Source: Psychromonas sp. CNPT3 | GTDB lineage: Bacteria; Pseudomonadota; Gammaproteobacteria; Enterobacterales; Psychromonadaceae | Direction of reading: 5' to 3' | Assembly: GCF_000153405.2 (NCBI RefSeq) | Contig: NC_020802.1 | Span: 639,883-703,882 of the forward strand | Length of the DNA stretch: 64,000 bases | Shown here: in pieces, positions 1 to 64,000 of the stretch | How positions within the stretch are numbered: the first letter of the stretch is position 1 | Layout: each line of letters opens with the position of its first letter | Notes under the pieces: model-generated | Databases searched by the model: none | Seen by the model: the letters and a program-made list of their open reading frames with translations, nothing else | Told to the model about the DNA's origin: nothing | Made by a program: the position numbers and the translations under genes

Positions 1-336
1 ATCAATAAAGGTTTCACGTCCTAGCTCTTTGCGTGTTTGGCCCGTTTCTGCAAATAATTTACGCTCAACGACCATTTGCGTAGCAATGCCCGCATGATCT
101 GTTCCAGGTTGCCAAAGTGTATTTTTACCTTGCATACGTTGATAACGAATAATGGTATCCATGATCGTATCTTGGAAAGCATGACCCATGTGCAAACTAC
201 CGGTCACATTAGGGGGTGGGATCATAATACAAAAACTTTCTTTTGATGTGTCACCATGAGGTTTGAAGTAACCTTTTTCTTCCCATCGTTGGTAATTTTT
301 TTGTTCAATGGCACTGGGGTTGTATGTTTTTTCCAT
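1..336 (-). CDS. valS: Valyl-tRNA synthetase, N-terminal part (runs off the left edge)
   Basis: The reverse strand reads [20 protein letters not shown] and then a [15 protein letters not shown] stretch. The latter carries the class I synthetase HIGH-type signature (HMGH) in the form typical of ValS, which charges tRNA-Val in the cytoplasm. Only about 112 N-terminal residues are inside the window. Its ATG (334-336) overlaps the TGA of holC (336-338) in a TGATG arrangement, so translation of the two is probably coupled. holC-valS adjacency downstream of pepA is the usual gammaproteobacterial order. Confidence 0.96.
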
Positions 337-803
337 CACTTATCTTCTATTTTATTGATTGAATTTAGGCTTTCTACGTGTGTCGTTGAAAGAGTATGAC
401 CTAATTTTTTATAGGCACTGTAGCGTCTGCGTGCAGTCATCTTTAATGTTTCCTCAACGGGAACAAAGTCAATGATCTGTTTGAAATTTTTAGAAAATTC
501 TGGGACCTCAGAACTTAAATTAATTAATACTGGGCGTACCTGTGTTGTTGGCTCCCAACTAATTTCAACGGGGCTACCAAAGCGCGGTCCTTCACCCATT
601 AAATTGTGTGCAACAAAACTGTCACCATCAAATTGCCATAAGTATTCATCAACAATAAAAGCATCTTCTTTATTTTCGGTGTAGATAAATACCTTTGTTT
701 GTTGCTGATAATAAAACGCTGCCAAATGACACGCTTGGGCAATTTGTGCTGGGATATTATGTGTTTGATCTTCGGCTAAAATATAAAAAGTCACTTGGCT
801 CAT
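336..803 (-). CDS. holC: DNA polymerase III chi subunit
   Basis: This 155-residue protein matches HolC in length and pattern, with an N-terminal FYIL core, a 'C-x-LA-x-YY' helix and a central '[21 protein letters not shown]' segment shortened here to its key words. Chi belongs to the clamp-loader complex and links it to single-stranded DNA-binding protein through psi. The gene lies between pepA and valS and overlaps both: its start overlaps the pepA stop by 4 bases, and its stop overlaps the valS start. This is a translationally coupled pepA-holC-valS operon. The tail after about residue 120 is basic and less conserved. Confidence 0.95.
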
Positions 804-2302
804 TGCTGATCATCACTACGGTTAATTAAAAATTGTGTCAGTAGTGCGACAGGGCGACCTGTTGCACCTTTATTTGGGCCTGCTGGGCGCCAAGCTGTAC
901 CTGCAATATCTAAATGTGCCCATGTATATTTTGCGGTGAAACGAGATAAGAAGCAAGCTGCAGTGATCGTGCCTGCTGCATTTCCACCTAAGTTGTTCAT
1001 ATCGGCAAAGGGGCTCTCTAATTGGCTTTGATATTCATCATCCATCGGTAATTGCCATGCTTTATCACCGGCTTGTTGTGAGGCCTTTAATAATTCATGT
1101 GCTAAACCATTATGTGGCGTTAATAAGGCGCTAATATTATGTCCTAATGCACCAATGCAGGCACCTGTGAGTGTTGCAATATCAATAACACACTCGGGAT
1201 CGAAACGCTCGACATAAGTTAACACATCACATAAAACCAAACGTCCTTCTGCATCGGTATTTAAAACTTCAACCGTTTGTCCAGACATCGTCGTTAGAAT
1301 ATCGCCTGGGCGATAAGCATTACCTGCTGGCATGTTTTCAGCGCCCGCGAGAATACCAATAACATTTAAAGGTAAGTTTAAGTCTGCAATCGCTTTTAAT
1401 GTGCCATAAACCGCAGCTGCACCTGCCATGTCGTATTTCATTTCATCCATGGCCGCACTTCCTTTTAAAGAAAGGCCTCCAGAATCAAAAGTGACGCCTT
1501 TACCAATGAGAATAATAGGTTTTTGTGCTGTTTCACCGCCCTTGTAATGTAATAAAGAAAGGTAAGCGGGATTACTAGATCCTTGTGCGACGGCCAAGTA
1601 ACTGTGCATTTTGAGATCTTTTAAGGCATGTTGATCAAGTATGCTGACGCTTATTTTTTCGTGTTGCTCAGCTAATTGTTGTGCTTGCTCGGCTAGATAA
1701 AGGGGGGTACAAATATTTGCCGGCATATTTGTTAAATCTTTACAGGCTTTAATACCTGACGATATGGCCTTTCCGTGGGTTACGGCTAATTCAGCTTTAC
1801 TAAGTTGTTTGCGACTCTGGGTGATAAAAGTCAACTTATGTAAAGCGCGCCTTTTTTTTGTTTTTTGACTTTTAAATTTATCAAAAGAATACAAAGTGTC
1901 TTTTGTGATTTCAATCCCTTGACGGATTGCCCAATAATTGTCTTTGCCATTAATATGTAATTCAGATAAAAAACAAATAGCCTCTAAAGTGCCACTTTCG
2001 TTAAGTGTTTGCATGGTTTTTTGAATTATTTTTTGGTAATTACTTTCATTAAGCTCGCGCTCTTTACCACAACCCACTAATAAGACGCGTTCACTGAGTA
2101 CGCCTGGGATTTGTTGTAAAAATAGGATCTGACCTATTTCTCCTTCAATATTACCTCGACGTAATAATGCGCTTAAATAACCGTCACTCACGCTGTCAAT
2201 TTGCTCTGCAGGGCCCGACAAACGGCGAGTAGCAAAGATACCAATGATGATACAAGCACTGCGTTGCTTTTCAGGAGAGCCACTTTTTATGAAAAAATCC
2301 AT
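800..2302 (-). CDS. pepA: Leucyl aminopeptidase (M17 family)
   Basis: The 500-residue protein has the length of PepA. The catalytic C-terminal domain carries the two-metal site: a [13 protein letters not shown] motif (Lys268, Asp273), a downstream Asp (about 291) and the family signature NTDAEGR at 348-354. It is a cytoplasmic hexameric metallo-aminopeptidase that removes N-terminal residues. In E. coli PepA also binds DNA (cer/Xer recombination, carAB control), which cannot be judged here. It is first in pepA-holC-valS and divergent from lptF, so the 2303-2479 gap must hold both promoters. Confidence 0.97.
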
Positions 2303-2479
2303 ATTTATCCTTGAGTGAGCCGATTATATTGAGATTAACGATGCTATTTTAATTAAAATACAGTTATTATAGCGTCCAGTGCAATTTAAAAATAAAAAAC
2401 GGTTATGTTACCGTAATTAGTTTATTAATTCACTACTTTACCCTTTTTCATAAGATCTTATTTTACACTGGAGAGCTAA

Positions 2480-3577
2480 GTGATACTTCGTCGTTACTTA
2501 ATGCTGGAAACATTTAAAAGCCAGTTTGGTATTCTTTTTGTTTTACTTCTTATTTTTGTTAGCCAAAAATTTATCGCAATTTTAGAGCAAGCGATCAATG
2601 GTGTGATAGCCCCTGATCTGGTACTGACTTTGTTATACCTTAATTTGCCAACATTAGGGACATTAATGTTACCTATCAGTTTTTATTTGGCGATATTATT
2701 TGCGCATGGCAGGTTACATAGTGAAAGTGAAATGGTGGCAATGACATCATGTGGTTATAGCCCTAATAGTGTTTTAAAGGCAACTCTTTTACTTTCTTTT
2801 TTCACTTTTGCCTTTGCTTCTTTTAACAGTTTATATTTAGCGCCTAGCGCTGAAAACGAAATGATAGCTGTTATTGAAAAAGCAGAGTCAGATGCGGGTG
2901 TTGCGACGCTTATAGAAGGGCGTTTTCATAAATCATCTGAAAATGGTGGCGTCGTTTATGTTGAAAAATATCATGAAGGACAAAAACTAGAGAGAATTTT
3001 TGCCTCATATTGGCCGAGTGATGAAAACAAAGCGCCCTCTGTTATAACCGCGTTACATGGGAGCGTTCAAGAAAAAGAGGACGGTACATGGTTAACGTTA
3101 GAGGATGGTCAAAGTTATACGGGTAATGTGGGCGAACATGAATTTGATAGTAGTCGTTTTTCGAGTTATGAGGTGCATATTGCAAATCGAGAGATCCGTA
3201 GCCGTTCTCGCGGCGTGAGCGCGTTACCAACTTCCATCTTATTGACACAAACAGATGATAAATCACGCGCTGAATTACAGTGGCGAATGGCTATTCCGTT
3301 ATCTATTTTACTACTGACATTTATGGCGGTGCCATTAGCTAAAGTCAATCCGAGACAAGGGCGCTATGCTAAGCTTATGCCTGCACTTGCGCTTTATCTG
3401 ACTTACTTTTTATTACTCAGTACTTCAAAAAGTTTAATAGAAGAAGGAACGTTACCAATACTGAGTATTTGGGGCGTACAAATTGTATTTTTACTGGGAG
3501 GTGTTTTCTTGCATTTAAAAAGCCTCGGTAAATTTGTAAAGAAAACTAAATATATTAAAAAGCCGCGGAATTCATAA
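2480..3577 (+). CDS. lptF: LPS export permease LptF
   Basis: This 365-residue inner-membrane protein of the YjgP/YjgQ family has hydrophobic segments near residues 13-35, 50-75 and 97-120, a long periplasmic middle region (beta-jellyroll in known structures) and three C-terminal segments from about 270 onward. LptF pairs with LptG and the LptB ATPase to extract lipopolysaccharide from the inner membrane. The start has 'GGAGAGCTAAGTG' just upstream and is a GTG. The stop overlaps the lptG ATG (TAATG), so the two are co-translated. It is divergent from pepA, the conserved gammaproteobacterial arrangement. Confidence 0.96.
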   Translation: MILRRYLMLETFKSQFGILFVLLLIFVSQKFIAILEQAINGVIAPDLVLTLLYLNLPTLGTLMLPISFYLAILFAHGRLHSESEMVAMTSCGYSPNSVLKATLLLSFFTFAFASFNSLYLAPSAENEMIAVIEKAESDAGVATLIEGRFHKSSENGGVVYVEKYHEGQKLERIFASYWPSDENKAPSVITALHGSVQEKEDGTWLTLEDGQSYTGNVGEHEFDSSRFSSYEVHIANREIRSRSRGVSALPTSILLTQTDDKSRAELQWRMAIPLSILLLTFMAVPLAKVNPRQGRYAKLMPALALYLTYFLLLSTSKSLIEEGTLPILSIWGVQIVFLLGGVFLHLKSLGKFVKKTKYIKKPRNS

Positions 3578-4641
3578 TGGGTATTTTAGATCGTTACATA
3601 GGTAAAACTGTTTTTGCTGCAACATTTTTAACTTTATTTGTTCTGCTTGGATTAAGTAGCATTATTAAATTTGTAGAGCAAATGCGCAGTGTAGGGCAAG
3701 GATCTTATGATGTACTTGCTGCTGGATATTTTGTGCTTTTAAAAATGCCGGTTGAAATGACGGTGTTTTTCCCGATGGCCGCGTTAATTGGCGCTTTAAT
3801 TGGGCTTGGAAGTTTAGCAAGTAGTAGTGAACTTGTGGTGATGCAAGCTGCTGGCATGTCAAAATTTCGCATCGCAGGTGCCGTACTAAAAACAGCGGTA
3901 CCCATGGTATTTGCGGTTATGTTATTAGCTGAGTTTGTGGCGCCTGTGACCGATAAAGAAGCTTATTCTATGCGCGACTTAGCACGCAGTGGTCAAAGCA
4001 GTGTCAGTAATAAATATGGCGTTTGGGTTAAAGATGCGGATGCATTTATCAGTATTGGACGTATGAATAGTCAATCTGAATTGTTTAACGTTAGATTTTA
4101 TTTCTTTAATGAAAGTATGCAACTGGATCATGCTGTTTTAGCAAAAAAAGTGTCTTATAGAGGTGGATACTGGTTACTTGAAGACAGTACATGGACAAAA
4201 TTTGAGAGTGATCGAACGAACGTTGAGCATAAAGATAGCGATGTTTGGCAGACAGATCTTACTCCGAAAAAACTCGATGTCATATTGAGCGACCCGAGTA
4301 AAATGTCGATGCGTGACATTTATGGTTATATAACGTATTTGGAAAATAATCAACAAGACGCTAATCGATATTTATTGATCTTATGGCGTAAGGCGGTTCT
4401 ACCCTTTACGGTTGTCGTGATGATGCTACTTTCGGTCTCTTTTATCTTTGGCGGCTTACGCACTGTGACGATGGGGACGCGTTTGATACTTGGGATAGCC
4501 AGTGGCTTTGCTTTTCATGTGTCAGGGGAGTTATTTGGCCCGGCAAGTTTAGTCTTTGGTCTCTCTCCTTTATTAGGGGCATTATTACCGAGTATGTTGG
4601 TTTTATGTATCGCGATGTATCTTTTAAGACGGCAGAGCTAA
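3577..4641 (+). CDS. lptG: LPS export permease LptG
   Basis: This 354-residue partner of LptF has the same plan: N-terminal membrane segments (about 12-32, 55-85 and 100-125), a periplasmic jellyroll region in the middle and three membrane segments after about residue 270. Two characteristic parts are the 'SSSELVVMQAAGMS' coupling-helix stretch after the second segment and the opening 'ILDRYIGKTV'. It forms the LptB2FG transporter that drives LPS to the outer membrane. It directly follows lptF, and a hairpin follows its stop at 4704-4744. Confidence 0.96.
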   Translation: MGILDRYIGKTVFAATFLTLFVLLGLSSIIKFVEQMRSVGQGSYDVLAAGYFVLLKMPVEMTVFFPMAALIGALIGLGSLASSSELVVMQAAGMSKFRIAGAVLKTAVPMVFAVMLLAEFVAPVTDKEAYSMRDLARSGQSSVSNKYGVWVKDADAFISIGRMNSQSELFNVRFYFFNESMQLDHAVLAKKVSYRGGYWLLEDSTWTKFESDRTNVEHKDSDVWQTDLTPKKLDVILSDPSKMSMRDIYGYITYLENNQQDANRYLLILWRKAVLPFTVVVMMLLSVSFIFGGLRTVTMGTRLILGIASGFAFHVSGELFGPASLVFGLSPLLGALLPSMLVLCIAMYLLRRQS

Positions 4642-4703
4642 GTTAAATTATTAAGTGGCGTTTGAGATAGCTACTGCGTTGTAAATTCTAGACTCTAAAT
4701 TTT

Positions 4704-4744
4704 AAATTAAGGTTGCCTCTTAAAAATAACGACAACCTTAATTT
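4704..4744. terminator. Bidirectional terminator hairpin between lptG and the RDD gene
   Basis: A perfect 12-base-pair stem (arms 4704-4715 and 4733-4744) contains AAGGTTG/CAACCTT flanked by A/T tracts. It lies between two convergent genes, so it can end transcription from both sides. Confidence 0.75.
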
Positions 4745-4748
4745 ATAT

Positions 4749-5309
4749 TTAAGTTTCGCTATTATCTTTATCCATAAATCCCATACCTTTAAAACCTTTC
4801 CAATTATTGAGCTGCTTGCTTAGTACAATGACCTCACATTCTGCCCAAAGATCTTGAAATGCATTCCGATTTGGGAAAATAGCCATTAAATTACCTAATC
4901 CAAAAGCAGAAGTCGCCATGCGAATAATAGATTGCATAAGGGTTATATTATGACCATTAGTATTTTGCACGCGTAAACGCCATGCTTTCATACCGATAGT
5001 TTGTCCTGCACAAACCCAGAAATAGCTATAAAAAGCCACGATAACAAACCCTAAATAAGCAGCAAAAAAAGTATTGTGCGCTAAGTAACCCGCGATATCT
5101 TGATAAGGCTCTATTTCTACTACACCTATTTTAGTTAGGAGTAATACGAGTAAAATAGCGATGATCGCAGCCAGCATCATGACGGCAGCTAGTGCTAAAA
5201 GATCATAAGTAAACGCGCCAAGTCGTCGCCATAAATTGGCGTGAGGACAGCGCTGGTATTCATCTTGTAATGTTGGAGTTAGTACTTTTTTGGGCGTTCG
5301 TTTAGGCAT
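4749..5309 (-). CDS. RDD family membrane protein
   Basis: This 186-residue protein has the Arg-Asp-Asp family plan: 'LWRRLGAFTYDLLAL' (the R...D motif) at about residues 26-40, then hydrophobic segments near 35-60 and 75-97, and 'GQTIGMKAWRLRVQN' in the middle, the second family signature. RDD proteins are small inner-membrane proteins of mostly unknown role; some are Na+/H+ antiporter or transport-related. It is convergent with lptG, a neighbourhood also seen in Vibrio and Shewanella. The C-terminal tail from about residue 150 is soluble and specific to this lineage. Confidence 0.85.
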   Translation of the reverse strand: MPKRTPKKVLTPTLQDEYQRCPHANLWRRLGAFTYDLLALAAVMMLAAIIAILLVLLLTKIGVVEIEPYQDIAGYLAHNTFFAAYLGFVIVAFYSYFWVCAGQTIGMKAWRLRVQNTNGHNITLMQSIIRMATSAFGLGNLMAIFPNRNAFQDLWAECEVIVLSKQLNNWKGFKGMGFMDKDNSET

Positions 5310-5540
5310 TATAATTCCTTAATAGTGAAGTCGCAGTGTAACAAAGGCATTTTGTATTGGCATCTATTTATATTCGGGATCACAAAAAGAGGCGTCGTTG
5401 TGCGATCTTATGCACCAAACACGTCTTATTTGTTGGCTTTTTAAGCGCTTACACTTTTGTTGTGCAAAAAGGCTTGTCAGATGATACTGGCACGGTATAA
5501 TCGACGCGTCTTATGAAGATTGGTTTTATATTAAATCAAT

Positions 5541-5625
5541 GCCGTTGTGGTGGAATTGGTAGACACGCCGGATTCAAAATCCGGTTCTGAAAGGAGTGAC
5601 GGTTCAAGTCCGTCCAGCGGTACCA
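5541..5625 (+). tRNA. tRNA-Leu (anticodon CAA)
   Basis: The 85-nt cloverleaf has acceptor strands GCCGTTG / CAGCGGT, a D arm with TGGTAGACAC, an anticodon stem CCGGA/TCCGG around loop TTCAAAA (anticodon CAA), a long class II variable arm, T loop GGTTCAAGTCC and an encoded 3' CCA. The long variable arm and the anticodon both identify leucine. It reads UUG codons. A strong rho-independent terminator follows 8 bases after the CCA. Confidence 0.97.
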
Positions 5626-5633
5626 TAAAACAT

Positions 5634-5664
5634 AAAAAAACCGACTTATTGAGTCGGTTTTTTT
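5634..5664 (+). terminator. Terminator of tRNA-Leu
   Basis: The stem ACCGACT / AGTCGGT with loop TATT is flanked by A7 upstream and T7 downstream. It is a textbook intrinsic terminator right after the tRNA. Confidence 0.9.
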
Positions 5665-6245
5665 ATGCCTAAAATAAACTTAAAATAATGAATACGGACT
5701 TTAATCTGTACTGCTTTTTATCGTTTGTAAAATAGATGTGCGTAAAGGATTAAAAATCGGTATTCGAAATGCATGGCGCTTAAAATTTCCCCTCGGGTAG
5801 CATTTCGAAGTATGTATACGACACAATAAAAAGCTTATCTTCCTGCAAATAGTATTTCTAAAAATAGCCAACAATAAACTTAAGTTATAACGCCTAAGAA
5901 TTAGCCCCATCCATCTATATTACTTTTACTTGTAGGCACTGTGTGCAGACAACCTTAATCGATCCAATACTCTCCTCTACTTTGATATATTTTTGTTTTT
6001 CTCGTAGATGTAATAGGCAATATTTACAAAGTAATAAGTTAGCGGGAATGCCTGTACTTTAGAGCCCAAGTTCTGTTTTTTAATGAGTGATTGGAGTGTT
6101 TAGGGATAATTAGGTTTGACTTTTTTGTTTAACATATTAGAAATAAAGGATTTTTATTGAAATAAAAGTTTTTTAAGTTAATGTGAGTCTAATTATCAAG
6201 ATTATATTTTTTAATATCATCTATCACATAACGAATGGACTCGTC
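5665..6245. other. Gene-free stretch between tRNA-Leu and the unknown membrane protein
   Basis: About 580 bases with no convincing gene. A 69-codon frame on the reverse strand (5701-5910) has no ribosome-binding site and no recognisable content. AT-rich blocks just before 6180 may hold the promoter of the downstream pair. The region directly 3' of a tRNA is a classic integration spot, but no direct repeat of the tRNA end was seen. Confidence 0.5.
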
Positions 6246-7967
6246 ATGATAAAAATTATTATTCTTAGTTGCATTGTTTGCTGGATGTATCTTCGCCAAC
6301 TTGCCAAATCAAAACCTGATTCAATCTGGCGAATTAAGTTAAGTCGTTTCTCTCGTTATATGTTGATTGGTATTGTCGTTTGGTTAATTACCATCATGTT
6401 TGGATCTGTAAAGTATCAGATATATACAGATCGTATTTTTACCTATGAAGGTAAAGTACAAACTGTATTTGCTTGGCAAGAAAATAGATCACTGCCGATA
6501 AAGGCATTAGCCACTCCCGTTTTACTCTCTTTAGATTATAAAACTGTTTATCCAATGTCCGATAAATTGACTGATTTACTCGTTGAAAGCTATCCATACG
6601 AACCTTATTATTTAGGCTTTGGGCAGTTTTTAGGAACATTATTAACCTTTATGTTGTTATTGTCATATCTGTCTCGACACCGTCATACCGATAGAAAATG
6701 GCAATATGCAATGCAGGCTGATAGTAAATTAGAATATGAAAATTTTACTAAATGGTCTCATAGTAAACTATTAAGGCATTTACATTGTAAAGGTATGGAA
6801 AAGAAAATAGACGAGGCGGTTAAGTCAATTAATCAACGCGGTCTTTTGAAATTACAGATATATCGTGAAAGCTACCTTGCACAAGGTTTAAACTCTGCAT
6901 TTCTAGATATGTTAAATGAGATTGTGCGATCCGGGCACCACGATATTGTGGTTAAAGCTGAGCATAATAAAAATTATAAACCGATAAGTGAAAGTACTGA
7001 TATAGAAATATGCGCCTTAAATAGTGGAGCACTAGAGCCAAAACTATTTATGGAAAAATATTTTGTTTATTTGAAATCAAAGGCACTAGCAAAGGATAAC
7101 CTATCTGATTTTGATTCAATAGTGCTTAACAGCCCGGAACATCTTCGATTTACTTACCCTGAACCCCACATCGCGAATAATATATTGGAAAAGCAGTTGG
7201 TTGGTGTATTTAATCAAGGGCGGAAACGTTTTGTTGGAGAAGATATTGTTGATTTTCATGCCTCATCGGTAGGGATTGATTTTCCCCGATCTAAGGCTTG
7301 TTTAGAAATTAATTACATGTGTCAGCTTGATATAGAATCGGATAAGCGCAGAGCAGGCATCTGGGGGAGTGAACTTAGCCATAAAAAAATCACAATGGAT
7401 GGTACTCAATTCCCGAGTGGTAGCATGTTATTGCTAGTATTTGGAATGTCATTTAACTGGCGATTAGTTATCGATGGCGTTGAGATATCATCCGGTAATA
7501 ATGGCACACTACCTGATCCTGAAGTGTGTATGTTAAGCCTGCCCGAGAAACAACATTTACCAACGAAATCCGACGTTGAAAATAAAATTTTTGAGGTGGT
7601 GGCGTTATCAAATATTAGTGCCTTCTTTGCCCAGTTAATGGGAGTAAATAAAGAGGATATAGATAATCATGTCATCGACTTAAAAACACAAACAGCCTTA
7701 GATATTAAGGCTAATACTGAGAAGTCTAATCAACTGACTGAGTCGCTTGAGAAGGCTTTGCGTGGTGAAGCATTGGAAGATCTGATGAAAAGTAGTGCTA
7801 AAGAACTCTACTTACAAAATAAAACTGCGGTTGATGCCGTTATTCATGATCACATACAAAGTCATGGTGATATGGATACCGCATTGATGATTGTCGATTT
7901 GTTGGGTGATGCAGTACCTGAACTATCAAACATTCTGTTGGATATTATTGGGGGAGAAGATGCATAA
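6246..7967 (+). CDS. Unknown membrane protein, first gene of a two-gene unit
   Basis: I do not recognise this protein. From the ATG at 6246 it has 573 residues; an in-frame GTG at 6183 would add 21. Three hydrophobic segments lie in the first 150 residues (beginning MIKIIILSCIVCWMYL, then about 35-55 and 125-145), followed by a basic turn and a long soluble region. Around residue 340-440 it has a beta-rich part containing 'GIWGSELSHKKITMDG', and the C-terminal 130 residues look alpha-helical. Its stop lies inside the start of the next gene (8-base overlap), so the two are translated together. It has no clear ribosome-binding site at either start. Confidence 0.7.
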   Translation: MIKIIILSCIVCWMYLRQLAKSKPDSIWRIKLSRFSRYMLIGIVVWLITIMFGSVKYQIYTDRIFTYEGKVQTVFAWQENRSLPIKALATPVLLSLDYKTVYPMSDKLTDLLVESYPYEPYYLGFGQFLGTLLTFMLLLSYLSRHRHTDRKWQYAMQADSKLEYENFTKWSHSKLLRHLHCKGMEKKIDEAVKSINQRGLLKLQIYRESYLAQGLNSAFLDMLNEIVRSGHHDIVVKAEHNKNYKPISESTDIEICALNSGALEPKLFMEKYFVYLKSKALAKDNLSDFDSIVLNSPEHLRFTYPEPHIANNILEKQLVGVFNQGRKRFVGEDIVDFHASSVGIDFPRSKACLEINYMCQLDIESDKRRAGIWGSELSHKKITMDGTQFPSGSMLLLVFGMSFNWRLVIDGVEISSGNNGTLPDPEVCMLSLPEKQHLPTKSDVENKIFEVVALSNISAFFAQLMGVNKEDIDNHVIDLKTQTALDIKANTEKSNQLTESLEKALRGEALEDLMKSSAKELYLQNKTAVDAVIHDHIQSHGDMDTALMIVDLLGDAVPELSNILLDIIGGEDA

Positions 7968-8808
7968 ATTTATTTCATCATTTTGTGTGTTGCTACTTAT
8001 GTGTGCCTTCTCGAATGCGACACATGCTGATATTAAAAAGACGATTAAAAATAAATTTAAAGATGGCATTTTTGAAGAATTTACGGGGGTATTTACCAAG
8101 ATCCCTGGTTTAAAGCAGATGACAGAAAAAATAAAAGAAAATGAATATCAATTGATATCCGCTCGTAAAAAGAGAGGCGTATTAGAAATCATCAATATGA
8201 AAGACATCGAGTCGATCACGCTTTCTAGAGAACGTTATGCAAATGGCTTTAAATTGAATAATAACGCTATTTTAGCCATGGGTACTTATTGGTTAAAAGC
8301 CACGCCCAAAGACAATAAGAAACAAGCGATTAAGCGAAAAGTAATTGTTTCGAATAGAGGTAAAAATCAAGTTGAATTAAAGTTTTGGAAAAAAGGCTTA
8401 AAAGTATACCCTTTGGAAATCATCACTATTCCAGCGTCTGCAAGAGTAAGAATTGTTAATATCATACCAAAATATAAATTCGGAATGCCGTTAAAACAGG
8501 GGAAATATCGCGTTGAAGTCAGTAATAAAGGCTATAAGACAAGAAAATTTGATGTAATGCTAAACCATAACCAAAGTAATTTTACTTCTAAACTAGATCC
8601 TGTATCAGATAAAATATCTAAAGCCTTAAGTGAAATAGCACAATCACCTGAAGCTGAAAAGCCCGAAAAGGAAAATTCAGCACTGATGGACGCATTTTGG
8701 TGGAGTGTTTTAATTGGGGTTATTTTGGTTTTACTTTGGCTCGTTTATTCCTTCATAAAGTCCTTATTGCAATGGTTGAAAAGAGCATGGCGATCAATAT
8801 TTAATTAA
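7960..8808 (+). CDS. Secreted, membrane-anchored PEGA-domain-like protein
   Basis: The start at 7960 has a strong GGGGAG site 4 bases upstream and yields a 282-residue protein with a signal peptide (MHKFISSFCVLLLMCAFSNA, cleavage likely near THA-D). A region at about residues 145-195 follows the PEGA pattern: 'P-x-SARVRI', then 'GMPLKQGKYRVEVSNKGYKTRKF'-like elements (G..L..G.Y.VEV...GY). One membrane segment at about 245-265 is followed by a basic cytoplasmic tail, so the bulk should face the periplasm. PEGA domains usually bind surface polymers or sit in cell-envelope proteins. The overlap with the upstream membrane protein suggests a complex. Confidence 0.75.
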   Translation: MHKFISSFCVLLLMCAFSNATHADIKKTIKNKFKDGIFEEFTGVFTKIPGLKQMTEKIKENEYQLISARKKRGVLEIINMKDIESITLSRERYANGFKLNNNAILAMGTYWLKATPKDNKKQAIKRKVIVSNRGKNQVELKFWKKGLKVYPLEIITIPASARVRIVNIIPKYKFGMPLKQGKYRVEVSNKGYKTRKFDVMLNHNQSNFTSKLDPVSDKISKALSEIAQSPEAEKPEKENSALMDAFWWSVLIGVILVLLWLVYSFIKSLLQWLKRAWRSIFN

Positions 8809-9291
8809 CTGAAAAGAGTTGGGGGTAGATCTTATTTTTATTCTAAAAATTAAAAGACAAAAATGCCCTCCATTAGCTACCTAACTGTTTTTTATTTTTT
8901 TGTGGGAGACGTAACGTGTAATAGATGTTATTTCTATACGCATTTTTAGCTAATGCCAAAGGCGTTAAAAAGCGATCCGTCTTGTTTGTTAAAATTATCC
9001 CTCCCTGCGTTGAGAGTTTTTACGTGAGAGCAACTATCTCATTGGGCTTGCCCTGTTGTGCGCATGCTCGAATACCTGTAATAAGGGTTGCGTCTTGAAT
9101 TGCTATCTTCATCCGTGTGGTATTTTTATTTGAGTAAGTTCGATTAAATTCAGATCTTTTACTTCCATTTATTATCCCTCTCTGTCCTTTGAAATTTCTC
9201 TGCGTCATTAAGCTGATTTATTGATGGCAAAGAATAAGTAACTCTCTTATTGCACGAATAAAGCCGAAATCTGAGCGCTCTGATTGAGAAC
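8809..9291. other. Gene-poor spacer between two convergent units
   Basis: No supported gene. On the reverse strand a 25-codon frame (MSSQSERSDFGFIRAI...) begins at 9295 with an ATGA overlap on the acyltransferase stop, and a 62-codon frame occupies 9020-9208. Neither resembles a known family. They may be remnants of a decayed gene downstream of the acyltransferase. Confidence 0.4.
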
Positions 9292-10458
9292 TCATGCAGA
9301 GCCGTCTTTTCTTTCATCTTTTGATAGTAAGTTCGATTTTTGGTTGCGTCTTTTTATGCCATATATACGGCAGGGATCTTCAATATATTTAAAACTAAAG
9401 TGAGCACTAATTAAAACGCAACACACTAGGATGATTGTAGCTATGCTGCCAAGCAGTGGTGAGGTTAATATAATATCAGTTTGAGGATCCACTTTAATTT
9501 TAAATATCACTCTTAGTACTGCGACTGTAAGCCAGATAAATGCCATATGAGAGATATAAATAGAATAGGATACTTTTCCTAGCCATAAAAGAGGAGAGAA
9601 ATTTAATGAATTTGATAAAAAACTTTGTGGGTATATAACTAAAAATAGGATAAGTAATGCGATGACAGGCGGAATAAAAAACTCCAGTTGATTATCATGT
9701 TTTATTAAGAGTAAATAAGACAAGATAGAGAGTAATAGCACTGTATAAAATAATTCTTTAGTCTTTGATAAGTAAGCTATCGGTTTAACTTGGGCTAATT
9801 GATAGAGTCGATGTGCGAATACCCCGATGAAAAACCCATAGGTGCATCGAAAAAAACTAAACTCGCCGTTAAAGGTTAAGCTTGTTTGACCGAGACTAAT
9901 AATGGTTGCAAGTGATAAGGTCGCTAATAATAGGCTAAATGTGGTTCTAAATGAATTTTTAAGGGTAAATATACAGACAACTGCAAATAATATATAAGTA
10001 TAAAATTCAACGCTGATACTCCAACTCGGGCCATTAAAAGAACTGTGCTCTTGTAATCCCATAGATTGAAGTAATAGAAGGTTAAGTATAAAAGACTCCG
10101 CATTGTTGTAAGAAAATGCGGGGTTATTTGCTGTAATACCCATGTATGTTTCAGCTAAATATTTAGCTAACTCAATCGCTAAAAACACGAATAAAAAAAC
10201 AAGGTGTAAAGGGTAAAGTCGCCAAAAACGGGCTGATAAAAAAGCACTAATACTAATTTTATTACCCAGTTTATCACCATAACTGAGTGCCATAACAAAC
10301 CCTGACAGAACAAAGAATAGATCTACCATTAGCCCTGCATTACGGATAAAGCCAAGTGAATGGGCTGGGTATAACCAATCAATATGGTAAAAAACAACGA
10401 GTAATGCTGCAATACCACGTAAAGATTCTAGAGCCGGAAAAAAGGGGCGTTTGGGCAT
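9292..10458 (-). CDS. Acyltransferase family 3 membrane protein (OafA/YrhL-like)
   Basis: This 388-residue integral membrane protein is counted from the ATG at 10458, which has AAGG 7 bases upstream; a GTG 51 bases earlier is also open. The N-terminus 'FFPALESLRGIAALLVVFYHI' carries the family R...H pair (the catalytic His). About ten hydrophobic segments follow, with 'SWSISVEFYTYILFA' and 'SYSIYISH' blocks typical of the family. These enzymes O-acylate (often acetylate) surface sugars such as O-antigen, exopolysaccharide or peptidoglycan. It stands alone with no glycan cluster, so the substrate cannot be named. Confidence 0.88.
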   Translation of the reverse strand: MPKRPFFPALESLRGIAALLVVFYHIDWLYPAHSLGFIRNAGLMVDLFFVLSGFVMALSYGDKLGNKISISAFLSARFWRLYPLHLVFLFVFLAIELAKYLAETYMGITANNPAFSYNNAESFILNLLLLQSMGLQEHSSFNGPSWSISVEFYTYILFAVVCIFTLKNSFRTTFSLLLATLSLATIISLGQTSLTFNGEFSFFRCTYGFFIGVFAHRLYQLAQVKPIAYLSKTKELFYTVLLLSILSYLLLIKHDNQLEFFIPPVIALLILFLVIYPQSFLSNSLNFSPLLWLGKVSYSIYISHMAFIWLTVAVLRVIFKIKVDPQTDIILTSPLLGSIATIILVCCVLISAHFSFKYIEDPCRIYGIKRRNQKSNLLSKDERKDGSA

Positions 10459-10747
10459 GTAATGACCTTGTGATCTCATTATGAATTTTTTGAATTTAGT
10501 GAAAGTCACTAACTCCCGTTCAATGTTAGTCCAGCTAGTATTTTTTTGATAGGCGAGTGTAAAATATATACTTTTTAGCTATATATTTTATGTGTTATTG
10601 CAGTGTGCATCAAATCCCAATGAGCTCCAATACAATTCTAAATAAAGAATGTTCACATGATCCTCGTATTTATAATGAGTGTAAAGACGCATTAATTACA
10701 TTACGCATCAATTAATAGTATTGATTATCATTACCATCGTGATAAGC

Positions 10748-10775
10748 TAAGTGTTATGTTATAACATAACACTTA
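10748..10775. promoter_or_regulatory. Zur-type operator (perfect 28-base palindrome)
   Basis: The sequence is a perfect inverted repeat with core TGTTATGTTATAACATAACA, which matches the gammaproteobacterial Zur box (GTTATA-TATAAC type). It ends in the ribosome-binding site (TAGGAG) of the zinc-independent L31 gene. That gene family is classically repressed by Zur in zinc-replete cells, so position and target agree. Confidence 0.85.
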
Positions 10776-10784
10776 GGAGTTGTA

Positions 10785-11045
10785 ATGAAAAAAGGTATAC
10801 ACCCAAATTATCAAAAAATTGCTTTTCACGATATAGCTGTCGATAAATATTTTATTGTAGGCTCTACATTGAAAACGGCTAAAACAATAGAAATAGAGGG
10901 AATTATATATCCATATGTTGCATTAGATATATCTAGTCAATCGCATCCGTTTTATACAGGAAAACAAAAAATGCTTCAAAGTGATGGTCGAGTCGCACTA
11001 TTTAATCGCCGCTTTAGTGGCTCAAATAGTAAAAAAGAGGTGTGA
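10785..11045 (+). CDS. rpmE2: Ribosomal protein L31 type B (zinc-independent paralogue)
   Basis: This 86-residue protein opens '[10 protein letters not shown]', has the L31 block '[11 protein letters not shown]', and ends '[10 protein letters not shown]' before a Ser/Lys tail. It lacks the Cys ligands of the zinc-binding L31 form, so it is the YkgM-type substitute used under zinc shortage to free zinc from ribosomes. The start is preceded by TAGGAG with 5-base spacing. A Zur-like palindrome covers the leader, and the L36 paralogue follows by 1 base. Confidence 0.95.
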
Positions 11046-11046
11046 T

Positions 11047-11190
11047 ATGAAGGTTTTAAGTTCACTTAAAAGTGCTAAGAAGAGGCACCCAGATTGTCAG
11101 ATTGTTAAACGTCGTGGTCGTGTTTATGTTATTTGTAAGGCGAACCCTAGGTTCAAAGCCGTTCAGGGAGGAACGAAAAAACGTACTTAA
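11047..11190 (+). CDS. rpmJ2: Ribosomal protein L36 type B (zinc-independent paralogue)
   Basis: The true start is the ATG at 11047 (one base after the rpmE2 stop), giving 47 residues: '[20 protein letters not shown]' then '[18 protein letters not shown]'. This is the YkgO-type L36 with the conserved KRRGR-hV-C-NPRFKARQG pattern. It is co-transcribed with rpmE2 under the same Zur-like operator and replaces zinc-binding L36 in zinc-starved cells. A terminator follows at 11327. Confidence 0.93.
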
Positions 11191-11770
11191 GCTTTAATAT
11201 AACGGCAGAGTGTGATCTTATTCGATTCAAAGGTTTATAATGACTAAATTGTGTATCCATGAATTAAAAATCCCACTCCAAAACGTGTGTCAGTTTAAGT
11301 TCGTTTAAGCTATACATAAAACAACAAAGCCTTAGCTTACGCTAGGGCTTTATTGTTCCTCGCATAATTTAAAGCTTATCTACATTTCTTAAATACCCGC
11401 TAATAAATTAAATATATGCCTTAGATAATTTTCTGCTTTTAATATTTTTTATTTTTTGTGCTGATCCGTGCAAAATTAATTTTAAAGGGACTCATTAAAT
11501 CTAATTATTTCCTGTATTTTTGAATGGATTTACCTTTGCAAAGTTATGTCATCAAAAAACCTGTACATCCGTATGTAGTATTTATCCACGGACAGGAAAA
11601 TGCGATTAAATTCACTGTGATCTGGCTTGTGATACATGTCATAAATCCATCATGTAATTATAATCAAAATCAAAATAGGATAGATATCACGGTTAGTTAT
11701 TGTTTATGTTGAGATAATTAATGGCGAAATAATAAACAATTAAATTCAATTCAATTAAATAGGGACATTT
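11191..11770. other. Intergenic region upstream of the M28 peptidase
   Basis: Apart from the terminator at 11327-11354 it holds no supported gene. A 62-codon frame (11524-11712) has no ribosome-binding site or recognisable content. The AT-rich 11400-11770 part presumably contains the peptidase promoter; the last bases AATAGGGAC are its ribosome-binding site. Confidence 0.5.
11327..11354 (+). terminator. Terminator of the rpmE2-rpmJ2 operon
   Basis: Arms AAAGCCTTAGC (11327-11337) and GCTAGGGCTTT (11342-11352) pair over 11 positions with one wobble and loop TTAC, followed by a short T-rich tail. Confidence 0.7.
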
Positions 11771-12910
11771 ATGAAGAAAAATATATTTTGTTATTCGATG
11801 CTGATGGTAGCTCTTACGCTTTCTGGTTGTAATAGTGACAATGTGAAAGTCGATGAAAATACAGACATTAACTACGGTGTTAAAGCGATAGATTACTTGG
11901 TTGAAATAGCAGATGAAACGCAGGGAATTGGAGCTAGAAAAGCCAGTACAGCTAAAGAAATAGAAATGGGTGAGTGGATCTACGATAAGTTAACAGGTTT
12001 TGGTTATGATGTAACAGTTCAACCTTTTACTTACACCAAAAAAGTGAAAGATGTTGAGACTACTTATGAGTCTAATAATTATATTATTGAAAAAAAAGGT
12101 GCGCAAGATAAAACGATTGTACTTTCTGCTCATTATGATTCTACGGGCGTAGATCATGGCTCTTTAGGCGCTACAGATAACGGCGCTGGCCTTGCTGCTG
12201 CTATTGCCATTGCTGAAAAATTGAAGGTAATCGAATTACCTTATAATGTTCGCATATTAATTCCTGGCGCAGAAGAAAATGGCTTGAATGGCTCTCTTGC
12301 TTATGTAAAACAAGCCCTGGTAGATGGTGATTTAGATAATGTCATCGCCATGATCAATTATGACACGATCGGAGGGGGAGATATTGTTTATGTTCACGCT
12401 GCACATTCTGATTATGAAGAGTATAAATCAGTTTGTGAGAAGTTAGGACTTACCGAGTCTGATTACAATAAAGGCACCAGCATTAGAGATGCGATGTTAC
12501 AAGCTTCTATTGATGTGAATGGAGATGATAATAAATATATTATTCATCCAACACTAGCTGGATATCCAGAAGGCGAAACCGGATCATGGTCTGATCACGC
12601 AGGATTTGCATGTGCAGGGATACCGATTGCTTATGTAGAAGCAACTAACTTTAATATTAACGGTCATGACGGATATGATGGATATTCACAAACTACGAAT
12701 CCAAAATTGTGGGATTGTTATGATAGCAAGACTAAAACCGCTTGTGATAGAGATGCAGAAACTAAATGGGGAAAAATTTGGCATACTGAATTTGATCGCT
12801 TAGATAAATTAAGTGAAATATTTCCTGGTCGTGTAGACAAGCAAGTAAGTGATAATGTAAATATCGTTCTTGAGTTTTTGAGTAATGAAAAATACTTAAA
12901 GGCTAATTAA
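11771..12910 (+). CDS. M28 family metallo-aminopeptidase lipoprotein
   Basis: This 379-residue protein has a lipoprotein signal: a hydrophobic N-terminus ending in the lipobox LSGC (Cys20), so it is exported and lipid-anchored. The M28 zinc site is visible: 'SAHYDS' (His, first ligand), 'GATDNGAG' (bridging Asp), 'GAEENGLNGS' (catalytic Glu pair), 'NYDTIG' and a late 'SDHAGF' His. The family releases N-terminal amino acids from peptides. It probably feeds amino acids to a marine heterotroph. The ribosome-binding site AGGGA is well placed. A terminator follows at 12976. It is flanked by gene-free stretches, so it looks monocistronic. Confidence 0.9.
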   Translation: MKKNIFCYSMLMVALTLSGCNSDNVKVDENTDINYGVKAIDYLVEIADETQGIGARKASTAKEIEMGEWIYDKLTGFGYDVTVQPFTYTKKVKDVETTYESNNYIIEKKGAQDKTIVLSAHYDSTGVDHGSLGATDNGAGLAAAIAIAEKLKVIELPYNVRILIPGAEENGLNGSLAYVKQALVDGDLDNVIAMINYDTIGGGDIVYVHAAHSDYEEYKSVCEKLGLTESDYNKGTSIRDAMLQASIDVNGDDNKYIIHPTLAGYPEGETGSWSDHAGFACAGIPIAYVEATNFNINGHDGYDGYSQTTNPKLWDCYDSKTKTACDRDAETKWGKIWHTEFDRLDKLSEIFPGRVDKQVSDNVNIVLEFLSNEKYLKAN

Positions 12911-12975
12911 GAAAGGTGCATTTTACTCCATTATTTATTGAAGAATGGTAAATAGTAAGGGGAAAAAACAAAGAT

Positions 12976-13006
12976 AAAAAACCTCAATATTCATTGAGGT
13001 TTTTTT
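12976..13006 (+). terminator. Terminator of the M28 peptidase gene
   Basis: The stem AAAAAACCTCAAT / ATTGAGGTTTTTT closes a loop of about five bases and ends in a T run. It is a strong intrinsic terminator that would also work in the opposite direction. Confidence 0.88.
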
Positions 13007-13042
13007 ATATAAATACAATTTAAAGCTTCGATTTTATTTTGG

Positions 13043-13068
13043 CATAACCATAACCATAACCATAACCA
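13043..13068. repeat. Short tandem repeat of a six-base unit (ATAACC)
   Basis: Four consecutive copies of the hexamer CATAAC/ATAACC are visible in non-coding DNA downstream of the peptidase terminator. It is a simple-sequence tract prone to slippage; no function is apparent. Confidence 0.8.
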
Positions 13069-13354
13069 TCATTCATCAACACATCACTCTCATCTCTTTT
13101 AGTCATCTGTTTGTTATCTATTATGTGGAGCTAAAGAGAGTCTTTTTTCAAATGTTATTATTCAATGCATTCTATTTTTTAGAGTATGGGCTTTCGTATT
13201 AAGCTGTGGGAAAACGGTTTAGGAAGGAAATAATCAAATAGATTTAATTCTATATTTAGAGTAGATGTCGTAGCTGGAAGTGTATAAAAGAGTGATCTTG
13301 TGATGGCACTAAAAAGTCTGAGATAGTTAATATATGAAGGGCTATTACTAGAAA

Positions 13355-13382
13355 TGAGGATCTTACATTAGTAAGATCCTCA
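13355..13382 (-). terminator. Hairpin downstream of the triple-RidA gene
   Basis: A perfect 12-bp stem (TGAGGATCTTAC / GTAAGATCCTCA) has loop ATTA. A second smaller hairpin (GTCAGTT/AACTGAC, 13388-13405) lies nearer the gene. The T run on the reverse strand is weak, so the hairpin may protect the 3' end rather than terminate efficiently. Confidence 0.6.
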
Positions 13383-13419
13383 CTAAAGTCAGTTCTAAAA
13401 CTGACACATATAATATGGT

Positions 13420-14658
13420 TTATGCTTGTGGAGGCGTACCTTCACAGTTAGAAACCACTGCATCAAGTTGTACTAATGCATTCATTGGGATAGCAGATAC
13501 TGCTACTACTGTTCTCGCAGGAAGGTCGCCTTTGAAGAACGTTGTGTAAACTTCGTTAAGTGCATCCATATCTTCGATATTTTTAACTTGGATATTTACT
13601 TTAACAATATCGTCCATTACGTGATCAACACTTTCGATGATAGCTTTAATATTATTAAGACACTGTGTAACTTGCTCTTTTATTCCACCGGCTACCATTG
13701 CATTTGTTTTTGGATCAACAGGTAATTGACCAGAAACGTTATTGTAATGAGAAAAAGCAACGGTATGTGAATAATCCATTTTTGGTGCATTTTCAGTATT
13801 GCTTGCTTCAATGATAAGTAGGCGAGAATCTTCAGGAAGTTGTGGTGCTGTACCGTCTCCGTGTGCAACAACGGTATCAATTGCAATCAAAGCATCCATT
13901 GGTAATGCTGACGCGCTAATTGTTGTGCGTGTAGGAACGTAGCTTGGGAAGAATTTTGCAAAAACTTCGTTTACAACGTCAATGTCAGCAATGTTTTTAA
14001 GGAAGATAGTTGTTTTAACAACATCATTCATTACATGATCAATGCTTTCTAAAATCGCTTTCATGTTGTTTAGGCATTGCTCTGTTTGCTCTTTAACACC
14101 ACCCGTTACCATTTTACCTGTTTTAGGATCAACAGGTAATTGAGCTGAAAGGTTATTGTAATGAGAGAATGCAACAGTTTGTGTAGAGATAGCACATTGT
14201 GGTGCATTTTCTGTGTTTCTTGCATTTTTGATAAGAGGACAAGCCGCTTGTGGTGTTGTACCTTCGCCATTTGAGATAAGCGCTTCAATTTGTAGTAATG
14301 CACCTTGCATAGGTAACGCAGCTACTGCAACAGTAGTACGTGTAGGAAGGTAGCTTTGGAAGAATGTTTTATAAACTTCGTTGATAGCTGCAAGATCTGA
14401 GATATCTTTAACAAAGATAGTCATTTTAACCACGTCATCCATAACATGATCGATACTTTCTACGATGGCTTTAATATTTTTTAAACACTGTTCAGTTTGC
14501 TCTTTAACACCGCCAGCGACCATGTTACCTGTTTTAGGATCAATCGGTAATTGAGCTGAAATATTATTATAATGAGAGAATGCAACTGTCTGTGTAGATA
14601 GAGCACTTTTTGGTGCGTTGTCAGTGTTTCTTGATGCTTTTATGATGTCGCTAGTCAT
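13420..14658 (-). CDS. Triple tandem RidA/YjgF-domain protein
   Basis: This 412-residue protein is three RidA (imine/enamine deaminase) domains joined head to tail: about 1-137, 138-275 and 276-412. Each repeat contains 'NT(D/E)NAPK', 'TVAFSHYNN', '(V/I)DPKT', 'GG(V/I)KEQ..QCL.N(I/M)KAI.ES.DHVM', 'NEV', a 'P(T/A)RT' block with the RidA substrate-binding Arg, and 'LPM'. The late Glu of classical RidA survives in domain 1 (QIEAL) but is Asp in domains 2 and 3. Ordinary RidA is a homotrimer of about 130-residue chains with active sites between subunits, so this chain could fold as a one-chain trimer. The repeats are similar at DNA level, so duplication within the gene is likely. RidA normally clears reactive 2-aminoacrylate. 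No biosynthetic neighbour is present. Confidence 0.9.
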   Translation of the reverse strand: MTSDIIKASRNTDNAPKSALSTQTVAFSHYNNISAQLPIDPKTGNMVAGGVKEQTEQCLKNIKAIVESIDHVMDDVVKMTIFVKDISDLAAINEVYKTFFQSYLPTRTTVAVAALPMQGALLQIEALISNGEGTTPQAACPLIKNARNTENAPQCAISTQTVAFSHYNNLSAQLPVDPKTGKMVTGGVKEQTEQCLNNMKAILESIDHVMNDVVKTTIFLKNIADIDVVNEVFAKFFPSYVPTRTTISASALPMDALIAIDTVVAHGDGTAPQLPEDSRLLIIEASNTENAPKMDYSHTVAFSHYNNVSGQLPVDPKTNAMVAGGIKEQVTQCLNNIKAIIESVDHVMDDIVKVNIQVKNIEDMDALNEVYTTFFKGDLPARTVVAVSAIPMNALVQLDAVVSNCEGTPPQA

Positions 14659-15357
14659 ACGATATGTATCCTATTTTATATGATTTATAATTCCATGTGG
14701 TGGCTGGAGTATACGTATTAGGAACGAACAATCTTTGAACTTACTCACAAAAAAATCATTGAATACATTCGATCTGATTGATTTTAAATGCTTTATTATG
14801 CGAAATACCCTTTTTATTACAAAGGATTTAAATGATAGTGTTTTTTTTAAACTATTGATTCTATTGAATTTGATTTTTAACTGTTTTAGGTGGTGGATAT
14901 CATCATTTAATTTACATAACAAATTATGCAAATTAAGTGCTTATCTATGTATAAAGTGGTAGGTTTTTTTTGTGGTAAATTGCCAACTCAAGCATGTTTT
15001 TATTTGGGATCTAATTTGACTTATATCAATTTAGATACTTATTTGATTTTATATGCGTATAAAAAAGGCTCTTTATCTAAAACAGAACGCATTTAGGATG
15101 AGAATGTTTGTGAGTTGTTCTTTGATTTTTGGATGCAGGTTAAGAAGCAAGTCGCTTAATATCAGTATGGATAATAGACGGAAAAAACGATCTAAAATTT
15201 TTATATTATAGATTGAAGATTATTAAGTACGCTTATAATATGTTGTTTAACCCCTTTCGAAGGGCTTTAGCTATTTAGGTGATCGTTGTTTAATACGCAC
15301 ATGCCCCATTATTCAGGGCGTATGTACGTATAACTTTGGATAAAAATAAAACAATTA
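14659..15357. other. AT-rich spacer between the triple-RidA and sulfatase genes
   Basis: About 700 bases without a supported gene. Overlapping open frames on both strands at 14671-14962 are low-complexity (Phe/Leu/Ile/Asn/Lys) and arise from AT richness. An imperfect hairpin near 15296-15335 (ACGCACATGCCCC...GGGCGTATGTACG) could end sulfatase transcription. The promoter of the RidA-triplet gene must lie just above 14658. Confidence 0.5.
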
Positions 15358-17316
15358 TTATCGCGTTGTATTTAGCGAACGATAATAACCTTTATCGTAG
15401 GCTAAGCTACCCCAAAGCGCATTTGCTTTCGCCTTTTTAATGATAGATTTAGGCATTTTTTTAGAGGTTAAATCTTTGGATATCGGATCATAGCTAAAAC
15501 CAAGTGCGTCTTTTTCGGATTGTAAAATGACAACGTCATTATTATTATCCATCCATGCGAAACTCTTATAAAACTGCATCATAGCGCGTAAATTTTTATT
15601 AGGAATGTCCTTCGTCATATCATGGCCAATCATGGGATTAATACTGTCAATACCAATTAAAGATAATAAAGTAGGTGCTAAATCAATATTACTGGTTAAG
15701 CGATCGTCTTTTCTTGGTGCAATACCTTTACCTATAATAACGCCCGGTATGTGGAAATTATTGATAGGCACTAATTGGTCGCCATAAGCTCGGGAGTCAT
15801 GATCTGCTACAACAATAAAGATTGTATTATCCCAATAATCAGATGATTTTGCTTGTTTGAAAAATTTACCAAGCGCAAAGTCTGAGTATTTAACTGCATT
15901 TTCACGGGTCTGTGCGGGCTTATTGTAAGGTGTGATTTTTCCATCGGGATAATCAAAAGGGCTATGGTTTGATGAGGTAAAGACTAAACTGAAAAAGGGT
16001 TTATCTTGTTTATTTAATTGTGTAAATTGAGTGTGTGCCTGTTGGTATAAATCTTCATCAGATGCCCCCCATGATCCTACAAATTCTGGATCATCAAAAG
16101 TAGCAAAATCTTGAATGTCAGAGAAACCATTGCCTAAGAAAAAGCTTTTCATATTGTCAAAGTGACTTTCCCCGCCGTATACAAATTGCGTATGGTAACC
16201 TTTGCTTTTTAGTAAATCTGCAATCGTAAAAAAGTTACTTTGGCTTTTACCTAACTTAACAACTGCGCGAGCCGGCGTCGGAGAAAAACCACTTACCATA
16301 GCTTCAATACCACGTGCTGAGCGTGTGCCTGTTGCGTATAAACGAGTAAAACTCCAACCCTCTTGTATTAAAGTATCAAGATTTGGGGTAAGTGGTAATC
16401 CTCCTAATGCACCAACATAACGAGCCCCTAAACTTTCTTGCAATAAAATTACGAGGTTTTTCGGTTTCCCTTGATAAGACGCAGTATGTGCTGTCATGGT
16501 TGGCAGTTTAGGGTAAGGGAAATCTAAGCTGTTTTTGCCCATTGTAGAGCGAATATTATCGATAATATCTTGCTCTTTCATTTTACCGTAATGCTTAAAG
16601 GCGTTATCTTCACAGCTCATTTGTTTTACCGCAAATAACATTGAATATGCCGAATTTAAGACTAAATCATTCACTAAAGGATCGGTAGAAAAAGCAACGA
16701 CTGCTGGGTTTAATGGTCGATGCCCAAGAGATGATCGCGCACCAATAAAAGCTAATAGCAACATTGTTATTGCGAGAAGGGGGCGCCAATACCAAGGAGA
16801 AAACCTAAGGTTGGTAACTAAATAAGCACTTAGTTTCCATCCAAAAAACAGTGTGAAGAGGCTAACGATACTGCCAATAAAGAGCTCTAATTTATACCCT
16901 CCCCATAACATTGAAAAGACTTCTTTGGGATAAATTAAATATTCAATAAAGAGTCTATTTGGGCGTGCGTCATACTCTAAAATAAAGGCAGGGGTCGCCA
17001 CTTCCATATAAACGATGAACCACAACCCAAGAACAATCCAAACCCGAAAAAACACTAGCCATAGTTTACCTACTTTTGAATTACTCGCAAAAAGGCAGGT
17101 CAGAAGTGTCGGTAATATAAGGAGATAACAGAGACTCGATATATCAATACGCAAACCGCTAAGAAAAATAGGTAACCACCCCTCGACGGCGTTAACGCGT
17201 TCGAAATGCCAGATGCTTAAGCTTAAGCGTGAAAAGGTGAGTATGAGTAAATACAATAAAAAGACGGCTAATATAGGATAAGCAATACCTAGTTTTTTTT
17301 TTAAAATTTCGTTCAT
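15358..17316 (-). CDS. LtaS/Mdo-type membrane sulfatase (phosphoglycerol transferase family)
   Basis: This 652-residue protein has about five N-terminal membrane segments in the first 190 residues and a periplasmic alkaline-phosphatase-fold domain from about 270. Features seen: 'VILLQESLGARYVGALGG' (first metal-binding Glu), 'YATGTRSARGIEAM' (the nucleophile Thr of LTA-synthase-type enzymes), 'VYGGESHFDN' and 'FIVVADHDSRAYG' (Asp-His metal ligands). The family moves phosphoglycerol or phosphoethanolamine from phospholipids to cell-surface glycans. In Gram-negatives likely products are modified periplasmic glucans or LPS, but the acceptor cannot be told. It is monocistronic. The ribosome-binding site is weak. 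Confidence 0.88.
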   Translation of the reverse strand: MNEILKKKLGIAYPILAVFLLYLLILTFSRLSLSIWHFERVNAVEGWLPIFLSGLRIDISSLCYLLILPTLLTCLFASNSKVGKLWLVFFRVWIVLGLWFIVYMEVATPAFILEYDARPNRLFIEYLIYPKEVFSMLWGGYKLELFIGSIVSLFTLFFGWKLSAYLVTNLRFSPWYWRPLLAITMLLLAFIGARSSLGHRPLNPAVVAFSTDPLVNDLVLNSAYSMLFAVKQMSCEDNAFKHYGKMKEQDIIDNIRSTMGKNSLDFPYPKLPTMTAHTASYQGKPKNLVILLQESLGARYVGALGGLPLTPNLDTLIQEGWSFTRLYATGTRSARGIEAMVSGFSPTPARAVVKLGKSQSNFFTIADLLKSKGYHTQFVYGGESHFDNMKSFFLGNGFSDIQDFATFDDPEFVGSWGASDEDLYQQAHTQFTQLNKQDKPFFSLVFTSSNHSPFDYPDGKITPYNKPAQTRENAVKYSDFALGKFFKQAKSSDYWDNTIFIVVADHDSRAYGDQLVPINNFHIPGVIIGKGIAPRKDDRLTSNIDLAPTLLSLIGIDSINPMIGHDMTKDIPNKNLRAMMQFYKSFAWMDNNNDVVILQSEKDALGFSYDPISKDLTSKKMPKSIIKKAKANALWGSLAYDKGYYRSLNTTR

Positions 17317-18063
17317 TATTAAATTATTCCATTAATTTATATTTAAAGTAATTATCGTCATCTATTCCTTTGACGATTGAATGTAAGGTTGATGTTTTAG
17401 TTTATGTCTCTAAGTTAATGTTGCGATCCAATAAATAAGGCGGTCCCTTTATATCGAGAGTTGCCATTATTTTATGAGTATAGTTAGCATAATACAATAG
17501 GGAAATTGTGCTAACACTGAAGTGTCAGTGACTTTTTTGTTGTAAATGTACTTAAATTCAAGTTTTCAGTAAATTCGTTATATCGTGATTGAGGCTATGT
17601 ACTTTTTGAAAATAATTTATAGTGAATTTTATTTTTTATCTCTAATACTTATCAGTGTTTTTTTAGTTTAACGTCATGATATTAGATTTTTTATGGGGGA
17701 TCGACCCATGAATTATTTTTTATCTAGATAGTTTATTATCGATGAATAAAAGTAGCTAGCGTCAATGTTGAAGCCTAGTTATCCGCGCGTTTTCACGCCA
17801 AAGCAATGCTCTTGTCTTTAGAAATGTACTTTATTTTCATCCTTACTTATATTTTAGTCCTTGTGATAGGTGTAACTGAAAAATCAATGCCACAGATCTG
17901 TTTGTTATTGCTATTTATTGGTTAAGGATTAATTTCATATGATCGCGATATTTATTGATGAATAGGTACAGAGAAAATATGTGTAAGCATTAATACTTCT
18001 CAACTATAAAACAAAGGTTTGTGGTTTTTTTAGAGGGGTAATTGAATATATTCGCTTAAAAAA

Positions 18064-18088
18064 TAACCCACAATTAAACAATGGTTGA
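18064..18088 (+). promoter_or_regulatory. Possible type 2 IscR site ahead of suf
   Basis: The sequence TAACCCACAATTAAACAATG followed by GTTGA fits the type 2 IscR pattern (CC-x-Y-A, 7 bases, T-R-x-G-G) except for one base (A for T). In E. coli IscR activates suf through such a site in iron limitation or oxidative stress. iscR is not in this window. Confidence 0.45.
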
Positions 18089-18090
18089 TA

Positions 18091-18111
18091 TGCGCATGAT
18101 AATCATTACTA
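18091..18111 (+). promoter_or_regulatory. Fur box upstream of the suf operon
   Basis: TGATAAT-C-ATTACTA matches the 7-1-7 Fur pattern (TGATAAT-N-ATTATCA) at 12 of 14 positions. It lies about 40 bases before sufA. Iron repression of suf through Fur is well established in enterics. Confidence 0.65.
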
Positions 18112-18147
18112 TTGGGTGGTTGAGATTATTTTATGGAGCCTTTGATT

Positions 18148-18516
18148 ATGTCCACAGACGTTAATTTTTTTAAGCCGAATGACGAGCAATACTTAGGGGT
18201 ATCGATAACCCCTAATGCTGCCAAATATATTTTATCTTTAATAGCACAAGATCCACTATTATTGGGACTGCGCCTCGGTGTCAGAAAGTCCGGTTGTGCC
18301 GGATTTGCTTATGATCTAAGTCTGGTAAAAGAAAAGCTGATCGATGATTTAGTGTTTGAAAAAAAGGGCGGAAAACTTTTTGTCAGTACAGACATGATAA
18401 AATATGTTGATGGTACCACGGTTGATTATGTCACCATTGGGCTCAATAGCATGTTTACTTATAGTAATCCAAAAGCATCACAAACGTGTGGTTGTGGTGA
18501 AAGCTTTAATGTTTAG
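18148..18516 (+). CDS. sufA: Fe-S cluster assembly A-type carrier SufA
   Basis: The ATG at 18148 has GGAG 9 bases upstream and gives 122 residues, the usual SufA length; an in-frame ATG 15 bases earlier lacks a site. It is a HesB/IscA-family protein with the three cluster-binding cysteines: 'RKSGCAGFAY' mid-protein and C-terminal 'TCGCGESF'. It accepts Fe-S clusters from SufBCD and passes them to apoproteins. It is first in the sufABCDSE operon, 21 bases before sufB. Confidence 0.93.
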   Translation: MSTDVNFFKPNDEQYLGVSITPNAAKYILSLIAQDPLLLGLRLGVRKSGCAGFAYDLSLVKEKLIDDLVFEKKGGKLFVSTDMIKYVDGTTVDYVTIGLNSMFTYSNPKASQTCGCGESFNV

Positions 18517-18537
18517 ATATGTTATTGAGAAATAAAA

Positions 18538-19998
18538 ATGACTGAAAGTAACATTAGCATACAGAAAGATATCCAAGATTGGGTTGATGATGAAAGCTAT
18601 AAACCGGGTTTCTTTACCAAGGTCGACTCTGATAGCTTGCAAAAAGGCCTTAATGAGCAAGTTGTGCGCGCTATTTCAGCTAAACGTAATGAGCCTCAAT
18701 GGATGCTCGATTTTCGGCTTAAAGCATTTGAAATTTGGCTGAGCATGGAAGAGCCTCATTGGCTAAAAGGTGAGTATAAACCTTTAGATTATCAGCAATA
18801 TAGTTATTATTCAGCACCTAATGGTAATGCAGGTGGTTGTTGTGATGATAGCGCGTCGGAATTTTTAAATAAAGAAGTTGAAGATGCCTTTGAGCAACTT
18901 GGCGTGCCAATGTCTGAGCGCGATAATATTGCGGTTGATGCTATTTTTGATAGCGTTTCGGTAAAAACAACCTTTAGTGATAAATTGGCGAAAAAAGGTA
19001 TTATTTTTTGCTCCTTTAATGAAGCCATTCATCAACATCCCCAGCTAGTACAACAATATCTTGGTAGTGTGGTACCTCCTAGTGATAATTTTTTTGCGGC
19101 ACTAAATGCGGCGGTTGCATCTGATGGCACCTTTGTGTACATCCCTAAAGGCGTACATTGTCCGATGGAACTCTCCACCTATTTTCGTATCAATTCAGCA
19201 CAAACAGGGCAATTTGAGCGTACGATTTTAATCGCTGATGAAGGCAGTTATGTCAGCTATATAGAAGGTTGCTCAGCCCCTTCTCATGATACTTATCAAT
19301 TACATGCGGCCGTCGTTGAAGTCATCATCCTTAAAGATGCACAAGTTAAATACTCTACCGTGCAAAATTGGTTTGCAGGAAAAGATAGCCAAGGTGGCAT
19401 CCTTAATTTTGTCACCAAGCGCGCAATTTGCGAGGGCTCTGGATCCAAGATGTCGTGGACCCAATCTGAAACGGGATCGGCTATTACCTGGAAATACCCA
19501 AGTATTATATTAAAAGGGGATAACTCGATCGCTGAATTTTATTCCATCGCCTTAACATCTGGCAAACAGATGGCAGATACCGGTACGAAAATGATCCATA
19601 TAGGTAAAAACACCCGCTCAACCATTATTGCCAAAGGGATCAGTGCCGGTGAAAGTGAAAATGTTTATCGAGGTTTGGTTAAAATTTTACCCAGCGCCGT
19701 TAATGCACGCAATTTTACGCAATGTGATTCGATGTTAATAGGGACGCACTGTGCCGCGCATACATTTCCCTATATAGAAGTTGGAAATAGTAGTTCGCAA
19801 ATAGAGCATGAAGCAACGACCAGCAAAATAGGGGAAGATCAATTATTTTATTGCGCGCAGCGTGGTATTACCGAAGAAGATGCTATTTCAATGATTGTTA
19901 ATGGTTTTTGTAAAGATGTGTTTTCTAAATTACCCCTTGAGTTTGCTGTTGAAGCTAAAAAATTATTAGCCATTAGCCTTGAACATAGCGTGGGCTAG
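18538..19998 (+). CDS. sufB: Fe-S scaffold protein SufB
   Basis: This 486-residue SufB has expected core motifs: an N-terminal '[12 protein letters not shown]', a mid '[19 protein letters not shown]', the beta-helix region with '[24 protein letters not shown]', and C-terminal '[27 protein letters not shown]' (words shortened). The late conserved Cys (about residue 404) and Glu lie at the SufB-SufD interface where clusters form. SufB works with SufC2 and SufD as the scaffold. Spacing to sufA and sufC is about 20 bases each, consistent with one transcript. Confidence 0.97.
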
Positions 19999-20019
19999 TA
20001 AATGGAGTGAGGTGTTAAA

Positions 20020-20766
20020 ATGTTAGAAATTAAAGACTTATATGTAAGTGTTGATGGAAATATGATTTTAAATGGGATAAACCTCAACATTAAAGCGGGC
20101 GAAGTGCACGCCATCATGGGGCCTAATGGCTCAGGTAAAAGTACCCTGGCGAGTGTTTTAGCGGGTCGAGACTCTTACCGAATTGAATCGGGAAGTATAC
20201 TTTTTAAAGGTAGAAATTTACTGGATTTAGAGCCAAATGAGCGTGCGGGTGAAGGTATATTTTTAGCCTTTCAATACCCCGTTGAAATACCTGGCGTCTC
20301 TAATCAATTTTTTTTGCAAGCGTCTATTAATGCTGTGCGTAAATATAATGGATTAGATGCCTTAGATCGTTTTGATATTGTCGACTTAATTGATGAAAAA
20401 ATACAACTACTTAATATGCCTAAAGATCTATTACAGCGATCTGTAAATGTGGCTTTTTCAGGAGGAGAAAAAAAACGTAATGATATATTACAAATGGCAG
20501 TGTTAGAGCCCTCTTTGTGTATTTTAGATGAAACAGATTCAGGTCTAGACATCGATGCGCTTAAAGAAGTCTCGCATGGGGTGAATAGTTTACGAGATAA
20601 TACGCGGGCCTTTATTATTGTTACTCATTATCAGCGTATTTTAGATTATATTCGGCCAGACTATGTGCATGTATTAGCGAATGGGAAAATCGTTAAATCG
20701 GGTGGTTTTTCGATGGTTGCCGAATTAGAAGAGAAAGGATATGGCTGGGTTGCTGATGAGCAATAA
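20020..20766 (+). CDS. sufC: Fe-S assembly ATPase SufC
   Basis: This 248-residue ABC-type ATPase has Walker A GPNGSGKST at 34-42, the SufC-type signature 'FSGGEKKRN' at about 147 and Walker B 'LCILDETDSGLDIDAL'. The 'DETDSGLD' variant of the D-loop is characteristic of SufC rather than of transporters. It powers conformational change of the SufBC2D scaffold. The 3' end overlaps the start of sufD. Confidence 0.97.
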   Translation: MLEIKDLYVSVDGNMILNGINLNIKAGEVHAIMGPNGSGKSTLASVLAGRDSYRIESGSILFKGRNLLDLEPNERAGEGIFLAFQYPVEIPGVSNQFFLQASINAVRKYNGLDALDRFDIVDLIDEKIQLLNMPKDLLQRSVNVAFSGGEKKRNDILQMAVLEPSLCILDETDSGLDIDALKEVSHGVNSLRDNTRAFIIVTHYQRILDYIRPDYVHVLANGKIVKSGGFSMVAELEEKGYGWVADEQ

Positions 20767-21988
20767 CGCGGCGGTCGTCCTTAAAAAATTAAATGCGCAG
20801 TTGCATAAAATGAGCCAGAAAGACATTTGGAAGCAAGCCTTGTCGACTGGGTTTGCAAATGCTAAAGATGAGCATTGGCGTTACACGAAACTAGACAAAT
20901 TTTATCAGCTTGATTTTTGTCTTAGTACGAAAAAGAGTATCTCTATTGATAAAGTACACGCACTGGCACTGACGCTTGACTGTTATTTGGTGGTGTTTGT
21001 GAATGGTTACTATCAGCCATTATTAAGTAGCCAAGAACTTGGCTCGTATTCTATTACAGATATCAACGGGCAGTTTGAGGAGGCAATTAATAGTGAAATA
21101 TTTCAGTTAATCAATGAAAGTTTCAGTGTGAATGCACAGCAGATCCGCTTGCCTAAAAATAAGATAGAGACGAAGCCACTTCTGTTATTACACATTAATA
21201 ATGCGCAGGGGAAAATGACGCACAGCTACCATCAACTCTCTATTGAGTCAGGCGCACAAGGGGTGGTGATTGAACAATTTGTTAATTTAGATAGCTTTGA
21301 AACCGCCCAGTTTAATGGGGCTAGATGTGTGTTTAACATCGCAGATAATGCCTCGTTAGATCATTATAAAGTGTGCGTTCAAGAAAATAGTTATCATTTT
21401 TCCCATAATGATTTTCATCTTGGGCGGGATACAAAGGTGAGAAGTCTCTGTTTTTTATTGTCAGGTGATCTTATTCGCCACCACACAAGTAGCCGGCTAA
21501 AGGGTGAGAATAGCCATTTAAGCATGCACAGTTTATCCTTACCTAAAGGCAAGCAAACTTACGATTCTCGTACCTATCTTGAACATCAAGCCACTTATTG
21601 TCAAAGCCTGCAAATACATAAGTTCATCGTTCAAGATCAAGCTGTAGGCGTATTTAATGGCATGATAAAAGTGGCAAAAGATGCGATTAAAACGGATGCT
21701 CAAATGCAAGATCATAATTTATTATTAAGTGATACTTGCCAAATTAATAGTAAACCTCAGCTTGAAATTTATGCCGATGATGTCAAATGTAGTCATGGTT
21801 GTACCACGGGAACGCTTAATAAAGAGCAAATTTTTTATATGCAAAGTCGAGGCATATCTCAAAAGAGAGCAAAAAAAATACTGACGTTAGCGTTCGCGAT
21901 GGCATTAACCGATCTTATTAAGGTTTCAGATCTTAAAGATTTTGTTGTTGCACATATCGATAAAAACTTAAGTGAGGTAAAAATATGA
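20756..21988 (+). CDS. sufD: Fe-S scaffold protein SufD
   Basis: This 410-residue SufD starts at the ATG 20756, which overlaps sufC by 11 bases; a start at 20741 is open but has its AGGA site too close. The N-terminal half is divergent. The C-terminal beta-helix has the SufD hallmark 'LKGENSHLSMHSLSLP', 'HKFIVQDQAVGVFNGMIKV' and 'DDVKCSHGCTTG' with the conserved His of the SufB-SufD interface ('KCSHG'). Together with SufB it forms the cluster-building heterodimer. Its stop overlaps the sufS ATG by 4 bases. Confidence 0.93.
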   Translation: MSNNAAVVLKKLNAQLHKMSQKDIWKQALSTGFANAKDEHWRYTKLDKFYQLDFCLSTKKSISIDKVHALALTLDCYLVVFVNGYYQPLLSSQELGSYSITDINGQFEEAINSEIFQLINESFSVNAQQIRLPKNKIETKPLLLLHINNAQGKMTHSYHQLSIESGAQGVVIEQFVNLDSFETAQFNGARCVFNIADNASLDHYKVCVQENSYHFSHNDFHLGRDTKVRSLCFLLSGDLIRHHTSSRLKGENSHLSMHSLSLPKGKQTYDSRTYLEHQATYCQSLQIHKFIVQDQAVGVFNGMIKVAKDAIKTDAQMQDHNLLLSDTCQINSKPQLEIYADDVKCSHGCTTGTLNKEQIFYMQSRGISQKRAKKILTLAFAMALTDLIKVSDLKDFVVAHIDKNLSEVKI

Positions 21989-23217
21989 GCTATCCCATTG
22001 AGCATATTCGCAGCCAGTTTCCACTGCTACAACAGTCTATTAATGATCAAAAATTAGTTTATTTAGATAGCGCTGCTACAGCGCAAAAACCCTTGTCGGT
22101 ATTAAAGCGTATCGATGATTTTTATCGTTTTGAAAATGCAGCCGTGCACCGAGGTATTCACCAGTTAAGTAGTAATGCGACCATTATGATGGAGGCGGTG
22201 CGCGATAAAGTACGAGGCTTTATTAATGCCAAAACACGTGAAGAAATCGTTTTTGTACGTGGCGCTACGCAGGCGATTAATCTGGTTGCCTCGAGCTTTG
22301 GTGGTGAGCATTGGCGCGCAGGTGATGAAATTATTATTACGGAAATGGAGCATCACTCAAATATCGTGCCGTGGCAAATATTAGCGCAACGTTTAAATTT
22401 AAAAATAGTCGTTTGGCCCATCGATACACAGGGCGGGTTAGATTTATCAACATTAGGCTGTTTATTAACCTCTAAAACACGGCTATTGGCAGTTACTCAC
22501 GTGTCTAATGTTATCGGGACATTAAATCCGATTGGTGAAATAATTAAACGGTGTCGCGCCAATAATACACTGACGTTAGTCGATGGCGCGCAGGGCGTGA
22601 TGCATCACAAAATAGATGTACAGGCATTAGATTGTGATTTTTATGTGTTTTCGGGGCATAAACTTTACGGTCCAACGGGATGCGGTGTGCTTTATGGTAA
22701 ATATTCATTATTACAAAGTATGCCTCCGATGGAGGGGGGGGGCGCCATGATATCTGTTGTTGATCTCATTAAGGGAAGCCAATTTGTTGAGGCGCCGTAT
22801 CGGTTTGAAGCCGGAACGCCAAATACCAGTGCGATCATTGGATTGGGAAGTGCCATTGATTATATTGATGACATTGGGCTTGATTGTATTGCGCAACACG
22901 AAAATAAACTCATGGCTTATGCTGATGCTTCGCTACGATCTATTGCCTCGCTTAAAATTTATGGTGATATGCCATTACATCTGCGCTCTGGCGTCATCGC
23001 TTTTAACCTTGAAGGTATTCATGCGTTCGATGTTGGTACTTTTTTAGATCGTTATGGTATTGCTATTCGTACCGGGCATCACTGTGCTATGCCTTTATTA
23101 AAGCACTATCAGCAAACCTCGATGTGTCGAATGTCTATTGCACTTTACACTGAAAAATCAGAAATAGACGCTTTGGTAAAGGGCTTAATACGTATTGTGC
23201 GCTTACTAGGGAAATAA
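21985..23217 (+). CDS. sufS: Cysteine desulfurase SufS
   Basis: This 410-residue class V PLP enzyme has 'YLDSAATAQKP' near the N-terminus, the PLP lysine motif 'FSGHKLYGPTG' (about residue 225) and the catalytic loop 'RTGHHCAMPLL' with the persulfide-forming Cys (about 365). It takes sulfur from cysteine and hands it to SufE, encoded next. The coding sequence includes a run of nine G (22734-22742, the GGG of 'MEGGGAM'), unusual in this AT-rich DNA. ATGA overlap with sufD implies coupled translation. Confidence 0.96.
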   Translation: MSYPIEHIRSQFPLLQQSINDQKLVYLDSAATAQKPLSVLKRIDDFYRFENAAVHRGIHQLSSNATIMMEAVRDKVRGFINAKTREEIVFVRGATQAINLVASSFGGEHWRAGDEIIITEMEHHSNIVPWQILAQRLNLKIVVWPIDTQGGLDLSTLGCLLTSKTRLLAVTHVSNVIGTLNPIGEIIKRCRANNTLTLVDGAQGVMHHKIDVQALDCDFYVFSGHKLYGPTGCGVLYGKYSLLQSMPPMEGGGAMISVVDLIKGSQFVEAPYRFEAGTPNTSAIIGLGSAIDYIDDIGLDCIAQHENKLMAYADASLRSIASLKIYGDMPLHLRSGVIAFNLEGIHAFDVGTFLDRYGIAIRTGHHCAMPLLKHYQQTSMCRMSIALYTEKSEIDALVKGLIRIVRLLGK

Positions 23218-23218
23218 A

Positions 23219-23617
23219 ATGAATCGACAGAAATTATTAAAAAACTTTAATCGTTGCTATGACTGGGAAGAGAAATATCTTTATATTATTGAATTAGGCG
23301 AAAAATATGCCATTTTGCCTGCGTCTGATCAAATTGATAAATATGCGGTAATAGGTTGTCAAAGTCGGGTTTGGGTTAAAATTTCTCTTGCGGATGAAAA
23401 AGTGATATTGAGCGTCAATAGTGATGCTGCCATTGTGAGAGGGCTGGCTGCTATGCTCCTTCTTTTATTACAAGGTATGACGCTACGGGAAATTAGAAAC
23501 TTTGATATCGCCCAAGCGCTTTTGCCCTTTGATCTTAAAGCGCAAATAACACCGACGCGCGATCAAGGGATGCAGGCAATGTTAAAAAAGATTTATAAGC
23601 AATTAGATAGTCTATAA
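23219..23617 (+). CDS. sufE: Sulfur-acceptor protein SufE
   Basis: This 132-residue protein is the usual SufE length. The acceptor cysteine sits in 'VIGCQSRVW' (about residue 49), in the conserved G-C-Q-S-x-V-W pattern. 'FDLKAQITPTRDQGMQAMLKKI' near the C-terminus shows the family's 'L-x-x-SR-x-x-G' region in altered form. It takes persulfide sulfur from SufS and delivers it to SufB. It is last in the operon, one base after the sufS stop. Confidence 0.95.
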   Translation: MNRQKLLKNFNRCYDWEEKYLYIIELGEKYAILPASDQIDKYAVIGCQSRVWVKISLADEKVILSVNSDAAIVRGLAAMLLLLLQGMTLREIRNFDIAQALLPFDLKAQITPTRDQGMQAMLKKIYKQLDSL

Positions 23618-23734
23618 AAATAGATTAGAGCTTAGCTATAAGGAGGAGATGGTCTGTGTATCAGGGGGGCGATGCAATATGAAGTTGGCTCACAAAAGGC
23701 GAGTAATCGAACTTATCTAAATCGTTGAAGTCTG

Positions 23735-23812
23735 GGTATAAACATCAATGTAAAATAACTACGTTGATGTTTATACCGAGAAGCTAAGTTTTATCTGGCT
23801 TACTGGCTTTTC
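23735..23812 (+). repeat. Intergenic repeat copy A (hairpin plus AAGCTAAG core)
   Basis: An 18-bp stem (GGTATAAACATCAATGTA paired with 23760-23777, one wobble, loop AAATAAC) is followed by 'GAAGCTAAG...ATCTGGCTTACTGGC'. The second part recurs at 42.7, 50.3 and 63.8 kb, marking a dispersed intergenic element. Here it lies between sufE and the convergent permease gene. Confidence 0.65.
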
Positions 23813-23841
23813 ATCTTTAAGCCGATGGGTATAAGTCCTGC

Positions 23842-24732
23842 CTATGTATTTTTAAAACGTAATCGATTAAATTTAGGCCAACGAATTTGCGCGAATATCA
23901 CCCCTGTAATAACGAGTATTCCCCCCACAATATGATAATGATATAAATTTTCAGAAAGCAGGGTAACCGCAAGAGAAATCGTGACAACGGGTAATAAATT
24001 CATAAACATAGCGCTATTATCTGCACCAATCAATTGAATGGATTTAACCCATAACCAGGGGGCAATAATAGACGCTAATATCGAAGCGTAAGCGATTAAA
24101 GGGATCGCGCTGACAGGGGCGATAAGATGCGTACTGCTCAGCCATAGCGGTGTTAAAAAGATAACGGCAAAAACAACTTGAACGTAAATAAAAACCCAAT
24201 TTGAAAGTGGCATTTTCCAGCGTTTTAGTAAGACGCAATACGCTGCGTAGACGACAGTCGCCATTAACATTAAGGCGTCACCTTGATTGAGTGGGTTGTT
24301 TAAAAAATAAAGAAGATCACCTTTTCCCAACATATAAGCTAAACCTAGAATAGAAATTAAGGCGGCGATCACCGTCATCACCGATAGTTTTTTAGAGAGT
24401 AAAGGCACACTTAAAAAGATAGTGATCAAAGGTACGAGAGAAATGATCATCGACATATTTGATGCGCTAGTACTGAGCCCTGCATAATAACCAAGCGATT
24501 GGTTTAACACCATCCCAAGTAAAGCCAGAAATGCAATTTTAGCTAAATTAGGCTTAATATTTGGCCATTGGCGTATGCTGGCATATAAGCAAAAAGGGGT
24601 GAGTAGTAAAAAAGCGAGAAACCAACGATAAAAGCTCATTGCACTGGGCTCGATGACGGATGCTGCCATTTTATTAATAATGGCGTTTCCACCCCAGATA
24701 ACAACCGTAAAAAAAGGGAGTAGGTAGTTCAT
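23842..24732 (-). CDS. EamA/DMT family permease
   Basis: This 296-residue protein has ten hydrophobic segments in two five-segment halves, the drug/metabolite transporter (EamA) plan. 'WGGNAIINKMAA...PSAMSFYRW' at the start and 'AALISILGLAYMLGKG' at the end of the first half are typical. Such permeases usually export amino acids or other metabolites; the substrate cannot be told. It is divergent from the AraC-type regulator at 25130, which may control it (inference from position). Confidence 0.88.
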   Translation of the reverse strand: MNYLLPFFTVVIWGGNAIINKMAASVIEPSAMSFYRWFLAFLLLTPFCLYASIRQWPNIKPNLAKIAFLALLGMVLNQSLGYYAGLSTSASNMSMIISLVPLITIFLSVPLLSKKLSVMTVIAALISILGLAYMLGKGDLLYFLNNPLNQGDALMLMATVVYAAYCVLLKRWKMPLSNWVFIYVQVVFAVIFLTPLWLSSTHLIAPVSAIPLIAYASILASIIAPWLWVKSIQLIGADNSAMFMNLLPVVTISLAVTLLSENLYHYHIVGGILVITGVIFAQIRWPKFNRLRFKNT

Positions 24733-25129
24733 TTTCTTTCCAATAAGTAGTGTTTTTTATGTTTTAATAGACTTTTAAGCATGTTTTTATGGGGCAATGA
24801 TCTTAATAGAAAATAATCCCCTTACATCCTTAAATTTTCTTGTACGTTAATATGAATATGGCGCTATCATAGCTCGTCTTTATAGTTACAGATATTGGTA
24901 AAAAGACATTTCACGCGAGAAGTAGACAATTTATTCAAAAAGAAAACAGGATCATTAAAAAAGCAAATTTTATAATTTTTTTGTCAAGATTAATGACTGA
25001 GTGTTATCGTAATTAATTGAAAGTTAAATGAAAGTTCTAGTTATTTTTTTAATTAAATACTTTTTTACATTGCTATGCCATGCGTTAAAAATGCGAATAT
25101 ACGCGTGGAAGATTAAAAAGGAGTGCGTT
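24733..25129. other. Divergent gap between the permease and AraC regulator
   Basis: No gene. It must hold the promoters of both divergent genes. An open stretch from 25028 is in frame with the regulator but starts poorly. No clear operator was seen. Confidence 0.45.
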
Positions 25130-25918
25130 TTGAAGAAAACAAAAAATGTTTATCCGCATTTAGCATTAGACAAAGCGCCTGTTGATGTTTTTATGAACTT
25201 TGACGTGTTCTCCTCAAATACTGAAACGCGTCTACATGCACATGATTGGGGGCAATTGAATTTTACCCAAGGTGGGACGCTTGAAGTACATGTAGATAAA
25301 AATCGATTTTTACTTCCTCCCCATCTAGCGGTGTGGATACCTGCGGGCGTCGAACATTGCAGTTATAATCGAAAACAACTCAATTATTGCTCTTTTAATG
25401 TTTCCAATAAATTATCTGAACTCTTTCCCAAGCAAACTAGCATGATGAAAGTCAATGGCGTGGTGAGTGCCATTATTGACGTCTTTCGAAAACGTAAATT
25501 ATCCATAGCGCAAACAGAGCAAGATAAACGCTTAGTGCAGGTTTTGTTAGATCAGTTTTTGGAAAGTGGAGTTGAACAACACTTTTTACCGACCAGTGGA
25601 CATCGATATTTAGCTCCCATTCTTACTTATATAGAAAAGGATCCAACATCGATACTCTCGCTTTTGGATTGGGCTGGAAAATTACATACTACGGAGCGAA
25701 CACTGGCTAGAATATTTCAGAGTGAACTTGCAATGAGTTACACACAATGGCGTTTACGTATGCGTTATTTATACTCTTTAGAGTTATTGCAAAAAGGTGA
25801 AACGGTAAAAAGCGTTGCTTTATCACTGGGTTATAATCAAGCCAGCCCTTTTATTTGTATGTTTAAAAAGTTTGCAGGCGAAACACCCGAAAAGTATAAA
25901 CAGCAACGTGAACTGTAA
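25130..25918 (+). CDS. AraC family transcriptional regulator
   Basis: The best start is the TTG at 25130, with AAAAAGGAG 6 bases upstream, giving 262 residues; an ATG at 25028 would add 34 residues without a site. The N-terminal half is a cupin sensor ('HAHDWGQLNFTQGG', 'VWIPAGVEHCSYN'). The C-terminal 100 residues carry two helix-turn-helix units ending 'VKSVALSLGYNQASPFICMFKKFAGETPEKYK', the AraC family signature (words shortened). This is the YdeO/YbfI-like group with an N-terminal cupin that senses small molecules. It is divergent from the EamA permease, a common regulator-target pairing. Confidence 0.9.
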   Translation: MKKTKNVYPHLALDKAPVDVFMNFDVFSSNTETRLHAHDWGQLNFTQGGTLEVHVDKNRFLLPPHLAVWIPAGVEHCSYNRKQLNYCSFNVSNKLSELFPKQTSMMKVNGVVSAIIDVFRKRKLSIAQTEQDKRLVQVLLDQFLESGVEQHFLPTSGHRYLAPILTYIEKDPTSILSLLDWAGKLHTTERTLARIFQSELAMSYTQWRLRMRYLYSLELLQKGETVKSVALSLGYNQASPFICMFKKFAGETPEKYKQQREL

Positions 25919-25981
25919 ATACTTGGTGTAGAGTGTGTCTATTGCAACTTATCACTTTAAAGGTGAGTAGAGCCGATTCAG

Positions 25982-26584
25982 TTATCTTTTATAGAGTTGA
26001 TATATAACTTGTCCCGTGCCTTTTTCTTTTAATAGTGTCCAAGTCTCGGGTGCACTAAAATGGGAGATCCTCTTTTCCATTTCGACATAGATCAAGGCAC
26101 CTTCGGCCAAATAATTATTTTTTTCTAGAGCATCACAGCAAGGTTGTAATAATGATTGATTAAAAGGGGGATCAATAAAAATAATATTAAAGGATTTTTT
26201 TGCTATTTGTTGTAAATAACTAATACTGTCTGTTTCAATAACGAGTGCATTTTCTACTTTTAAGTTTTGTAAATTTTGTTTTAATTGCTGGCAAACGAGT
26301 TTATCACGTTCAAGTAAAGTCACACTTTGCGCTGATCTAGACAGTGCTTCAAAGGCTAAACTACCGCTGCCACTGAAGCAATCAAGGCAGTTTGCATTGT
26401 GTATATCGTGCATTAACCAGTTAAAAAGGGTTTCTTTAGTACGATCTGTTGTTGGGCGTAAACCTTCAATATTAAGCACTGCAAGTTTTTTACCTCGCCA
26501 TTTTCCTGAAATAAGACGAATAAATCCGCCTTTTTTTGATTTAATGCTACGATCGTGAGATTTAACTTGATGATTTTTACCCAT
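25982..26584 (-). CDS. rsmD: 16S rRNA (guanine966-N2)-methyltransferase
   Basis: This 200-residue Rossmann methyltransferase has 'IRLISGKWRGKKL' near the N-terminus, 'RPTTDRTKETLFNWL', the SAM-binding 'CLDCFSGSGSLAFEA' (motif I) and the amino-methylation motif 'IIFIDPPF' (NPPY-type, DPPF). This combination is diagnostic of RsmD (YhhF). It methylates G966 of 16S rRNA in the small subunit. It is divergent from ftsY, the conserved rsmD / ftsYEX-rpoH arrangement of gammaproteobacteria. Confidence 0.95.
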   Translation of the reverse strand: MGKNHQVKSHDRSIKSKKGGFIRLISGKWRGKKLAVLNIEGLRPTTDRTKETLFNWLMHDIHNANCLDCFSGSGSLAFEALSRSAQSVTLLERDKLVCQQLKQNLQNLKVENALVIETDSISYLQQIAKKSFNIIFIDPPFNQSLLQPCCDALEKNNYLAEGALIYVEMEKRISHFSAPETWTLLKEKGTGQVIYQLYKR

Positions 26585-26676
26585 ATAATTTTTAGTCCGC
26601 GCAGATAATGGTAATATAACAAAATAATAGCTGCTATTTTAGCAGGTCAAATAGGTTGTGAGTAAGGTTTTAATTA

Positions 26677-28200
26677 ATGTCAAAAAATAAAGGTCTATTT
26701 TCCTGGTTTGGGAAAAAATCAAAACAAACGTCTACGCAAACAACCGCTTTAGACGAGAAAGCAAAATTACTTGAAGCACTCAAAGAAGAAGCACTTCAAA
26801 ATACAGATGAAAATGTTGAAATCATCTTATTTGATGATCCTATTGATGATGCACGTATTGAAGCTGCACGTGTTGAAGCTGCACGTGTTGAAGCTGCACG
26901 TATTGAAGCTGCACGTATTGAAGCTGCACGTATTGAAGCTGCACGTATTGAAGCTGCACGTATTGAAGCTGCACGTATTGAAGCTGCACGTATTGAAGCT
27001 GCACGTATTGAAGCTGCACGTATTGAAGCTGCACGTATTGAAGCTGAACGTATTGAAGCTGAACGTATTGAAGCTGAACGTATTGAAGCTGAACGTATTG
27101 AAGCTGAACGCATAGAAGCTGAACGCATAGAAGCTGAACGCATAGAAGCCTCGCTCCTAGAAGCTGAGCGCATTGAAGCTGAACGTATAGAAGCGTCGCT
27201 CCTTGAAGCCGCTCGCCTAAAAGCAGAAAAAAGTGAAGATAAAGACGATAAATTAGGTTTCTTTGCACGTTTTAGACAAAGTCTAACAAAAAGTCGATTG
27301 ACGATAGGCAGTGGTTTATTTTCTATTTTTAAAGGAAAACAAATCGATGAGGATCTTTTTGAAGAGCTAGAAGAGCAGCTGATCATTGCGGATATGGGCG
27401 TTGAAACAACGTTAAAAATAATTGAAAATTTAACCCAACATGCAAATCGCAAACAACTTAAAGATGCAGAAGCTTTATACAGTTTATTAAAAGAAGATTT
27501 AAGTGAAATATTGGCGACAGTAGAAAAGCCATTGGTCATTGATAAATCAAAATCGCCTTATGTCATTTTAATGGTTGGCGTTAATGGTGTTGGTAAAACT
27601 ACTACTATTGGTAAATTAGCGAAAAAATATCAGCAACAGGGCCTTTCTGTCATGCTCGCTGCTGGCGATACCTTTAGGGCGGCTGCTGTTGAGCAACTAC
27701 AAGTTTGGGGGGATCGTAATAATATCCCTGTGATAGCGCAGCAAACTGGCGCGGATAGTGCTTCTGTTTTATTTGATGCTATGGATGCGGCACGCGCACG
27801 TGGCGTCGATGTTTTAATTGCGGATACGGCGGGGCGTTTACAAAATAAAGATCACTTAATGGATGAGCTTTCTAAAGTGGTGCGTATTATGCGCAAAAAA
27901 GACGCCAGTGCGCCACATGAGATCATGCTAACCATTGATGCGGGCACGGGGCAAAATGCCATTAGCCAAGTGAATTTATTTAATAAAGCGGTGGGACTAA
28001 CGGGGATAACGTTAACCAAATTAGATGGCACAGCAAAAGGTGGGATCATCTTTTCGCTAGCAGATAAATTTAAGTTACCTATTCGTTATATTGGTACGGG
28101 TGAAGGTATTGATGATTTAAGAGAATTTAATGCGCAGGAATTTATAGATGCACTGTTTAGTAAAGAAGAAAATTCAGCAAAGGATGACCCCTTAAAATGA
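26677..28200 (+). CDS. ftsY: Signal recognition particle receptor FtsY with a 25-unit repeat in the A domain
   Basis: This 507-residue protein has the NG GTPase domain from about residue 190: 'GVNGVGKTTTIGKLA' (P-loop), 'LAAGDTFRAAAVEQL', 'DTAGR' and 'TKLDGTAKGG'. It receives SRP-ribosome complexes at the inner membrane. The acidic N-terminal A domain is unusual: residues 59-183 are 25 consecutive five-residue units (mostly ARIEA, then ERIEA, with ASLLEA-type interruptions), predicted as one long charged helix. It is first of ftsY-ftsE-ftsX; its stop overlaps the ftsE ATG. Confidence 0.97.
   Translation: MSKNKGLFSWFGKKSKQTSTQTTALDEKAKLLEALKEEALQNTDENVEIILFDDPIDDARIEAARVEAARVEAARIEAARIEAARIEAARIEAARIEAARIEAARIEAARIEAARIEAARIEAERIEAERIEAERIEAERIEAERIEAERIEAERIEASLLEAERIEAERIEASLLEAARLKAEKSEDKDDKLGFFARFRQSLTKSRLTIGSGLFSIFKGKQIDEDLFEELEEQLIIADMGVETTLKIIENLTQHANRKQLKDAEALYSLLKEDLSEILATVEKPLVIDKSKSPYVILMVGVNGVGKTTTIGKLAKKYQQQGLSVMLAAGDTFRAAAVEQLQVWGDRNNIPVIAQQTGADSASVLFDAMDAARARGVDVLIADTAGRLQNKDHLMDELSKVVRIMRKKDASAPHEIMLTIDAGTGQNAISQVNLFNKAVGLTGITLTKLDGTAKGGIIFSLADKFKLPIRYIGTGEGIDDLREFNAQEFIDALFSKEENSAKDDPLK
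26851..27225 (+). repeat. Tandem array of 25 x 15-bp units inside ftsY
   Basis: The unit GCACGTATTGAAGCT repeats exactly every 15 bases, drifting to GAACGTATTGAAGCT and then to GAACGCATAGAAGCT and more divergent copies at the 3' end. The identical 5' units suggest recent slippage growth. The period keeps the reading frame, so copy number can change without breaking FtsY. Confidence 0.95.
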
Positions 28201-28877
28201 TTTTATTTGAAGAGGTGAGTAAATATTTTTCGGCAGATAATTGCGCATTAAAAAAAGTTAATTTTCATCTTAAACAAGGTGAGATGGCTTTTTTAACGGG
28301 CCATTCTGGATCGGGTAAAAGTACATTATTAAAACTTATCAGTTTAATGGAGCGCCCAACAAAGGGACGTATTGTATTAAATGGTAATGATTTAAGTAAA
28401 ATAAGTGGTAACAACATCCCTTATTTACGCAGACATATTGGTATGATCTTTCAAGATCACCGTTTGTTAATGAATCATAGTGTATTAGATAATGTCGGTT
28501 TGCCTCTTTTGATTGAAGGTTATAGTCGCAGTGAGATAAAGCGTCGTAGTTTAGATGCGCTTGAAAAAGTCGGCTTATTAGGCAAAGAAAATTTCGCTCC
28601 CATTCATCTTTCTGGTGGCGAGCAACAGCGTGTTGGTGTTGCGCGCGCTATTATAAACCAGCCCCCGTTATTATTAGCGGATGAGCCAACGGGAAATCTT
28701 GATCCGACCTTATCATTGGAGATGTTAAATTTATTTGAATCACTTAATGAATATGGCATGTCAGTATTGATAGCGACACATGATTTAGGATTAATAGCAA
28801 AGATGCGTTATCGGACTTTAACGCTCAAAAAGGGTGAAATGATCAATGATGGTCTAATGAGGGCTCATAATGGTTGA
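28197..28877 (+). CDS. ftsE: Cell division ATP-binding protein FtsE
   Basis: This 226-residue ABC ATPase has Walker A GHSGSGKST (35-43), Q-loop 'IFQDHRLL', signature LSGGEQQR (138-145) and Walker B 'LLLADEPTGNLD'. With FtsX it controls periplasmic amidase activation (via EnvC) at the septum. It overlaps ftsY by 4 bases and ftsX by 8, so all three are coupled. Confidence 0.97.
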   Translation: MILFEEVSKYFSADNCALKKVNFHLKQGEMAFLTGHSGSGKSTLLKLISLMERPTKGRIVLNGNDLSKISGNNIPYLRRHIGMIFQDHRLLMNHSVLDNVGLPLLIEGYSRSEIKRRSLDALEKVGLLGKENFAPIHLSGGEQQRVGVARAIINQPPLLLADEPTGNLDPTLSLEMLNLFESLNEYGMSVLIATHDLGLIAKMRYRTLTLKKGEMINDGLMRAHNG

Positions 28878-29859
28878 TCATGTTAAAAAGAATAAGCGTT
28901 TAGTCACCTCGCCTCGAATAAATAAAGTGTCTTTGTTAAGACGTTTTTCAGCTTGGACTCATCAACACTATGATCAAATTATCAGTAGTTTTCTCGCATT
29001 ATGGAAAACACCTTTAGCAACCTTTATGACCGTTTTGGTTTTAGGGATTGCACTTTCTTTTCCCAGTGTTTTTCATGTTTTTTATAAAAATATTGAACGT
29101 GTGACAGCGCAATGGGATCGCGCTTCAGAAATTAGTTTATTTTTAGAAAAAGATATTTCCGAGAAGCGTATACAAGTATTGATCAATAAATTAGGCATGT
29201 ATGACGACATTGCTTCAATTACTTATATATCGTCATATCAGGCACTCGAAGAGTTTAAAGAGATGTCTGGATTTTCAAAAGCATTGAGTTATTTAGATGA
29301 GAATCCTTTACCTGCTGTGCTGGTGGTTATTCCTAACAATGAATCGATGGATATAGTGAGCAGTAAGTTACTGGTTGAAAAGTTAAAAAATGAACAAGAA
29401 GTGAATTTAGTGCGCCTTGATCTTGATTGGATTGAAAAAGTTCAAGCGATAGTCGCATTATTGGTCGATATTGTTGTCACGGTTGCATTATTACTCTTAA
29501 TTTCGATATTACTGATAATGAGTAATACCATTCGGTTAAATATATTAAATCAACGCACTGAAATTGAAGTCCTACAATTGGTTGGGGCAACCAATAATTT
29601 TATCCGTCGACCTTTTTTGTATGCGGGTGCGTGGTATGGGTTTTTAGGGGGCGTGATAGCATGGTTACTGACCTCTGTCCTCGTGTTTGCCCTAGAACAA
29701 GGCGTGCTTAATTTAATGCGCTTATATCAGGTGCAATTTGAGATAGCATTTTTGAATATTAACGAAACATTATTATTATTAGGGGTATCAACAACATTAG
29801 GTTTGCTGACGTCTTATGTTTCTGTTAAACAATATTTGTACAAAATAAGTCCTAGATAA
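28870..29859 (+). CDS. ftsX: Cell division protein FtsX
   Basis: This 329-residue permease-like protein has a cytoplasmic N-terminal segment, a first membrane segment at about 55-78, a periplasmic domain (about 80-195) and three further membrane segments in the C-terminal half (FtsX fold). 'NTIRLNILNQRTEIEVLQLVGATN' is the conserved cytoplasmic loop motif (words shortened). It pairs with FtsE in divisome-linked peptidoglycan hydrolase control. Confidence 0.96.
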   Translation: MVDHVKKNKRLVTSPRINKVSLLRRFSAWTHQHYDQIISSFLALWKTPLATFMTVLVLGIALSFPSVFHVFYKNIERVTAQWDRASEISLFLEKDISEKRIQVLINKLGMYDDIASITYISSYQALEEFKEMSGFSKALSYLDENPLPAVLVVIPNNESMDIVSSKLLVEKLKNEQEVNLVRLDLDWIEKVQAIVALLVDIVVTVALLLLISILLIMSNTIRLNILNQRTEIEVLQLVGATNNFIRRPFLYAGAWYGFLGGVIAWLLTSVLVFALEQGVLNLMRLYQVQFEIAFLNINETLLLLGVSTTLGLLTSYVSVKQYLYKISPR

Positions 29860-30017
29860 GTGTCTATTGCGTTAAATGTGGTGATTTTAAATACAAATGT
29901 GATGTTTCGGTGTTATTTCTGCCGATACAATGTAAATAAAGAGATCTTACTTGATATCTTTATTTTTACTTGTAAGATGTGAAGACGGTCACGAAAACGA
30001 CGTTTTTAGGAGCTGAA

Positions 30018-30326
30018 ATGAATACAGTTATTGATGTAAAGTTAACCTCAATATGTTCACCGATATGTCAGGCCTTGATTTACGAAGGTGGATTATTTCA
30101 AGATGCGCGGCTCAACAATTGTAAGGAACTACTTGTTGTTCGTTTAGATGGTACTGTGATAGCTTATAGTACTTTTGATGTCTCGAATGAAAATGATATT
30201 TTAGTCAAAAGCCTTCACTTTAGAAGTGTGATCAAGGATCAATCTTTAGGTGCTTATTGGCTGTCACGTTTGCTTAAGCGCCGCTTAAAAGAAAGAACTT
30301 ATTTAAATTTTTTACTAGATAGTTAA
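30018..30326 (+). CDS. Small GNAT-like protein, possible PanM/PanZ relative
   Basis: The ATG at 30018 has TAGGAG 6 bases upstream and gives 102 residues; an upstream in-frame start at 29979 has no site. The stretch 'LLVVRLDGTVIAYSTFDV', then 'LVKSLHFRSVIKDQSLGAYWLSRLLK' resembles the core strands and acetyl-CoA loop region of a GNAT fold, and specifically PanM (PanZ), which triggers self-cleavage of aspartate decarboxylase PanD. In E. coli panM is a few genes from ftsYEX-rpoH, which supports this. The R/Q-x-x-G-x-G/A motif is degenerate here (Q-S-L-G-A), so catalysis is doubtful. This is inference. Confidence 0.5.
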   Translation: MNTVIDVKLTSICSPICQALIYEGGLFQDARLNNCKELLVVRLDGTVIAYSTFDVSNENDILVKSLHFRSVIKDQSLGAYWLSRLLKRRLKERTYLNFLLDS

Positions 30327-30746
30327 CTTCCCTTTTGTTACTCATTATCGTTTAAATGTTAAACAAATAGGACCAGTTGAAAGCTTATTATTTTTTTAAA
30401 CTGCCCTGTTTTTTTTAAAATACTTTTAAATTTATTGTCTATAATTACCCCAAAACGTACTCATTACGTAGTAGTTTTTAGACAGATAAATTCAATAATT
30501 GCTATTGTAATCACGTTATTAATTTATTTATCTTTCTTTTAAATCAACTCACAGATAATGTTTTTCGCTCTCGTTATATATACCTACTAAGATTTCATCT
30601 ATTTAGTACATCGAGATTTAACTTGTCATTTTATATGATGTTTTAATAAAAACCGATCTCTCTTCAATTTTATTTCGCTACTCTTTTAAAAATTAAAAGG
30701 GCTGAGTGAGGTCTGTTTATGGCTTTATTTACGTGGAGGTGTACAC
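30327..30746. other. Intergenic region upstream of ornithine cyclodeaminase
   Basis: About 420 AT-rich bases, no gene. A GGAGGTG ribosome-binding site ends it. Inverted segments such as TTTTAAAAATTAAAAGGG (30683-30700) are too AT-rich to interpret. Confidence 0.5.
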
Positions 30747-31751
30747 ATGATTGTACTCGAAATTAATGATATAAAAACGCTTATCCAAAAAATTGGATAT
30801 AAAGACTTTTTCTTGCAGTTAATCGCAACATTGGAAGAAGATTATAAAAATTGGGATGATTTTGACAAATGCGCTCGTATTGTGAATCATGTCGAAAAAG
30901 GTGTTCTTGAATTAATGCCGATCAGTAGTGCAGACATGTACTCTTTTAAATATGTGAATGGACACCCTAAAAATCCAGAGCAATCTAAAATGACCGTAAT
31001 GGCAACGGGTCAACTATCTAAGACGGCAACGGGTGAGCCATTGATGTTTTCTGAGATGACGTTACTCACGGCGTTACGCACCGCCGCTACCTCTGCAATG
31101 GTTGCAAAACACATAGCTAAAAAAGATAGCAAAGTGTTTACCTTGATTGGTACTGGTGCGCAAAGTGAATTTCAGTATTTAGCTCATTCGTTTATCTTTG
31201 ATATTGAAGAAGTGCGCTTTTTTGATATTGACGCGCAAGCCATGAAAAAATTCCAAGCAAACATGGAAAAATTTGATGTGAAACTGACACCTTGTCGGGA
31301 TGTTATTGAGGCAATCAAAGGTGCTGATATTATTACGACGTGTACTGCTGATAAAAGATTACAAACTGTATTAACTGATGACATGATCCAAAGTGATGTT
31401 TTGATAAATGGCTTAGGCGGAGACTGTATTGGTAAAACAGAGCTTGAAAAATCGCTAGTAGAGCGTGCGACTGTGGTGGTTGAATATTTACCACAATCAA
31501 AAGTAGAAGGTGAAATTCAGCAGTTAGATGATGATTTTAGTTGCACTGAATTACATGAAATTATTAAAGGTAATAAGCACTTAAATGTCGCAACAGATGG
31601 CCTAATTCTTTATGATTCAGTTGGGTTTGCACTTGAAGATTATTCTGTCTTAAGGCTTGTTTATAGCTTAGCAAAAGAACATAATTTGGGTACGGAAATG
31701 AATTTGATCCCAGAAATGGATGATGTTAAAAATCTGTTTTCACTACTTTAA
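30747..31751 (+). CDS. Ornithine cyclodeaminase family protein
   Basis: This 334-residue protein is of the OCD/mu-crystallin family. 'YSFKYVNGHPKNP' (substrate site Lys), 'SEMTLLTALRTAATSAMVAKH', the NAD-binding 'LIGTGAQSEFQYLA' and 'LINGLGGDCIGKTEL' match bacterial ornithine cyclodeaminase, which turns ornithine into proline and ammonia. Other members reduce cyclic imines or make alanine/lysine cyclised products, so the substrate is probable, not proven. A very strong site (GGAGGTG) precedes it. It lies between ftsX and rpoH, where E. coli has nothing. Confidence 0.88.
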   Translation: MIVLEINDIKTLIQKIGYKDFFLQLIATLEEDYKNWDDFDKCARIVNHVEKGVLELMPISSADMYSFKYVNGHPKNPEQSKMTVMATGQLSKTATGEPLMFSEMTLLTALRTAATSAMVAKHIAKKDSKVFTLIGTGAQSEFQYLAHSFIFDIEEVRFFDIDAQAMKKFQANMEKFDVKLTPCRDVIEAIKGADIITTCTADKRLQTVLTDDMIQSDVLINGLGGDCIGKTELEKSLVERATVVVEYLPQSKVEGEIQQLDDDFSCTELHEIIKGNKHLNVATDGLILYDSVGFALEDYSVLRLVYSLAKEHNLGTEMNLIPEMDDVKNLFSLL

Positions 31752-31765
31752 AATAAAAAGCTAAG

Positions 31766-31819
31766 TGATGCTCCATGCTATATGTGGAGCATCATTGAAG
31801 ATGCCTTTATAAGGCGTCA
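31766..31819 (+). terminator. Two hairpins between ornithine cyclodeaminase and rpoH
   Basis: TGATGCTCCA / TGGAGCATCA form a 10-bp stem with a 9-base loop (31766-31794), and GATGCC...GGCGTC forms a second small stem just after. There is no strong T run, so termination may be partial. Confidence 0.5.
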
Positions 31820-31906
31820 TTGTTGCATCTTAAAGGTGAACGGGTATATAATAAGCAATTGAGTAAGCGTGTTACTTTTTAGCAATATAATGGTTTAAGG
31901 GGCGAT

Positions 31907-32755
31907 ATGATTAAAAAAATCGATTCAATGGGCTTGGTTCCTCAAGGGAGCATCGAAGCTTATATTCAGTCGGTAAATAAATTTGCAATGCTTTCTGCCT
32001 CAGAAGAAAAAGCATTAGCAGAACGTTTATTTTATGAAGGTGATTTAGACGCAGCTAAAAAATTGGTTATGTCTCATTTACGTTTTGTTGCTTATATTGC
32101 AAAAAGCTATGCAGGTTATGGTTTAGCTATCGCGGATCTTATCCAAGAAGGTAATGTGGGTTTAATGAAAGCGGTCAAACGTTTCGACCCCACTGTTGGT
32201 GTACGTCTTGTGTCTTTTGCTGTGCATTGGATCAAAGCTGAAATTCATGAATATGTTATTCGCAATTGGCGCGTTGTTAAAATTGCGACGACCAAAGCAC
32301 AACGTAAATTGTTTTTTAATTTACGTAAAGCTAAAAAACGTTTAGGTTGGTTTAGCAAAGATGAAGTGGAAAATGTTGCTAACAATTTGAATGTGAGCAC
32401 AAAAGATGTGCTGGAAATGGAATCACGTTTAAACGGGCACGATTATTCGTTTGATTTAACAGGTGATGACGATGATGAAAATTGTTTTGCACCGGTACAA
32501 TATTTAGAAGATAAAAATGCAGATGTAGCATTACTGGTTGAAGTTGAAAATTCTCAGTCTAATATGAAGCGTCAATTACATTCGGCACTATCCTCATTAG
32601 ATGAGCGAAGCCAAGATATTATTAGTAGCCGGTGGTTAAATGAGCCTAAAGCGACGTTGCATGACTTAGCTGCGCGTTACAGTATTTCTGCTGAGCGAGT
32701 CAGGCAACTTGAAGCCAATGCCATTAAAAAATTACAGTCCAATATGCAATTTTAA
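31907..32755 (+). CDS. rpoH: RNA polymerase heat-shock sigma factor (sigma-32)
   Basis: This 282-residue group 3 sigma-70 factor has region 2 '[18 protein letters not shown]' (core binding) and '[24 protein letters not shown]' (-10 recognition), the RpoH box '[16 protein letters not shown]' used in FtsH/DnaK turnover, and C-terminal '[16 protein letters not shown]' helix-turn-helix. It directs transcription of chaperones and proteases. A strong terminator follows. Regulation by mRNA structure near the start is known in E. coli and was not evaluated here. Confidence 0.97.
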
Positions 32756-32761
32756 CACTTC

Positions 32762-32787
32762 AAAGGTAAGCAACGCTTACCTTTTTT
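32762..32787 (+). terminator. Terminator of rpoH
   Basis: Stem AAAGGTAAGC / GCTTACCTTT with loop AAC and a T6 tail is a strong intrinsic terminator. Confidence 0.92.
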
Positions 32788-32812
32788 GATCTTACTTCAG
32801 GTAGTTAATTCT

Positions 32813-33637
32813 ATGGCGAAAATCGCAACGCTAGGTCCGCCTAATACATTTTCTGACATTGCTACTCAGCAATTTATTAAAACGCAAAATTTAAATCACG
32901 AAATAAAATACTTCAAATCGCTCTCAGACACTTTTAGAGCGATTGGAGTGCATTGTGAGTTTGGCGTTTTACCGATAGAAAATTTATCAGAAGGCTATGT
33001 GCAAGTCGTTTTAGATCATTTACTCGAGACATCTTTAAATATTATTGCTGAATATTTACTACCTATTCAGTTTTCTTTTGTGCGTTACTCTGAAAGTGAC
33101 GGTCCATTAACCGATGTTTTTGTGCAGTTTGTGGCTTATGGGCAATGCTCTGAGTTTATTGAGCAGCAAAATAATATACGTGTGCACTATACACAAAGTA
33201 ATATAAGCTCACTGGTGGAAGCGCAAAAAAAAGGTAAAGGCGCGGGGGCTGTTGTGCCTAAGCATGCATTAAAATCAGAATGTTTAATGTCCTCGGTGGT
33301 CGAAAACATTACTAATTATGAAAATAATCAAACTCGATTTTTAGTCGTAAGTACTGAGCCCTGTATTTATCAACCTGCCGTGAATTATAAAACGACCTTA
33401 GTGGTTAAAAATGACAATGATTGTCCGGGGGTATTAGGTAATATTATTAATGCGTTTGCTGCCCAAAAAGTGAATCTTACCTCAATCATGTCTCGGCCGA
33501 CTAAATCGCAGTTTGGGCAGTACCATTTCTTTATTGATATTGATGGGCATCAGCAAGATGAAAACATTAAGCTTGCCATTTTAAATATTAAGAATGATCA
33601 CGTTATTCGGGTACTTGGCTCTTATCCAAAAGCGTGA
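32813..33637 (+). CDS. Prephenate dehydratase (stand-alone, no chorismate mutase domain)
   Basis: The ATG at 32813 gives 274 residues. The N-terminal prephenate dehydratase domain shows 'IATLGPPNTFSDIA' and 'GVLPIENLSEGYV', and the catalytic 'NQTRFLVV' block (TRF) near residue 178. It is followed by an ACT domain, with 'CPGVLGNIINAFAAQKVNLTSIMSRP' where the regulatory domain binds phenylalanine. Most gammaproteobacterial PheA proteins carry an N-terminal chorismate mutase, which is missing here, so the mutase must be elsewhere if this is the main phenylalanine enzyme. Its 3' end overlaps the convergent gene at 33603 by 35 bases. Confidence 0.88.
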   Translation: MAKIATLGPPNTFSDIATQQFIKTQNLNHEIKYFKSLSDTFRAIGVHCEFGVLPIENLSEGYVQVVLDHLLETSLNIIAEYLLPIQFSFVRYSESDGPLTDVFVQFVAYGQCSEFIEQQNNIRVHYTQSNISSLVEAQKKGKGAGAVVPKHALKSECLMSSVVENITNYENNQTRFLVVSTEPCIYQPAVNYKTTLVVKNDNDCPGVLGNIINAFAAQKVNLTSIMSRPTKSQFGQYHFFIDIDGHQQDENIKLAILNIKNDHVIRVLGSYPKA

Positions 33638-33980
33638 TACTTTTTAGCGTTTTCGGCGCATCTTGTTTTTGAGGATTATATTTGTTTTCAATGGCACAAA
33701 CACTTAATGTGCCTAATGCAACACAAAGTAATGCGCCTAAATAATTACCTTCACCGATTTTATTTGCACTTGCAATCGCGCAAGCAGTAGATATCCCGCC
33801 TTGTAAAAAAGCTTTGCTACTATCACGATAAAGTGTGTTTTTATCTATTTGCTTATCTTTATAACGCGCATAGTTAATGCTCGCACTACCGACCGCGGAG
33901 CCGATGGCACCACTGACAAAGTGACCCATGACATGACGAGGCATACCCGTATTAAGTGGTTTTTTTTGATAATATGGCAT
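33603..33980 (-). CDS. Glycine-zipper small membrane protein of the P1B-6 cluster
   Basis: This 125-residue protein has no family I recognise. Its hydrophobic segment 'HFVSGAIGSAVGSASINYA' (about 20-38) has GxxxG-like spacing, and a second hydrophobic region spans about 65-95. It is the last gene of the reverse-strand cluster, 15 bases after the P-type ATPase stop. Similar small hydrophobic GxxxG-type proteins accompany the ATPase in ferrosome loci. The C-terminal tail is basic and soluble, and the last 35 bases overlap prephenate dehydratase on the other strand. Function is inferred from context only. Confidence 0.7.
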   Translation of the reverse strand: MPYYQKKPLNTGMPRHVMGHFVSGAIGSAVGSASINYARYKDKQIDKNTLYRDSSKAFLQGGISTACAIASANKIGEGNYLGALLCVALGTLSVCAIENKYNPQKQDAPKTLKSITLLDKSQVPE

Positions 33981-33995
33981 TTTTATTCCTTTAGA

Positions 33996-36056
33996 TCATG
34001 CATCTTTAGCCGCTAATGAGCGCAAAATAACGGCTAATGTTGTGCCGTTATGTAGCAGTGCACTGGCGGCTGGATTAAGCCAGCCTAAAGCTGCTGCCCC
34101 CATAATTCCAGTATTAACGACTTCTGCTAAGCGAATGTTACTGTTAATAAGGCGCATCGCTTCATGGCTGATATCGAGCATCTTTTCAATGCCGTATAAA
34201 TCATCTTGTAAGAGCACAACATCGGCAGTTTGTTGTGCAAGCTCAGTGCTTTTATTCATGGCTAAACCGATATCGGCCATGGTTAATGCGGGGGCGTCAT
34301 TGACGCCATCACCGATATACAGCACTTTATCGCCTTGTCGTTGTAACTGCTTTACAATATTGGCTTTGTCTTCGGGTGTTGCCTGTGCAAAAACAACATC
34401 TATCCCTAATTTCTTCGCCAGTTTATCGGCGGGGGCTTGCTTATCACCCGTTAATAAAACCAGCTTTTTAATGCCCCGTTTTTTAAGGCCTTGCAGGACT
34501 TCATAGGCCTCTTTACGTAAATGATCTTTGAGGGCTATCAAGCCTATCAGTTGTTGATGATGAGAAACAAAAAGAAGATGTAAACCTTGTTGCTCAAGTA
34601 TCTCAATGGTCTCTTCATGATTTTTAAAATCAATACCTTCATGCGACTCTAAAAAATGTCGACTGCCTAAAATAAGCTCTTTGTCATTAAGATGACTTTT
34701 TAAACCGTGTGCGATCACATATTCAACTTCACCATGCTCAATATGGGGTAATTTGTGGTGTTTGGCTGCATTGACAATCGCTTGTGATAGCGGGTGATGG
34801 CAATGCTCTTCTACGGAGGCCGCTATTGCTAATAATTGTTTTGCATTATTTTTAGTATCGAGGCAAATGACATCACTGACTTCCATATCACCGTAGGTAA
34901 GTGTGCCTGTTTTATCAAAAACACAGGTATCAATTTTGACTGCTTGCTCAATAGCGCGGCCCCCTTTGAGTAATATTCCTTGTTTGGCCGCCCGATAAAT
35001 CATGGACTTAAAGGCAACAGGAGTACTTAATTTTAGGGCGCAAGAGTAATCCACTAAAAACACAGAAGCCACTCGGTTAATATCTTGAGTGAGAGCAAAA
35101 ACCGCGCCTCCAACGGCGAGTGTGATATTCACACGTCTGTCCGCCATCTCTTGGGTAACTTCTTGTATCTCACTTTTTTGTGATAGTGAGCTGGCAATAA
35201 ACTGTGCAATACGCGCCGTCGTAGCTTCACAGCCCACTTTTTCAGCAATGACTTTTATATTGCCCTCTTGGACTAGAGTGCCCGCATAAACATAAGCGCC
35301 GGACTCGCGCGCAACAGGTACACTTTCGCCCGTTAAAGAGGCTTGATTAATTAACGCCTCTCCGGATAATATATGTCCATCAACAGGGATCGCATCTCCA
35401 GGGCCGAGTACCAATATTTCTTGTTGTTTTATTTTATCTGATTTGATTAGTATTTTTTGTTTATCGCGCTCTATCCAAACGTCACTAATTTTGGGTTGCA
35501 TTAGCTCCGCAAGTAACTGATCGCTTTTTCTACTGGTTTGTTGCTCCATATACTCACCTAAAGTGAGCAGTGACTGCGTTAACATGGCCGTTTTATAATC
35601 GCCTCGATACACAGAAAGAGAGAGCGCGATAGCATCGAGCACCTCTACTTTTATTTTTTTATCAGCTAGTATTTTCGCGCCATTAAAAATGGTATCAGCA
35701 ATTAAAGGTAGTGTTGTTAACGCTCCTATTCTGCCTGGTAAAAAGAGGGTGCTTAATGAGCCAAGCAAGTTAAGTGTTATTTCACCTTTCGTATATTCAT
35801 GATCTAATTCAATATCGGAGGCTTGTGTTAAATCGATTTGTTGTAGTCGATGTTTTAAAACGTCATTGTTAAGAAGCAGGGGATCATATTCAATAACAAG
35901 GCTTTTTGCAGCTTGATTTATACGCACAGATTTAACGCCTTGGATAGCGAGTAAGCCTTGTTTTAGCCATCCAGCTGCATTTTCAAAATGCGCTAAAATA
36001 GCTAATTTAAAGCGAATACGCCCCGGGTAATAACTTTTAACGATTAATTTATTCAT
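33996..36056 (-). CDS. P1B-6-type heavy-metal P-type ATPase, FezB-like
   Basis: This 686-residue metal-transport ATPase has TGES at 242-245, DKTGT at 381-385 (phosphorylated Asp), the HP pair at 420-421 and GDGVNDAP at 582-589. The intramembrane metal motif is Ser-Cys-Ala (338-340) in place of the CPC, SPC or TPC of other classes; SCA is the P1B-6 signature as I recall it. The N-terminus has 'YPGRIRFKLAI' (10-20) and a ferredoxin-like fold without the CxxC of copper/zinc HMA domains. P1B-6 pumps are the core (FezB) of ferrosome gene clusters, where they load iron into a membrane-bound organelle. Its start shares one base with the stop of the upstream small gene. Iron as substrate is inference. 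Confidence 0.9.
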   Translation of the reverse strand: MNKLIVKSYYPGRIRFKLAILAHFENAAGWLKQGLLAIQGVKSVRINQAAKSLVIEYDPLLLNNDVLKHRLQQIDLTQASDIELDHEYTKGEITLNLLGSLSTLFLPGRIGALTTLPLIADTIFNGAKILADKKIKVEVLDAIALSLSVYRGDYKTAMLTQSLLTLGEYMEQQTSRKSDQLLAELMQPKISDVWIERDKQKILIKSDKIKQQEILVLGPGDAIPVDGHILSGEALINQASLTGESVPVARESGAYVYAGTLVQEGNIKVIAEKVGCEATTARIAQFIASSLSQKSEIQEVTQEMADRRVNITLAVGGAVFALTQDINRVASVFLVDYSCALKLSTPVAFKSMIYRAAKQGILLKGGRAIEQAVKIDTCVFDKTGTLTYGDMEVSDVICLDTKNNAKQLLAIAASVEEHCHHPLSQAIVNAAKHHKLPHIEHGEVEYVIAHGLKSHLNDKELILGSRHFLESHEGIDFKNHEETIEILEQQGLHLLFVSHHQQLIGLIALKDHLRKEAYEVLQGLKKRGIKKLVLLTGDKQAPADKLAKKLGIDVVFAQATPEDKANIVKQLQRQGDKVLYIGDGVNDAPALTMADIGLAMNKSTELAQQTADVVLLQDDLYGIEKMLDISHEAMRLINSNIRLAEVVNTGIMGAAALGWLNPAASALLHNGTTLAVILRSLAAKDA

Positions 36057-36319
36057 TACACGTCTTTGTTTAAATTACGATAATAATCGAGCTCAGCTTG
36101 AGTATCTTCAAGGCGCTCTTTAAGTTCTTCCATCTCACCACGTACAGCTGACCATGCTTTAGTCCCTGTTTTGCTCAGCGTACTTTGTACTTTTTTATTA
36201 CTGAGCAATGTCGCAATGGCAGCGCCCGCTGCAAGACCAATAAGAAAATTGTTTTTATGGGAGCCATGAGCGTGACCATGGTGTGCATAGGGATTAGTAT
36301 AATATGGATTATTTTTCAT
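36056..36319 (-). CDS. Small His-rich glycine-zipper (YtxH-like) membrane protein
   Basis: The ATG at 36319 has AGAGGA 9 bases upstream, giving 87 residues; an ATG 18 bases earlier would add 6. The N-terminus is Tyr/Asn/His-rich ('AHHGHAHGSH', possible metal ligands). One hydrophobic segment 'FLIGLAAGAAIATLLSN' follows with small-residue packing. The C-terminal half is a charged coiled coil ('GEMEELKERLEDTQAELDYY'). It resembles YtxH/gas-vesicle-like small proteins. It overlaps the next gene upstream by 11 bases and shares a base with the ATPase start, so its function is tied to the pump. Confidence 0.78.
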   Translation of the reverse strand: MKNNPYYTNPYAHHGHAHGSHKNNFLIGLAAGAAIATLLSNKKVQSTLSKTGTKAWSAVRGEMEELKERLEDTQAELDYYRNLNKDV

Positions 36320-37022
36320 CTTTATTTTCCTCTTCATTCATTAGATCATGCTCATCTGCAGTTGGCTGAGTAGCGTCTTGTTTGCTTTGCTGATGGCGTT
36401 GTACAGACTCTTGATAGCCTTGTTTTCCCGCATTAAAAGTATCTTTAAATATTTCATTGCTGGTATTGGCTGTGTCTTTAACGGAAGCGCTCATTTTACA
36501 GGCGTTATCTTTTATAGATGAGCTTGCTTTAGCTGCATTTTCTTTTATTTTATCAGTGCTATTTTTTAATATATCAGTGGCACCACTGAACATTTCCATC
36601 ATATTATTACGTACGTTCTCATTACCTAAGATCAGGGCAGCTGCTGCACCTATCATGGCGCCTTTCCAGAATTCTTTATCGTCTATTCCCATTTTAGATA
36701 GAATATCTTTCAGCATTCCGGCTTGATCTCCCATCAATCCTTCGACCATGCCTTGTGCTTGTTGGAAAAGCGCATCATTTTCAGGTTGTTCATAATGAGG
36801 TTGTCCATGATGCATGTGCGGAGGTGGTGGATAAGCATGGCCTGGATGCATATAGTATGGATTTGGCGCTGGGTAAGGAGGGCAACCTGGATAAGGATAA
36901 TAGCCGGGAGGTGGCATTGACGCATAAGCCTGTGCTTGCTCTTGTGTTGGCTGCTCCGTAAAACCTGGATGTTGAGGCCAAGGGTAGCTGCCATAAGGAT
37001 ATTGGTGCTTATTATCACTCAT
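36309..37022 (-). CDS. Pro/Tyr/His-rich membrane-associated protein of the P1B-6 cluster
   Basis: This 237-residue protein is in three parts: residues 1-80 are very rich in Pro, Tyr, His and Gly and look disordered; a middle part (about 85-135) has 'GMLKDILSKMGIDDKEFWKGAMIGAAAALILGNENV', with one hydrophobic small-residue segment; the rest is a charged Lys/Ala/Glu helical tail like LEA proteins. The His and Tyr side chains could hold iron at a surface. It has the same 'IGAAAALILGN-x-x-V' word as the small protein downstream ('IGLAAGAAIATLLSNKKV'), suggesting a shared module. I recognise no named family. Confidence 0.75.
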   Translation of the reverse strand: MSDNKHQYPYGSYPWPQHPGFTEQPTQEQAQAYASMPPPGYYPYPGCPPYPAPNPYYMHPGHAYPPPPHMHHGQPHYEQPENDALFQQAQGMVEGLMGDQAGMLKDILSKMGIDDKEFWKGAMIGAAAALILGNENVRNNMMEMFSGATDILKNSTDKIKENAAKASSSIKDNACKMSASVKDTANTSNEIFKDTFNAGKQGYQESVQRHQQSKQDATQPTADEHDLMNEEENKDEK

Positions 37023-37033
37023 TTTTTTCTCCG

Positions 37034-37363
37034 TTATGTTAAGTCGTGGTATTGACTCAGAATAGTCGTTAATGTTTGAAAGGCTTTTTGGGATTTTATT
37101 TCATCGTCCATTAATAATTGGTCAAGAAGATAAGAAGGGATGATCGTTTCATCATATTCAACGAGCAAACTACCTGTCGCTAAATTTAATTGGTAGTTTT
37201 TTATTAAAGGTGATTTTTGTATATCATCTTTGAATTTATTAAAATACATTGCTTTTGTTAAGATAGAAAAACAAAATTTAAGGCGGATCCTACCGGGAAT
37301 ATGGTGTTTAATCGAAAGCCATTGCTTAAGTTTAAATAAATCATTAATAAAAGGACTTGTCAT
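37034..37363 (-). CDS. HMA-like (HMA_2 type) protein, partner of the P1B-6 ATPase
   Basis: This 109-residue protein carries 'HHIPGRIRLKFCF' at about 20-32, the same PGRIR core as the ATPase N-terminus, followed by a ferredoxin-fold-like pattern ('YQLNLATGSLLVEYDETIIP') without a CxxC metal motif. It looks like the N-terminal domain of the ATPase encoded separately. It is the promoter-proximal gene of the reverse-strand cluster. Similar HMA-like proteins (FezC-type) occur in fez loci. Metal chaperone or membrane-curvature function is inference. Confidence 0.78.
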   Translation of the reverse strand: MTSPFINDLFKLKQWLSIKHHIPGRIRLKFCFSILTKAMYFNKFKDDIQKSPLIKNYQLNLATGSLLVEYDETIIPSYLLDQLLMDDEIKSQKAFQTLTTILSQYHDLT

Positions 37364-37601
37364 GAGGGGGGGCGATCACCTTATTGCTATATAGATGAGA
37401 ATACTCTAGACAATAAAAAGACAGTCGAGGGATTTTGGTTATAAAATAATTCATATTTGAGTGATATTACTCACAAAACTAAAAAAATAGAGTGTGATAA
37501 TTTTATATCTTCTTGAAATGCAAATGATAATTATTTCCATTGCTAATGTGTTTGTGCTTAGGTACTATTTACATTTTATTAACGTTGATAATGGAAGCTC
37601 T
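37364..37601. promoter_or_regulatory. Divergent promoter region of the P1B-6 cluster
   Basis: This 238-base gap separates the reverse-strand cluster from the forward HMA-like gene. It contains a Fur-like box at 37520-37538 and a near-palindrome TGAGTGATATTACTCA (about 37456-37471) whose regulator I cannot name. Confidence 0.6.
37520..37538 (+). promoter_or_regulatory. Fur box in the divergent P1B-6 promoter region
   Basis: TGATAAT-T-ATTTCCA matches the 7-1-7 Fur pattern at 12 of 14 positions, the same score as the suf box. Fez clusters elsewhere are reported to respond to iron, which fits. Confidence 0.6.
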
Positions 37602-37961
37602 ATGCAAGTTTATATTCATAAAACAAATAATCGCGTGCGTATTCGTTCAGATTATATTTTTGAAAACCGAGATAAAGTTGCCTCTCTTATTAGCGAACTG
37701 ACTAAAGTAGACGGTATTTTAAATGTTAAACATAAAAAGTATGCAGGATCGGTCGCAATCACCTTTAGTGAGAATAAAATAACGTTAGAGACATTACTCG
37801 AAACGTTAACGAGCCACCATTGGTTGATGGAAAGTCAAAAAAATTGTTTTTTTGAAAATGCGATGCGCAAGGGAACAAAGTCAGTGCTTAAAGGCGTGTT
37901 GATGTTTGCTGCTAAAAAAGCATTGGGTGTAGGTGTCGTTACTGCAATTGCTGCGATTTAA
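37602..37961 (+). CDS. HMA-like small protein, divergent member of the P1B-6 cluster
   Basis: The ATG at 37602 has GGAAG 4 bases upstream; upstream in-frame starts run through the promoter. The 119-residue protein has an N-terminal ferredoxin-fold-like module ('NNRVRIRSDYIF', a relaxed form of the PGRIR motif, then 'VDGILNVKHKKYAGSVAITFS') and a C-terminal hydrophobic segment rich in Gly/Ala ('ALGVGVVTAIAAI'). It resembles the HMA_2 family that accompanies P1B-6 pumps. A Fur-like box lies 64 bases before the start. The tail overlaps the convergent Cys-cluster gene by 23 bases. Confidence 0.75.
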   Translation: MQVYIHKTNNRVRIRSDYIFENRDKVASLISELTKVDGILNVKHKKYAGSVAITFSENKITLETLLETLTSHHWLMESQKNCFFENAMRKGTKSVLKGVLMFAAKKALGVGVVTAIAAI

Positions 37962-38331
37962 AATATTTTAGGGCGCATTTACACAGACCTTTATTAAGGG
38001 CAGGGCATTTTTTACAGGGAGGGTTTTTAAACGCTTTACTGCTAAAAGTGACGATATTTAATCTTTTTTCATTTTCTTTTTTTGTCTTTTTTGGATCCTT
38101 ATTTTTGTTTTTCGTCTTTTGTTTTTTCTCCTGAAACGTATTGCTATCCAGTGTGTTATTCGTATCATTAAACCAAGAAATAATAGGCAGTAAGGGGATT
38201 TTTATTTCAGCTATAAACTCGCTACCACCTTGTTTTACGATATGTAACAGTTCAGACTGTAAAGTCGTCTTATCTTTATTACGTAAGCTATTTAAGTTCA
38301 GATCAGAGACAAATATCTCTGTTTTCTTCAT
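37939..38331 (-). CDS. Unknown protein with a C-terminal cysteine cluster
   Basis: This 130-residue protein is not one I recognise. The first 60 residues are ordinary soluble sequence; a Lys/Asn-rich linker follows (about 72-92, 'KKQKTKNKNK' type); the last 25 residues have four clustered cysteines in C-x2-C-x7-C-x-C order ('CKKCPALNKGLCKC'), a plausible Fe-S or zinc ligand set. It is convergent with, and overlaps, the HMA-like gene, so it may belong to the iron-related locus. No strong ribosome-binding site was identified. Confidence 0.6.
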   Translation of the reverse strand: MKKTEIFVSDLNLNSLRNKDKTTLQSELLHIVKQGGSEFIAEIKIPLLPIISWFNDTNNTLDSNTFQEKKQKTKNKNKDPKKTKKENEKRLNIVTFSSKAFKNPPCKKCPALNKGLCKCALKYFKSQQLQ

Positions 38332-38691
38332 CTTTTTGCTAAGTTTTTTTAATGCAGAACTGATAACAACACCTTTAAGTAATAACTATTACCATTAACT
38401 CTAGCATATTAAAGTGGTGATTTTTACTTATTTAAAACGAGGGATAACGCTACTATATGTTTTTTTTAGAGGGAATATATTTACTACATTAATTAAAAAT
38501 TAAAATGAAAATTAAGTGTATGTTATTAACGTGTTTTTATAGAAAGGTTAAGGTATAAAAAAATTGAGCATAAAAGAATTCATCTTTTATAGGCTTTTTT
38601 ATGCATAAAAGTTTTATGTGAGATGCCGATTTAGTGTGACAACATTCAATAAGGGCTCGCCAGATTGAATGTTGTGGTTTTTAGTATGGGG
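38332..38691. other. Intergenic region downstream of the M14 carboxypeptidase
   Basis: No gene. A perfect 12-bp hairpin (ACAACATTCAAT, 38639-38650, paired with 38664-38675, 13-base loop) sits 3' of the carboxypeptidase and may stabilise or end its mRNA. The rest is AT-rich. Confidence 0.5.
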
Positions 38692-39816
38692 CTATAGTTT
38701 TTTTGATGTTACCCAAATTGCACTTAAAGTATCCTGACCAAAGGCAATGCTTCGTTCTGGCGACCAACCATATCTTTCATCTGCATGGCTGATATGATCT
38801 TTAAAAGGCATTTCAAGTGTATAAGATAAACATTTGAACTGCTCTGCTACCCAGTTAGAGGCGATGGTTAAATCAGCGCAACCGGGTTTATCTTTGTCGT
38901 AACCGTGCTCATCTTGAAATTCAGGCGTGATAGTTAAGAGTGCCTGTTTGAACGTATTTTCTAAGTCTTCCATTTTTTTATTATAAGATGGAACACCTTC
39001 ACTACCGGCAACAAAATTATAAGAAATAGCTTCATCGCCATGAATATCTAAGTACATATCAACGCCTATTTCAAGCATTTTTTCACGCACAAAAAACACT
39101 TCTGGTGAGCGTTGCATCGATGGAGACTGCCATTCTCTGTTTAAATTAACACCGATACCATTACAGCGTAAATGTCCGCGGATACTACCATCAGGGTTCA
39201 TATTTGGAACAATATGTAATACTGCAACATCAAGAAGTGCACGAGCAACGGTATCCGTTTCGTCTAAAAGACGCAGCAATAAGCCTTCAACAAACCATTG
39301 TGCCATTGTCTCACCGGGGTGTTGACGCGCCGTTATCCAAATATTCTTTTTCGTTTTACTTGGCTCACCAATGCTTAATAAACTGATGTTATTCTCATCT
39401 AAAGTGAGCCCTAGTGTTTGTAATTGGCAACCTGATTGTGTTTGTGCATAGTGCAGTAAATCTTGGTGGCGATCATTTGAATAGGGCGCAAAGTAGGCAA
39501 AGTACATAGATGCATATTCGGGTGCGACCTTAAAGCTTAAAGTGTCGCCATCAAATGTTGTTGCAATACGGAACCATTCTTTACGATCATAAGAAGCGAC
39601 TACATTATAATTTTCCCAGCCTTGAGGATATGCAGATTTTGCCAAGCCTAAGATACTAAAGGTATGCTCTTGGTGTGGCTTGCTTTCTAAACGGAAATGA
39701 AACCATTGCGATATATCGCTTTGATTATCAACAGGAATGCGTAATTGTATATTTTCGGCACTTTCGGCTGTTACTATTTCGATATTAGCGCTTTCAAAGT
39801 TACTAAAGATTTTCAT
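38692..39816 (-). CDS. M14 family zinc carboxypeptidase (cytosolic carboxypeptidase-like)
   Basis: The ATG at 39816 gives 374 residues; a GTG 12 bases upstream is also possible. The N-terminal 130 residues form a beta-rich domain typical of the CCP/AGBL (M14D) subfamily ('WFHFRLESKP', 'FAYFAPYSNDRHQDLL'). The metal site follows: 'ITARQHPGETMAQWF' (His-x-x-Glu), 'NMNPDGSIRGHLRCNGIGVNLNREW' (Arg/Asn for substrate carboxylate) and 'YLDIHGDE' (third zinc ligand). A late 'YTLEMPFK' has the catalytic Glu. Eukaryotic relatives trim polyglutamate from tubulin; bacterial substrates are unknown. It is next to an aminotransferase on the same strand. Confidence 0.9.
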   Translation of the reverse strand: MKIFSNFESANIEIVTAESAENIQLRIPVDNQSDISQWFHFRLESKPHQEHTFSILGLAKSAYPQGWENYNVVASYDRKEWFRIATTFDGDTLSFKVAPEYASMYFAYFAPYSNDRHQDLLHYAQTQSGCQLQTLGLTLDENNISLLSIGEPSKTKKNIWITARQHPGETMAQWFVEGLLLRLLDETDTVARALLDVAVLHIVPNMNPDGSIRGHLRCNGIGVNLNREWQSPSMQRSPEVFFVREKMLEIGVDMYLDIHGDEAISYNFVAGSEGVPSYNKKMEDLENTFKQALLTITPEFQDEHGYDKDKPGCADLTIASNWVAEQFKCLSYTLEMPFKDHISHADERYGWSPERSIAFGQDTLSAIWVTSKKL

Positions 39817-39844
39817 GTTTTGACTCACTTCTTAATGTGTTGGT

Positions 39845-41008
39845 TTACTGAGTAGATATTAACGTAGCATTTAAAACGCGACATAAACGCGATACCGCTT
39901 CACGCAGTTCGCTTGAATTTGCATTGGTGAAGTTTAAGCGCAGCGCTGAGGGTGTATTCTCAGGGTGCGGATAAAAAACAGGGCTTGGGACAACGGCTAC
40001 ACCATTTTTAATCAGTGTTTTAGCCAGTGCAAACGTGTCACAAGGGGGCAGTGATAACCATATAAACATTCCACCATCGACAGGTTTCAGTTCACAACCT
40101 TCTGGAAGTTGTTTTTTTAATTCCGAGAATAAAACGTGATAACGTTTTTTATAAAGGGACTGTATGGTTTTGATATGCTCTGGGAAATCGGGGTGCTGTA
40201 ATAGATCAAGAAGCAAGGCTTGTATCGGCACGCTTGAATGTAAATCTGCGCCTTGTTTTATTTTTAGTAGAGGCTCTAAATAGCTTTTTTTAGCGGTGAC
40301 AGCAGCGATTCTTAGCCCTGGTGATGCAATTTTTGAAAAGGAGCGTAAAACAATCGCGTTATCTGCACAAAAATGAGACACCATGGGTAAGGGTTCACCC
40401 GTAAATCTCAATTCACGATAGGGAGCATCTTCAATAAAGGTGACATCATATTGAATACACAGTTTTGCCACTTGTTGGCGTGTTTCAAGTGACCAACAGA
40501 TACCGGTAGGGTTGTGGAAGTCAGGCACGCCATAAAACATTTTTGGATTGTGTTTTATAAAGGCATCTTCTAATTCACTGACATTTGGGCCATCATGCGT
40601 TGTTGAAATTGTTTGGATATTGGCTTGTACAAGGCCAAAAACTTGCATTGCGCCAAGGTAGCTAGGCGCTTCCATGATAATACAGTCATTGGGGTTGATA
40701 TAGGCGCGAGCAATAAGATCTAGGCCTTGTTGTGAGCCGGTGCAAATCATCGCAATATGCGTTGGAGCTAATTGATAATAATGCGAAAGGTATTTTAATA
40801 AAGGCGCATAGCCGATAGTCGCATCATACTGGAAGACTTCTGGCATATCAGTAAGCTTCTTAAATGTCGCTTTCATTAAATCAAGGGGGAACGTTTTTGC
40901 ATCGGGTAATCCGCCTGCTAGCGATATTATATTCTTATCTGCAGCCGCAATTAATATCTCTCGTATATAAGAGGATTTTATTTGTTGTAATGAGTGCGCT
41001 ATTTCCAT
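39845..41008 (-). CDS. PLP-dependent aminotransferase (class I, LysN/2-aminoadipate type)
   Basis: The ATG at 41008 has GGGA 6 bases upstream; an ATG 12 bases earlier is also open. The 387-residue protein has 'IISLAGGLPDAKTFP' near the start, 'CTGSQQGLDLIARAYINP', 'YGVPDFHNPTGICW' and the PLP-lysine block 'LRSFSKIASPGLRIA'. It is the fold type I subgroup that includes 2-aminoadipate, kynurenine and branched-chain aminotransferases. It lies 28 bases from the M14 gene and is probably co-transcribed. The amino-acid substrate is unknown. Confidence 0.88.
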   Translation of the reverse strand: MEIAHSLQQIKSSYIREILIAAADKNIISLAGGLPDAKTFPLDLMKATFKKLTDMPEVFQYDATIGYAPLLKYLSHYYQLAPTHIAMICTGSQQGLDLIARAYINPNDCIIMEAPSYLGAMQVFGLVQANIQTISTTHDGPNVSELEDAFIKHNPKMFYGVPDFHNPTGICWSLETRQQVAKLCIQYDVTFIEDAPYRELRFTGEPLPMVSHFCADNAIVLRSFSKIASPGLRIAAVTAKKSYLEPLLKIKQGADLHSSVPIQALLLDLLQHPDFPEHIKTIQSLYKKRYHVLFSELKKQLPEGCELKPVDGGMFIWLSLPPCDTFALAKTLIKNGVAVVPSPVFYPHPENTPSALRLNFTNANSSELREAVSRLCRVLNATLISTQ

Positions 41009-41386
41009 ATTTATTCCCATTATTATTTTGATAAAACAATATGTTGGAGTTTATGTTGTGTTTGCTTATCAATAGATGCATGCATGTTAAACGAGGCGTC
41101 ATAACATATGTCGTGTATTCGATGTTTAAATGTCGAACACTAAAGATATCAGTAAAGTGCGATGTGTGAAAGAGCACTGCAATAGTCAGCGACCCATATA
41201 AAAAATTAAACTTTTTAAAATGCGTGGCATGGCTGATTCATATGCGTGTTTCATCAATAAAACAGTTCGTTAGGTCAGTATTTTAAACACATGTTTGCGC
41301 TGAAGGCGGTAGGCTTACAGAGTGCTTAAGACTAAAAAGCCACATTTTAAACGTGGCTTTTTAGGGGGAGTATAATATTTTTAATA
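41009..41386. other. Intergenic region between the aminotransferase and trmA
   Basis: Apart from the trmA terminator (41334-41362) no gene was found. It probably contains the aminotransferase promoter. Confidence 0.5.
41334..41362 (-). terminator. Terminator of trmA
   Basis: Stem AAAAAGCCAC / GTGGCTTTTT with a 9-base loop is positioned 25 bases after the trmA stop; the U run fits the reverse strand. Confidence 0.85.
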
Positions 41387-42484
41387 TTAACGTTTGATTA
41401 GGTAAACGCCCGCTTCGGTATGATGGGTATATGGAAATTGATCGAATAAGGCAAAACGTTCCACTTTATGTGTTGCATCAAATTGTTGAAGATTACTTTT
41501 TAATGTTTCAGGGTTACAGCTAATATACAAAATATTATCGTAAGTTTGCACCATTTTGATGGTTTCATCATCAAGTCCTGCACGAGGAGGATCAACAAAA
41601 ATAGTATTGCATTGGTAATCGTCTAAATTAATACCTTCAAGACGGTGAAAAACACGTACTTTATTAAGGGCTTGAGTAAACTCTTCTGCAGACATTCTAA
41701 TAATAGTTAGGTTGTCGATATGGTTTGCTGCAATATTATATTGCGCAGAATGCACTGAGGGTTTTGCGATTTCAGTGGCTAATACCTTATTAAAGTTTTT
41801 TGCTAAGGCGATAGAGAAATTACCATTACCACAATAAAGCTCTAACAAATCACCTTCGCTATTGCGCGTACAATCGATCGCCCATTCCAACATTTTAATT
41901 GAAACTTCTGTATTAGGTTGTGTGAAGCTATTTTCTACTTGTTGATAGATAAGTGTTTTGCCATCAACTTCTAAAGATTCGATCACATGATCTTTATCGA
42001 GTATCAATTTTTGTTTTTTAGCTCGGCCCATAAAGTTGATATCGAATTGTTTCGATAATGTCGCTTTTAATGCATTTAGCTCTTCAACCCATTGTTCATC
42101 TAGCTGTTTATGGTACAGCAAACTGACTAATATTTGGCCACTAAGAGTAGAAAGGAAATCAATTTGGAAAAGCTTGAAACGTAATGTTTTAGAGACTTTT
42201 ATGAGGTTTATCAATTGTGGCATTAAAGCATTGATAAGCTCACTTGCGGGTGGGAATTGATCCACTCGAATTTTTTGTTTGGTTTCTTTATCAAACATAA
42301 TGTAATAAAGATCATCACCTTCATGCCAAACGCGAAATTCAGAACGCATACGGTAATGCAATTTTGGCGATGCAAAAATTTCGAGATCAGGTAGGTTAAA
42401 ATCAACAAATTGTTCATTGAAAAGTGTTTTTTTGGCATTTAGTTGCATGTCATAATTATCAGGATCAACAAATTGTAGACTCAT
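41387..42484 (-). CDS. trmA: tRNA (uracil-54,C5)-methyltransferase
   Basis: This 365-residue RNA m5U methyltransferase has the SAM motif '[16 protein letters not shown]', '[10 protein letters not shown]', the nucleophile Cys in '[11 protein letters not shown]' and a late '[12 protein letters not shown]' with the catalytic Glu. It makes ribothymidine at position 54 of nearly all tRNAs. The N-terminal region has the TrmA-type start ('[16 protein letters not shown]') and no TRAM domain. It is single, with its own terminator, and is convergent with nothing nearby. Confidence 0.96.
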
Positions 42485-42854
42485 TTTAACCTCTTTAGGT
42501 GATTTTATGGGGGCTAGATAGTAAAGGATCTAGCGTCAGTTACCAGAATTATTATTGTTATTTTTTATGTATGTTACACCAAGCTTTGATTGAAACGGTG
42601 ATATCTCAGTCTGTTAGATCAATATGCTTTATCAGGAACTCGCTCAGATAGTCGTTCTGTCATCAATATAGGCTCGCATTGTTTCAATTTTATGCCAAGA
42701 AGCTAAGCTCAATTTGGCTTGCTGATTTTATATCTTGAAGTATCATGGAGATGAAGGTAATTTCAAATCTAAGCCACAATTTACGTCGTGGATTTTCTCA
42801 ATTTGCAGTATTATAACGGCATCATAAGTATTGACGCAAAAAACTAGGTAAGAG
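42485..42854. other. Intergenic region with dispersed repeat copy B
   Basis: The trmA promoter should be near 42490-42550. The rest is the repeat copy described separately. No gene. Confidence 0.5.
42621..42750 (+). repeat. Intergenic repeat copy B
   Basis: Contains 'AATATGCTTTATCAGGAACTCG', 'ATCAATAT', 'TTGTTTCAATTTTATGCC', 'AGAAGCTAAGCTC', 'TGGCTTGCTGATTTTATATC' and 'AAGTATCATGGAG'-type words in the same order as copy D at 63.7 kb. Confidence 0.75.
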
Positions 42855-43670
42855 ATGTCAGTTAAACAAATTTTAATTTTTGATTCAGGTGTCGGTGGTT
42901 TATCGATTTTTGAAGAGATAAGAAAAAAAAATAGCAAACTCAGTTGTTATTATCTTTCTGATAATGCTTATTTTCCTTATGGTGAATTAACAAAGGAAGT
43001 ATTAACTCAACGTTTACTCTGCTTATTAACTGATTTTACCAAAAAACATCCCGTTGATTTGATTGTGATTGCTTGTAACACGGCAAGTACGATAGCGTTA
43101 AAAACATTACGAGAACATTTTAGCATCCCCATAGTAGGGGTTGTGCCTGCCATCAAGCCAGCATGCCAATTAACAAAAAATAATATTATTGGCCTTATTG
43201 CGACACCTGCAACCATAACGCGTGAATATACGTCTCTTTTGATTGATGAATTTGCGACTAAAAAACAGGTGTTAACACTCGCGTCAACGGCGTTAGTGAA
43301 GCTTGCAGAGCGTAAGTTAAGTGCATTGCCTATCGATAATATGATGCTACAAAAACAATTAAGTGATATTTTTAAAGAATGGTTAATGTTAGCGCGCCGC
43401 CCAGATACCATTGTACTCGGTTGTACACATTTTCCGCTTTTAAAAGCAGACATTGAACTTTGTTTTGGTGGAAATATCCAACTAGTAGACTCTGGAGGGG
43501 CGATCGCAAAAAGGGTACAGAAGTTATTACCTGTACAGTGTTCAATAGGAATGCCTCAACACCATGCTTTTTATACACAAAAAAATAAGCAACAATGCGC
43601 CCTTGAACATGCTTTTTTAATCCGTCATTTTTCTTCTTTTTCTTTATTTCTTCCCCTAGAAATGGAATAA
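42855..43670 (+). CDS. murI: Glutamate racemase
   Basis: This 271-residue racemase has the paired catalytic cysteines in 'IVIACNTASTIAL' (about residue 74) and 'VLGCTHFPLL' (about 185), and 'IFDSGVGGLSIF' at the start with the first Asp/Ser. It makes D-glutamate for peptidoglycan. No UDP-MurNAc-type regulatory extension is visible. It is followed 66 bases later by yedJ. Confidence 0.96.
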   Translation: MSVKQILIFDSGVGGLSIFEEIRKKNSKLSCYYLSDNAYFPYGELTKEVLTQRLLCLLTDFTKKHPVDLIVIACNTASTIALKTLREHFSIPIVGVVPAIKPACQLTKNNIIGLIATPATITREYTSLLIDEFATKKQVLTLASTALVKLAERKLSALPIDNMMLQKQLSDIFKEWLMLARRPDTIVLGCTHFPLLKADIELCFGGNIQLVDSGGAIAKRVQKLLPVQCSIGMPQHHAFYTQKNKQQCALEHAFLIRHFSSFSLFLPLEME

Positions 43671-43736
43671 CCATTAATAAGAATTGCGCCTGAATGACTA
43701 TCTTCGCGAGTGCCAGATAAAGCACATTGAGGTAAC

Positions 43737-44402
43737 ATGGGCAGAGTTCTTAACATTTTTCATAAGAGGTGTTTTTTGAACGCGCATTTTGAAAAGAAAA
43801 TTCTTAACTTTATACGTTTGCAAATGCACAGCGATGCAGCACATGATATTAAGCATATCTTACGTGTCGTTAAAACAGCGAAACAATTATCGGTAACAGA
43901 AAACGCCTGTACAAGTGTTGTTGTAGCAAGTGCTTACTTACATGATTGTGTTTGTTTAGCAAAAGATCATCCTCAGCGTGCAAAAAGTTCTTTGATGGCA
44001 GCCGATAAAGCCTTACTTTTTTTAGCGCAAATAGATTACCCTGAAAAATATTTTCCTGCTATCCACCATGCTATCACCGCGCACAGTTTCAGTGCAAAGG
44101 TTACGCCAAAGACCCTTGAAGCTAAAATATTACAAGATGCAGATAGGCTCGATGCATTGGGAGCCATAGGCATTAGCCGCTGCTTACAAGTTGGTAATAC
44201 TTTAAATCGGGATTTATATTCATTAGAGGATGCTTTTTGCAAAGCGCGTAAAGCGAATGATATGCGCTATACGTTAGATCATTTTTATAGCAAACTTCTA
44301 CGCTTAGAAAACTCTTTTAATTGTAAAAGTGCACGTCAAGAAGCTCAAAAACGCACCTTATTTATGCACCAATTTTTACAACAACTAGAAACTGAAATAT
44401 AG
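43737..44402 (+). CDS. yedJ: HD-domain phosphohydrolase YedJ
   Basis: The ATG 43737 has GAGG 5 bases upstream; a TTG at 43776 with AGAGG is an alternative that drops 13 residues. The 221-residue protein has the metal-binding HD pattern: 'AAHDIKHILRVVKTA', 'AYLHDCVCLAKDHPQRAKSS', 'HAITAHSFSAK' and 'KILQDADRLDALGAIGI'. These words closely match E. coli YedJ. Such HD proteins hydrolyse nucleotides or phosphate esters; the substrate of YedJ is not defined. Confidence 0.9.
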   Translation: MGRVLNIFHKRCFLNAHFEKKILNFIRLQMHSDAAHDIKHILRVVKTAKQLSVTENACTSVVVASAYLHDCVCLAKDHPQRAKSSLMAADKALLFLAQIDYPEKYFPAIHHAITAHSFSAKVTPKTLEAKILQDADRLDALGAIGISRCLQVGNTLNRDLYSLEDAFCKARKANDMRYTLDHFYSKLLRLENSFNCKSARQEAQKRTLFMHQFLQQLETEI

Positions 44403-44411
44403 GAAATATGT

Positions 44412-45005
44412 ATGAACAACGTTACTCAGCAATTTGAATTTATTTTAGAAATCGACAAGTTAAAAGCGGTTTATCGCCAAACTCGCGTGCAAAGTGATAA
44501 TGCGCGCGCTGAAAATAGTGCGGAGCACAGTTGGCATATTGCGCTAGCAGCTCAAGTATTAGCCGAGCATGCGCTTGATAAAATAAATATTGATCGGGTG
44601 ATTAAAATGCTTTTGATCCATGATGTGATTGAAATTGATGCGGGTGATCTTTTTGCTTTTGCGGCTGCAAGCGACCATAAGTTACAAGCTAAAAAAGAGT
44701 TAGCAGCCGCGCAGCGTTTATTTTCATTATTACCAGAGGCGCAGTATCAAAAAATGCAAGCATTGTGGATAGAGTTTGAAGACGCAATTACGGCGGATGC
44801 TCGTTTTGCTAAGTCTATCGATAGAATATTACCCGTATTACTAAATATGGCAGCCGAAGGCGGAAGTTGGGTTACTCATAAAGTGCATGCACAGCAAGTG
44901 CTAACGCGTAATCAATTATTAGAAAAAAGTGCCCCTAAATTGTGGGAGCATGTGCGATTACAAGTTGAGATCGCAGTTAAAAACGGTTGGTTAATTGCTG
45001 GCTGA
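44412..45005 (+). CDS. HD-domain hydrolase (HD_3, YfbR/HDDC2-like)
   Basis: This 197-residue protein has 'ENSAEHSWHIAL' (first His), 'LLIHDVIEIDAGD' (the HD pair) and 'SIDRILPVLLNM' (last Asp), the HD_3 family pattern shared with 5'-deoxynucleotidases. It follows yedJ by 9 bases with AGGAA 8 bases before the start, so the two HD proteins are likely co-transcribed. Nucleotide monophosphate dephosphorylation is probable but not proven. Confidence 0.85.
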   Translation: MNNVTQQFEFILEIDKLKAVYRQTRVQSDNARAENSAEHSWHIALAAQVLAEHALDKINIDRVIKMLLIHDVIEIDAGDLFAFAAASDHKLQAKKELAAAQRLFSLLPEAQYQKMQALWIEFEDAITADARFAKSIDRILPVLLNMAAEGGSWVTHKVHAQQVLTRNQLLEKSAPKLWEHVRLQVEIAVKNGWLIAG

Positions 45006-45155
45006 TATTGATTGTATAAAAGGTGGATACTCGGGATTAAATGCATTGAGACTTTTATAATGAATTATCTACAGATAAAATACTTATATGGTAAATATGC
45101 GTTTATGCGAAGCTGATAAAAACAATACACGCTTGTTTTTATCAGTTTTATGCTT

Positions 45156-46268
45156 TTAAAGCATTGAAGCGGGTGCTTGATATTCAAGATCATGTGCTTC
45201 TGCTACTTCTAAAAGGGTGATCTTTCCCTGATAAACATTAAGACCATTAAGTAAATGTTTATCTTGTTTAAAGGCTTCTTTGTAGCCTAAATTAGCAAGT
45301 TTTAACACATAAGGTAAGGTGACATTATTAAGCGCTTGTGTGGCAGTACGCGCAACAGCCCCTGGCATGTTAGCAACACAATAATGCACAACGTCATCCA
45401 CTATATAAATTGGATCTTCATGCGTTGTTGCGTGTGATGTGGCAAAACATCCGCCTTGGTCGATAGCAACATCAACAATAGCAGAGCCTTTTTTCATGTC
45501 TTTTATCATCTCTTTAGAGACGAGTTTAGGGGCTGCTGCTCCCGGCACTAAGACGGCACCAATAACAAGATCTGCATCAATAAGGTGGTTTTTTAAGGCT
45601 TCTTTAGTAGAATAAACCGTGCGAATTCGGCCGTGGAACAATTCATCGATATGGCGCAGTGTCGCAATTTTCTTATCTAAAATTACCACATCAGCCCCGA
45701 GTCCGATTGCCATCTGCGCCGCATTTTGACCCACAATACCCGCGCCAATGATCACGACTTTAGCAGGCTCAACACCGGCAACGCCTCCAAGTAGCAAGCC
45801 TGAACCACCATTTGATTTTTGTAGTGCAAATGCGCCAGCTTGAATAGACATGCGTCCAGCAACTTCTGACATTGGGACTAATAAGGGTAATTGCCCTGCA
45901 TCATCACTGACCGTTTCATAGGCGATACAAATTGCACCACTTTTGATGAGTGCTTTAGTTTGTTTTAAATCAGGGGCTAAATGTAAATAGGTAAATAAGA
46001 TTTGTCCGGGGCGTAACATTGCACATTCATTTGCTTGGGGCTCTTTGACTTTTACGATCATTTCACTTTTAGCGAAAATATCGGGTGCATTGTCTAATAT
46101 CTCTGCGCCAATATTGGTGTAATCGCTATCACTAAAACCGATCCCCATTCCCGCATCTTTTTGTACATAAACATGATGCCCGTGACTTATGAGTTCTGCG
46201 ACACTTGAGGGTGTTAATCCCACACGAAATTCATTGTTTTTTATCTCTTTAGGTATACCTATATACAT
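45156..46268 (-). CDS. ald: Alanine dehydrogenase
   Basis: This 370-residue enzyme starts 'MYIGIPKEIKNNEFRVGLTP', with the pyruvate-binding Lys/Arg region 'VKVKEPQ' (about 73), catalytic His in 'LHLAPD' (about 96), NAD-binding 'VIIGAGIVGQNAAQMAIGLGADV' and 'GGCFATSHATTHEDP'. It interconverts alanine and pyruvate with NADH. The length matches the family. It is monocistronic, convergent with the HD gene and divergent from oligopeptidase B. Confidence 0.96.
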   Translation of the reverse strand: MYIGIPKEIKNNEFRVGLTPSSVAELISHGHHVYVQKDAGMGIGFSDSDYTNIGAEILDNAPDIFAKSEMIVKVKEPQANECAMLRPGQILFTYLHLAPDLKQTKALIKSGAICIAYETVSDDAGQLPLLVPMSEVAGRMSIQAGAFALQKSNGGSGLLLGGVAGVEPAKVVIIGAGIVGQNAAQMAIGLGADVVILDKKIATLRHIDELFHGRIRTVYSTKEALKNHLIDADLVIGAVLVPGAAAPKLVSKEMIKDMKKGSAIVDVAIDQGGCFATSHATTHEDPIYIVDDVVHYCVANMPGAVARTATQALNNVTLPYVLKLANLGYKEAFKQDKHLLNGLNVYQGKITLLEVAEAHDLEYQAPASML

Positions 46269-46537
46269 ATAAACTCCTATAAAATCGTTGACTTATTTTA
46301 TGTAAAATAAGATTTCACAGAATAGGGGGGGCTTTTAATACAGTCAAAAAAATAAAGATAAAAAGGTTAGCAAACGCACAGTTATTGGTCTTTATTTTTA
46401 TTAAAAGAGTCACTGCGCAACATAAAAAAATATAAACTTATTTATTGTGTGGGTATTGGTTGCGTTGATCCGCGTTATTATTGGCAAAATGAAAAAGATG
46501 CTACCATGTGTTTATTATTTTTTAATGAGTTTTTAAT

Positions 46538-48589
46538 ATGAAGAAAATAGCAGCGCCGATAGCTAAGAAAAAATCGTACCAGCATCAATGTCATGAGCAT
46601 ATTCGCCAAGATGATTATTTCTGGCTACGTGATGATGATCGTGAAGATAAAGAAATTATTGCGCATCTTAATGCAGAAAATGCCTATACCAAAGAGCAAA
46701 TGCAACCGCTACAAACATTACAAGATGAGTTATATCATGAAATGGTCGCGCGCGAGGAGCCTATGCTTGAATCGGTTCCTTACTACAAGAAAGGTTTTTG
46801 GTATATATCTCGCTTTGATGAAGGTAAAGATCAGAGTGTTTATTGCCGCCGAAAAGGTTCAATGGACGCGGTAGAGGAAGTCTTCTTAGATTGTAATGAA
46901 CGTGCACACGGACATGAATTTTATGAACTCGGTGATTTAACGTTATCGCCGAATTCAATGCTAATGGCGTACTCGGAAGATACGCTCAGTCGCAGGCAAT
47001 ACACTTTGCGTTTTAAAAACTTGCAAACAGGTGAGGCGTTAAGTGATGTCATTGAAAACATATCGAGTGTGGTTTGGGCCAATGATAATGAAACTATTTT
47101 TTATGTAAAAAAGCATGAAAAAACATTGTTGCCTTATCGTGTTTATCGTCATAAATTAGGTGACGATGTAAAAAATGATGTGCTTGTTTATGAAGAAAAA
47201 GATGATACTTTTTATGTCAATATTTATAAAACACGCTCTGAGCAATATATCGTTATCTGTATTGATAGTACGCAGACATCCGAGTGCTTGTTACTCGATG
47301 CAAATAATAGTACGGGTAAGTTTTCGACTTTTTTAGCGCGCACCCGAGATCATGAATATAGTATTGATCACTTTCAAAATAAATTTTATGTCCGCACTAA
47401 TATTAGCGGTAAAAACTTTGCATTAAAAAGCACCCAAAATGCTCTCAATAAAGACACCTCATCATGGGACACTTTAATTGAGGCGCGTGAAGATGTGCTA
47501 CTTGAAGGTTATGAATTAATGCAGGAGTGGTTGATTGTTGAAGAGCGTAAAGATGGCTTGCCATCACTGCGTCAAATACATCACAAAAGTGGCGAGTCAA
47601 AAACATTAGCGTTTAAAGATCCGACCTATACGGTATTTAGTCATTATAATCCAGATGCAAATAGTACTAAGTTTCGTTACCAATACACCTCATTTACAAC
47701 GCCCTCTACTGTATATGAATTAGACTTAAATACGGGCGAAACTATCTTATTAAAGCAAAGTAAAGTCATGGGCGATTTTAACGCCGCGGATTTACAGAGT
47801 GAACGCGTTTGGGTTACAGCGCGTGATGGAAAAAAAGTACCGGTGTCATTGGTGTATCGTAAATCATTATTTGATCATAAGAATCCTATCTTGATATACG
47901 CATATGGCTCATACGGTTACAGTTTAGATATTGGTTTTAGCTCTGAGAATTTAAGTTTGCTCGACAGAGGTTTTGTGTACGCTGTTGCGCATATTCGTGG
48001 TGGAGAAGAGCTAGGCAGACACTGGTATGAAGACGGTAAGTTACTTAACAAGCAAAACACCTTTAATGATTTTGTAGATGTCTCAAAAGCATTGGTTGAG
48101 CTAGGTTATGCACATAAAGATCGCGTTTTTGCCATGGGGGGAAGTGCGGGCGGGCTCTTAATGGGCGCTGTCATCAATCAGGCCCCTGAGATATATAAAG
48201 GTGTGGTGGCTGCTGTGCCTTTTGTTGATGTACTTTCAACGATGCTTGATGCCTCAATCCCATTAACGACGGGAGAGTACGATGAATGGGGCGATCCTAA
48301 TGAGAAACAATACTATGACTATATGCTTCAATATAGTCCGTATGATCAAGTAAAAGCACAAGATTACCCGCATCTATTGGTGACAACGGGCTTACATGAT
48401 TCTCAAGTACAGTATTGGGAGCCTGCTAAGTGGGTCGCTAAATTACGTGAATTAAAAACCGACAATAATCAGTTATTATTGTATACCGATATGGAAGCCG
48501 GTCATGGTGGGAAATCGGGACGTTTTAAACATTTAGAAGATACCGCACGCGAATTCTCGTTTTTAATTAATTTAAGTAAAAACGCATAA
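46538..48589 (+). CDS. ptrB: Oligopeptidase B (S9A serine peptidase)
   Basis: This 683-residue peptidase has an N-terminal seven-blade beta-propeller, and a C-terminal alpha/beta hydrolase domain. Catalytic residues: Ser in 'AMGGSAGGLLMGAV' (about 532), Asp in 'TTGLHDSQVQYWEP' and His in 'DMEAGHGGKSGR'. The propeller gates access so only short peptides enter; cleavage is after Arg/Lys in oligopeptidase B. 'EYDEWGDPNE' is a family word. A terminator follows. Confidence 0.95.
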   Translation: MKKIAAPIAKKKSYQHQCHEHIRQDDYFWLRDDDREDKEIIAHLNAENAYTKEQMQPLQTLQDELYHEMVAREEPMLESVPYYKKGFWYISRFDEGKDQSVYCRRKGSMDAVEEVFLDCNERAHGHEFYELGDLTLSPNSMLMAYSEDTLSRRQYTLRFKNLQTGEALSDVIENISSVVWANDNETIFYVKKHEKTLLPYRVYRHKLGDDVKNDVLVYEEKDDTFYVNIYKTRSEQYIVICIDSTQTSECLLLDANNSTGKFSTFLARTRDHEYSIDHFQNKFYVRTNISGKNFALKSTQNALNKDTSSWDTLIEAREDVLLEGYELMQEWLIVEERKDGLPSLRQIHHKSGESKTLAFKDPTYTVFSHYNPDANSTKFRYQYTSFTTPSTVYELDLNTGETILLKQSKVMGDFNAADLQSERVWVTARDGKKVPVSLVYRKSLFDHKNPILIYAYGSYGYSLDIGFSSENLSLLDRGFVYAVAHIRGGEELGRHWYEDGKLLNKQNTFNDFVDVSKALVELGYAHKDRVFAMGGSAGGLLMGAVINQAPEIYKGVVAAVPFVDVLSTMLDASIPLTTGEYDEWGDPNEKQYYDYMLQYSPYDQVKAQDYPHLLVTTGLHDSQVQYWEPAKWVAKLRELKTDNNQLLLYTDMEAGHGGKSGRFKHLEDTAREFSFLINLSKNA

Positions 48590-48605
48590 AACACGGTGTT
48601 TTTTT

Positions 48606-48650
48606 AAAAAGCTAACGAGCGCCTAGTGGTCGCTTCGTTAGCTTTTTTTT
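48606..48650 (+). terminator. Terminator of oligopeptidase B gene
   Basis: AAAAAGCTAACGAGCG and CGCTTCGTTAGCTTTTT pair with one bulge and end in T8. Confidence 0.88.
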
Positions 48651-48798
48651 TACCCTTTTTATTTGTATATAACTTTTTCATATAAGGGATAACGTTTAAT
48701 ACTTATTCATCCTGTCATTTTATGTTTAATATTCGCACTTATTATGGAATAGCACGTTTTGATGCACCTCCGTCGTCAACATATAAATAGGAATAGAT

Positions 48799-50175
48799 AT
48801 GGTATTAATGATCAACTTGGCGATATTTTTCGCACTTCTCTTCATAACGTATACTCAGCAACGACAACAAAAGCCCTTGTCACGTTTAGTTTTGATTGGT
48901 TTGATTTTAGGTAGCCTATTTGGTCTTGCTTTACAGTTTGTATATGCAGATCAAAAAGAGCTGATAGCTGAAACATTGCAGTGGACTAATATCGTTGGCA
49001 GTGGTTACGTCAGTTTATTAAAAATGATCATTATGCCATTGATATTTGTATCGATGTTTTCAGCGGTCGTTAAACTCGATAAATCAGGATCGCTAGGAAA
49101 AATTAGTGTTCTTACTATTTCAATTTTACTCTTTACAACGATGATAGCAGCCGTTGTGGGCATTATGGTTGCACAAGGTTTTGGTTTGACGGCAGCCGGA
49201 TTAACGGAAGGCTCAAGAGAGGTTGCAAAAGCATTATCATTACCTGCTCGCCTTGAAACCGTGAGTGCATTAACTATCCCAGATATGTTACTGAGTTTCA
49301 TCCCTAAAAATCCTTTCTTAGATTTAACGGGTGCGCGCTCTACCTCTATCATTGCCATTGTTATTTTTGCAATATTATTAGGTGTATCGGCACGTAAAGT
49401 AAGCTTAGAAAATGAAAAGCTTGCTGGCCCTATTATTCTTTTTGCAGATGCGATCCAATCTATTGTTATGCGTTTGGTTAAAATGATCATGGCGTTAACG
49501 CCTTATGGTATTTTAGCGCTACTTACTAAAGTGGTTGCGACATCTAACGGTGGGGATATTTTAAATCTATTTGGTTTTATTGTGGCGTCGTATGTTGCCA
49601 TCTTATTAATGTTTGTCGTACATGGTTTATTGGTGTCTGTCTTCGGTATTAATCCAATGCAGTTTTTCAAGAATATTTGGCCTGTATTAACATTTGCGTT
49701 TAGTTCGCGTAGTAGTGCAGCGACGATCCCACTTAATGTTGAAACACAAATTAATAAATTAGGCGTATCACCTGCTATTGCAAATCTATCGGCGACCTTT
49801 GGCGCAACGATAGGTCAAAATGGTTGTGCGGGTATTTACCCTGCCATGCTTGCGGTAATGGTTGCACCTATGATGGGGATCCCAATTGATTTTAACTTTA
49901 TAGTTTCACTTATTGCGATTGTAACCGTCAGCTCGTTTGGTATTGCAGGTATCGGTGGTGGTGCTACTTTTGCTGCATTAATAGTCTTACCATCAATGGG
50001 ATTACCCGTGACCATAGTTGCCTTACTTATTTCTATTGAGCCGTTAATTGATATGGCAAGAACCGCGTTAAATGTGAGTGGTGCAATGACGGCCGGCATT
50101 CTTACGCAACGTATATTAGGTAAAAAAGAGAAAGTATCTCAAGAGGCTATTGAGAATGTAAAATGTGAAATCTGA
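48799..50175 (+). CDS. tcyP: L-cystine transporter TcyP (DAACS family)
   Basis: This 458-residue protein has about nine hydrophobic segments and two re-entrant loops of the dicarboxylate/amino acid:cation symporter fold: 'SSRSSAATIPLNVE' (HP1, serine-rich) and 'GIAGIGGGATFAALIVLPSMGLP' (HP2). The pattern 'NGCAGIYPAMLAVMVAPMMGI' and the length fit YdjN/TcyP, which imports cystine, rather than GltP. In E. coli it is in the CysB regulon. It may supply sulfur to the desulfurases in this window (inference). Confidence 0.9.
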   Translation: MVLMINLAIFFALLFITYTQQRQQKPLSRLVLIGLILGSLFGLALQFVYADQKELIAETLQWTNIVGSGYVSLLKMIIMPLIFVSMFSAVVKLDKSGSLGKISVLTISILLFTTMIAAVVGIMVAQGFGLTAAGLTEGSREVAKALSLPARLETVSALTIPDMLLSFIPKNPFLDLTGARSTSIIAIVIFAILLGVSARKVSLENEKLAGPIILFADAIQSIVMRLVKMIMALTPYGILALLTKVVATSNGGDILNLFGFIVASYVAILLMFVVHGLLVSVFGINPMQFFKNIWPVLTFAFSSRSSAATIPLNVETQINKLGVSPAIANLSATFGATIGQNGCAGIYPAMLAVMVAPMMGIPIDFNFIVSLIAIVTVSSFGIAGIGGGATFAALIVLPSMGLPVTIVALLISIEPLIDMARTALNVSGAMTAGILTQRILGKKEKVSQEAIENVKCEI

Positions 50176-50203
50176 TCGATAACGCATTTTAAAAAGTTAC
50201 CCT

Positions 50204-50250
50204 AAAGGCTAATGAAGTGTTGTAACTGACACTTCGTTAGCTTTTTTTTT
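50204..50250 (+). terminator. Terminator of tcyP
   Basis: GCTAATGAAGTG pairs with CACTTCGTTAGC (one G-T pair) and ends in a T9 run. It shares the 'GCTAACGA/TCGTTAGC' core with the oligopeptidase B terminator. Confidence 0.88.
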
Positions 50251-50280
50251 ATGATATCCCTGATACTTATTTCCTTATTT

Positions 50281-50335
50281 TTATTTTATGCCTAGAAGCT
50301 AAGTCCAAAATACTTTATCAAGCATTCGCTATCTT
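50281..50335 (+). repeat. Intergenic repeat copy C (partial)
   Basis: 'TTTTATGCCTAGAAGCTAAG' followed by 'AATACTTTATCAAGCATTCGCTAT' matches blocks of copies B and D, but the blocks are in reversed order, so it is a rearranged or partial copy. Confidence 0.55.
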
Positions 50336-50720
50336 TACTTTTATAACGGCTACTCAACACTATGCAGCGTGATTTAATCGCGTATTAGGGGATCTTATTA
50401 TGATTAAAGGGGATAAGTATTAGCAAAGGTCACCTTTATGGGTCAGATAGCCGGCTGAGCATCAATAGTTAGCGGGGGTCTTGTATGCTTAAAGAATATA
50501 TTTGGAAAGGCTGAAAAAGAGAATGTGATTGTTACACAATTTGATAACTTTAATAAAATTATAGATTTATTGAATATCAATGGGCGTAGCGTCAGGGTGT
50601 AAGTGTCTTTTTATTGATATTTAGCTGCTGGATATAAAATTTAGCCTGGGGTATTACGGATGGGGTTTAAAAAAGAATATAAACACTAAGTTGTGTTTAT
50701 ATTCTTTTCATTATAACAAG

Positions 50721-51179
50721 TTAAGCATCGGCACGAGGTGCGCGCTCATTTGCTTCTCTTACTTTTAATGAACGTTCTTGGAACTCTTGTTCATTTAATG
50801 CATTAATGGCATTAAGTGCATCTTTTTCTGGCATCTCAACAAATCCAAAGCCACGGCGTTTCCCCGTGTGCTTATCTTTCATTAAACGCACTGATAGCAC
50901 TTTCCCGTGTTCGGAGAAAAGCGTTCTTATCGCAATTTCATTTGCACGGTAAGGTAGGTTACCAACATAAAGCGTAATGGTATCAAAATCTACTTCCGCA
51001 TCTTCATGCTCTGTATCTTTTGTTTTAGTTGAACCCATAAATTGAATAATTAAACCACTGCAAAGCGCGCCGATGGCAAATAATAATGCGCCATCAAGTG
51101 GATTTTCTAATAGAGAAATAACGATATAACCTAAAATCGCAACTGCGATCGAGAGCAACACTGATGTGTTTGATTTCAT
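50721..51179 (-). CDS. Membrane-anchored RNA-recognition-motif protein
   Basis: This 152-residue protein has two N-terminal hydrophobic segments (about 7-24 and 28-48), an acidic linker, then one RRM: RNP2 'LYVGNLPY' (about 70-77) and RNP1 'RRGFGFVEM' (about 108-116). The RRM is like the cyanobacterial and marine gammaproteobacterial Rbp proteins, some cold-induced. The membrane anchor is unusual and would place RNA binding at the inner membrane. It is single and divergent from lepA. Confidence 0.85.
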   Translation of the reverse strand: MKSNTSVLLSIAVAILGYIVISLLENPLDGALLFAIGALCSGLIIQFMGSTKTKDTEHEDAEVDFDTITLYVGNLPYRANEIAIRTLFSEHGKVLSVRLMKDKHTGKRRGFGFVEMPEKDALNAINALNEQEFQERSLKVREANERAPRADA

Positions 51180-51593
51180 AATAAAATAACCTCAAAGATA
51201 AGATAAAATAATGGAAAAATCTTTTTTCGGTGCTTTTGGCCTATGCCATAAATCATCCCTAAAAAAGCAAACGTATTGTAAGCTAAATTTTAAGATCTAG
51301 TTAATCTCTTTCATAAAAAAAGAATATACATCATAAAGTATATTTTTATTTGTGAAACAGAGCACGCTAAATGCGCTTTATTAATGAACAATGATAGTCT
51401 GTTTTGTCGACTTTGTGTTTTTTTAAAAGAGATAAAATGGCGACGAGTTAGTGACTTTAAAGATAGCGATCGGCCTATAAATTGGGTAGAATGCATGCTC
51501 AATAATATACCCAAGCTTCTTGCTGGCTCTTTGCTCCTTAGGTGGTTTCGGTATAATTTATCGTTTCTGTATCTATAAGGTATTAACCGCTTA
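51180..51593. other. Divergent gap between the RRM gene and lepA
   Basis: It carries promoters for both genes and no supported gene. A 64-codon frame (51384-51578) ends 15 bases before lepA; it lacks a ribosome-binding site and is not like known leaders. The long 5' leader of the RRM gene could carry cold-shock-type structure, not assessed. Confidence 0.5.
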
Positions 51594-53390
51594 ATGAAAA
51601 ATATTCGTAACTTCTCTATTATCGCTCATATCGACCATGGTAAATCCACTCTTTCAGATCGTTTAATCAGCACTTGTGGTGGTTTAAGTGATCGTGAAAT
51701 GGAAGCGCAAGTCTTAGATTCAATGGATATTGAGCGTGAGCGTGGCATCACTATCAAAGCGCAAAGTGTTACTTTAGATTATAAAGCTAACGATGGTGAA
51801 ACCTATCAACTTAACTTTATAGATACACCTGGGCATGTTGACTTTTCTTATGAAGTATCACGATCTCTGGCCGCTTGTGAAGGTGCGTTATTAGTTGTTG
51901 ATGCAGGCCAAGGTGTCGAGGCGCAAACATTAGCTAACTGTTATACCGCCTTAGAAATGGACCTTGAGGTTGTTGCTATTTTAAACAAAATAGATTTGCC
52001 GGCAGCTGATCCTGAGCGTGTTGCTGAAGAAATCGAAGATATTATTGGTATTGATGCGACAGATGCGGTGCGTTGCTCTGCTAAAACAGGTCTTGGTATC
52101 GATTTGGTTTTAGAAGAGATTGTGCGCTCTATTCCACCACCTAAAGGCGATGTTGATGCGCCTTTACAAGCGTTGATCATTGATTCTTGGTTTGATAGTT
52201 ATCAAGGTGTTGTCTCGTTAGTTCGTATTAAAAATGGTCAAATTAAAGTCGGCGATAAAATGCAAGTTATGTCGACAGGTGGGGTGCATCAAGTTCATAA
52301 AGTGGGCCATTTTACGCCAAAACAAGTTGAAACCGGTATTTTAAAAGCAGGCGAAGTTGGCTATGTGATTGCCGGCATTAAAGAAATATTAGGCGCGCCA
52401 GTGGGCGATACCTTAACGTTGATGAAAAATCCTGCATCAGAAGCATTAAAAGGATTTAAACGCGTTAAACCACAAGTTTATGCCGGTCTTTTCCCGGTAA
52501 GCTCTGATGATTATGAGAATTTTAGAGATGCATTGACTAAGTTGAGTATCAATGATGCGTCACTTTTTTATGAGCCTGAAAATTCAACGGCTTTAGGCTT
52601 TGGTTTCCGTTGTGGCTTCTTAGGCATGCTACATATGGAGATCATTCAGGAACGTTTAGAGCGTGAATATGATTTAAACTTAATAACGACAGCGCCAACC
52701 GTGGTTTATGAAGTTGAAACGAATGATGGCAAAGTGCAATATGTGGATAGCCCCGCTAAATTACCTGCGGTGAATGACATCCATGAAATCCGTGAGCCGA
52801 TAGCTGAGTGTAATATTTTAGTGCCTCAAGAGTACTTAGGTAATGTTATCACCTTATGTATTGGTAAGCGTGGCGTGCAAACGAATATGATTTATCACGG
52901 GAAACAAGTGGCATTAACTTACCATATTCCAATGGGTGAAGTGGTCATGGACTTTTTTGACCGTTTAAAATCAACCAGTCGTGGCTACGCATCTCTCGAA
53001 TATAATTTTGTGAAATTTCAATTGGCGGATATGGTACGTGTTGATGTGCTTATCAATGGCGATCGTGTTGACGCTTTAGCCTTGATCACGCACAGAGAAA
53101 ATTCTGAAAATTATGGCCGTCAATTAGTGGATAAAATGAAAGAATTGATCCCAAGACAGATGTTTGATATTGCGATCCAAGCCGCTATCGGCGTTAAAGT
53201 TATTGCGCGTACAACAGTGCGTCAGTTACGTAAAAACGTATTGGCTAAATGTTACGGTGGCGATATATCACGTAAGAAAAAGCTGCTTAAAAAACAAAAA
53301 GATGGTAAGAAACGTATGAAATCGATTGGTAATGTAGATATCCCTCAAGAAGCGTTTTTAGCCGTATTACATATCGGAAAAGACAAATAA
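51594..53390 (+). CDS. lepA: Elongation factor 4 (LepA)
   Basis: This 598-residue translational GTPase has the G1 motif '[10 protein letters not shown]', 'DTPGHVDF' (G3), '[11 protein letters not shown]' (G4), domain II, and the LepA-specific C-terminal domain from about 490 ('[13 protein letters not shown]'). LepA acts on the ribosome during stalled or early elongation. It begins the conserved lepA-lepB-rnc-era-recO-pdxJ series. A hairpin (53423-53459) separates it from lepB. Confidence 0.98.
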
Positions 53391-53422
53391 TCCTACATTA
53401 TTAAGGGATGTTTTGACTGCAT

Positions 53423-53459
53423 AAAATGCGTTGATGATAGTTCAACGCATTTTGTTTTT
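53423..53459 (+). terminator. Hairpin between lepA and lepB
   Basis: A perfect 12-bp stem (AAAATGCGTTGA / TCAACGCATTTT) with a 7-base loop is followed by GTTTTT. It may attenuate read-through into lepB. Confidence 0.8.
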
Positions 53460-53477
53460 AAATGCTAAGGAATTAAT

Positions 53478-54398
53478 ATGGCGAATACATTTGCATTAAT
53501 ATTAGTAATTATCACTCTGCTTACCGGCATTATTTGGGTGATTGATAAATTAAAATGGGGACCTGCTCGAAAAAAAGCCCGTTTAATGGCGCAGCAACAA
53601 GCAACGGTTGAGCTCGATGAAGAAGTTTTAGCCAGTATCGCACCTGAAAACATACTGATTGAAAATGCGCGTTCACTTTTCCCTGTGATAGCGTGTGTTT
53701 TTATCTTGCGCTCGTTTTTATATGAACCTTTTCAAATACCGTCAGGCTCTATGATGCCGACGTTATTGATCGGAGATTTTATTCTGGTTGAAAAGTTTTC
53801 TTATGGTGTTAAAGAGCCTATTTGGCAAAATAAATTGATCTCTGTTGGTGAACCAAAACGCGGTGACGTCACTGTTTTTAAATACCCTGAAGATCCGCGT
53901 GTTGACTTTATCAAGCGTGTTGTGGGTTTGCCTGGCGATAAAATAGTTTATAAAGATAAGCAACTTTATATTATAGAAGCTTGTGATAGTGGTGATTGTG
54001 GTATTTATAAAGCGCTGGATATGCAATATATCGGTGATGAAAAATACCAAGATGAAGAAGTGACGATGCAAAAGTATAGCGAAATCTTAGGCAGTGTAGC
54101 GCATAAGATATTGGTAAACCCGTATCGTCGCGATCAAGTCGCTTATTATTATCAACAAGAAGATGTAAAAACATATGCTTACGAGTGGATAGTGCCAAAA
54201 GGGCATTATTTTATGATGGGAGATAACCGTGATAACAGTAAAGACAGCCGTTATTGGGGATTTGTTCCAGAGAAAAACTTAGTGGGTAAAGCGGTAGCAA
54301 TTTGGATCAGTTTTGAATTTTATCGTGATCCTAATGGCGTGTTACCGACATGGATACCAAGTGGTGTTCGTTTCAACCGGATCGGTGGAATTAAATAA
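53478..54398 (+). CDS. lepB: Signal peptidase I
   Basis: This 306-residue protein has a first membrane segment (residues 3-22), cytoplasmic segment, second segment (about 65-85), then the catalytic Ser in 'IPSGSMMPTLLIGD' (about 92), the Lys in 'DFIKRVVGLPGD' (about 150) and the 'GDNRDNSKDSRYWGFVP' box. It cleaves signal peptides on the periplasmic side. It abuts rnc directly. Confidence 0.97.
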   Translation: MANTFALILVIITLLTGIIWVIDKLKWGPARKKARLMAQQQATVELDEEVLASIAPENILIENARSLFPVIACVFILRSFLYEPFQIPSGSMMPTLLIGDFILVEKFSYGVKEPIWQNKLISVGEPKRGDVTVFKYPEDPRVDFIKRVVGLPGDKIVYKDKQLYIIEACDSGDCGIYKALDMQYIGDEKYQDEEVTMQKYSEILGSVAHKILVNPYRRDQVAYYYQQEDVKTYAYEWIVPKGHYFMMGDNRDNSKDSRYWGFVPEKNLVGKAVAIWISFEFYRDPNGVLPTWIPSGVRFNRIGGIK

Positions 54399-55094
54399 AT
54401 GAGTAATAAAATGAAAGAAACAGAACTGAAGCGTTTAGAAAGACGGATCGGTTATAAATTTAATAATTTTGCATTATTGAAACAAGCGCTTACACACCGA
54501 AGTGCACTGGGTGCACATAATGAACGTTTAGAGTTCTTAGGCGATTCTATTTTAAGCTTCGTGATCTCTACTGATTTATATCTACGTTTCCCTAAAGTGA
54601 ATGAAGGTGACTTAAGTCGCATGCGTGCAACGTTAGTGTGTGGAAAAATGTTAGCTGAAATAGGACGTGAGTTTGAACTTGGTGACTCCTTGATTTTAGG
54701 CCCTGGCGAATTAAAAAGTGGTGGCTTTCGTCGCGACTCTATTATTGCTGATGGTGTTGAATCTATTATTGGTGCTGTCTTTTTAGATTCAGATATCAAT
54801 AGTGTAGATCGTTTGGTACTGGCGTGGTTTAACAGTCGTTTAACGACGATTGAGCCGGGCATAGGACAAAAAGATCCTAAAACACGTTTACAAGAGCATT
54901 TACAATCACGTAAGCAAGGCTTACCTTTGTATGAAGTGCTAGAAATTCGTGGTGAAGCGCATAACCAGCGTTTTACAATGAGTTGTATTATAGATGGAAT
55001 AGAAGCTGTGCAGGGACAAGGTACTAGTCGTCGTAAAGCAGAGCAAATTGCGGCTGAAAAAATGTTAGTTGCATTATTAGGAAATAAAGTATGA
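54399..55094 (+). CDS. rnc: Ribonuclease III
   Basis: This 231-residue enzyme has the signature '[12 protein letters not shown]' with the catalytic Glu/Asp (about 41-45), a second acidic site '[13 protein letters not shown]', and the C-terminal double-stranded RNA-binding domain ('[18 protein letters not shown]'). It processes rRNA and structured mRNA. Its stop overlaps the era ATG by 4 bases. Confidence 0.97.
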
Positions 55095-55993
55095 CTCATA
55101 AATGTGGCTTAGTAGCGATAGTTGGCCGTCCAAATGTTGGAAAATCAACACTTATCAATGCCTTATTAGGGCAAAAAGTAAGTATTACTTCACGTAAAGC
55201 ACAAACGACACGGCATCGTATTTTAGGTATTGATACGCAGGGTGAATATCAAACTATTTTTGTTGATACACCCGGATTACATGTTGAAGAAAAACGTGCT
55301 ATTAACCGTTTAATGAACAGAGCAGCATCAAGCTCTATTAATGATGTAGAAATGGTTATCTTTGTGGTTGAAGGTACGCATTGGAATGAAGATGATGAGA
55401 TGGTGTTAAGTAAATTTAAATACTTAACATGTCCAGTTGTCTTAGCGATAAATAAAATTGATAATGTAGAAGATAAAGAGTTACTTCTTCCGCATTTACA
55501 AGAACTTGGCGAGCGTTATAACTTTAAACATATCTTGCCAATGTCTGCGAAAAAAGGCGATAACATAGAAAAAATCAGGCAGTGGGCGCAAGAAGCGTTA
55601 CCTGAGTCTGAATTTTATTTCCCAGAAGACTATATCACCGATCGTTCTTCTCGCTTTATGGCATCTGAAATAGTCCGTGAAAAACTCATGCGCTTTTTAG
55701 GGGATGAATTACCGTATTCAGTGACCGTTGAAATTGAACAATTTAAGCAACAAGCGAATGGCCTGTTGCATATTAATGCGTTAATTTTAGTGGAGCGTGA
55801 AGGTCAAAAACGCATGGTTATCGGTAACAAAGGTGAAAAAATAAAAGCTATCAGTACGCAAGCAAGACTTGATATGGAAGCCTTATTTGATGCAAAAGTG
55901 TATTTAGAGGTGTGGGTAAAAGTGAAATCAGGTTGGGCTGATGATCTGCGCGCATTACACAGTCTTGGTTACGGTGATGATTATAAACAGTAA
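55091..55993 (+). CDS. era: GTPase Era
   Basis: This 300-residue protein has the P-loop '[10 protein letters not shown]', 'DTPGLH' and 'NKIDNV' motifs plus the C-terminal KH domain ('[21 protein letters not shown]'). It assists 30S maturation and cell-cycle progression. Rnc and Era are translationally coupled, as is usual. Confidence 0.97.
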
Positions 55994-56098
55994 TTAAATA
56001 CTATGGCGGAGAGTCCTCGGCTCTTTTAGTGGATGACTCTTCGCTACATTTTAATAAAATCGTTTATCTCTTCATTTTTAAAATAGAGGAATTAAATT

Positions 56099-56821
56099 GT
56101 GTCGATTGAGTGTCATAATGCCTTTATTTTACACCGGCGTCCGTACCGAGAAACGAGCCTTTTATTAGATCTTTTTTGCCAAGATATTGGTAAAGTAAGT
56201 TTAATCTATAAAGGTGGGCGCAGTAGCACCCGTCTTCGACGTGGTTGCGCACAACCCTTTACCTTGTTGCAAGCAACCTACTTTGGTCGCTCTAGTCTTA
56301 AAACCGTAAAATCAATAGAAGCAAAAACACAAGTTGTCCCCTTAGTCGGAGAACGTTTATATATGGCAATGTACGTCAATGAATTGCTGTATCGTTTATT
56401 ACAAGCGGAAACGGCTTGTGATGGTTTGTTTTCTTGCTACCAAGATACATTACTTGCGCTTGCAGGTGCAAAAGATAACCAGCATGCACAAATAGCGCTG
56501 CGTAATTTTGAATTAACGTTACTTGAAAGCCTTGGCTATGGGGTTAACTTTACGCAAGATATTTACAGTGATGAGCTTATCGAACCCGGTTTTGATTACC
56601 AATATCTGCAACAACAGGGCTTTTTTGCCAAACAAGCTATTCATCAAAAACAGCATGTTTACAGTGGTCTGCAAATACAAGCGCTTGCCGAGAGAAACTT
56701 TAGCAACGCTGAATTTCTAAGCCCTGCAAAACGATTTTGTCGACAAGCATTAGCCCATTTATTGGGTAATAAACCATTACACAGTCGGCGTTTATTTAAG
56801 ACGACAGAAGGAATTAAATAA
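56099..56821 (+). CDS. recO: DNA repair protein RecO
   Basis: This 240-residue protein shows the N-terminal OB-fold pattern '[35 protein letters not shown]' (words abridged), and the C-terminal helical part. The zinc-finger cysteines found in many RecO proteins are absent here, as in enterics. It loads RecA with RecR on SSB-covered DNA. The start is a GTG with AGAGGAATTA upstream. It shares one base with pdxJ. Confidence 0.92.
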
Positions 56822-57561
56822 TGAGTAAATTATTATTAGGTGTCAACATCGATCATGTCGCAACACTACGTAATGCGCGTGGGACTTGTTATCCTGAGCC
56901 TGCGCATCTTGCCGGCATCGCTGAAACCTCTGGGGCAGATGGTATTACTATTCATTTGCGTGAAGACAGACGTCATATTATCGATCGTGACGTTGCCATT
57001 TTGGCGCAAACACTACAAACCCGTATGAATTTAGAGATGGCGATAACCGATGAGATGATCGATATCGCCATTAAAACAAAACCCGCTTTTGTATGTCTTG
57101 TGCCTGAAAAACGTGCGGAGCTTACGACAGAAGGTGGGTTAGATGTTGCTGGCGCCTTGGATAAAACGCGTAGCGCAGTGCAACGTTTAACGCAGGCGGG
57201 CATTCAAGTTTCTTTATTTATTGATGCAGATAAAAATCAAATAGATGCGGCACTTGCGAGTGGCGCGCCTTATATTGAATTACACACTGGAAAATATGCA
57301 GATGCATTAGATGATGAAATGCAAGCGTTAGAATTACAACGTGTCGCATCGATGGCAACCTATGCTCATGGCTTAGGCCTTAAAGTGAATGCCGGTCATG
57401 GTTTAAATTATCATAATGTAAAAGCGATCGCAGCCTTGCCTGAAATCATTGAGTTAAATATTGGTCATGCCATTATTGCGCGCGCCTTGGTAGATGGGTT
57501 GTCGGTAGCAGTGCAAGAAATGAAGCGCTTGATGATAGAAGGGCGCACCGCGCATTATTAA
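56821..57561 (+). CDS. pdxJ: Pyridoxine 5'-phosphate synthase
   Basis: This 246-residue TIM-barrel protein has '[21 protein letters not shown]', '[10 protein letters not shown]', '[17 protein letters not shown]' and '[14 protein letters not shown]', the PdxJ substrate-binding words. It condenses 1-deoxyxylulose-5-phosphate with the PdxA product to form the B6 ring. It normally precedes acpS; here acpS is absent and a cysteine desulfurase follows. Confidence 0.97.
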
Positions 57562-57690
57562 GTATTATGCCGTTTGTAGCATAAAATAAATGACCAGTGA
57601 AAGCGCACGATAAGTTGCGCTTAATATGCTAAAGGGTAAATATCATGCATCGATGATATGTTATCTGTTGTGATAGGTAATGAAGGATAT

Positions 57691-58917
57691 ATGCAAAAAA
57701 TACCATTCTTAGTGCACGAGTTACGTGAAGAATTCCCTATTCTTGCGCAAAATATCAATGAGCATGCATTAATTTATTTTGATAATGCAGCCAGTACCCA
57801 AAAACCTCGTTCAGTTATTGATGCGATAAGTTATTTTTATCTACATGATAATGCTAACGTGCACCGGGCTGGGCATCAATTGGCAATGCGTGCAACACGT
57901 AGCTTTGAGAATTCACGCGCGGTGGTGCGCGACTTTATTAATGCAAAAAGCACGAAAGAGATCATTTGGACAAAAGGAACAACGGAAGGTTTTAATTTAT
58001 TAGCCCATATATTAGGTACGCAACTACAAGCGGGAGATGAAGTATTGATCTCTTCTTTAGAGCATCATGCGAATATCGTACCGTGGCAAATGTTAGTTGA
58101 AACAAAAAAAATAGTATTAAAAGTTATCCCGTTACAAGATGATCATCAATTAGACATGGATGCCTACCGCACCTTATTAAATAAAAAAACAAAAATTGTA
58201 TCGGTCACCCATATCTCAAATGCCTTAGGTATTATTAACCCAATTTCTGAAATGATCGCGCTTGCTCATGAAGTTGGCGCGCAAGTGATCATCGATGGAG
58301 CGCAAGCAATTGCGCATACTCCCGTTGATGTGCAAGCATTAGATTGTGATTACTATTTGTTTTCTGGTCATAAATTATTTGCACCGACAGGCACCGGTGT
58401 TTTATATGGAAAGCAGCATTTATTAGAGGCGCTTCCACCTTGGCAAGGCGGTGGGGAAATGATAAAAAGTGTTTCTTTTAAGACAAGTACTTACAATGAA
58501 TTACCTTTTAAATTTGAGGCGGGTACGCCTAATATTGCAGGGGTAATTGGCCTTGCTGCCGCCATTGATTTTTTAAATAGTTACGATCGCAAAGTATTAA
58601 TGTTACATGAACAAATGTTATTAGCCGTCGCTGAAAGCGCGTTACTTGCAATACCAGACGTCGAGGTTTATTGCGCAGGTATTGCAAAGTCAGGGCTACT
58701 TAGTTTTATGATAAAAGGTGAGCACCATAGTGATATAGCTATGCTGCTAGATGCACAAGGTATTGCTCTACGCAGTGGTACGCATTGTGCGATGCCATTA
58801 ATGTCATTACTTGATAATAGTGGTACGGTGCGCGTGTCTTTCTCGATTTATAACACCCTCGATGAAGTAAAAGTCTTTATAAAGGCACTTAAAAAAGTAC
58901 TTTTATTGTTAAAATAA
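57691..58917 (+). CDS. csdA: Second class V cysteine desulfurase (CsdA-like)
   Basis: The ATG at 57691 has AAGGA 5 bases upstream, giving 408 residues; an upstream ATG at 57658 lacks a site. Motifs: 'IYFDNAASTQKP', PLP-lysine 'FSGHKLFAPTG' and catalytic loop 'RSGTHCAMPLMS'. It is paralogous to SufS in this window and closest in style to CsdA, which feeds sulfur via CsdE. No csdE is adjacent, but tcdA (csdL) lies 3 kb downstream. It occupies the position normally held by acpS. Confidence 0.88.
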   Translation: MQKIPFLVHELREEFPILAQNINEHALIYFDNAASTQKPRSVIDAISYFYLHDNANVHRAGHQLAMRATRSFENSRAVVRDFINAKSTKEIIWTKGTTEGFNLLAHILGTQLQAGDEVLISSLEHHANIVPWQMLVETKKIVLKVIPLQDDHQLDMDAYRTLLNKKTKIVSVTHISNALGIINPISEMIALAHEVGAQVIIDGAQAIAHTPVDVQALDCDYYLFSGHKLFAPTGTGVLYGKQHLLEALPPWQGGGEMIKSVSFKTSTYNELPFKFEAGTPNIAGVIGLAAAIDFLNSYDRKVLMLHEQMLLAVAESALLAIPDVEVYCAGIAKSGLLSFMIKGEHHSDIAMLLDAQGIALRSGTHCAMPLMSLLDNSGTVRVSFSIYNTLDEVKVFIKALKKVLLLLK

Positions 58918-58923
58918 ATCCAA

Positions 58924-58946
58924 TAAGAGAGACTAAGTTCTCTTTT
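58924..58946 (+). terminator. Terminator of csdA
   Basis: AAGAGA / TCTCTT short stem followed by T-rich bases, 7 bases after the stop. Stem is small, so moderate certainty. Confidence 0.6.
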
Positions 58947-58954
58947 ATACTCTT

Positions 58955-59068
58955 TTATTCCGAATGTTCTTCCTCAACGCTGTGCATCGCCTTATAAATA
59001 CAAAAGGCGGCGCCTCCCCAGGTTATTCCTAAGCCTAATAACATCATGATAATGGCACTTGTGCTCAT
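58955..59068 (-). CDS. MetS-like transporter small subunit (37 residues)
   Basis: A 37-residue frame too short for usual calling begins one base after the stop of the NSS transporter gene, with AGGAG 6 bases before its ATG (59066-59068). It is one hydrophobic helix ('IIMMLLGLGITWGGAAFCIY') with an acidic tail ending EEEHSE. This is the MetS form: a small subunit of the methionine/alanine importer MetPS, always next to metP. The fit of size, order and topology is convincing. Confidence 0.85.
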   Translation of the reverse strand: MSTSAIIMMLLGLGITWGGAAFCIYKAMHSVEEEHSE

Positions 59069-59069
59069 A

Positions 59070-60554
59070 TTAATTCTCCTTTAAAGCTGAAGTCGTTGTT
59101 TTATAATTAATAAAAATAGCCACACAAAACATAATGCACAGCGATCCCCAGCCAATGATTAATAAGGCAAGGTGACTATAGTTGCCATATCCAGAGGTTA
59201 GGGTTGTAAAAATATTGGCGCCTAAAATAAGGATAAGGACACAGGGGCTAATAAAGCGTAAACAAATTTGAAACCAATAACCTATCTTAAATTCCGAGAC
59301 ATGATTGATATGCTCATGAATATCGCTGAGTTTAATGATCCAAGCCATGATGATTAATTCAACCAAACAACTGGCGAGCAACGCAATGTTATTCATAAAG
59401 TAATCAACCAAGTCGAGTAATAATAAGCCTCCATTTGTTGCAAATAATGAGGAAACAAGAAAACCACTTAAGCAAATCACAATGGCCGCCGTCTTACGGG
59501 GCATCTTTAATTTATCGATAAAGGCACTGGTGACCGCTTCAATGATAGAGATATGTGAACTGATGCCGGCAACCACTAGAGCAAAGAAGAACAAAGGCCC
59601 TAAAATATACGGTGCAGGTAATAAATTAATGGCATCGGGGATGGTGACAAAGGCGAGTCCTACACCCGATGAAACGACCTCTGTTAAGGGTTTATCTTGG
59701 ACATAGGCCATATTCCCTAAAATAGAGAAAATCAGAATTCCCGCTAAAATAGAAAATCCACAGTTAATTAAAACGGTCATAAAAGCATTGTTGGTTATAT
59801 CGGATTTTTTAGGAAGATAGCTTGAATATGCGAGCATGATGGCAAAACCGACACTCAACGTAAAAAATATTTGTCCATAGGCAGCCGACCAAACATTGAG
59901 ATCTGCTATCTTGCTAAAGTCAGGTTGGAAAAGATAATTTAAGCCATTTAATGCGCCGGGTAAAAAGATCATGCGCGCAATGAGGGCTAAGATCATGATG
60001 AAAAGAAGCGGCATCATTACCTTATTTATGCGCTCTATGCCTCCTTTTATGCCAGTAAAAACAGCCACAAAGGTGATGGCCCAAGCAATCCCCATGGGCA
60101 GTAAAATATGCCACTGCAAAGCGCCTAATTGCAGCGGTGAATTATCATCATTAAGTTGTAAAAAGTCTTTGAAGAAAAAAGTATTGGTATCAGAGCCCCA
60201 ACTCTGGGTGAAAGAAAAGTTAAAATAAGAGATAGCCCAACCAATAACAGCAACATAATAAATTGCGATGATGGCAGCTATCGCAACTTGAAACCAACCT
60301 AACCATTCATAATTTTTATTAAGCCGACTAAAGACACTGGGTGCAGAGCCTCTGTATTTATGACCCATGGCAAATTCAAGGATCATAAAGGGGATCCCCG
60401 CGCTGAGCATCGCAAATAAATAAGGGATAAAAAATGCACCGCCCCCATTTTCGTAAGCCATATAAGGAAAACGCCAAATGTTGCCGAGACCGATTGCTGA
60501 GCCTACGGCTGCGAGAATAAAACCAACGCGCGATCCCCATTGTTCTCGTTGCAT
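59070..60554 (-). CDS. Neurotransmitter:sodium symporter family transporter (MetP-like)
   Basis: This 494-residue protein has twelve hydrophobic segments and the NSS/SNF start 'QWGSRVGFILAAVGSAIGLGNIWRFPYMAYENGGGAFFIPY' (words abridged), including the sodium- and substrate-site 'GSAIGLGNIWRFPY'. It imports an amino acid with Na+. Together with the tiny subunit encoded just downstream it matches the MetP-MetS pair that takes up methionine and alanine. Substrate is inferred from that pairing. Confidence 0.9.
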   Translation of the reverse strand: MQREQWGSRVGFILAAVGSAIGLGNIWRFPYMAYENGGGAFFIPYLFAMLSAGIPFMILEFAMGHKYRGSAPSVFSRLNKNYEWLGWFQVAIAAIIAIYYVAVIGWAISYFNFSFTQSWGSDTNTFFFKDFLQLNDDNSPLQLGALQWHILLPMGIAWAITFVAVFTGIKGGIERINKVMMPLLFIMILALIARMIFLPGALNGLNYLFQPDFSKIADLNVWSAAYGQIFFTLSVGFAIMLAYSSYLPKKSDITNNAFMTVLINCGFSILAGILIFSILGNMAYVQDKPLTEVVSSGVGLAFVTIPDAINLLPAPYILGPLFFFALVVAGISSHISIIEAVTSAFIDKLKMPRKTAAIVICLSGFLVSSLFATNGGLLLLDLVDYFMNNIALLASCLVELIIMAWIIKLSDIHEHINHVSEFKIGYWFQICLRFISPCVLILILGANIFTTLTSGYGNYSHLALLIIGWGSLCIMFCVAIFINYKTTTSALKEN

Positions 60555-60893
60555 AATAAGTTCCTTTTAGTGATATCCTTTTACCCTCGATACATGGACT
60601 GCAAAAACAGACGCAGGTATTACGCGCCTATGATTTTAAAGATTAGAGTAGCATTGTCATTATTACCAATATTTATCGGCCATAAATAGGCTAATAAGAT
60701 TGTTTATAATGACGATTTTATTGAAAGATAAAAATAAATAAGGTGCGGCGAGTGCTGTTTTTTATTACCCTATAAAAGTGAGCTATAACACCTTCCTATC
60801 TCCATTTAGGCTTAGAAAGTAAGCATTAAAGGGAGTATATTTTCATTAAGAGTAAGGCGTTATCGCGTTTTATCTATTTAAAAAGAGATCTAA
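60555..60893. other. Divergent gap between the NSS transporter and mazG
   Basis: No gene. It contains promoters of both divergent genes; no operator was recognised. Confidence 0.45.
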
Positions 60894-61709
60894 ATGACAC
60901 AAAGCAATGCAATGAATAAATTACTCGATATTATGCGTCAATTACGCTCCCCTGAAAATGGTTGCCCATGGGATAAAAAACAAACATTTGCATCGGTGGC
61001 GACGCATACTATTGAGGAAGTTTATGAATTAGTGGATGCGATTGCCGAGAAAGACAATGAAGAAATAAAAGGAGAGTTAGGCGATCTTCTTTTTCATGTT
61101 GTTTTTTATGCGCAAATAGCTAAAGAGCAGTCTCTTTTTGATTTTGAGGGAATTGTCGAGTGTGTGAATGAAAAATTAATACGTCGTCACCCTCATGTTT
61201 TTAAGGATATAAATTTTTCATCGGAAAAAGAGATTGAAACCAATTGGGAAGTTGAAAAAGCCAAAGAGCGTAAACAAAAAAACGCCTCATCAAGTAGTGT
61301 GTTAGATAATATTCCGAGCGCATTACCCGCATTAAATCGCGCATATAAAATACAAAAACGTGTGTCAAGTGTCGGCTTTGATTGGGATGATTTAAAGCCT
61401 GTTGTGGATAAAATAAAAGAAGAGCTTGATGAAGTTTTAGTGGAAGTTCAGCGTGATGATTTAAGTGTTATTCAAAAACAGGCGCGAATTGAAGATGAGC
61501 TGGGGGATTTACTGTTTGCAACTGTCAATTTAGTGCGCCATTTAAAAAGTGATCCTGAAACGGCGTTACGCCAAGCAAATAATAAATTTGAGAAACGTTT
61601 TCGTTTAGTTGAGCTCGCGGTTCAAGCCCAAGGAAAAAACATGCAAGACTGCTCTTTAAATGAGTTAGATGCCATTTGGGATCAAGTAAAAAGAGATCTT
61701 AATCAGTAA
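60894..61709 (+). CDS. mazG: Nucleoside triphosphate pyrophosphohydrolase MazG
   Basis: This 271-residue all-alpha NTP pyrophosphatase has two MazG repeats: 'CPWDKKQTFASVATHTIEEVYELVDAI' with the metal 'ExxE...ELGDLLFHVVF' pattern, and a second 'IKEELDEVLVE...DELGDLLFATVNLVRH'. Start ATG has AAGAG upstream. It cleans aberrant nucleotides and lowers ppGpp in E. coli. It is convergent with tcdA. Confidence 0.96.
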   Translation: MTQSNAMNKLLDIMRQLRSPENGCPWDKKQTFASVATHTIEEVYELVDAIAEKDNEEIKGELGDLLFHVVFYAQIAKEQSLFDFEGIVECVNEKLIRRHPHVFKDINFSSEKEIETNWEVEKAKERKQKNASSSSVLDNIPSALPALNRAYKIQKRVSSVGFDWDDLKPVVDKIKEELDEVLVEVQRDDLSVIQKQARIEDELGDLLFATVNLVRHLKSDPETALRQANNKFEKRFRLVELAVQAQGKNMQDCSLNELDAIWDQVKRDLNQ

Positions 61710-61768
61710 GTTATACTACTCGCGCGCTACATTTCGAGTAAATGCGCGCGTACGATAAGTTTTCTTAA

Positions 61769-62569
61769 CTAAATTTCAGAGAGTGCCTTGTGTTTTTTAA
61801 GCATTTTTTTAAGCATAAAGCTGACCCCAATAAAGGCAAAGCTTGCCGTTACCATGGTAGATGCCCCAAAACCACTTTCGCAATCCATCTTCATATTGCC
61901 ATCTGCATCTGCTTTTTCTCTGCAAACTTCCCCATTCATGTCGGGATAACTCAGTTGCTCTGTTGAAAAAACACAATCGACTCTAAATTTACGTTTGGGA
62001 TTTTTGGTAAAGTTAAAATGACGGCGTAATTCAGAGCGCACTTTAGCTGCTAAAGGATCTTGGATGGTGCGCGCTAAATCGATCACTTGAATTTGCGTCG
62101 GATCTAACTGCCCCCCCGCGCCCCCACAGGTAAGTAATGGGTATTTATTACGTTTACAATGAGCAACTAATGCGACTTTGGCGTGAATACTATCAATGCC
62201 ATCAAAAATGTAGTCCATATCTGCTGATAAATAATCAAAGCAGTTTTGTTTATCAATAAAATCATCAATACATACGATTTGAATATCAGGGTTGATCTCT
62301 TTACAACGCTCAGCCATGACTTCTATCTTTTGCTTACCAATGTTGCTATTTAAAGCATGTACTTGGCGATTAGTATTGGTAATGCATAAATCATCCATAT
62401 CAATTAAAGTCAGTTTACCAATGCCGGAGCGAGCAAGCGCTTCTGCGACCCATGATCCTACGCCACCAATACCGACAATACAAAAATGACTATTTTTAAA
62501 TGTTGTTAATGCTTTGCTACCGTAAAGGCGTTTAATACCACCAAAACGTAGTTCATATTGCTCTGTCAT
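61769..62569 (-). CDS. tcdA: tRNA threonylcarbamoyladenosine dehydratase
   Basis: This 266-residue E1-like protein has the ATP-binding 'IVGIGGVGSWVAEALARSGIGKLTLIDMDDL', 'NTNRQVHAL' and a C-terminal membrane-associated segment ('MVTASFAFIGVSFMLKKML'). TcdA (CsdL) converts t6A to its cyclic form in tRNA, using sulfur transfer via CsdA-CsdE in E. coli. The csdA-like gene is 3 kb away in this window; csdE is not seen. It is convergent with mazG. Confidence 0.94.
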   Translation of the reverse strand: MTEQYELRFGGIKRLYGSKALTTFKNSHFCIVGIGGVGSWVAEALARSGIGKLTLIDMDDLCITNTNRQVHALNSNIGKQKIEVMAERCKEINPDIQIVCIDDFIDKQNCFDYLSADMDYIFDGIDSIHAKVALVAHCKRNKYPLLTCGGAGGQLDPTQIQVIDLARTIQDPLAAKVRSELRRHFNFTKNPKRKFRVDCVFSTEQLSYPDMNGEVCREKADADGNMKMDCESGFGASTMVTASFAFIGVSFMLKKMLKKHKALSEI

Positions 62570-62754
62570 GACTGCTCTTTAAAAGGGATAAAAATACAGA
62601 TTATACTGATAAAAGTAAGAAAGGATCTATTGAATATTCAGATATATTAATTTTAGTAGGCAGGGATACGTTGATCGTATTCTTATTGATCAAGCGCCTA
62701 CCTGTATTTAAGTATTATGGGTATAGTTATCTTTTACGTAATGAAGTATGTTTT

Positions 62755-63657
62755 ATGCAATTAACGGATTTTGTTAATACAATTGGTTTGGATTTTAAAA
62801 AACGCTATGGTGAAAAAATCCATAAGCTGACCTTACATGGTGATTTCAGTTGTCCAAATCGAGATGGCACGATAGGTAAAGGAGGATGCACCTTTTGTAA
62901 TGTAGCAGCCTTCGCTGATGAAACGCAAGCGCAACAAAGTATCAAGATGCAATTGCAATTACGTCGCGCCGAAGTGCAACATAAAGCAAAAAAATTCATT
63001 GCCTATTTTCAGGCATATACTAGTACTTATGCTGAAATAGAGCTACTTGCGAGCTTATATGAGCAAGCGGTTGCTGACAGTAGCATCGTAGGATTGTGCG
63101 TGGGTACTCGCCCTGATTGTGTGTCGGATGCCGTTTTAAACTTACTGAGTAGTTACTTGATGCGAGGTTATGAGGTATGGCTAGAGCTTGGCCTGCAGAG
63201 CGCCCATGATAAAACGTTAAAACATATCAATAGAGGCCATGATTTCGCGTCGTATGAAAAAGTGTGTAAAAAAGCACGACAAAGAGGCATCAAAGTCTGC
63301 ACTCACTTGATAATCGGTTTGCCTAATGAAGGTTGTGCTGAGAACGTCGACAGTTTACAGCGCGTTATTGAAATAGGTGTTGATGGGTTAAAATTACACC
63401 CGTTACATATCGTTCGCGGGGCTACAATGGCCAAAGTTTGGCAACGGGGGCGTATAAATACACTATCATTAGAACAATACAGTCAAATTGCAGTACAACT
63501 TATTCAAAAGACGCCGTTAGACGTTGTTTACCACCGGATATCTGCCACTGCCAAAATAAGCGAATTATTAGCCCCTTTATGGTGTGAAAAACGCTGGCCA
63601 GTACAAAATAGAATGTGCCAACTAATGCAACAATCAGGAGGCCAAGGGTCCCAATAA
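62755..63657 (+). CDS. yhcC: TIGR01212 family radical SAM protein (YhcC)
   Basis: The start MQLTDFVNTIG (62755) matches E. coli YhcC; upstream in-frame codons extend 28 residues. The 300-residue protein has the variant cluster motif 'SCPNRDGTIGKGGCTFC' (Cys-x12-Cys-x2-Cys) and 'LGLQSAHDKTLKHINRGHDF'. The biochemical role is unknown; it is widespread. Its downstream neighbour in E. coli is gltB-arcB, but here copy D of the intergenic repeat and a partial gene follow. Confidence 0.93.
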   Translation: MQLTDFVNTIGLDFKKRYGEKIHKLTLHGDFSCPNRDGTIGKGGCTFCNVAAFADETQAQQSIKMQLQLRRAEVQHKAKKFIAYFQAYTSTYAEIELLASLYEQAVADSSIVGLCVGTRPDCVSDAVLNLLSSYLMRGYEVWLELGLQSAHDKTLKHINRGHDFASYEKVCKKARQRGIKVCTHLIIGLPNEGCAENVDSLQRVIEIGVDGLKLHPLHIVRGATMAKVWQRGRINTLSLEQYSQIAVQLIQKTPLDVVYHRISATAKISELLAPLWCEKRWPVQNRMCQLMQQSGGQGSQ

Positions 63658-63680
63658 ATAAGAGCTACCCATGTTATCCC

Positions 63681-63840
63681 AAAATGCTTTATCCGGTACT
63701 AGTTCGAATAGTGGCTGAACTTACCTTTGATGTTGAGGTGTTGGCATAAAATATCAATGTAGAATAACTTTGTTTCAATTGTATGACTAAGAGCTAAGCC
63801 CTATCTGGCTTGCTGATTTTGTATCGGAAGTATCATGAGT
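63681..63840 (+). repeat. Intergenic repeat copy D
   Basis: Contains 'AAATGCTTTATCCGGTACTAG', 'ATCAATGTAGAATAACTTTG', 'TTTCAATTGTATGAC', 'AGAGCTAAGCCCTATCTGGC' and 'AGTATCATGAG'-type words, in the same order as copy B. It sits between yhcC and the partial gene at the right edge. Confidence 0.75.
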
Positions 63841-63947
63841 ATATATATTTCAGCTTAAATCGTACCAGATCGCATAGTGAGTGTGTTTTTCATACAAATT
63901 GCTATTAATTCATTAAAATGAATTACATAGTTAATGTAGGGGGCGCG

Positions 63948-64000
63948 ATGAAAAAGCTGTTTATTCTTAAAAAAAGTGATTTGTTGCCTCTGCATTGGGC
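63948..64000 (+). CDS. Unidentified gene, 5' end only
   Basis: An ATG with GGGGGC a few bases upstream opens 17 codons (MKKLFILKKSDLLPLHW) before the window ends. The product cannot be identified from so little; a lipid- or membrane-facing N-terminus is possible. Confidence 0.5.
   Translation, partial: MKKLFILKKSDLLPLHW

Follow-up and report, generated by a model that had tools for sequence, protein, structure and literature searches.

The window analysed here, a stretch of 64,000 nucleotides from the genome of Psychromonas sp. CNPT3 (one contig of 3.05 Mb), contains the gene of a P-type metal ATPase in a row with genes for several small proteins. This raises the question of whether the cluster builds a ferrosome, a membrane organelle filled with iron, or encodes a metal pump of the plasma membrane together with its helpers. 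The initial annotation had proposed the former, with a gene set of the organism's own.

Organization of the gene cluster

Five genes on the reverse strand stand in a tight row from 37363 down to 33603, and the spacing between neighbours, either an overlap of 1 or 11 bases or a gap of 11 or 15 bases, is that of one operon. The first gene (37034-37363) encodes an HMA_2-like protein of 109 aa without CxxC, which carries the motif HHIPGRIRLKF and is conserved in relatives. It is followed by a P/Y/H-rich protein of 237 aa in the first zipper slot (36309-37022), in which a head without predicted structure precedes a EFWKGAMIGAAA zipper and a long helix, and by a His-rich glycine-zipper protein in the second slot (36056-36319). 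The latter has 87 aa when counted from the likely ATG (93 aa from the start at 36337 in the list of open reading frames) and is YtxH-like with an E-value of 4.1e-4, which is below the cut-off; it adjoins the ATPase in 11 of 11 relatives (L019-L029). The ATPase itself (33996-36056, 686 aa) has an N-terminal HMA_2 domain without CxxC and was assigned from Pfam, NCBIfam, a table of motifs and its position in a tree, while the last gene (33603-33980) encodes a small hydrophobic protein of 125 aa which belongs to the MamC family, a point that the initial annotation had missed.

On the forward strand, a divergent gene (37602-37961 from the likely ATG) encodes a second HMA_2-like protein of 119 aa with a hydrophobic C-terminus, which is divergent in all 11 relatives L019-L029 as well, and a Fur-like box, GCAAATGATAATTATTTCC, lies in the divergent promoter (37520-37538, forward strand). 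HMA_2 (PF19991) was found by Pfam in three proteins, namely the N-terminus of the ATPase (1.8e-10), the 109-aa protein (1.1e-12) and the product of the divergent gene (1.5e-7). All five genes of the row named in the initial annotation (HMA-like, Pro/Tyr/His-rich, His-rich zipper, ATPase with Ser-Cys-Ala and PGRIR, small hydrophobic protein) are present, and so are the divergent HMA-like gene and the Fur-like box in their common promoter. A convergent gene on the reverse strand (37939-38331), encoding a protein of 130 aa with a C-terminal CxxC..CxC, lies within the same coordinates and was absent from that list of genes.

The cluster is flanked by a prephenate-dehydratase-like gene and a carboxypeptidase-like gene, both named by reading their translations. 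In the relative G004, these two genes are about 40 bases apart without the cluster, so that it was either inserted in the window organism or lost in G004, a genome of 1.7 Mb and 79% completeness from which other window genes are missing too. Promoter and terminator scans of the window gave nothing beyond the spread of shuffled sequences.

Conservation and distribution

The order HMA, HMA, zipper, zipper, ATPase is kept in 11/11 relatives (L019-L029), and since the same families stand in order in relatives, the assembly of this locus is more than chance. A wider comparison covered 99 loci, consisting of the window, 14 loci from genome sets, four plasmid loci and the best 80 of at least 582 confirmed loci in a scan of named genomes, with gene families assigned by iterated profile searches; two pairs (L023/L093 and L025/L083) look like duplicate genomes. 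Across this set, the common order is HMA, first zipper, MamC-like, second zipper and ATPase; many loci have one more HMA gene, which is either divergent or lies downstream. The families of the cluster recur beside the ATPase in most loci, in Vibrio, Shewanella, enterics, Chromatiaceae and beyond. The same 99 loci hold the four-cysteine convergent gene as a companion in 47 cases (48 members, CxxC..CxC in 47 of them) and a MamC-family gene in 94. No MamC-like gene was found in the remaining five (L032, L064, L113, L125 and L129); L113 and L129 lie at contig ends, and L064 has an unmatched gene of 118 aa in the MamC-like place. The sets of parts vary, as the zipper families blur beyond the close relatives of the window and some HMA genes are missing or unrecognised.

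In the order to which the organism belongs, the ATPase was found at 1e-120 in 14/394 genomes including that of the window. At 1e-80 it was found in 0/23 genomes of the same genus, and at 1e-115 in a class-wide draw in 2/369 genomes, one of which is the window's own. Among 129 genomes from the genus of G123, 11 have a window-type ATPase (59-65% identity), G1143 has one at 39%, and 20 have only more distant ones (30-35%). Clusters of the window type, among the matches listed, occur in a number of vibrios, Photobacterium, Shewanella, Ferrimonas and enterics. The proposal of a gene set peculiar to this organism is therefore not borne out, because the P/Y/H-rich protein and others occur in these same groups. 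Related small proteins, whose absence from other loci would have spoken against a ferrosome, are present at other such ATPase loci, both in L019-L029 and in the set of 99.

The ATPase and the efflux alternative

The ATPase carries DYSCALK at its membrane metal site and PGRIR near its N-terminus, and its first 150 residues are free of CxxC. Among the 35 P1B-type ATPases of a tree from which a stray unrelated protein (L027_1069) was left out, it lies inside a clade of 25 rows with SC(A/S)LK or ACPVK. A 100/100 branch separates this clade from the ten other rows, of which nine have CPC or SPC motifs and one has DFSCGLK (row L007, from G050). In standing apart from the CPC and SPC-type metal ATPases, the protein bears out the initial annotation to that extent. 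The DFSCGLK row is the next to join the 25-row clade, with a warning for a long branch. The closest ATPase in the tree is 63% identical to that of the window and the highest identity found anywhere is 65% (G1150). Copper and cadmium pumps are the best-matching solved structures, and the copper and zinc ATPases CopA and ZntA, among the nearest of these, have the catalytic core in common with it; they differ in that SCA replaces CPC in the window protein and in that its N-terminal part is without CxxC. SCA is the motif associated with the P1B-6 name. We call the protein FezB-like, where the putative P1B-6 label would follow from this motif and the likeness of the gene set, and the comparison with FezB is one of descriptions.

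Known P1B ATPases carry metals out of the cytoplasm. A mutant of nia (P1B-5) gathered nickel and iron (PMC4932525). Both points would also fit a plasma-membrane efflux pump for Fe2+ (or Ni2+ or Co2+) that works with small helpers in metal detoxification and forms no organelle, and as the evidence for the window cluster consists of genes, an organelle is not something it could make visible. Such a pump would nevertheless belong to a clade without CPC or SPC, it would stand under a Fur-like box (at the window and about half of the loci) which is not a known control for metal excess, and it would be accompanied in most loci by zipper and MamC-family proteins that simple efflux does not need. Efflux is therefore considered unlikely, and the ferrosome reading is preferred.

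The P/Y/H-rich protein

The head of the P/Y/H-rich protein is marked by its composition, with P, Y, H, G, Q, M and W making up 71% of residues in the window protein and 69% in the median of the family, versus 23% in ATPases. The median comes from the 87 of 122 P/Y/H-labelled proteins with a recognisable zipper, among which the length of the head ranges from 78 to 311 residues. AlphaFold2 modelled the window protein with a mean pLDDT of 60.3, most of the head falling under 50, and placed helices at 116-133 and 135-217; at this modest confidence, the prediction is of a head without structure and a long helix after the zipper. The two AlphaFold2 models made, with mean pLDDT of 60.3 and 67.4, are both of modest confidence and were based on alignments of 61/85 and 42/67 eligible members. 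The Arcobacter plasmid has, between its HMA gene and the gene of a glycine-rich protein of 90 aa, one for a DUF2202 protein whose tail resembles a zipper.

Homology of the small hydrophobic protein to MamC

The 125-aa protein encoded by the last gene of the operon matches the NCBIfam model of the magnetosome protein MamC at E 1.1e-6 and 28.8 bits, under the equivalog cut-off of 100 bits. When this model was run against 398 genomes of the phylum, 13 matches exceeded the curated cut-off and were followed by three at 2.1e-7 to 4.5e-6, all in clusters of the window kind (G156, the window and G052), and then by 12 weak matches (E 0.002-0.009). The 12 weak matches were rejected as further ferrosome loci, as their genomes hold no FezB match at 1e-100. 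The same search, run without a positive control, found no such match in any of the 25 genomes with weak or true MamC hits.

Extended to the cluster proteins of the 99 loci (80 of these being the best of at least 582), the MamC model NF038051 matches 96 of 101 at 0.01, the best at 9.3e-12. A model built from the 13 MamC sequences matches 88/101 at 1e-3 and nothing else among 7672 open reading frames, shuffles and reversals, and at 0.01 it matches 93/101 and one reversed sequence. In the reverse direction, a profile of the ferrosome-type proteins, built without the window and Arcobacter copies, recovered 13/13 MamC sequences at 4.1e-13 or better, with the best control at 0.015, and hhalign joined the cluster family to MamC over 89 columns (99.0%, E 6.1e-18).

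MamC and the cluster family are both small and rich in Gly and Ala, which leads to the suggestion that they resemble each other through a glycine-zipper composition in common and not through common descent. Two reversed sequences reached 0.0078 and 0.013 against the 13-sequence model, 5/101 members miss the MamC model at 0.01, and the MamC-like protein of G1143, which matches its own family at 2.9e-12, misses the 13-sequence model at 0.01, so that its type is linked to MamC through the family. The other zipper proteins of these clusters have no match to MamC (0.28 at best), and the P/Y/H zipper family reaches 0.8% at E 0.073 in hhalign. Given these clean profile controls, together with the length and strength of the alignment and the full recovery in the reverse search, the reading by composition was rejected as highly improbable. 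On the evidence of profiles, the small hydrophobic family of these clusters is homologous to magnetosome MamC (Mms13) over a core of 89 columns. The window protein differs from magnetosome MamC in its score under the equivalog cut-off and in its place, which is an ATPase operon and not a magnetosome cluster. A search of the PDB with the MamC-like profile gave matches at chance level only (E 0.079 and up).

The link between this family and the ATPase is close. In the 394 genomes of the order, the MamC family reaches E-values of 7.7e-16 or better in exactly the 14 genomes that have the ATPase, and the other 380 gave four partial hits (3.4e-7 to 3.9e-4) in frames of 272-544 residues; since all 14 ATPase genomes fed a sequence into the profile, the absence from the other 380 is the informative half of this result. 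An NCBIfam scan of ten neighbours in six of the MamC loci recognised a magnetosome gene next to MamC at a single locus (MamD, in L036) and none at the remaining five, so that the word magnetosome rests mainly on the MamC cut-off for the 13 sequences. In the literature listings searched, no description of ferrosome operons with a relative of MamC was met, though Grant et al. 2022 or Pi et al. 2023 may contain one. MamC-GFP has been used as a marker (PMC12713370).

A mosaic operon and two proposed branches of the MamC family

The MamC-family gene that usually lies between the two zipper genes is missing in the window, and a copy of another type stands behind the ATPase. This copy is 50% identical to that of the Arcobacter plasmid over 92 aa (3e-29), while the next best by E-value is 29% identical over 101 aa (6e-6), and it is distant from the copies of gammaproteobacteria. 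In the tree, it is grouped with the copies of Arcobacter, Azospirillum, G145 and G1143 (Arcobacter and alpha-type) in five rows at 100/96, unlike the window ATPase, which groups with the gamma type. From this we infer that the cluster is a mosaic in which the usual MamC-family copy was lost and replaced by one of another type. The loss could also be a sign that in this organism the cluster no longer works or is in decay, in keeping with the 11-base overlap of the zipper genes where the missing gene would be; yet all frames are open and packed, and the MamC-family gene of the other type follows 15 bases after the ATPase. Decay is accordingly quite improbable.

In magnetosome MamC, the loop residues Asp66 and Glu70 are needed for the interaction with magnetite (PMC6206293). 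As their counterparts we took the pair of columns that are invariant in the 13 MamC sequences, with an Asp and, four positions on, a Glu. Both columns are acidic in 13/13 MamC sequences versus 3/101 ferrosome-type ones from the 99 loci (80 of them the best of at least 582), and one of the two is acidic in 57/101; the window protein has Asp and Ala. To judge from the alignment, the ferrosome branch keeps the membrane core of MamC and, mostly, not the crystal contact. The fact that the acidic pair is mostly gone would fit a role in a vesicle without magnetite.

On one reading, ferrosomes and magnetosomes would have a homologous membrane protein in common: FezB-type operons would hold one branch of the MamC family and magnetosome clusters the other, and magnetosome MamC may derive from a ferrosome operon and have acquired its acidic contact with magnetite afterwards. 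In the MamC tree, six MamC sequences fall among the ferrosome-type ones with weak support (89/86), and as the tree has only a midpoint root, it gives no direction between the branches. We give this history an even chance; if it is true, ferrosome MamC would be a general protein of iron-filled vesicles.

Possible Fur control and iron context

The Fur-like box of the window agrees with a Fur consensus at 14/19 positions, and 3/100 shuffles of the same stretch were as good. The scan was extended to 59 of the 99 loci (80 of the 99 being the best of at least 582), those with a divergent HMA gene close to the HMA gene of the operon. With near-duplicate genomes kept, 29/59 have a Fur-like box that ranks within the best 5% of shuffled sequences, where about three would be expected, and 30/59 promoters have none at this level. 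FezA and FezB of C. difficile are described as repressed by Fur (PMC12574912). The Psychromonas genome has two FUR-family genes. It also encodes one protein of the ferritin family, so that any ferrosomes would not be the organism's sole store of iron. In Azospirillum and Cereibacter, iron uptake genes adjoin the cluster.

Comparison with known ferrosome systems

In R. palustris CGA009, ferrosomes are made from six fez genes, RPA2333-2338 (PMC12016538). On plasmid p3 of Azospirillum brasilense, the order is HMA2, a second HMA-like gene, two hypothetical genes, a YtxH-like gene and the ATPase, where the fourth gene is MamC-like; the operon of G1143 reads HMA, HMA, an 82-aa protein, MamC-like, zipper and ATPase. 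Grant et al. 2022 are said to have found a six-gene fez operon in Shewanella putrefaciens as well. When likened by description, the six-gene operons of R. palustris and S. putrefaciens have a FezB-type ATPase with small partners as in the window, and the layouts of Azospirillum and G1143 are of like make-up. Small HMA-like and zipper partners adjoin the ATPase in the window as they do in these layouts. In G1143 and Azospirillum, the third gene matched none of the zipper profiles, and its likeness to the zipper slot is one of place and of a glycine-rich hydrophobic start only. The window differs from the six-gene type in that one HMA gene is divergent, the first zipper protein bears a large P/Y/H-rich head, a four-cysteine gene is linked and the MamC-family gene comes after the ATPase, which has about 40% identity with that of the Azospirillum type.

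The fezABC genes of D. magneticus and the fez genes of C. difficile presumably also combine a P1B-type ATPase with a small membrane protein, as in the window. FezC of D. magneticus is a DUF4405-like cytochrome (PMC10979944). Compared with fezABC, the window cluster has more small proteins and is without such a cytochrome, none of its seven proteins having a Pfam match to DUF4405 at E up to 1.

A model for the cluster and its significance

The cluster probably stores iron inside small membrane sacs, and the best reading is that it is a variant of the ferrosome kind already known. We assign a rough probability of 0.8 to a Fur-controlled ferrosome (fez-type) operon of six kinds of part with a linked four-cysteine gene, from which we infer the formation of an organelle. 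When iron is short, Fur would let go of the predicted box and the genes would be made. Both the small HMA-like proteins, which are free of CxxC, and the N-terminal HMA-like part of the ATPase may handle or gate Fe2+, which the ATPase, if it acts as proposed for FezB, would move from the cytoplasm into the vesicle. The two glycine-zipper proteins and the MamC-family protein could be packed together in the membrane of the vesicle and contribute to its formation or upkeep, and the P/Y/H-rich head might serve as a flexible coat or as a face that binds iron.

Ferrosomes are a recent addition to the organelles of bacteria and, to our knowledge, no function has been assigned to most of their small proteins; for one of them, kinship with MamC now gives a handle. 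The presence of window-type clusters in vibrios, Photobacterium, Shewanella, Ferrimonas and enterics widens the range in which ferrosomes can be searched for. The MamC relative also links two iron organelles that have been described as separate, hinting that these two kinds of bacterial organelle share parts.

A small gene at 37939-38331 of the window, which lies convergent to the divergent HMA gene, encodes a protein with four cysteines that ends in a C-terminal CxxC..CxC motif. Together with its relatives it forms a family of 48 members, spread over 47 of the 99 ferrosome-type loci compared, and the C-terminal motif is kept in all but one of them (47 of 48). The four-cysteine protein may be regarded as a candidate binder of iron or of an Fe-S cluster.

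The composition of the clusters varies. Two MamC-family genes per cluster are present in seven loci, mostly from Chromatiaceae (L119, L120, L126, L130, L131, L132 and L137), and in genome G1140, inferred to be a Shewanella, the head of the P/Y/H-type protein (L202, 8648-9577) is made up of a long run of PGMQ/PGMY repeats.

Ferrosome-type clusters are also carried by plasmids. That of a conjugative Cereibacter plasmid (L064) adjoins a FeoA-family gene and TonB-dependent receptors. The cluster of an Arcobacter plasmid (L063) includes a gene (4321-5004) for a DUF2202 (ferritin-like) protein with a zipper-like tail, which is flanked by an HMA gene and a gene for a 90-aa glycine-rich protein.

At locus L032 of genome G050, the ATPase has 34% identity and the motif DFSCGLK. 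Two HMA-like genes accompany it, and profile searches of the 99 loci found no MamC-family gene in this cluster. The L032 protein is possibly another type of ATPase with HMA partners.
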